In this document: piece after piece, positions 1 through 21,881 of the stretch
How positions within the stretch are numbered: position 1 is the stretch's first letter
How the letters are laid out: every line of letters starts with the position of its first letter
IMG/VR virus record: IMGVR_UViG_3300027733_000229
Coordinates: 1-21,881 of that record
Strand: one strand, 5' to 3'
DNA length: 21,881 nt
Source: a virus
Made by a program: the position numbers and the translations under genes
The notes under the pieces: model-generated
The model's database searches: none
The model's input: only the letters and a program-made list of their open reading frames with translations
Told to the model about the DNA's origin: nothing

Positions 1-154
1 AGTATTTTTCAATTTTTACAAAATCATTTTCTGTGAAATTTTCATCTTTACACTTTAAAGAATTCATATAATTCATTGTTAAATTTAAATTTGCTGTACA
101 CTTTTTACCTCTGTAGTTAAAAACTACAATTTTTCGCAAACAGTTATTTAACAT
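1..154 (-). CDS. Partial small protein, C-terminus beyond window edge
   Basis: An ATG at 154 opens a frame that stays open for 51 codons to the left edge. The visible part begins MLNNCLRKIVVFNYRGKK and contains several Lys and Asn residues. It overlaps the end of the preceding gene (stop at 144) by 11 bases, the dense packing seen throughout this block. I do not recognise a family. The frame could still be a chance opening because only the start is visible. Confidence 0.5.
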   Translation of the reverse strand, partial: MLNNCLRKIVVFNYRGKKCTANLNLTMNYMNSLKCKDENFTENDFVKIEKY

Positions 155-503
155 TGTCTGAATCTTGCACATAAGTTAATTCTTCCCAATTTGTATCTTC
201 TGGCAATATTTCTACGTTTACTCCAGCTTCTTTGGATTTGTTAATAATGTCCTGTAAAACTCCGTGACCATATATAGTAGCACCATAACGGTTTTCGTTG
301 CAAGAATAAACAGAACCAGAATAACCTTCAAACAAATAGAAATTTCCTTCTTTTGTGACTTTTGTAATTCCGCTATTCAGCTTCCATGAATCTCCGTCCA
401 AATATCCACCGTGCCAACAAGCAAATACTTTATAGGTCAAAGGAAATTCTTTTCCTTCGATTTTAACAACTAGCCATTTATCGGGAATGTATTCTTTATT
501 CAT
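144..503 (-). CDS. Hypothetical phage protein, 119 aa
   Basis: The gene encodes a soluble 119-residue protein starting MNKEYIPDKWLVV. It is rich in Gly, Tyr and Trp in the middle (HGGYLDGDSW, EGYSGSVYSC), which suggests a compact beta-rich domain, and has an acidic tail. No signal peptide, membrane segment or catalytic motif is visible. The start lies just inside the end of the 59-aa gene upstream (stop codon at 498-496), so the two are probably co-translated. Function unknown. Confidence 0.8.
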   Translation of the reverse strand: MNKEYIPDKWLVVKIEGKEFPLTYKVFACWHGGYLDGDSWKLNSGITKVTKEGNFYLFEGYSGSVYSCNENRYGATIYGHGVLQDIINKSKEAGVNVEILPEDTNWEELTYVQDSDNVK

Positions 504-675
504 TTAATGATGATTCTTCCAATGCTCTTTTCGCAACATTTTTATACCATTCGACAGTGTTAAATGGTTCCTTATCAGAAGGAGCAATAACAATTTCATT
601 TAATATTTCCCGAAGATAAAAGTATTGTTTACAAACTTCTACAATTTGTTTTTCCCAATATTCTACATCATTCAT
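496..675 (-). CDS. Small hypothetical protein, 59 aa
   Basis: A short frame running MNDVEYWEKQIVEVC to ALEESSLNE fills the space between its neighbours. Its ATG overlaps the TGA of the upstream 62-aa gene in an ATGA arrangement, and its stop lies next to the following ATG at 503. The composition (Trp, Tyr, Lys, Glu; mostly helical) looks like a real small protein, and the context leaves no other explanation for these 170 bases. Function unknown. Confidence 0.65.
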   Translation of the reverse strand: MNDVEYWEKQIVEVCKQYFYLREILNEIVIAPSDKEPFNTVEWYKNVAKRALEESSLNE

Positions 676-860
676 GAATTTACTTTTTTAATTTCTCTCA
701 AACCGTTATTATAAAGTTCCATCAATGCATTATCTCCAGTCATAGCACCAATGTCTTGAATTGTATTAGTATTTGTTTTTGCTTCATGCAATTTATCTCC
801 GACTTCATTAGAAATTGTCAGAGTTATATTATAGTTTTCGTTTATTGTTTCTATTTTCAT
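672..860 (-). CDS. Small hypothetical protein, 62 aa
   Basis: The protein starts MKIETINENYNITLTIS and ends REIKKVNS. The N-terminal half alternates hydrophobic and polar residues like beta strands, and the C-terminal half looks helical. There is no obvious Shine-Dalgarno sequence; the ATG follows an AT-rich stretch four bases after the stop of the 77-aa gene. Its own stop overlaps the next ATG. No family recognised. Confidence 0.7.
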   Translation of the reverse strand: MKIETINENYNITLTISNEVGDKLHEAKTNTNTIQDIGAMTGDNALMELYNNGLREIKKVNS

Positions 861-864
861 AATT

Positions 865-1098
865 TCAATTTTCTAAAATATCAAACCAAGTTAGTTCTAC
901 TTCCTCGTTTGTTTCTTCTAGTATAACACCAGTTGAAGAAGAAGCAACGTTAATTTTCTTTACTGTATAAACCTGTCCAGAGACTAGCTTCTTTGCATTC
1001 TCAATTCTATTTGTAAACCAATGCATGGTAGATTCTCTAAACATAATCTTGTCTCCAACTTTGGTATTTTGGTATGTTGCGTATTTTTTAGGTATCAT
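865..1098 (-). CDS. Small conserved-looking phage protein, 77 aa (possible SH3/KOW-like fold)
   Basis: The protein starts MIPKKYATYQNTKVGDKIMF and ends LTWFDILEN. The pattern VGDKIMF, then SGQVYTVKKI, then GVILEETNEEVELTWF resembles short beta-barrel proteins in which a 'GD' turn precedes repeated strands. That fold assignment is an inference from the pattern. The ATG overlaps the stop of a candidate 26-aa gene upstream in an ATGA arrangement. Function unknown. Confidence 0.75.
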   Translation of the reverse strand: MIPKKYATYQNTKVGDKIMFRESTMHWFTNRIENAKKLVSGQVYTVKKINVASSSTGVILEETNEEVELTWFDILEN

Positions 1099-1175
1099 TT
1101 TAAAATATGTCCTCTAAAGGTGTATCTAATTTCTGGAGTTACTACGCTTGTTAATGTTTCTATTTCTGTATTCAT
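1095..1175 (-). CDS. Candidate micro-gene, 26 aa
   Basis: The frame begins MNTEIETLTSVVTPEIRYTF and ends GHILK, then a TGA that overlaps the ATG of the 77-aa gene (AAAATGATACC). The overlap geometry matches the other coupled genes here, which is the main support. At 26 codons it could be chance, and a competing 27-aa frame starts slightly upstream. Otherwise the 120 bases between 1098 and 1220 contain no gene. Confidence 0.4.
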   Translation of the reverse strand: MNTEIETLTSVVTPEIRYTFRGHILK

Positions 1176-1219
1176 TTGTAATAAAATATCTTATTGTTTC
1201 AGCTTTCATATTTAAAGTT

Positions 1220-1687
1220 TCAAGACATTCTACTATAAGTTTTAATGTCTACTGCATTGTTTTTATATTCATAGCAATGTTGATAACCAAAAGCTCCATT
1301 ATAAATTCTTTTTATCTTACCATCATCATATTTTTCTACTTGCAAAATTGTAAATGTTTTAAAAGCATCATCCCAAGAAACTTTTTGTTTAATAAACATC
1401 CCAATACTTTTAAACATAGTATGTCCAAATCTAATAATTAAAGCATCATCAACATCAATTTTATAAAAATTTAATAGCCTACCATCTTGAGAATAAAGTG
1501 TTTTATTAGGCCATCCCAACGCATGATCTAAATTGTTATAAATTTCATACAAATCATCTCTTATGACATCAAAGAAGTTTTTATTATCCAATTTTGATTT
1601 ATCGATAAGAATTTTTTGCCCTTCATTATATTCATCATAAGATAAAAACCAACAATTTTTAGTATCAATTTTATCTATATTTCTCAT
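1220..1687 (-). CDS. Hypothetical protein, 155 aa
   Basis: The protein starts MRNIDKIDTKNCWFLSYDEY. It is soluble, mixed alpha/beta and rich in aromatics (Tyr, Phe, Trp), with a Tyr-rich segment near the C-terminus (YNGAFGYQHCYEYK). No membrane segment or known catalytic motif is visible. The gene sits alone between short spacers rather than overlapping its neighbours. I do not recognise the family. Confidence 0.75.
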   Translation of the reverse strand: MRNIDKIDTKNCWFLSYDEYNEGQKILIDKSKLDNKNFFDVIRDDLYEIYNNLDHALGWPNKTLYSQDGRLLNFYKIDVDDALIIRFGHTMFKSIGMFIKQKVSWDDAFKTFTILQVEKYDDGKIKRIYNGAFGYQHCYEYKNNAVDIKTYSRMS

Positions 1688-1712
1688 ACTTTTTCTTCAA
1701 ACTCATATTCAT

Positions 1713-1994
1713 TTAGTTTATTTCTTTTTTAAGTTGTGCTATCTCTTCTTTAAGTTTTTTGTTCTCAAGAATAAGATCTGAAATGACATCATGTTGAGCT
1801 ATAACAACAGGGTTTTTAGTATGTTTTTTAAAAGAACCTGACCTTACAAGTTTATCCAAAGTTTCTTCCGTATACTCACTAACCAAATGTCCTTTGTCTT
1901 TAAACTTTTTCATCGCTGATAAATAGAATTTTTTGCTTTCTTCACTGTAAACAAAAAATTCCCCATCATGAATTCTTTCGTAAAATGTATTCAT
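1713..1994 (-). CDS. Hypothetical protein with C-terminal coiled coil, 93 aa
   Basis: The protein starts MNTFYERIHDGEFFVYSEES. A globular N-terminal part is followed by a C-terminal coiled coil (LILENKKLKEEIAQLKKEIN) with leucine/isoleucine spacing typical of a short zipper, so it may dimerise. Its ATG overlaps the TGA of the YopX-like gene (ATGA), indicating translational coupling. Function unknown. Confidence 0.75.
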   Translation of the reverse strand: MNTFYERIHDGEFFVYSEESKKFYLSAMKKFKDKGHLVSEYTEETLDKLVRSGSFKKHTKNPVVIAQHDVISDLILENKKLKEEIAQLKKEIN

Positions 1995-2377
1995 ATGAGT
2001 TCGGGGTGTTCGAATTTATTCCCAATTACTTTTACTCCACAGTTATAAATGTCTTTAGAAAGATCGTGCAGCCACATATGAGCCAGTGTTCCCTCAAATG
2101 ACATTGCTTTAGCCAAAAGCAAATAAGCTCCATTTGCATACGATACAATTGCGGTATATTTTTGAGAATCTTTGTTTGTTAAACGTCTTTCATATTCTAA
2201 AATATCCCCTTCCCAAATCTCTTTACCATTACAATCTTTCATGTCTGTATATTGGGAAGGAACTAAAATCCTCCATTCTCTCTCATCAAACAATTCATCA
2301 ACAAGCCCATTGTATTTGTATTGTTGTACAAATGCTTTTCCTTGCGGACTCCAGAAACGAAACTTTATAGTTCTCAT
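1991..2377 (-). CDS. YopX-family phage protein
   Basis: I place the start at 2377 because this ATG overlaps the TGA of the 61-aa gene upstream (ATGA) and gives the typical YopX opening MRTIKFRFWSPQG. A longer reading from 2416 would only add a non-conserved leader. The family pattern is clear: an N-terminal 'IKFRxW', a central 'QYTDMKDCNGKEIWEGDIL' stretch matching the family's QYTGLKDKNGxxIYEGDI, and a C-terminal 'VIGNKFEHPELI' matching IGNIYENPELL. YopX proteins are common in phages and mobile elements but have no established biochemical role. About 128 residues from this start, within the usual length. Confidence 0.85.
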   Translation of the reverse strand: MRTIKFRFWSPQGKAFVQQYKYNGLVDELFDEREWRILVPSQYTDMKDCNGKEIWEGDILEYERRLTNKDSQKYTAIVSYANGAYLLLAKAMSFEGTLAHMWLHDLSKDIYNCGVKVIGNKFEHPELI

Positions 2378-2559
2378 CTTGATTCTATAAGAATTCGGAT
2401 TTGTTCTGGTGTCCAATTCTTTTCAACAGCTTCTTTGACAAGTTCTGCTCTCTTGTTTTTATCGTCTCTTTCTAATTTAGACATATAACAAATTGTAAAT
2501 AGAATAGCAACAAATATAATTGCCATAAATACAAAAAAGGGATCAATTTTTTCTTTCAT
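2374..2559 (-). CDS. Small membrane protein, 61 aa
   Basis: The protein starts MKEKIDPFFVFMAIIFVAIL. One hydrophobic membrane span covers about residues 8-26 and is followed by a charged cytoplasm-type tail with Lys and Glu (AELVKEAVEKNWTPEQIRIL). It has the look of a phage inner-membrane accessory protein. It overlaps the YopX gene by ATGA. Function unknown. Confidence 0.7.
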   Translation of the reverse strand: MKEKIDPFFVFMAIIFVAILFTICYMSKLERDDKNKRAELVKEAVEKNWTPEQIRILIESR

Positions 2560-2561
2560 AA

Positions 2562-2828
2562 TTATTTTTTAATAAAATTTCTGTAATTTTTTCCAAGAGT
2601 TTGTACGTAATGAGCAAAGTCATCAATTTCGTCAACTTCATTGTTTGTATTATAAATGTAATCGAAAAGATATTCTTCTCCTTCTTCGGTTAATTTTAAT
2701 CCTTTAGACAATCTTTGAAAATAATCTTCTTGAACGTCTTGGAGTTTTTTGAAGAACTCTTTAACTTCATGGATTGCGTCTTCTGGATGTTTTCCTTCTG
2801 GTGTGTATGGTTGTGTATAATCACTCAT
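2562..2828 (-). CDS. Hypothetical acidic helical protein, about 88 aa
   Basis: Two starts are possible: ATG at 2837 (MKIMSDY) or at 2828 (MSDYTQPYTPEGK). I prefer 2828 because it gives a short overlap with the upstream gene, whose stop is at 2821, but the choice is not firm. The protein is acidic and mostly helical (HPEDAIHEVKEFFKKLQDVQ, EVDEIDDFAHYVQ). No family recognised. Confidence 0.7.
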   Translation of the reverse strand: MSDYTQPYTPEGKHPEDAIHEVKEFFKKLQDVQEDYFQRLSKGLKLTEEGEEYLFDYIYNTNNEVDEIDDFAHYVQTLGKNYRNFIKK

Positions 2829-3093
2829 GATCTTCAATTGTATATGTTGTTTTTATTTTTACAAGCTCAAATTCTAAAAAATTTTCATTGCCATAATTTG
2901 GGGTATTGTTAAATGCACTTCTTTTTAAGAACAATTCCAAATAATTTTTATTTCCTACAATTAAACAATCTTTAAAATCTACCAATTCTATTATTGTTAC
3001 GGTTAATTCCAAATCATCATTTCCAAAACTAACCCATTTATGTGTAGGTTTATGAAAAATTGCGTACTTGTATTCTTCAAATGTTTCATTCAT
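2821..3093 (-). CDS. Hypothetical protein, 90 aa
   Basis: The protein starts MNETFEEYKYAIFHKPTHKW. The strand-like pattern (LTVTIIELVDFKDCLIVGN, then FELVKIKTTYTIED) suggests a small beta-rich domain. It overlaps the phosphoesterase gene upstream by 8 bases and the next gene by a few bases. No membrane segment, no recognised motif. Confidence 0.7.
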   Translation of the reverse strand: MNETFEEYKYAIFHKPTHKWVSFGNDDLELTVTIIELVDFKDCLIVGNKNYLELFLKRSAFNNTPNYGNENFLEFELVKIKTTYTIEDHE

Positions 3094-3748
3094 AATTTTT
3101 TAATTCTATATTTCCTCTATCATCTATCAAAGCGTAGGTGATCGGTAAATCACATTGGGAACCTAAATTAACACATTCTATACCTCCTACATAATACTGT
3201 TTAGGAACGTGTGTGTGACCAAAACAAACTGCATCATATTTGTTATTGTAACAATACTGAGCAATTCTTACGGTCAAATCGTGTGCTGCTCCGTGCCATG
3301 TTTTGATTTTGGTTTTAAGTTTTCTTGTGAGTTTTTGTTTTTTGTCGATCTTTTGTAGGATATAATATATACCAGAAGCTAGTTCAGTCAATAAAGGTTT
3401 TGTGGTAATAAAGAAATCAAATTTGTCTCCATGAGTAAACAAAATTCTTTTCTTATTAATTTCTTGTGCATATTCATCTACAAATTCAAATCCAAGAAGT
3501 GCTGAAATGGTTTCCAAATCTTTATCGTGGTTTCCTTTAATGAAGATACATTTCTTATCTTTGGATATTCTTCTTAATGTAGAAAGAACCTTCCATTGTT
3601 TCTTACAAAGTCTATGAATATTATAACTATCCAACAAGTCTCCACATATCACAAGAGTATCGTATGTTTCATTTTCTAGTAAATGAAGAGTCAAACTTGC
3701 TTGACATATTGGACTACCTAAATGTAGGTCAGATAATGCTAGAATCAT
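3086..3748 (-). CDS. Calcineurin-like metallophosphoesterase (LpxH-like fold)
   Basis: I place the start at 3748 (MILALSDLHLGSP) because this ATG overlaps the TGA of the upstream gene at 3747-3745 (ATGA); a start at 3793 would add 15 residues with no family support. From 3748 the protein is 220 aa. All metal-binding motifs of the superfamily are present in order: DLH at 7-9, GDLLD near 36, GNHD near 72-75, HGD near 106-108 and GHTH at 177-180. The overall layout resembles UDP-2,3-diacylglucosamine hydrolase-type enzymes, which cleave phosphoester or pyrophosphate bonds with two metal ions. In a phage the substrate could be a nucleotide, nucleic acid or envelope precursor; the sequence does not tell. 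A basic stretch (KKQKLTRKLKTKIKTW) in the middle could contact nucleic acid. Confidence 0.85.
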   Translation of the reverse strand: MILALSDLHLGSPICQASLTLHLLENETYDTLVICGDLLDSYNIHRLCKKQWKVLSTLRRISKDKKCIFIKGNHDKDLETISALLGFEFVDEYAQEINKKRILFTHGDKFDFFITTKPLLTELASGIYYILQKIDKKQKLTRKLKTKIKTWHGAAHDLTVRIAQYCYNNKYDAVCFGHTHVPKQYYVGGIECVNLGSQCDLPITYALIDDRGNIELKNYE

Positions 3749-4014
3749 ATATTCCAAGTTGTGGTGCAAATTGTATCGCCACATTGTTCGCATTCATGAT
3801 CATCATATTCATAGTCGTCATATTGGAACAATTCAACAACGCTTTCAAATTGAATAGTGTTTTCTTTAATTCCTTCTTTTATCTTTCCTAGTAAATAATC
3901 TAAAATCTCTTCTTGTTTTTCTGATGAAATATCAGATATGGGTTCTTCGTTTACATAAAACCCAAAGGCGGTACAACCAGTTACTTGTTCGATTTTGTAT
4001 TTAGTTTTTTCCAT
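3745..4014 (-). CDS. Hypothetical protein with C-terminal Cys motif, 89 aa
   Basis: The protein starts MEKTKYKIEQVTGCTAFGFY. A helical, acidic middle part leads to a C-terminal motif with three cysteines (CEQCGDTICTTTWNI) preceded by Asp/Glu/Tyr/His-rich sequence (DDYEYDDHE). The CxxC followed by another Cys and the nearby His suggest a small zinc-binding knuckle (inference). It is coupled to the phosphoesterase gene through ATGA. Function unknown. Confidence 0.7.
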   Translation of the reverse strand: MEKTKYKIEQVTGCTAFGFYVNEEPISDISSEKQEEILDYLLGKIKEGIKENTIQFESVVELFQYDDYEYDDHECEQCGDTICTTTWNI

Positions 4015-4174
4015 GTTTTTCGATAATTTCTTTTTCTACAATTTTTTCTAGTTCTTGCATGTCTAATTTGTTTTCTGTCTGTATATAAGAACCAAAAACA
4101 AAAGCCGATAATATCAATAAAAGAATAACCAAAAAGAATAAAATTTTTTCAAGAATTTCCGTTATATTCTTCAT
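4001..4174 (-). CDS. Small single-span membrane protein, about 57 aa
   Basis: I prefer the ATG at 4174 (MKNITEILEKILFFLV) over 4219 because it shortens the overlap with the upstream gene and puts the membrane span near the N-terminus. One strongly hydrophobic segment (about residues 11-29, ILFFLVILLLILSAFVFGSY) is followed by a charged tail (ELEKIVEKEIIEKHGKN). It overlaps the next gene by 14 bases. Function unknown; a membrane anchor or holin-like role is possible but unsupported. Confidence 0.65.
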   Translation of the reverse strand: MKNITEILEKILFFLVILLLILSAFVFGSYIQTENKLDMQELEKIVEKEIIEKHGKN

Positions 4175-4619
4175 AATCTTTTGCTCCTTCTGCTGCTTCT
4201 TTATATAAAGAAGGACCAATTACAACCAAAGGATCTACTTTGGCTAATTCATATACATGAAGAACCGTACCATAAAGTTTTCTAGATAACTTTTTAAGTT
4301 CATCATTTTGTACAAGAACTTCTGCCAATTTCATACGTAGTTCTACTGCGTTATTGTGTTCTTCTCTTCCATCTTCTCCAATTACTCTAAGCTGTTCTTC
4401 CAACTTTTGATTAAGCATTCCAACGGGTTCGCATGTATAGCAACATCCTTGAAATCCGTTTATGAAATTTTCTTTTTGTTTTTCTAAAAGAAATCTGCCG
4501 TATCTTTTAATCGCTTCGTTTGTATAGTAATCTAATTTTTCTAAACATCCATCAGCAGATAATCCACTTTCGTAAAAAGCGGCTTCTTCAAGTTGTTCCA
4601 AGTTCTTCGTTGTCGTCAT
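4149..4619 (-). CDS. Hypothetical phage protein, about 156 aa
   Basis: The start at 4619 (MTTTKNLEQLEEAAFYESG) is supported by a strong Shine-Dalgarno sequence (AAGGAG seven bases upstream), one of the few clear ones in this block; the ATG at 4670 lacks this. The protein is helical, with a Cys cluster (GCCYTCEP) in the middle, followed by a long helical stretch that may be a coiled coil. The layout (a family with 'LDYYTNEAIKRYGRFLLEK') looks like a conserved phage hypothetical. Function unknown. Confidence 0.75.
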   Translation of the reverse strand: MTTTKNLEQLEEAAFYESGLSADGCLEKLDYYTNEAIKRYGRFLLEKQKENFINGFQGCCYTCEPVGMLNQKLEEQLRVIGEDGREEHNNAVELRMKLAEVLVQNDELKKLSRKLYGTVLHVYELAKVDPLVVIGPSLYKEAAEGAKDYEEYNGNS

Positions 4620-5097
4620 TTTTTTCTCCTTTTGCGTCTTTCTCTTTCCAGTATGCTTCGGTTGATTCATTACAAGCTACATAACCTAGCTTTCTTGCTT
4701 CTTCATAAGATAGTGTCATATACCATCCACCTTTTTTACACACTTCTCCATGTTTACCTGACATCTCGCATGTTCTAGCGGATTCTGCTTCTGCTTGATT
4801 AATAATGTCATCGATAATATCCCATTCTATTTTTGTTCCTCCCTCTCCACTATAATAAAAACGGAGCGTTGACATTTTCTCCTTAATCTGAGTTGCAACA
4901 ACTTGTATCTCTGTACCATTCTTCGAACAAATATCACAAAAATATTGAAGTTTCTCCATACACTTATCGAGAAGATTATACCAGCCTGACTCCGTATCTA
5001 CGCCCCAAGCCATACAAGTTTGCATTGGGTCACCCTTATAATCTCTGAGGATTTTAGGATACTTTTTAACAAGTTCAATTTCTAATTCTTTTTTCAT
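4588..5097 (-). CDS. Conserved phage hypothetical protein, about 169 aa
   Basis: I place the start at 5097 (MKKELEIELVKKYPKIL), which avoids a long overlap with the upstream gene and gives the opening usual for this family. The features I recognise are 'MAWGVDTESGWYNLLDKCM' and 'VVATQIKEKMSTLRFYYSG', a pattern seen in many uncharacterised phage proteins. Several cysteines (QYFCDICSK, RTCEMSGKHGEVC) suggest metal binding: a CxxC pair, then a later Cys-x-Met-Ser-Gly segment. Acidic tail. No known function. Confidence 0.75.
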   Translation of the reverse strand: MKKELEIELVKKYPKILRDYKGDPMQTCMAWGVDTESGWYNLLDKCMEKLQYFCDICSKNGTEIQVVATQIKEKMSTLRFYYSGEGGTKIEWDIIDDIINQAEAESARTCEMSGKHGEVCKKGGWYMTLSYEEARKLGYVACNESTEAYWKEKDAKGEKNDDNEELGTT

Positions 5098-5134
5098 ATG
5101 TTTGATATTATTATATTTTAAGAGAATGTCAATA

Positions 5135-5410
5135 TTATTTTTCCCAGCACCAATTTTTATAATCCCAATGTCTGGAATCATAAATTATCAGTCCCGCTTC
5201 AAACCCCAAAAAATTTAGATTTATACCCAACCCGCCATGATCTTTCGCAATTGGACAAAAATCTAATTCAAATTGAAAAATGTTATCCCCCGAATAAAAT
5301 GTTTCAAATTCCACATTTTTATATTTGGAAATTTGTTTGTAAAATGAAAAATACTTTTCAAACTCTTTTCTTGGTTTGCAAAAGTTTCTTAATGTAAAAT
5401 TAAAATACAT
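5135..5410 (-). CDS. Hypothetical protein, about 91 aa
   Basis: I prefer the start at 5410 (MYFNFTLRNFCKPRKEFEKY), which overlaps the preceding gene (stop at 5400) by 11 bases; the ATG at 5482 would overlap it by more than 80. The protein is rich in Phe and Tyr and has a strand-rich C-terminal half (FQFELDFCPIAKDHGGLGIN, FEAGLIIYDSRHWDY). No known motif. Confidence 0.65.
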   Translation of the reverse strand: MYFNFTLRNFCKPRKEFEKYFSFYKQISKYKNVEFETFYSGDNIFQFELDFCPIAKDHGGLGINLNFLGFEAGLIIYDSRHWDYKNWCWEK

Positions 5411-5627
5411 AGTTTTTTCTTGATAGTAAAATTGCTTTATTTTTAAATAATTCTGCTTCCCTACAATCGTCATATTCTCCATAGTACCATTCTCTTTTAA
5501 ATGGACCGCATACTTCTATTTGTTTTGTACCAATAGGAACAGCATACCCACCTTCGTAACCATCTACGAGTACTAGTGTTTCTGGATCTATTTTTCGTAA
5601 TACTTCAATTAGTTCTTTAGCTTTCAT
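5400..5627 (-). CDS. Small conserved-looking phage protein, 75 aa
   Basis: The protein starts MKAKELIEVLRKIDPETLVL. The pattern 'ELIEVLRKIDPETLVLVDGYEGGY' is typical of a widespread family of short phage and bacterial proteins of unknown role, in which a helix leads to a strand ending 'DGYEGG'. It overlaps the RNA ligase gene upstream by 11 bases. No catalytic motif visible. Confidence 0.75.
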   Translation of the reverse strand: MKAKELIEVLRKIDPETLVLVDGYEGGYAVPIGTKQIEVCGPFKREWYYGEYDDCREAELFKNKAILLSRKNYVF

Positions 5628-6696
5628 AATTTTGATTTATAAGTTTTGTCCATTGTTCTTTTGTTATTATTTTACCATCTAAAATACAAAATACAAATGA
5701 AGAATTTTCTTGGAAATTTCTTTTGATCATTTCCGCTTGTTCTTTTCTTGTTTCTACTGTTCTTATATCATGCACTACTTCTAAGATATGATCAATATAT
5801 TTTTTTGATTTCTCTCCTGCTTCGCAAATTTTTTTTAATTCATCCTTTAATTGAACTGCAATCTCATAATCAAATTCTGTTTCAATTGTTTTATAAAAAT
5901 TATCATAAGATGGCATTTCCTTTTCTATATAAAAATCAATAAGGTTCTTGGTAGAATTAAGTTGGGATTTAATTTTATGTAGAAGAAGATAACGATCAGA
6001 CTTGGTTTTTTTGAGTATCTGCCCATTATTACCGTAAATTACAATTCCTTCCCCTTTTTTCCATTGATTAACCGATTCAATCATAGAATAAAGTGAATTA
6101 AACCGATATCGAATAGGTCTTTCTATTTTCCAATCAGTAGCAAATATATCTAAATCGTTTTGTAATACATAGGAATAATCATCATGTTTTATCACACCCG
6201 TAAGCCAAATTGTTGGTTCTTCTGCTTCTCTTTCAACTATAATGTTTTTAGGAGAATACCATTCGCAAACAATTGAATATTTCTCGTTATTCAAAATATT
6301 ATTATCAAAAATTAAAGGATATTTTTGCTTCAAAAAAGAAATTTCATCACCATTATCTAATATAGTTGCATCATGAGTTCCTCTTGTTCTAACAATTAAT
6401 TCTCCTTTAAATTTTGAAACAATCAGAGTCGATCCATCTAGTTTGTGAACAAACTCAATATCAGAATCAGTATCGAGTGGTTCAAAATCTAATTGTTCTC
6501 CGAGATTTGTGAATTTTTTCCATGAGGCACTAACCAATTTTCCATCTTTAGTCCAAATAGAAGAACGGAATATTTTATTCTCATCATTCCATTTAATATC
6601 ATGTTTAATAGGAAATATTAGTACACACTCAGTATTTCCAATAACACAATCTCTGATACAAAATTCTTCCAAAGAAGGGAAATTTTTAATATTCAT
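5617..6696 (-). CDS. RNA ligase, T4 Rnl1-like
   Basis: This 359-residue enzyme carries the nucleotidyltransferase motifs of ATP-dependent RNA ligases. Motif I is KLDGS at 85-89, with Lys85 as the predicted AMP-accepting residue. A 'KKFTNLGE' segment at about 60-67 matches the KFFN-x-GE block upstream of motif I. Motif III-like 'SIVCEWYSP' lies near 141-149, motif IV is EGIVIY at 216-221, and motif V is ILKKTKSDRY at 227-236. The C-terminal third is helical, as expected for Rnl1-type ligases with a tRNA-recognition domain. Such enzymes join 5'-phosphate and 3'-hydroxyl RNA ends, classically repairing tRNAs cut by host anticodon nucleases. Here it is one of two ligases in the window. It begins the minus-strand block just left of the homing endonuclease. 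No kinase/phosphatase partner is visible within the window. Confidence 0.88.
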   Translation of the reverse strand: MNIKNFPSLEEFCIRDCVIGNTECVLIFPIKHDIKWNDENKIFRSSIWTKDGKLVSASWKKFTNLGEQLDFEPLDTDSDIEFVHKLDGSTLIVSKFKGELIVRTRGTHDATILDNGDEISFLKQKYPLIFDNNILNNEKYSIVCEWYSPKNIIVEREAEEPTIWLTGVIKHDDYSYVLQNDLDIFATDWKIERPIRYRFNSLYSMIESVNQWKKGEGIVIYGNNGQILKKTKSDRYLLLHKIKSQLNSTKNLIDFYIEKEMPSYDNFYKTIETEFDYEIAVQLKDELKKICEAGEKSKKYIDHILEVVHDIRTVETRKEQAEMIKRNFQENSSFVFCILDGKIITKEQWTKLINQNYES

Positions 6697-6736
6697 TAAT
6701 TTTTCATTTAAATTGAGTATATTTTAACATCCGAAA

Positions 6737-6744
6737 GATAAATA
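6737..6744 (+). promoter_or_regulatory. T4-late-promoter-like octamer before homing endonuclease
   Basis: GATAAATA matches seven of eight bases of the T4 late promoter consensus TATAAATA and ends five bases before the ATG of the endonuclease. The same arrangement occurs at five other starts in this window. The genome is AT-rich, so one match alone means little. Confidence 0.4.
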
Positions 6745-6749
6745 TATAC

Positions 6750-7826
6750 ATGAAACATAATGATACTATTAAATGCGAGATATGTCAAGGAATTTTTAAA
6801 AACCGTAAGGCATCTTTCAACAAACATCAAAAAATGTGTAGTAAATTACAAGAAAACAAAAATAATATTATTATTGATTATTCTTCGGGAATCTCATCTT
6901 GGAAAATAGCCAAAAAATATAAAATAAATTCTTTTTTCATAAGAAAATTGCTAAAAAAGAATGGTTTTTTAAATTTGGATTCTAGGAATAAAGTAAATAG
7001 AGATTTTTTTAAAAATAAAACAAATGAAATGTTTTGGCTTTTGGGGTTAATAGCTTCGGATGGTTGTATTTATAATAAAAGAACATGGGGAATAACACAA
7101 AGCGGAAATGACGGTAAAAAATTAATAGAATACATAAAAAAAATTTTAAACCACTCAAATAAAATAAGCTGTTTTAAAACAATCGGAGAAAATGCTTATT
7201 CTATTAAAATTTCTTCTTCGGAAATGATTTGTGATTTAAAAAATATTTATAATATAAACGAACGAAAGACAAAAGATTTAAAATTTAATATTAAAATTTT
7301 TAAAAAAAACGAAGAATACTTTAAATCTTTTTTAAGAGGATATATAGACGGAGACGGATGCGTTGGTGTTTATCATAATGGAAAAGGGATAAATACACTC
7401 AATATAGGATTTGTAGGAAATAAGGAATATATTGAAGAAATTGAAAAACATATAAAAATTAAATACAGTAGTAAATCGAAATTAAAAAATGTATACCAAA
7501 TAGTTTGGTATGGAGAAAATGCCGTAAGATTTGGATCTTGGTTATATTCTAATAATTCTTTATATTCGCACTATAAAAAAGAAAATTTTTTTAATTATAT
7601 AAATGGAAATGATATTCCAAATTGGTCTAGTTATAATAACATTTATTTAAATGTAAAAGATAAATTACATTCTGAAAATATAATGAAACTGTCCAACGAA
7701 TACAACATAGCATTTCAAACGCTATATAAATGGAAAAATGATAATAAAAATTACAATATAGAAAAAATAGGAAATTTTTATTTTAAATCAAATAAAAATC
7801 CAACCCACAAAATGTATTTGGAGTAA
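6750..7826 (+). CDS. LAGLIDADG homing endonuclease with N-terminal zinc finger
   Basis: This 358-residue protein holds two LAGLIDADG blocks on one chain: FWLLGLIASDG (95-105) and FLRGYIDGDG (194-203). The acidic residues D104 and D202 are in the catalytic positions, so it should act as a monomeric site-specific double-strand endonuclease. The N-terminus has a Cys9-x2-Cys12-x13-His26-x3-Cys30 zinc knuckle, then an HTH-like segment (SSWKIAKKYKINSFFIRKLL), both likely DNA-binding. The C-terminus has another HTH-like part (NEYNIAFQTLYKWKND). It lies on the plus strand in an otherwise minus-strand block, is very Asn/Lys/Ile-rich, and is followed by its own terminator. These are signs of a mobile gene. 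No intron or intein boundary is visible, so it looks free-standing. Confidence 0.88.
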   Translation: MKHNDTIKCEICQGIFKNRKASFNKHQKMCSKLQENKNNIIIDYSSGISSWKIAKKYKINSFFIRKLLKKNGFLNLDSRNKVNRDFFKNKTNEMFWLLGLIASDGCIYNKRTWGITQSGNDGKKLIEYIKKILNHSNKISCFKTIGENAYSIKISSSEMICDLKNIYNINERKTKDLKFNIKIFKKNEEYFKSFLRGYIDGDGCVGVYHNGKGINTLNIGFVGNKEYIEEIEKHIKIKYSSKSKLKNVYQIVWYGENAVRFGSWLYSNNSLYSHYKKENFFNYINGNDIPNWSSYNNIYLNVKDKLHSENIMKLSNEYNIAFQTLYKWKNDNKNYNIEKIGNFYFKSNKNPTHKMYLE

Positions 7827-7867
7827 TATTAAAATACCCCTCTTCTATAGGAAGACTAACTTTCATG

Positions 7868-7890
7868 AATCTATTATAGATTACTTTTTT
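7868..7890 (+). terminator. Hairpin terminator after the homing endonuclease
   Basis: The stem AATCTA/TAGATT has a three-base loop and is followed by a run of six T (7885-7890), oriented to stop plus-strand transcription. An outer TTCAT/ATGAA pairing brackets it. It ends about 60 bases after the endonuclease stop codon, just before a minus-strand gene ends. Confidence 0.55.
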
Positions 7891-7969
7891 ATGAAGTAAA
7901 TAAAAAATATGCTATGCTAAAAATTACTAAAATTAAAAATGCTAGTATTTTTTTATTATTCGTTTTCAT
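7889..7969 (-). CDS. Candidate 26-aa membrane peptide
   Basis: The frame reads MKTNNKKILAFLILVIFSIA and then YFLFTS. A short basic N-terminus precedes a single hydrophobic span, the layout of many phage membrane peptides. It starts within the last codons of the 72-aa gene (overlap 14 bases), as do other small genes here. Because it is very short and AT-rich sequence readily encodes hydrophobic residues, it may be chance. Confidence 0.4.
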   Translation of the reverse strand: MKTNNKKILAFLILVIFSIAYFLFTS

Positions 7970-8174
7970 TCGCTATATAATATAGTCCTTCGTCGATTAT
8001 ATATCGATCACATTCTTCTTTTGTACCAACAAAAAGATTTTCTTGTGTTGAAGTAATACCAATCGATTCAAATATTGTTATCACGTTTTTATCATTGTCA
8101 AATATTAAATGCCAAAGACCATTTTGTTCTTCTGTGCTAAATGACCAGTTGTTTGCATTTTTTTGTATAATCAT
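7956..8174 (-). CDS. Hypothetical protein, 72 aa, following the adhesin-like gene
   Basis: The protein starts MIIQKNANNWSFSTEEQNGL and ends YYIANENE. It is acidic, with a strand-rich N-terminal half and a C-terminal helix (KEECDRYIIDEG). Its ATG comes one base after the stop of the large beta protein, so the two are surely co-transcribed. It might be an assembly factor for that protein, but nothing in its own sequence shows this. Confidence 0.7.
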   Translation of the reverse strand: MIIQKNANNWSFSTEEQNGLWHLIFDNDKNVITIFESIGITSTQENLFVGTKEECDRYIIDEGLYYIANENE

Positions 8175-8175
8175 A

Positions 8176-9735
8176 TTATGTAATTACCGATAAAGTTGAT
8201 GTTGTCGAATTATAAGATGCTGTTCTACCAGAAGCATTTTGCAATGTAACAGCGGGATACAAGTTAACAGTTCTTGCTGGTAGTAAAATGAATGAATCAC
8301 CAACAATTGGAGGAGTTGTAAAATTAACTGTCAAAGCGGTTCTAGAAAATTGAGCAAAATTTACTTTATTAGAAGGATTGGATGACAAAGCATAATTTAT
8401 TAATGTTCCAGCAGATATTGCAGTAAACCCTGTATATCTTGGACCAACACCTAAAGCTGTACTACCAGAAAGAGTTAATGTTTGGGATCCTATTTTAGTA
8501 AGGTTGATATTACCAGAAATACTTCCAGTATATGTTGAACTACCACCTGTATTATTTAATGATAAATTAGCAAACGTTGAAGAGTTATTAAAGATATTAT
8601 TTCCCAATACGTTACTAAAAGGTGTTCCTGTTGTAATACTTAAACGATTAAAGATTTGATCGTTTCCATTCAAATCAATTCTACCATGCAGAAACGTGCC
8701 ACCAAGTATAGGAAATCCTAATGTTACAATATCATTATTAATAGCAAGAGGAACATCTGTTCTTAAGGTAGTTCCTAATCGTACGGCATTAAATTTATTT
8801 CCTGATACTGCTACGACTACATTAACAGAAGTTCGATCAGCATATATACCAGAGCTTGTTGGATGATCAAAAATAATAGGGTTAGAGCTTAAAACCAGCG
8901 TTCCTGTTTTGGCTGATCCTATATTACCTAATATTCTAAATAAAGTACTCATTGTCGGCAATCCAGATATACCACCATTAAACGTTAAAGTGGCATTATT
9001 ATCTATGTTAATACTATTAACTAAACTTGTAGGACCAATGGTAACTAAACCATTAATTGTTGCGGATTTTAGTGCGGTAATAGGATTTCCGCCATTTACA
9101 AAAATTGTATTATTAATAATTGTATTTGTTGCTATTGAGCTTCTAAGTACCCTAAAAGTAGTATTAGTAGAAAGATTTACAGTTCCTGTTCCAAACGGGT
9201 CGCTATTTCCAATCTCAATAAATCCAGCACTTATATATGTATTTCCAGTATAGGAATTATTACCACTTAATGTTAATGTTGCCGATCCTGTTTTTGTTAG
9301 TGTACCAAAACCACTTATCTTACCATTAAGAAAAATAGCAGAAGTTGCACAATTTATCGTACAGTCACCAAAAGCTACAATATCACTATTAATTGTTTGT
9401 ATATTTATAGAACTATTTGATACACTACCAGAATTTAAAATTAATCTATTTCCATTTAATCGAAAAGCTCCTGCACTAGAATTAAATGTTATTCCTTTAT
9501 ATGGAACATCGTTAGTATTATTAAACGGTGTTAATCTTGTTGTTCCCGAAAATTCAAAACTTTCATACGCTTGTGGTGGTCTTGTATTCCAGTTGGAAGG
9601 AATAGTCCAAATATCACTAGAACCTAATCCTGTCCAAATAATGGTAGTTGGTAATTGTGGTACACTACTCGTAATAGGAATAGAACCAAAAAATGCCTTA
9701 GCGAATATTTGAGATTTTCCGTATATTTTAACCAT
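8176..9735 (-). CDS. Large beta-rich surface protein with autotransporter-type repeats (candidate tail fibre/adhesin)
   Basis: This 519-residue protein is dominated by Ser, Thr, Asn, Gly and hydrophobic residues in strand-turn patterns typical of a right-handed beta-helix or beta-solenoid. Residues 34-50 carry the motif 'WTGLGSSDIW' then 'SNWN', and two copies of an autotransporter-associated repeat follow: 'GTLTKTGSATLTLSGNNSYT' then 'GNTYISAG' (about 144-171), and 'INLTKIGSQTLTLSG' then 'YTGFTAISAGTL' (about 410-446). In bacteria such repeats form the passenger domain of secreted adhesins; here there is no signal peptide and no C-terminal translocator barrel, so it is more likely a virion surface protein. 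A late-promoter-like octamer lies just upstream. Receptor binding or adhesion is an inference. Possible relatives include large-phage head or tail decoration proteins. Confidence 0.8.
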   Translation of the reverse strand: MVKIYGKSQIFAKAFFGSIPITSSVPQLPTTIIWTGLGSSDIWTIPSNWNTRPPQAYESFEFSGTTRLTPFNNTNDVPYKGITFNSSAGAFRLNGNRLILNSGSVSNSSINIQTINSDIVAFGDCTINCATSAIFLNGKISGFGTLTKTGSATLTLSGNNSYTGNTYISAGFIEIGNSDPFGTGTVNLSTNTTFRVLRSSIATNTIINNTIFVNGGNPITALKSATINGLVTIGPTSLVNSINIDNNATLTFNGGISGLPTMSTLFRILGNIGSAKTGTLVLSSNPIIFDHPTSSGIYADRTSVNVVVAVSGNKFNAVRLGTTLRTDVPLAINNDIVTLGFPILGGTFLHGRIDLNGNDQIFNRLSITTGTPFSNVLGNNIFNNSSTFANLSLNNTGGSSTYTGSISGNINLTKIGSQTLTLSGSTALGVGPRYTGFTAISAGTLINYALSSNPSNKVNFAQFSRTALTVNFTTPPIVGDSFILLPARTVNLYPAVTLQNASGRTASYNSTTSTLSVIT

Positions 9736-9970
9736 ATGTATATTTACACAATTTATTTTTTCTATGGTTTCTCCACTCTCTTCTATATTTTATAATCCAA
9801 TCAATTAGAGCAGTACTGTAACCAATATCATATCCTTTTTTTTCACTTTCCAACCATTTATGTTTTAATACTTCTTCTCTTTCTTCCAAGAATTCTCTAT
9901 AAATTAATGAATTAGTGTAAAAATCTTTTTTTTGTGTCAATGCTTCCACTATAATATTTATCATTTTCAT
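9728..9970 (-). CDS. Small conserved-looking phage protein, 80 aa
   Basis: The protein starts MKMINIIVEALTQKKDFY. The motif 'LKHKWLESEKKGYDIGYSTA' followed by 'LIDWIIKYRREWRNHR' has regularly spaced Trp, His, Glu and Arg. I recognise it as a short uncharacterised type found in phages and bacteria, but no function is known to me. Its ATG overlaps the TGA of the phosphoesterase gene upstream (ATGA). The end overlaps the start of the adhesin-like gene by 8 bases. Confidence 0.7.
   Translation of the reverse strand: MKMINIIVEALTQKKDFYTNSLIYREFLEEREEVLKHKWLESEKKGYDIGYSTALIDWIIKYRREWRNHRKNKLCKYTYG
9741..9748 (-). promoter_or_regulatory. T4-late-promoter-like octamer before the adhesin-like gene
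   Basis: On the minus strand TGTAAATA matches seven of eight bases of TATAAATA and ends five bases before the ATG at 9735. It lies inside the 3' end of the gene upstream, allowing late expression of the surface protein separate from the upstream genes. Confidence 0.4.
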
Positions 9971-10680
9971 AACTCAACATTCCCCCAAATTTCATTAATA
10001 TCCAAAAGTTTATGCACACAACCATTCACTCGTTCAGTCCAAGAACTATGAAAATGTCCATATAGATGAAGTCTTGGTTTACATATCTTACAAATTTCAT
10101 CCATTATTGCTCTTTCATCAGTAAGATCTTCAATTAGATAAGCATCTTCATTTGCCCACCCATAAACCAATTCATTAAATTGTTGTGGAAAACACCAAGA
10201 AGGAGCAGTATGAGTTACGAGAATATCTACTTCTTTGCATTTTTCCCTATCAAATTTAACTATTTCATCTTCCCAATAAGAGCGTCCTTCGGTTCTAGAT
10301 GTTCTATCTATAGAAACAGCACCACCAATGAATTGAATTTTTTTACCATTATATTCCATTACGGTATAATCTTCTATTAACTCAAAATTACTTAAAGAAA
10401 CTCTGTTAAGTCCTTGAAAATGAGATGGGTCATCATGGTTTCCCCGGTTCGCCATAAAGATAATATTTCTATCTTTAAATTCTATATTGAGCCATTTATT
10501 ATTTTTTTCTTGAGTCTTCTTATCAGTAAATCCAATTCCAGAATCCCCAACGCTAATCAAATAACAATCACCTATTTTTTTAGTATCTAAAATATCAAGA
10601 AGATATGACCATTCTCCATGATGATCTCCCAAGAATAAAATCGGTTTGTTTTTGTTTAATGTTTTTATATTACCATTCAT
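9967..10680 (-). CDS. Calcineurin-like metallophosphoesterase
   Basis: The 237-residue protein has the full metallophosphoesterase set: GDHHG at 18-22, VGDSG at 44-48, RGNHDD at 79-84, VTHTAP at 155-160 and YGHFH at 207-211. These bind two metal ions for phosphoester hydrolysis. It is shorter than PPP-type protein phosphatases but shares their 'GDxHG' opening (here GDHHG). The substrate cannot be read from the sequence. It overlaps the upstream gene by 11 bases and the downstream one by ATGA, in a set with the HNH endonuclease. Confidence 0.87.
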   Translation of the reverse strand: MNGNIKTLNKNKPILFLGDHHGEWSYLLDILDTKKIGDCYLISVGDSGIGFTDKKTQEKNNKWLNIEFKDRNIIFMANRGNHDDPSHFQGLNRVSLSNFELIEDYTVMEYNGKKIQFIGGAVSIDRTSRTEGRSYWEDEIVKFDREKCKEVDILVTHTAPSWCFPQQFNELVYGWANEDAYLIEDLTDERAIMDEICKICKPRLHLYGHFHSSWTERVNGCVHKLLDINEIWGNVEL

Positions 10681-10954
10681 TTTCTTCGTTTTCTTTTTGT
10701 AATTTCTTTTCTTCTTCTATTTTTTCCTTTAAGGTGTCTCTTAAAACAGTCAATGCTTTTTCATATGAAGCAAATTCTTCTTCTATTTTGTCAAGAATAT
10801 AACCATGATGTTGAATTGTATAGATAGGAGGATGTCCGTAACTCCATTTAGTTTCTATATACCAATGACAATCACGATCTTTATGGTGATCTTTTCCTAT
10901 CAAAAAATACCATTCTTCTGTTAGTTGTGTGATTTCTTCAATAATATTTTCCAT
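10670..10954 (-). CDS. Hypothetical protein with C-terminal coiled coil, 94 aa
   Basis: I place the start at 10954 (MENIIEEITQLTEEWYFLIG), two bases after the HNH stop codon; a start at 10978 would overlap the HNH gene. The N-terminal part contains 'GKDHHKDRDCHWYIETKWSY', rich in His and Asp and possibly metal-binding. The C-terminal third is a charged Glu/Lys coiled coil. The pattern resembles uncharacterised phage proteins with a 'KDxHKDRDCHxYI' core. Function unknown. Confidence 0.72.
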   Translation of the reverse strand: MENIIEEITQLTEEWYFLIGKDHHKDRDCHWYIETKWSYGHPPIYTIQHHGYILDKIEEEFASYEKALTVLRDTLKEKIEEEKKLQKENEENEW

Positions 10955-10956
10955 AA

Positions 10957-11538
10957 TCAATTTAAAAATAATTCCCAATCTTTCACTTCTTCTTTATTTC
11001 TAATATAAAAAGAAACTGGCATAATTCTTGGAGCAGATGGTTTTTTAAGTAATTTTAATCCTGCTTGTTCTGGTGTTCTATCGGCTTTTATTGCATTGAT
11101 TTCTTTATGAGCAATCACACAATTCTCCCAAGAGGTTTTTCCGCCTTGTGATCTAGGAATAATATGATCTATATTACCATTTGTTCTTGTAACCTTTTTA
11201 CCTGTATATTGACAAGTAAAATTATCGCGTTCCCATAAATTTTTTTGTGTAAACTTTACGGTTTGTCTTGGAATTTTATCATAATGATTTAAAACTATAA
11301 CAGTAGGAATTTTAACAAATCCTTTTACAGTTTTTATTTTCTTATCCGTTTCATTAATATTTAAACTAACCCATTCATTCCACTCCAACGGAACTACTTT
11401 ATCTTCTTCTATCATTATTCCTTTTGCATTTTCCGAATACATTAAAGCAAAAGAATGTCTTGCTGTAGTCGTGTTAATCGGTATCCAATGTTTGTTTAAA
11501 ATTAAAACACTATGTTTATCGATATAATTCATTATCAA
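10957..11538 (-). CDS. HNH endonuclease with degenerate zinc ligands
   Basis: The 193-residue protein has an N-terminal domain typical of this family ('SVLILNKHWIPINTTTARHS') followed by an HNH core at about 102-160: 'RDNFTCQYTGKK', 'NIDHIIPRSQGGKTSWENC' and 'KADRTPEQAGLKL'. D124/H125 and N139 fit the catalytic positions. Most relatives bind structural zinc through two CxxC pairs. Here the first is CxxT (C109, T112) and the second is HxxI (H144, I147), so at least two ligands are replaced. The fold may persist without zinc, or the protein may be a phage-specific variant. The gene overlaps its upstream neighbour by ATGA. The role could be DNA processing, packaging or homing; none is shown. Confidence 0.83.
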   Translation of the reverse strand: MIMNYIDKHSVLILNKHWIPINTTTARHSFALMYSENAKGIMIEEDKVVPLEWNEWVSLNINETDKKIKTVKGFVKIPTVIVLNHYDKIPRQTVKFTQKNLWERDNFTCQYTGKKVTRTNGNIDHIIPRSQGGKTSWENCVIAHKEINAIKADRTPEQAGLKLLKKPSAPRIMPVSFYIRNKEEVKDWELFLN

Positions 11539-12182
11539 TCCATCTTGTATGGTTCTGTAATTACTACATAGTAAGTTCCAGCAACTTCTTGTACACTAGA
11601 ACTAGAACCTTTTGGCAAGGTATTCTTAAATGCCTTGTCTACTATTTCCCAAACCAAAGTAAAGTCTTTACTTTTCATTGCTTTATCCACACGTTCTTGA
11701 TATCTTTGTGGAATCCTAAATTCTTTTTGTGGTTTCCAATAAGCAAATTCCGACAACATACGAGAAGGTTCTATGATTTTTGGTATAGGAACTTCAGAAA
11801 TTTGAAATGCTCCTGCACCGGAAACATCACAAATTTGTCTATATCCATCATTTCTTTGGTAATGTAAATACTGATCAATTGTCTTTTTAATTTCCCATGC
11901 TACAGTGCCATCTTTCATTTTTTCGCAACCAATACCATAATAACAATTGCGATTTTTCATTAGTTCTTCTTCTTTATGGAAAACAATAGTTCTTACCATA
12001 CTTTCAAGAACTTCTCCATCTTGATATGTTAGATCCTTATCCCAAAATGCGGTATCCATTGCCATTTTAATTTGACCGGAACGAAGGCGAGAATAGACTT
12101 CTAATGCTGTTGCAAGAGTACCAAGATGCTTTTCATCAAATTCTATTGCTACTTTTTTAGATGGTTTGGGTTTCTTTTTCAT
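11535..12182 (-). CDS. Conserved-looking phage protein, 215 aa
   Basis: The protein starts MKKKPKPSKKVAIEFDEKHL, giving a basic leader before a helical domain. The segment 'LATALEVYSRLRSGQI' resembles uncharacterised phage proteins. The middle holds 'NRNCYYGIGCEKM' and 'DQYLHYQRNDGYRQICDVSG', the C-terminal part 'YYVVITEP'. No catalytic motif is recognised. It is coupled to the HNH gene by ATGA, which may point to a joint role, and overlaps the peptidase-like gene upstream by 26 bases. Function unknown. Confidence 0.78.
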   Translation of the reverse strand: MKKKPKPSKKVAIEFDEKHLGTLATALEVYSRLRSGQIKMAMDTAFWDKDLTYQDGEVLESMVRTIVFHKEEELMKNRNCYYGIGCEKMKDGTVAWEIKKTIDQYLHYQRNDGYRQICDVSGAGAFQISEVPIPKIIEPSRMLSEFAYWKPQKEFRIPQRYQERVDKAMKSKDFTLVWEIVDKAFKNTLPKGSSSSVQEVAGTYYVVITEPYKMD

Positions 12183-12750
12183 AATTTTTAATTAAATTAT
12201 GCACTATTTTCTTTAAACAGTCAACTCTTTTTTCAAAATTTTCTTCTTTTGACGGTGTTTCTATAGTACAATAGGAAATATTTCTTCTTCTTAAAGCTCT
12301 TTCTAATGTTCCTTTATATGGTTGTTTACCGTTCACTATAACACCATTCTTTGTTTTATCTCCATGTGCGGAATTAGCTAAACTCAAATTTATATCACTC
12401 AAACAAGATGTTACTGTAGATTCTAAATCAGGAGAACAATAAGCATATACACCATCAACCTCATCATCTTCATGTAAGGATATTACAACTGATGGATTTA
12501 ATTCTTCTATCTTTAAAAGTATTTTATCTTGTAAATCATTATCATCATTAGTATCAAAATGACGATTTAAATCTTTACCATCTAATCTTCTTTTTTTTGT
12601 TTTGTTTATATTTGAAATAACATAAACATTTTTTTGGTTTTTAAAAAATTCAGCGGTTTTATTTCCCGCTGGTTCATCACCGTGAATACCGGATATAATA
12701 ACAAAAGTTTTTTTGTTTAATAAATTTTCAACCAAAAAATCAAATTTCAT
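12157..12750 (-). CDS. M14-type zinc carboxypeptidase / AspA-AstE-like hydrolase
   Basis: The 197-residue protein has the key motifs of the M14 and aspartoacylase families: 'GIHGDEPAG' at 21-29 with zinc ligands H23 and E26, 'DLNRHF' at 60-65 with the substrate-binding Arg63, 'SLHED' at 91-95 with the third ligand H93, and 'IETPS' at 163-167 with the likely catalytic Glu164. It is short compared with secreted carboxypeptidases and has no signal peptide, so it should be cytoplasmic or virion-packaged. Known members trim peptides, including murein tripeptides (MpaA type), or hydrolyse N-acylated amino acids. A role in peptidoglycan peptide cleavage would suit a phage, but this is inference. Confidence 0.82.
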   Translation of the reverse strand: MKFDFLVENLLNKKTFVIISGIHGDEPAGNKTAEFFKNQKNVYVISNINKTKKRRLDGKDLNRHFDTNDDNDLQDKILLKIEELNPSVVISLHEDDEVDGVYAYCSPDLESTVTSCLSDINLSLANSAHGDKTKNGVIVNGKQPYKGTLERALRRRNISYCTIETPSKEENFEKRVDCLKKIVHNLIKNYEKETQTI

Positions 12751-12751
12751 T

Positions 12752-13453
12752 TCATTGAATTTGTTTATTTTTAATTAAATTATTCCATTCTGCAATTTGT
12801 TGATTTGGATTTGCCTTTAATGGTTGAACTGTATTTGAAGATGTTTTTGGCAATTGCATTTTATTAAGATACGCCTGTAATAATTTTTCAGTTTCAGGAC
12901 CAGAATATTTAATATTTATACCATTAATAATAGATGGTACATTTGAAGACATAATTTGTTGTGCTGTAAGTCCTCCGGAACCATACTTTTGTTTAATTAG
13001 CTCTTTAACCACCCAAAATTTTGAATTTTGTATTGTGTCAGAAGTATCATATTTATTTCCTGTTATTGCTGTATATGCAGCATTATATACTGGATTTTCA
13101 TATATATATTTTGGATCATTAATTCTTTGAGTATTTATGGTTGGTGTAGAATTTGTATTTTGATTGTTTATAGATTGATTTAAACTATTTGCACCAGAAG
13201 CAGCTAACCCCGCCATTATAGCTGCGGTAGTAGCATTTCTCTTAACGCCTTTAGCAACACGTTCTCCAGTTTCTCTAAATCCTTTACCTACAGCTTCAAC
13301 TCCTTTTTTTGCTATGTTTAATAAATCACCAAGTTTTTCTTCTACTATTGCCTGTTCTATTTCTTCTAAAGAATATCCTTCAGACAATAAAAATTGTTTA
13401 ATTTGAATTAATTCGTATGCATTTTCTAACAATAAAGAATCTTTTGTTTTCAT
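12752..13453 (-). CDS. Candidate internal (packaged) virion protein with T4-like capsid-targeting leader
   Basis: I place the start at 13453 (MKTKDSLLLENAYELIQ), because an ATG at 13489 would run into the preceding gene (stop at 13473) and because a late-promoter-like octamer lies seven bases upstream. From there the protein is 233 aa. The leader resembles T4 internal-protein capsid-targeting sequences (MKTYQEF-type), and L8-L9-E10 fits the (I/L)-x-E cleavage rule of the T4 prohead protease. A second block 'EEKLGDLL' (38-45) and a hydrophobic, Gly/Ala-rich, basic part ('KKGVEAVGKGFRETG', 'ATTAAIMAGLAASG') follow, then a soluble Asn/Gln/Thr-rich C-terminal part. The same leader plan occurs in the protein at 19184-19699. 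Packaging and ejection are inferred. Confidence 0.7.
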   Translation of the reverse strand: MKTKDSLLLENAYELIQIKQFLLSEGYSLEEIEQAIVEEKLGDLLNIAKKGVEAVGKGFRETGERVAKGVKRNATTAAIMAGLAASGANSLNQSINNQNTNSTPTINTQRINDPKYIYENPVYNAAYTAITGNKYDTSDTIQNSKFWVVKELIKQKYGSGGLTAQQIMSSNVPSIINGINIKYSGPETEKLLQAYLNKMQLPKTSSNTVQPLKANPNQQIAEWNNLIKNKQIQ

Positions 13454-13460
13454 TTTAATA

Positions 13461-13468
13461 TACTTATT
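13461..13468 (-). promoter_or_regulatory. Late-promoter-like octamer before the candidate internal protein
   Basis: On the minus strand AATAAGTA matches six of eight bases of TATAAATA and ends seven bases before the ATG at 13453. It shares the AAGTA core with the site before the u-spanin gene. Weak alone, supported by the repeated arrangement. Confidence 0.3.
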
Positions 13469-13472
13469 ATAT

Positions 13473-13811
13473 TTATTTACAAAATTCACTTAATTTTATT
13501 ACCACAAGACCGATTATAGATAAAAATATACCAACAATTGTCATTAAGTTAAAATTGATATTGAAAAATATAAAAGGTATTAATACTCCAAATAAAGTAG
13601 CAGATACCTCCCAAATTAAATCTATAAAATATATACTATTATAGTTTGAATTTTTAATTAAAAGATACCATCCAGACATTGAAAGGATAGATGCCATATA
13701 ACCAAAAGCATAACCTTTGTATTCATGTAATCTTATAGCATCGTTATAAGAAATTAAAACAAATATGATATTTGCTATTAAAAATAAAATAAAAGATATT
13801 AAATATATCAT
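13473..13811 (-). CDS. Four-span membrane protein, 112 aa
   Basis: The protein starts MIYLISFILFLIANIIFVLI. Four hydrophobic segments are visible, at about residues 2-20, 34-52, 62-85 and 89-107, separated by short polar turns. Size and layout resemble small EmrE/DMT-type transporters, especially the last span ('VGIFLSIIGLVVIKL'), but also multi-span holins. Lacking conserved residues that I can match, I leave it as a membrane protein. Its ATG overlaps the TGA of the upstream gene. The u-spanin is about 1.3 kb upstream in the same strand run. Confidence 0.72.
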   Translation of the reverse strand: MIYLISFILFLIANIIFVLISYNDAIRLHEYKGYAFGYMASILSMSGWYLLIKNSNYNSIYFIDLIWEVSATLFGVLIPFIFFNINFNLMTIVGIFLSIIGLVVIKLSEFCK

Positions 13812-14155
13812 TTGTAATATGAATCTTGTCCAAAATTTTCATCCAATTCAACTCTATCCTTTAGCCATGCCTTTAATGCCCAATGATAATATGTATAATT
13901 TGGATCTCCTTCATAATGAAAGAAAGCATGACCAAGATCATATTGAATCTGCATTAAAACTTTATTTTTAATTCCTTTTGGTGCTCTACTTTCCAAAATC
14001 CAAGAATCCAAAAATACTTTACAATCCATTCCAAAGTCCCATTCAAAATAAGCTAGATGATTATGACGATCTACATGATATAGGTCGATATAAATTGGTT
14101 CTTTAAACGTAATTAGACCAAGTTCATGTATAGATTTAGGTAATTTAATTTTCAT
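13808..14155 (-). CDS. Hypothetical protein, 115 aa
   Basis: The protein starts MKIKLPKSIHELGLITFKEP. It is aromatic- and His-rich ('YHVDRHNHLAYFEWDFGMD', 'HAFFHYEGDPNYTYYHWAL'), with a mixed alpha/beta pattern. No membrane segment. It is joined to both neighbours by short overlaps (ATGA downstream). Function unknown; the repeated His/Asp residues could bind metal, but no known motif is matched. Confidence 0.7.
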   Translation of the reverse strand: MKIKLPKSIHELGLITFKEPIYIDLYHVDRHNHLAYFEWDFGMDCKVFLDSWILESRAPKGIKNKVLMQIQYDLGHAFFHYEGDPNYTYYHWALKAWLKDRVELDENFGQDSYYK

Positions 14156-14409
14156 AGTGTTTCTAAAAATATTGGAGTATTTTCACCAACCCATGCACCT
14201 TCTACATTATATTGAAAATATTCTTCTGCTTCTTCTTCATCCATTCCTTCTTTTACTAGAGATTCGATACATTTGGTTTTATTATAAACCGCCATTGGTT
14301 TACCAAATTGTCTACCAATACCAACAAATGCATCTTCAAATCCATCTGCTAATAATACATTTTCATCTTCTCCCAACATATCTTCAACTTTTTCTTTTAG
14401 TGTTTTCAT
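14152..14409 (-). CDS. Conserved-looking phage protein, 85 aa
   Basis: The protein starts MKTLKEKVEDMLGEDENVLL. The pattern 'LLADGFEDAFVGIGRQFGKP' then 'AVYNKTKCIESLVKEGMDEE' then 'GAWVGENTPIFLETL' is one I associate with a widespread family of short, uncharacterised phage proteins. Acidic overall. Its ATG overlaps the TGA of the 35-aa gene upstream. Function unknown. Confidence 0.78.
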   Translation of the reverse strand: MKTLKEKVEDMLGEDENVLLADGFEDAFVGIGRQFGKPMAVYNKTKCIESLVKEGMDEEEAEEYFQYNVEGAWVGENTPIFLETL

Positions 14410-14513
14410 TTTATTAAAACTTCTAGTATTCTATATGTTCCATATAAAGTGGAATATATACATGATACTATTATAATACCCCAAGCGCAAATATCAAACC
14501 AATTCTTTTTCAT
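14406..14513 (-). CDS. Small membrane protein, 35 aa
   Basis: The frame runs MKKNWFDICAWGIIIVSCIY to RILEVLIK and ends in a TGA that overlaps the next ATG (AAAATGAAAAC). One membrane span lies at about residues 9-25 after a basic N-terminus. It begins inside the last codons of the 102-aa gene. The paired overlaps at both ends support it as real. Function unknown. Confidence 0.55.
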   Translation of the reverse strand: MKKNWFDICAWGIIIVSCIYSTLYGTYRILEVLIK

Positions 14514-14802
14514 CTGTATATAATATAGTATCTAAAATATTAAATTTTTGTTTTAATAAAACATCTACTTCATCCAATGTAGTATTAGCCTCAATAATAT
14601 CAGATAAAGATAAATCACTTATTTTTTGTTTAATCAAATTATCAATTTCTATCATTCTTGATATTTCTTTTAAAATTTCTTTTTGTTCGGATTTTCCATT
14701 ATAATTGTCTAATATATCATCACACAATTTTCTGGATTCTTCTATGGCATTTTCGCAATAGCCTACCATTTCCTGCGAAAGAATATTTTCATCCTTTTTC
14801 AT
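14494..14802 (-). CDS. Hypothetical helical protein, 102 aa
   Basis: The protein starts MKKDENILSQEMVGYCENAI. It is acidic and almost all helical ('SRKLCDDILDNYNG', 'LKEISRMIEIDNLIKQKISD'), probably a small helical bundle. No motif recognised. It overlaps the 35-aa membrane gene by 20 bases. Confidence 0.68.
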   Translation of the reverse strand: MKKDENILSQEMVGYCENAIEESRKLCDDILDNYNGKSEQKEILKEISRMIEIDNLIKQKISDLSLSDIIEANTTLDEVDVLLKQKFNILDTILYTDEKELV

Positions 14803-14844
14803 CCTATATTGAATTTAACAGATTTAAAAAATTATGCAAGTATT

Positions 14845-15138
14845 TTAAAAATTATTATATTTGTCTAATGAAGCATCAAAATTTATATCACCATCGAAAG
14901 AAGTATCTCCACTATTCATAATTAAACAATCCCATAGCTTTCCAATATTAACTTCGTTTACTTCTATTTGATCCCATTCATTATCCGATAATTCTTCTAG
15001 TTCTGTTGGGTTTTGATTTAGCCAACTTAATATATTATATATCTGAACAACTGGTCTTTGAGTTGCAGAAGAATATGAATTTTTTTTGAATTCAAATTGC
15101 GGATAGAGTTCTGATAGATTTTTAATTATTTCTTCCAT
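14845..15138 (-). CDS. Hypothetical acidic protein, 97 aa
   Basis: The protein starts MEEIIKNLSELYPQFEFKKN. Acidic, with two Trp-containing helical segments ('YNILSWLNQNPTELEEL', 'DNEWDQIEVNEVNIGKLWD') and an Asp-rich tail ('DTSFDGDINFDASLD') that resembles a calcium-loop pattern without matching a full EF-hand. The ATG follows the u-spanin stop by one base, so it is on the same transcript. Function unknown. Confidence 0.7.
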   Translation of the reverse strand: MEEIIKNLSELYPQFEFKKNSYSSATQRPVVQIYNILSWLNQNPTELEELSDNEWDQIEVNEVNIGKLWDCLIMNSGDTSFDGDINFDASLDKYNNF

Positions 15139-15139
15139 G

Positions 15140-15739
15140 TTATAGTATTCCTTTTATTCTAAGATATGTTGCACCACCAATAGTTATTATTAAACCAATA
15201 ATTATAATGTTTCTTTGTAAAATAGCCAAATCTTTTTCTACCAATTTTTTCTGCATTATATTCAAATCTCTAACCATTTTATCATTATATTCCATTTGAC
15301 GAATTAATTCTTCATCGATCAATTTTTTAGTTTCAACTAAAGAAGCATTATCTTTTTCTATTTGTTCGTATGTTTCTTTATCTTTTAATAGTTGTTGATA
15401 TTCTTCTGAGCTAACAACAACAACCGTATCATTCTTATATTTTTCTGGAATTATTAAAACTCTTTGCTTGTTTATAATAGTAGGTTTTAATTTGCTTTGA
15501 CTTGAAATGTTGTCAATATTTTTTTTATAAACTGGTTTAATATCTATTCTTTGTTTAGGAGGTCTTACTATTCTGGTTGATTCGTTAGCATAGGTATCGG
15601 CTAAGTCTAATCTTGCGTTGTCTAAAGAATCTTTGGTAGCATAAACGGAACGAGATAATGCTTCAGATTGTTTTTCTGTATAAACAGTACAGCTGTTTAA
15701 AAATAATAAAATAAAACAAAATATAAATAACTTTTTCAT
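15140..15739 (-). CDS. Predicted unimolecular spanin (lipoprotein with C-terminal TM)
   Basis: The 199-residue protein starts MKKLFIFCFILLFLNSC. It has a lipoprotein signal peptide with lipobox L-N-S-C (cleavage before Cys17), then a long periplasmic domain that becomes a coiled coil (about 105-175, 'YQQLLKDKETYEQIEKDNAS', 'KLIDEELIRQMEYNDKMVRD'), and a C-terminal membrane span (about 177-194, 'IIIIGLIITIGGATYLRI'). An outer-membrane lipid anchor plus an inner-membrane C-terminal span on one chain is the defining layout of u-spanins, such as T1 gp11, which fuse the two membranes in the last step of lysis. This implies a Gram-negative host. A late-promoter-like octamer precedes it, and no endolysin is seen beside it. 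It could also be another double-anchored lipoprotein. Confidence 0.72.
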   Translation of the reverse strand: MKKLFIFCFILLFLNSCTVYTEKQSEALSRSVYATKDSLDNARLDLADTYANESTRIVRPPKQRIDIKPVYKKNIDNISSQSKLKPTIINKQRVLIIPEKYKNDTVVVVSSEEYQQLLKDKETYEQIEKDNASLVETKKLIDEELIRQMEYNDKMVRDLNIMQKKLVEKDLAILQRNIIIIGLIITIGGATYLRIKGIL

Positions 15740-15745
15740 ATAATG

Positions 15746-15753
15746 TACTTATC
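15746..15753 (-). promoter_or_regulatory. Late-promoter-like octamer before the u-spanin gene
   Basis: GATAAGTA on the minus strand matches six of eight bases of TATAAATA and ends six bases before the ATG at 15739. It lies just after the terminator of the RNA operon, so lysis-gene expression would be separate from the RNA genes. Confidence 0.4.
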
Positions 15754-15760
15754 TTTTTTT

Positions 15761-15801
15761 AAAGAAATAAACCCCTCTAGGTTGGTAGCCCAAAGGGGTT
15801 T
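15761..15801 (-). terminator. Hairpin terminator of the RNA operon
   Basis: The stem AAACCCCT/AGGGGTTT (8 bp, arms 15794-15801 and 15769-15776) contains a small inner hairpin (GGTT/AGCC) and is followed on the minus strand by ATTTCTTT. It lies 20 bases after tRNA-Glu and separates the tRNA/tmRNA unit from the u-spanin gene. Confidence 0.6.
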
Positions 15802-15820
15802 GATTCGACTCCGCAAAATT

Positions 15821-15895
15821 TGGCATCTCTAAGGGGATTTGAACCCCTACTAATACCGTGAAAGGGTACTGTGCTAACCGTTACACTATAGAGAC
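15821..15895 (-). tRNA. tRNA-Glu (anticodon TTC)
   Basis: The cloverleaf folds cleanly: acceptor GTCTCTA/TAGAGAT with one G-U, D arm GTGTAACGGTTAGCAC, anticodon arm GTACC-CTTTCAC-GGTAT with anticodon TTC, and T arm GGGG-TTCAAAT-CCCC. CCA is encoded at the 3' end, and the discriminator base is G. It reads GAA/GAG. Last gene of the RNA operon, 7 bases after tRNA-Tyr. Confidence 0.95.
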
Positions 15896-15902
15896 ATATA
15901 AA

Positions 15903-15990
15903 TGGTGGGCAGAGTCCGATTCGAACGGACAGGGTTAAAAATAACAATTGGTCTACAGCCAATTCTCGCCCCTTACGAGTCTATCTACCC
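15903..15990 (-). tRNA. tRNA-Tyr (anticodon GTA), class II
   Basis: Acceptor GGGTAGA/TCTGCCC, anticodon arm ATTGG-CTGTAGA-CCAAT with anticodon GTA, a long variable arm (GTTATTTTTAAC) as in bacterial tyrosine tRNAs, and T arm GTCCG-TTCGAAT-CGGAC. CCA is encoded. It starts five bases after the end of the tmRNA and is surely processed from the same transcript. Confidence 0.95.
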
Positions 15991-15995
15991 AAAAA

Positions 15996-16411
15996 TGGTG
16001 GAGATGAGGGGAATCGAACCCCTGTCTTTATAATATCCTCTAAAAGATACTACATGCTTTAATGTATTTAATTTATAAGGTATCTTGGCACATTAACCAA
16101 CCTTGATGTTTTAAAGTTACAACAAACTCCGTAATTTTTTTTACATGATTTCTAACAGATCGTCAAAACCTCTGCAATTCAAAACGGATTTAGAGGATTA
16201 CCGTTAGGCTTCAAGCGGCGAGAGCGCAGTACTCTTCTTCAACGCCACCGAGGAACTCGTCAGCATTGTTGAAGATGTATTCAGCTTCGGCTAAAAGATC
16301 AGACATATCTTCGTCTGCATTTAGTTTTTTGATAGAATATTAAAGAGGCCAACTATCATCCTCTACATGCACTTTTAGGTTTCAACTATAAATCGAAACC
16401 AGTACACCCCC
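15996..16411 (-). ncRNA. ssrA: tmRNA (transfer-messenger RNA) with a 35-residue acidic tag ending YCALAA
   Basis: A complete, non-permuted tmRNA of 416 nt. The 5' end GGGGGTG pairs with CATCTCC before the encoded CCA. The D-like region (CTGGTTTCGA) and T arm (AGGGG-TTCGATT-CCCCT) match bacterial tmRNA, as does the conserved AAGCATGTAGTA before the T arm. PK1 is visible: AGAGG/CCTCT with GATAG/CTATC, ending 12 bases before the resume codon, the expected spacing. Downstream, AACGG/CCGTT with CCTCT/AGAGG forms another H-type pseudoknot. The A-rich lead AAAAAACTAAAT precedes resume codon GCA (16318-16316). The tag frame runs to TGA at 16213-16211: it opens ADEDMSDLLAEAE and closes GGVEEEYCALAA. 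It has 35 residues, 11 acidic and none basic. The ALAA end should direct tagged products to ClpXP-type proteases; the rest is unusual. tmRNA rescues stalled ribosomes with SmpB, presumably the host's. Confidence 0.93.
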
Positions 16412-17214
16412 ATAAATTTCAAAGATCAATTCCAGAAAGCTCTTCATTGGCTACCGTGTTTCTAACACGTTGGACGAAGATTGCTTGTTACCCTCTGCCT
16501 AATCGAGTCTGGTGATAAGTCCGCAACGGTGAGCTTTTTAAGAACAGCACAGCACACTATTCCCGTCCGACTTATCAAAATTAACTGGTGTGCTTTTTAA
16601 AGCTAAAGGGGTTACGAATTTCTTCGTCCTGTGAAACGCAATTCACGGTCATCTCCGCACCTATAAAATAGGATGTATGGCTTATTTGAATTGTGTCCAT
16701 ACGAATTACCAGTTCTCCACGTCTAATCTCCCACTCCTTAGATGATGGTTTTCTAAACCAACATTCCAGTTTATAATTATCACCAAGACCTCTCATTCTA
16801 ATCATTAGTCCTCCAAGTATCTTATGGACGCATACTTAATAATCGAAGAAGTTCCCTATGGGTTAAATGTTGTTTCCGGAAACATTGCATTGTCGCCCAT
16901 CGCGGTAGAGCTTTGCGAGCATCTGCGCTTGGTAAAAAACACCCGCCAAAGTCTGCATCAACTTACTTAGTTGCCGTGTACTTTAGAAACTACTCATTGC
17001 AAGTGAGAGGCATGGCGAGTCTGCTAAACATATTTGGTAAGTGGGTGCGAATACTCTCGAAACGCTTCTTTTCAGATATCACTCCTCTTTCGAGTCCACA
17101 GGGATAGGTATTACTACTCTATCTACCAAAAATTAAAATGTCAAATATCAATTTCCGATTTTGTGTTCGACTGAGTATTCCCAGTCCCATTGGCTCATCG
17201 GGAACCAACTATCT
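16412..17214 (-). ncRNA. About 800-nt highly structured RNA, GOLLD/ROOL-like candidate
   Basis: About 800 bases between a strong promoter and the tmRNA have no convincing gene; a 74-codon frame at 16581-16805 is cut up by predicted helices and is probably not translated. On the minus strand many stems form, in order: TTCC(C)GAT/ATCGGAA enclosing GACTG/CAGTC; TTTGGTA/TACCAAA enclosing GATAG/CTATC and CTCGAAA/TTTCGAG; ACTCGCC/GGCGGGT enclosing CTCA/TGAG and CAACT/AGTTG; a TGTTTCCGGAAACA palindrome; AAGTAT/ATACTT; GGTGAT/ATCATC enclosing GGTTT/AAACC; GTATGG/CCATAC; CCTAT/ATAGG; GTGAA/TTCAC; ACGAA-GAAA-TTCGT with a GNRA tetraloop; and CGTGTT/AACACG. A pseudoknot is formed by AGCACAC (16594-16588) with GTGTGCT (16557-16551) and GATAAGTC (16576-16569) with GACTTATC (16521-16514). 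GC is higher than in the flanking genes. GOLLD and ROOL are giant phage RNAs of unknown function found next to tRNA genes; GOLLD is near this length. Class membership is inference. Confidence 0.65.
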
Positions 17215-17221
17215 AATAAAA

Positions 17222-17250
17222 AATATATATTATTTTTTTAAAAATGTCAA
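17222..17250 (-). promoter_or_regulatory. Sigma70-type promoter of the RNA operon
   Basis: On the minus strand TTGACA (17250-17245), exactly 17 bases, then TATATT (17227-17222). Transcription should start near 17214, at the beginning of the structured RNA. It is the strongest promoter-like match in the window and suggests early, host-polymerase-driven expression of the structured RNA, tmRNA and both tRNAs as one unit. The flanking DNA is very AT-rich. Confidence 0.72.
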
Positions 17251-17308
17251 CGCATTTTTTGAATATGCTTGTTTTAATAAAATATTTTTTTTCTCATAGC
17301 TAATTTAC

Positions 17309-17503
17309 TTATCTTAATTTATTCGACAATGATTCAAACTCTTTTTCTAAATCATCTAATTCTTTATTTAATTCGCCCAATTCAATTAAAAATTTTTCGC
17401 ATTTTCTGGGATTTTTATTATAAAGATCCAAAATATTATCAGTCATATTTTTAATATTGTTTTGAATATCTCCAACCTCCGCTAATTCAGAGTAAAGATT
17501 CAT
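17309..17503 (-). CDS. Small coiled-coil protein, 64 aa
   Basis: The protein starts MNLYSELAEVGDIQNNIKNM and ends in a Leu/Glu-rich heptad region ('LNKELDDLEKEFESLSNKLR'), a likely coiled coil of about 30 residues. Its ATG overlaps the stop of the 59-aa gene (CGATGAAT). No function recognised. The 90 bases after its stop hold only the RNA-operon promoter. Confidence 0.68.
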   Translation of the reverse strand: MNLYSELAEVGDIQNNIKNMTDNILDLYNKNPRKCEKFLIELGELNKELDDLEKEFESLSNKLR

Positions 17504-17679
17504 CGAATAACTTTCATTCCTCCAGATTCAAGGTTCGTTACTCTATACATAGTTTTTGTATTTGGATAATATTTGCTGTACTTCGCATGATATGTTTTAA
17601 TTTCTTCCTTTGTTTTAAAAGGAGAAAGCATTACTTCATACCACATCCCTTCGTTTTCTTTTCTTTCTAGTTTATACAT
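17500..17679 (-). CDS. Small hypothetical protein, 59 aa
   Basis: The frame reads MYKLERKENEGMWYEVMLSP to LESGGMKVIR. The pattern (short strand, then a helix 'KTKEEIKTYHAKYSKYY', then strands) looks like a small alpha/beta fold. The gene begins one base after the RNA ligase stop codon and couples to the coiled-coil gene by ATGA overlap. The gap would otherwise be empty. Function unknown. Confidence 0.68.
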   Translation of the reverse strand: MYKLERKENEGMWYEVMLSPFKTKEEIKTYHAKYSKYYPNTKTMYRVTNLESGGMKVIR

Positions 17680-17680
17680 A

Positions 17681-18691
17681 TTAGTCTTTATAATTTCGGT
17701 TGATGAGTTTGAATCCCAAAGGACGACGAGATGAATAACCTTTTGGGTAAGATGATGGTCTTACTACTATTCCTTCTCCTTCCAATCCACTAGGATATTT
17801 TTGTTTATCTGCTAATTCTTGTAATTTTTGTAGAGGGTTTATCCACAACTTAATTGTGGACTCTACTTCCAATTTAGATACTAAAGGAACAATATCACAA
17901 TGTAAAGAATTTTCGCAAAAATTTTTCATCTCTTCGTATGTCATGTATTTTTTATCTTTACTAATTTGGAATACAAAAATCTTAACTTCTTCCAATTTAA
18001 GCTGATTTCGTTGGATTCCATTACCACAAAGTTCTCCTTGTATTGTACCAGTCCAGTTTTGAGGAATAGTAAGTTTTCTTGCGGCTTTCCAAAATGTATT
18101 GTTTTCGGTTTCTTTCTTGGAAAGATTTCTGGTACAAACTTGGGTAAGTTCTCCGTTTTCAACAATGAGTGTAATTGAGCTACCATCCAGCTTTTGAGTT
18201 ACTGTGATATGAGATTCATGATTAAGAACCTTTTCAACTAAATTTGGATCATTCAATCCATTATCTTCATCGGTTTTTGATATAATATTTGTTGGAAAAT
18301 CTCCTAATGTTTCACCTGAAAGATTAGCAGGAATTTCTTTGATATATTTTTGAATACCAAGTATTTCTGTTACATCATCACCAACCTCTAACGATTCAAA
18401 TTGTAAAGGAAATTCAATCAATGGAATAACCAATCCAGAACTATATTCCCCACGAAGCTTTATGTTTTTAAGTCTAATTGGTTTATCTGGATTCTTTTGA
18501 TCTACTAAAAATTCTGACCATTCGCAACGAGGAACAATAGTATCAATTGTGATAAAAACAACTTTATCTCCTTCTTTATGGATACCTTTTTTTACTACTG
18601 TTTGCCATCCAAGAACTTCACATAGTTCTAAGGAATCTGCATTATCGTGATTTTTTATAGATTTGATAATTTCTATTGATGCGAGTTTCAT
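17681..18691 (-). CDS. RNA ligase, DraRnl/Rnl5-like, with N-terminal OB domain
   Basis: The 336-residue protein has an N-terminal OB-fold part (about 1-120, opening 'MKLASIEIIKSIKNHDNADS', then 'SSGLVIPL'), followed by the ligase domain. Motif I is KLDGSS at 167-172 with Lys167 as the predicted AMP carrier, motif III-like 'GTIQGELCG' at 215-223, IIIa 'KIFVFQI' at 237-243, motif IV 'EGIVVRP' at 306-312 and motif V 'FKLINRNY' at 327-334. This domain order matches the Deinococcus-type RNA ligases that seal nicks with an RNA 3'-OH end. It is thus a different type from the Rnl1-like ligase at 5617-6696. It stands just upstream of the RNA operon, though with a separate promoter. A role in repairing cut tRNAs, tmRNA or mRNA is plausible; substrate unknown. 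Confidence 0.87.
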   Translation of the reverse strand: MKLASIEIIKSIKNHDNADSLELCEVLGWQTVVKKGIHKEGDKVVFITIDTIVPRCEWSEFLVDQKNPDKPIRLKNIKLRGEYSSGLVIPLIEFPLQFESLEVGDDVTEILGIQKYIKEIPANLSGETLGDFPTNIISKTDEDNGLNDPNLVEKVLNHESHITVTQKLDGSSITLIVENGELTQVCTRNLSKKETENNTFWKAARKLTIPQNWTGTIQGELCGNGIQRNQLKLEEVKIFVFQISKDKKYMTYEEMKNFCENSLHCDIVPLVSKLEVESTIKLWINPLQKLQELADKQKYPSGLEGEGIVVRPSSYPKGYSSRRPLGFKLINRNYKD

Positions 18692-18697
18692 AATACA

Positions 18698-18725
18698 AAA
18701 ATATCAAAATTTTTATTATAGTCAA
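18698..18725 (-). promoter_or_regulatory. Possible promoter for the DraRnl-like ligase
   Basis: TTGACT (18725-18720), 16 bases, TATTTT (18703-18698), then six bases and the ATG at 18691. The -10 stretch plus the next bases also reads TATTTTTG, fitting the Bacteroidota TAnnTTTG element. The start codon would sit at the transcription start, giving a leaderless message. The AT-rich sequence limits certainty. Confidence 0.4.
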
Positions 18726-18734
18726 TAAAAAAAA

Positions 18735-19142
18735 TCAAATTGATACATATTCACCTGATTCATTAGTCCATATTATTTTTTTAAAATTGTGATATTTTAA
18801 TAAATTTTTACAAGAAGAACATGGTTTTGATAATGTTAATTTTTTATTTTTATCATATCTAAGATTGACCAGTGTACACCTATCCGTTTGTATATTGGTT
18901 AATCTTTTCAATTTTAAAATTGCATTCAGTTCAGAACATACTTGTTTTTGATCCGAAAAATTTAAACCATTTTCTTTTGAAAATTTTGGATTTAAAAGAT
19001 TTATAGGATGTGTTTTATTACAATTCATTCCTATAGAAATTATTTTTTTCTTATATATAATAAAAGAAAAATGACGACATCTTGTTTTAAAAGAAGTCTC
19101 GTCTATTAAAGATTTTGAAATTTCTTCTAATCTAGAAAACAT
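18735..19142 (-). CDS. Cytidine/deoxycytidylate deaminase-like protein
   Basis: I place the start at 19142 (MFSRLEEISKSLIDETS). A longer reading would start at a TTG at 19178, but that TTG belongs to the -35 box of a consensus promoter. From 19142 the protein is 135 aa. The deaminase zinc site is visible: CSE at 69-71 (Cys in place of the usual His, as in tetrameric cytidine deaminases; Glu as proton shuttle) and PCSSC at 107-111. The N-terminal 'CRHFSFIIYKKKIISIG' and 'NCNKTHP' also fit. Such enzymes convert cytosine to uracil nucleosides or nucleotides and feed thymidylate synthesis in phages. The exact substrate is open. Confidence 0.72.
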   Translation of the reverse strand: MFSRLEEISKSLIDETSFKTRCRHFSFIIYKKKIISIGMNCNKTHPINLLNPKFSKENGLNFSDQKQVCSELNAILKLKRLTNIQTDRCTLVNLRYDKNKKLTLSKPCSSCKNLLKYHNFKKIIWTNESGEYVSI

Positions 19143-19148
19143 AGTAGT

Positions 19149-19178
19149 ATTATAAATACAACTATGTTTTTTTGTCAA
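19149..19178 (-). promoter_or_regulatory. Consensus sigma70 promoter of the deaminase gene
   Basis: Perfect TTGACA (19178-19173), 18 bases, perfect TATAAT (19154-19149), then ACTACT and the ATG at 19142. Transcription would begin at or next to the start codon, giving a leaderless or nearly leaderless mRNA. Confidence 0.7.
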
Positions 19179-19183
19179 TATTA

Positions 19184-19699
19184 TTATTTATTTAATTTTA
19201 CTGCACCCTTACTTCCAGAACGAACCAATCCTGTTCCTGCTGCTTGAATTGTTCCAGATTGTTGTAAATGTTTTTTAAAAGTATTGAACAAATCTTGTTT
19301 TAATGCATCGGTGTCCTGTATACCTAATCCTAAATTTTTAACGTCTCTTACGACACCAGTTAACATACTATTTAAATATTGTGTCAATCTTTGTCCGGTG
19401 TATTGACTATCTACTTCATTTCTTTTTTTTGAAAGTTCTCCTTGTTTTATTTGTTGATCTTTATATGATTGTAATGAACGAGGATCTTGTCCCTTTGCTC
19501 CTGCAACAGCACCAATTCCCATTTGTTTGGCTTTAGAAAATCCTTTTTGTGTGCCAATTACAGCTTTTTTTGCAGCACCACCAATTCCTCTAACCACATC
19601 ACCACCCATGGTTTTTAAAAATGAACCTAAGTCTTCGTCTAATTGTTGTTCAATTACTTTGTTATAGGCTTCGTTTAATAAAATATCATCTTTTTTCAT
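19184..19699 (-). CDS. Candidate internal (packaged) virion protein with T4-like capsid-targeting leader
   Basis: The 171-residue protein starts MKKDDILLNEAYNKVIEQQ. L8-N9-E10 before Ala fits the T4 prohead-protease rule (I/L)-x-E, and the leader resembles T4 internal-protein capsid-targeting sequences. It continues 'DEDLGSFLKTMGGDVVRGIG', 'GAAKKAVIGTQKGFSKAKQM': a Gly- and Lys-rich, mildly hydrophobic segment like the protein at 12752-13453, which shares 'LLxE(N)AY' and 'ExLGxxL' at comparable positions. The rest is basic, Gln/Lys/Gly-rich and soluble. A full TATAAATA octamer sits six bases before the ATG, as expected for a late virion gene. Packaging and delivery into the host are inferred. 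Confidence 0.7.
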   Translation of the reverse strand: MKKDDILLNEAYNKVIEQQLDEDLGSFLKTMGGDVVRGIGGAAKKAVIGTQKGFSKAKQMGIGAVAGAKGQDPRSLQSYKDQQIKQGELSKKRNEVDSQYTGQRLTQYLNSMLTGVVRDVKNLGLGIQDTDALKQDLFNTFKKHLQQSGTIQAAGTGLVRSGSKGAVKLNK

Positions 19700-19705
19700 A
19701 GTATG

Positions 19706-19713
19706 TATTTATA
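19706..19713 (-). promoter_or_regulatory. T4-type late promoter octamer TATAAATA
   Basis: An exact TATAAATA on the minus strand, ending six bases before the ATG at 19699. It is the only perfect copy I found placed before a gene start, and it precedes a predicted virion protein, as in T4. Confidence 0.55.
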
Positions 19714-19734
19714 CTTACTCTATACATTTACCTT

Positions 19735-19905
19735 TTATACAATTCTTATAAAATTTTTAGAAACTTTTTCTACTGGTGAAGCATAACATCTTCTGATTAA
19801 AAAATTTTCCCTATCTTCCGATACTATCTGTATCAAATCTCCTTCTTTTATCCCATTGTTGGTATCTTTTATTATTATACCTTGACGATAAGACATTTTA
19901 TTCAT
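19735..19905 (-). CDS. Small hypothetical protein, 56 aa
   Basis: The frame starts MNKMSYRQGIIIKDTNNGIK and ends SKNFIRIV. Its ATG overlaps the TGA of the membrane coiled-coil gene (ATGA), supporting the first rather than the second Met. The pattern 'GIKEGDLIQIVSEDRENFLI' then 'RRCYASPVEKV' looks like a small SH3-like barrel. Function unknown. Confidence 0.65.
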   Translation of the reverse strand: MNKMSYRQGIIIKDTNNGIKEGDLIQIVSEDRENFLIRRCYASPVEKVSKNFIRIV

Positions 19906-20273
19906 TTTTTTCTTTCCAAATATATTATTCTATCATTCAGTGAATCAATTTGTTTTTGGTATGATGCGGTTAAAGTATTAAATGTTTTAAGTTGTTCGTT
20001 AAAAATTGTTTGTTGATTTATTATAGTTTCTAATTTTGTTTGTGTTATATCAAATCTAGATTTCAACAATTCGTCTTGTTGTTTATCAAATGCTATTTGT
20101 TTTTCTACATATGAGCTAAATTTATCTTGTCGAACATAGTTTGTAGATAGCCACATTGTATAGTATCCTATACTTAAAAAAGCAATTAATGTTAATAGTG
20201 GTTTTATTACTAAGTTTATAAATGCTCTATGTTTGTTTTCAAAGTCATTAAATTTATCCATCGAATTTGGCAT
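19902..20273 (-). CDS. Membrane-anchored coiled-coil protein, 123 aa
   Basis: The protein starts MPNSMDKFNDFENKHRAFIN. One membrane span at about residues 20-42 ('LVIKPLLTLIAFLSIGYYTM') is followed by a long coiled coil to the C-terminus ('TQTKLETIINQQTIFNEQLK', 'YQKQIDSLNDRIIYLERKK'). A short cytoplasmic N-terminus and a periplasmic coiled coil would resemble inner-membrane spanin subunits or adhesion-blocking phage proteins. No outer-membrane partner is adjacent, so function remains open. Confidence 0.7.
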   Translation of the reverse strand: MPNSMDKFNDFENKHRAFINLVIKPLLTLIAFLSIGYYTMWLSTNYVRQDKFSSYVEKQIAFDKQQDELLKSRFDITQTKLETIINQQTIFNEQLKTFNTLTASYQKQIDSLNDRIIYLERKK

Positions 20274-20345
20274 ATTCTAGTATCAAATACTTACCTCTGA
20301 AAAATTGTATTTGACAATGTTTTTTTATATAGTAATCTGAAGTAG

Positions 20346-21524
20346 ATGAGCATTAATACAAACTCAAAACAAACAAAACAAGAACAAGTATTGTCCCTAC
20401 ATAAAAAGGGAAAATCTAACACCGAAATATCAGAAATTTTGGGTGTACCAAGGTCAACCGTTTTCGATTGGATTACTGGTAGGAAACGAACCACGAAGGT
20501 AAAAACTACTATAATCGAAGAAGAATCTTCATATGATGAAAATGACAATCGAGTTGATATTATTACAGAACAAGAATCTGAACAACCAGAATCGTTTCCC
20601 TTCATTTCTAATTTTTCAAAATTTGATGAACAAAAAATCAAAGAAATTTTGACGAATATCAAAGCTGTTCAATATCCTGCACCACCAAGACCGAGAACAT
20701 ATTTTGAACCAAATAAAATAGCTCTTGTTATTGGTGATACTCATTTTGGGGTTGAGTGTTGGAATACTCTAGATATTTTTCTACAAGTTGTAGATGAGCT
20801 TAAACCACAGAAGGTTATTCTAAATGGTGATACGGTTGATATGTTATCGATCAGTCGTTATTCAAAAGATCCTCGTCACACGCATACTTTGAACGATGAG
20901 ATTTTGGCATATCATAAATTTTTAAAAATTTTACATGATATTACAGAGCCATATCAAACAGAGATTTTAGAAACTAATGGAAATCATTCGGGAAATGGCG
21001 TAGAAGGTCGCTGGTGGCGTTATATCTCTTCCAGTGACGATATTAAGCAATTACTATGTATTCCTGCTATTGCTAATAACCTTTCATATTCAAAGGTATT
21101 CCATCCACATGAAAGTTGGTCACGAATTAAATTGATTGAATCCAATGAAGATGAGGAATCTATTGTTGAACTTCCAGATGATTTGTTTGTTCTTCATGGA
21201 GATGTTGTAAGAAAAAATGGTGGGTTTTCTGCAAGAGGAACATTCGAAAAACGATATGCTTCAACTATCACAAATCATACTCACAGAATTGGTTCTACCT
21301 GCCAAAGAATTCCTCGTATTGGATCTCGTCCAGATCAAATTATTAAAAATTATGAAAATGGATGTGCATGTAAATTGAATCCAACTTATGTTTCAGGTGC
21401 TAATTGGCAAAATGGTTTTTCCATCGTTAATTACACCGAAGATGTAACCGGAGTGGAAACGGTTGTTGTTCATAATAAGAGAGCAACTGTTTGTTCCCTT
21501 AACAAAACAATTAGAGTTAGTTAA
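20346..21524 (+). CDS. HTH-metallophosphoesterase fusion protein
   Basis: This 392-residue protein is one of only two clear plus-strand genes. Residues 11-48 form a helix-turn-helix of the transposase/homeodomain type ('KKGKSNTEISEILGVPRSTV' then 'FDWITGRK'). An acidic linker (50-100) leads to a calcineurin-like phosphoesterase domain: GDTHFG at 130-135, NGDTVD at 160-165, NGNHSG at 211-216, HGD at 284-286 and HTH at 311-313. The domain pair suggests an enzyme directed to DNA, for example a nuclease or a phosphatase acting at a bound site. Similar phosphoesterases occur widely in phages without assigned roles. Two strong terminators follow the stop. The upstream region has TTGACA at 20311 but no well-spaced -10. 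Confidence 0.85.
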   Translation: MSINTNSKQTKQEQVLSLHKKGKSNTEISEILGVPRSTVFDWITGRKRTTKVKTTIIEEESSYDENDNRVDIITEQESEQPESFPFISNFSKFDEQKIKEILTNIKAVQYPAPPRPRTYFEPNKIALVIGDTHFGVECWNTLDIFLQVVDELKPQKVILNGDTVDMLSISRYSKDPRHTHTLNDEILAYHKFLKILHDITEPYQTEILETNGNHSGNGVEGRWWRYISSSDDIKQLLCIPAIANNLSYSKVFHPHESWSRIKLIESNEDEESIVELPDDLFVLHGDVVRKNGGFSARGTFEKRYASTITNHTHRIGSTCQRIPRIGSRPDQIIKNYENGCACKLNPTYVSGANWQNGFSIVNYTEDVTGVETVVVHNKRATVCSLNKTIRVS

Positions 21525-21536
21525 ACTTTACTAACA

Positions 21537-21698
21537 TTATTTAAAAATTGCGAAGAAGTTAATAAATTTCTTCGCAATTTTTTTATATATATTAATAAAC
21601 CAATTTTTTTGTATTGGTTTTTTATCTATTTTTTGCATTAACTTTTCCACTTCCTCTTTTATAGAATCTCTATATAATCTGCTTGAGGAGTGACGCAT
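21537..21698 (-). CDS. Doubtful 53-aa basic ORF crossing two terminators
   Basis: The frame starts MRHSSSRLYRDSIKEEVEKL and continues into 'IQKNWFINIYKKIAKKFINF'. A late-promoter-like GATAAATA lies seven bases upstream. Against it, its second half is encoded by the two plus-strand hairpins, which may explain its Lys/Phe/Ile composition. Real only if the hairpins serve both purposes. Confidence 0.3.
   Translation of the reverse strand: MRHSSSRLYRDSIKEEVEKLMQKIDKKPIQKNWFINIYKKIAKKFINFFAIFK
21543..21582 (+). terminator. Strong hairpin terminator after the phosphoesterase gene
   Basis: A perfect 15-bp stem, AAAAATTGCGAAGAA/TTCTTCGCAATTTTT, with a 10-base loop and a T run. It is 18 bases after the stop codon. 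Being flanked by A and T runs, it may work in both directions. Confidence 0.85.
21597..21623 (+). terminator. Second hairpin terminator, tandem
   Basis: Stem AAACCAAT/ATTGGTTT with an 8-base loop, followed by further T bases. It lies 14 bases after the first terminator and would back it up. Confidence 0.65.
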
Positions 21699-21705
21699 GA
21701 TGTAA

Positions 21706-21713
21706 TATTTATC
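21706..21713 (-). promoter_or_regulatory. Late-promoter-like octamer near the right edge
   Basis: GATAAATA on the minus strand, seven of eight bases of TATAAATA, seven bases before the ATG of the doubtful 53-aa frame and after a strong terminator. It is the best support for transcription of that frame. Confidence 0.3.
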
Positions 21714-21722
21714 AATATAAAC

Positions 21723-21757
21723 AAAAATGCCTCAATAAAAAATATTGAGGCATTTTT
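21723..21757. terminator. Bidirectional hairpin terminator
   Basis: A perfect 15-bp stem, AAAAATGCCTCAATA/TATTGAGGCATTTTT, with an AAAAA loop. The A run on one side and T run on the other allow termination on both strands. It comes 22 bases after the stop of the minus-strand gene at the right edge and also faces plus-strand read-through. Confidence 0.82.
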
Positions 21758-21778
21758 ATAAAAAAACTTAGTAAAGTA

Positions 21779-21881
21779 CTATTCTTTAATTCCAACAACA
21801 AGCTCTTTCCACGAAACAAAAGTTTCCAAATTTTCTGGCTTATCCCAACCAAAAAACCAAAATTTTTCTTTTCTATATTGA
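21779..21881 (-). CDS. C-terminal end of a gene entering from the right edge
   Basis: The last 33 codons read QYRKEKFWFFGWDKPENLET then FVSWKELVVGIKE and a TAG at 21781-21779. The Trp/Phe-rich composition is protein-like and a strong terminator follows directly. The rest of the gene is outside the window. No family recognised. Confidence 0.6.
   Translation of the reverse strand, partial: QYRKEKFWFFGWDKPENLETFVSWKELVVGIKE

Follow-up and report, generated by a model that had tools for sequence, protein, structure and literature searches.

The receptor-binding parts of phages decide which bacteria get infected, and they are hard to recognise in uncultivated phages. PATR is the passenger-associated repeat of autotransporters. 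The type Va autotransporter passengers (pertactin, IcsA, Ag43 and the PATR/TIGR02601 proteins) have the same PATR repeats and predicted beta-solenoid as the protein studied here. Two kinds of phage parts are also close to it, namely the beta-helix tailspikes, such as those of HK620 and Pam1, and the Tfa-like chaperone pairs, in which a small gene lies directly behind the fibre gene, a position matched by the partner gene described below.

Modules consisting of a tail fibre and its cognate chaperone are described for Alteromonas A5/V22 as common to unrelated phages (PMC10579305). There, as here, a fibre gene and the gene that accompanies it recur in unlike phages. Bacterial adhesin-like repeats in viruses, also as here, have been described as beta-solenoid (FhaB) proteins in Ostreococcus viruses (PMC12906663) and as YadA-type tail fibres in marine phages (PMC3909814). 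Compared with these two types, the present module is different in that it combines PATR with a cap and a partner gene. Tail-fibre/chaperone modules and solenoid tailspikes are already known; a PATR solenoid that comes with a cap and a partner of its own appears to be a new variation on them.

The window, i.e. the whole stretch of DNA that was analysed, is a phage fragment constituting a virus record of 21,881 bases. The sequence-only reading of this DNA had noticed autotransporter-type repeats and a W-x-G...W...NW motif in a phage gene, and both were recovered. The open reading frame was confirmed (Table 1). PATR (PF12951; 48.6 bits, E 8e-13, cut-off 27) was the sole Pfam family above cut-off in the 519-aa product, and both of the two repeats exceeded the cut-off. 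TIGR02601 (autotrns_rpt) of NCBIfam also matched (1e-9). The motif was WTGLGSSDIWTIPSNW, and its three W were invariant in all six aligned sequences, the window protein among them.

Pfam listed PATR matches in all 41 family members scanned, and an autotransporter barrel neither in these nor in the window protein. No signal peptide was seen by eye in the first 30 residues of the window protein. The window protein differed from the type Va autotransporters in the barrel, in being viral and in having a cap and a partner gene that were met in viral contigs only, and it may also differ in the signal peptide. PHROGs at E 0.01 gave no match for the window solenoid protein or the 72-aa partner. The N-terminal ~29 residues are presumed to be an attachment segment. 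The solenoid gene overlaps the upstream gene by 8 bases, and this overlap was kept in the same-locus relatives. It thus behaves as a member of an operon and not as a chance frame.

Table 1. Features of the solenoid gene and its partner in the window
Feature	Position	Strand	Basis or remark
Predicted tail-tip adhesin of 519 aa with PATR repeats and beta-solenoid	8176..9735	-	ORF, Pfam, AlphaFold2 model
N-terminal ~29 residues, MVKIYGKSQIFAKAFF...	9649..9735	-	conserved in same-locus relatives; low model confidence
W-x-G...W...NW motif, residues 34-49, N-terminal end of solenoid	9589..9636	-	
PATR repeat 1	9220..9300	-	44.7 bits
PATR repeat 2	8401..8502	-	29.1 bits
Beta-solenoid body, about residues 80-449	8389..9498	-	model and alignment
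C-terminal cap domain, residues 450-519	8179..8388	-	most conserved part in close group
72-aa partner gene, directly downstream of solenoid gene	7956..8174	-	family search

The structure of the window protein was predicted by AlphaFold2 with 41 family sequences (pLDDT 82.3, pTM 0.81). The model showed a beta-solenoid, as a ladder of short strands, and a C-terminal cap domain with a pLDDT of 79 at residues 451–460 and of 93–96 from residue 461. Residues 1–30 and 331–380 were poorly determined, the latter being the least confident part of the model. The alignment represented 39 of the 53 clusters described below (two of them by five-hundred-residue parts) plus L060 and the second copy in L009; the 14 other representatives stood outside it on account of length, doubtful start, fragmentation or the deletion in L052. 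A model from three sequences was discarded as too weak (pLDDT 52), and its PDB match list was mostly noise.

The 102 PDB chains ranked highest by Foldseek were re-aligned to the model. The autotransporter-type chains 2iou_G (Z 13.5), IcsA (12.9), TibA and Ag43 (12.6 each) and the phage tailspikes Pam1 (12.2) and HK620 (10.3) were among the matches, and a lactobacillus SRRP, lyase-like proteins, an antifreeze protein and an S-layer entry were also in the top rows, which were tied within about 1 Z, a score that repeats inflate according to the tool's own warning. Entry 2iou is a pertactin-Mtd complex, with chain G, as judged from its length, being pertactin and not Mtd. Foldseek alone gave no PDB match at E <= 0.001 for the 41-sequence model. 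The best viral fold match in BFVD was A0A6J5M3L0 (E 9.4e-4, probability 1.00, TM 0.44), a protein likened by its fold and known by its database name only, 'Autotransporter-associated beta strand repeat [uncultured Caudovirales phage]'.

The window protein is thus a predicted beta-solenoid, as the sequence-only reading had expected of a structure prediction. The HK620 and Pam1 tailspikes share the solenoid fold predicted for the window protein, and many solenoid relatives share their tail-gene context. On the other hand, neither a common sequence family with these tailspikes nor an enzyme family was found, and the visible tail cluster does not include the window copy.

The partner gene was used to find further members. 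Its relatives in the window group were 78–96% identical to the 72-aa window partner, and a first scan with the latter found 8 loci. An alignment of the broader partner family found 140 IMG/VR stretches (stretches, not distinct loci), 80 of which were kept as loci and tested together with the window. The small partner ORF was present in 80 of these 81 loci, L088 having a remnant only.

In 74 loci, the small gene was adjoined upstream by an ORF that was 60 aa or longer, and these ORFs formed 53 clusters at 90% identity. An HMM that had been refined on these same loci detected the cap in 73 of the 74, and one based on only the window group did so in 37. The 74th was L052, in which the small gene is fused to a solenoid fragment. 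A PATR HMM match at E < 1e-3 was found in 68 of the 74, and the solenoid and partner genes overlapped by four bases in 56. The six remaining small genes (L083, which belongs to the L044 record, L101, L107, L116, L124 and L126) followed a cap tail only. That of L116 was only six residues, and L107 is itself an internal-deletion remnant. Among 1,694 ORFs, only four further cap matches were found; three of them were cap tails from these six loci, and the fourth was a second copy in tandem. Solenoids lacking the partner were those of the near-identical L062 and L064 and the second copies in L073 and G002. As a separate observation, natural deletion remnants of the module were located at 3861–4004 in L107, 3217–3465 in L052 and about 3942–4037 in L088.

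The cap and the partner were found side by side in diverse phage contigs, and in viral contigs only. In the partner family members scanned, E 0.067 was the limit that neither Pfam nor PHROG matches surpassed. This places the small partner outside the known chaperone families of these two databases, unlike the Tfa-like pair. The same absence of a Pfam or PHROG family of note separates it from the Alteromonas A5/V22 chaperones (PMC10579305), and the chaperone role of the partner is putative. The cap and partner pair would provide a sequence handle on receptor-binding parts in the 140 viral stretches.

The gene preceding the solenoid was readable in 63 loci; left out were ten loci in which the solenoid starts at the contig edge, and L052. 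In 34 of the 63, the preceding gene ended in a motif like the Pfam phage tail tip domain, and its overlap with the solenoid gene was usually 4 bases. The other 29 were without this end by the pattern, which missed the very similar ending in L089, and the ORF start was probably wrongly placed for L111, L133 and L138 in this count. Scanning of 45 chosen from these 63 preceding genes gave nine matches to Collagen and nine to Phage_tail_C. Tail-fibre or minor-tail PHROGs matched 9 to 11 of the 45, partly via collagen repeats.

The solenoids of four relatives were also searched against PHROGs. That of L073 matched a tail-fibre PHROG (E 0.001), and the other three gave no or weak matches. The solenoid of G005 forms the C-terminal end of a longer protein (825 aa, weak PKD match), whose cluster contains baseplate wedge genes and, three genes away, a tail collar fibre gene. 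In L025, the solenoid follows an ORF that we read as YadA-head-like repeats, and which PHROGs places in an unnamed family. Since many relatives lie beside tail genes, the proposal of the sequence-only reading that the solenoid protein binds a host or another surface is likely.

The terminases of L044, L088 and L052 were 98.4–99.5% identical, and a single terminase-side locus had different occupants in the three contigs. L044 contained the solenoid end and the partner. L088 contained a propeller-like protein (so called from our reading of the repeats), and its partner was reduced to the end. L052 contained a second propeller-like protein, 37% identical to that of L088, together with about 50 solenoid residues and the partner end; PHROGs found nothing for this protein.

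The first 32–39 residues of the L088 protein were ~50% identical to those of the L089–L091 solenoids (E 7e-7 to 9e-5 in this small set). A tail-fibre-like gene preceded the L088 protein and each of the three solenoids, and the terminase-side remnants likewise followed such genes. Because the L088 protein and the L089–L091 solenoids share their first residues, one N-terminal segment carries different outer ends. We took this as the strongest sign of the solenoid being a receptor-binding end. Solenoids joined to different N-termini were found in other relatives. Swapped ends, for which the sequence-only reading had proposed to compare related phages, were thus seen among relatives in both arrangements: the solenoid on different N-termini, and one N-terminal segment with the solenoid or another domain.

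We interpreted the solenoid gene and the 72-aa gene as a two-gene phage tail-tip module, with the window copy as a putative extra or alternative adhesin on the same virion, and we consider this fairly likely. The module is probably an exchangeable host-gripping part, made up of a tail-tip adhesin with its assembly partner. The solenoid would hang from the tail fibre by its N-terminus, and its fast-changing middle (see below) would contact the host surface, perhaps glycans. The small partner may bind the cap and help in folding or in closing the tip, in the manner of the chaperones whose genes follow those of other tail fibres.

The free-standing copy and the modular solenoid would also fit a decoration of the virion or a fibrous head/neck appendage, which perhaps sticks to particles or mucus and is not a receptor-binding tip. 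This is improbable, for genes of tail fibre, collar and wedge are among the neighbours of the relatives, and the terminase-side remnants come after tail-fibre-like genes.

The surroundings of the window copy are different from those of the tail-side copies. The window encodes a protein of the PHROG annotation 'RNA ligase and tail fiber attachment', endonucleases, two tRNAs and a tmRNA. Accessory genes surround both the window copy and its same-locus relatives, and no tail cluster is visible around the window copy. The gene was found in the same place in five contigs, in full in G001–G004 and as the last 82 residues only in the 4.6-kb L026. G003 and G004 were identical over the 17.5 kb compared, and the same-locus lineages are therefore fewer than the contigs. 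In G002, a tail-like cluster starts about 18 kb from the same-locus copy.

The tail-type N-terminal segment of L088–L091 was rejected as a candidate in the window protein, since 27 of 200 shuffles scored as well. A T4-type late promoter, TATAAATA, was likewise rejected. Seven occurrences were found against 5.9 expected, and 37 of 100 shuffles had at least as many.

In an alternative reading, the window copy is not on the virion. Recruited from the tail module, it would be made during infection as a protein that is free or at the cell surface, for example to block the adsorption of other phages. The accessory-gene neighbourhood kept in G001–G004 and L026, the distance of the tail-like genes in G002, and an N-terminus that does not score as a tail segment would all agree with it. 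However, the window copy shares its cap and partner gene with the tail-side copies, and with no export signal seen by eye, its arrival at the cell surface would be unexplained. We consider this reading unlikely. As a part of the tail-tip module, the window copy, which stands alone outside the visible tail genes, would most likely be an additional or alternative adhesin of the virion.

Divergence along the gene was uneven. In the six-sequence alignment, identity to the window was ~0.45 at residues 231–300 versus 0.82 at residues 450–519, and residues 176–360 were the most divergent stretch of the solenoid. Synonymous identity varied less along the gene than protein identity. This suggested that the contrast between 0.45 and 0.82 is mostly due to constraint on the protein.

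G002 contains a second solenoid copy, which is 62% identical to that of the window and has another N-terminus. A 30-codon stretch of the two G002 copies was 96% identical in DNA, versus 74% overall. Together with the presence of two copies in one contig, this would be expected if the stand-alone copies were spare cassettes, a reservoir from which tail-tip copies are rewritten by gene conversion. The runs of identical silent sites, on the other hand, were not clustered in the G002 pair (p 0.33 and 0.26), and the smallest p values among 15 pairs were 0.041 and 0.064 by the two measures. Gene conversion between copies was rejected, and the spare-cassette explanation appears very improbable.

In the 20 of 31 plasmid matches listed, only residues 118–282 of the window protein were matched, with 30–53% identity, and the matched proteins were bacterial and mostly of the autotransporter-repeat type. 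Two scans of one genome from each of 84,980 prokaryote species, which rest on short peptide patterns, confirmed no relative. Of the domain exchange with bacteria that had been suggested, the likeness of the PATR part to plasmid proteins stood; a recent exchange did not, as the cap and partner were met in viral contigs only. The 30–53% identity of the PATR part to bacterial proteins would fit a recent capture from a bacterial autotransporter. Such an event is extremely unlikely, given that the cap and partner were met in viral contigs only, that the pattern-based scans of prokaryotes confirmed no relative and that the module is spread widely in phage contigs. By its repeat and predicted fold, the module links bacterial autotransporter solenoids to phage tails.

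When six module-protein queries were compared by tblastn with 50,697 phage records, four gave no match. One query matched a Salmonella phage record of 1.8 kb that has no annotation (2e-8), and the match of another, to Vibrio phage Va1, was non-significant (E 0.5). At tblastn sensitivity, the module is thus nearly absent from these records. Searches of an open-access literature library turned up no account of a phage tail module built on PATR. The module may represent an undescribed and widespread receptor-binding module, defined by an autotransporter-type PATR solenoid, a phage-specific cap, a cap-recognising partner of ~70–110 aa that nearly always accompanies it, exchange as a unit with propeller-like tips, and extra free-standing copies that act as alternative adhesins; taken as a whole, this broader proposal is tentative and somewhat doubtful.

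Several other features of the window were observed. Between the module and the RNA ligase lies a gene at 6750–7826 (+), a PHROG endonuclease that we read as homing-like. It was 100% identical in L026 and absent from the match list of G002, and G003 has a different ORF, GIY-YIG-like by our reading, at this site beside the partner. The RNA ligase (5617–6696, -) was 47% identical to that of G002 versus 97% to that of L026, and the other genes common to the window and G002 were mostly 55–95% identical. This suggests that the RNA ligase of the window may have been locally replaced.

The tmRNA (15996–16411, -; Rfam RF00023, 126 bits) lies next to tRNA-Glu and tRNA-Tyr and encodes a tag of 25 residues, which is longer than the usual tmRNA tags. 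An N-terminal tag of about MxxKDxILLExxY was found on unlike proteins in the window (12752–13489, -, and 19184–19699, -), G003 and G006. It was present in 13 of 289 ORFs of five contigs, mostly in G003, against 0.85 expected by shuffling. By analogy with T4, internal virion proteins could carry it as a leader that serves in targeting or is cleaved off. Finally, the 22 kb fragment contains three phosphoesterase-like genes, at 3086–3793, 9967–10680 and 20346–21524, the first being recognised by reading only and the other two by PHROGs.
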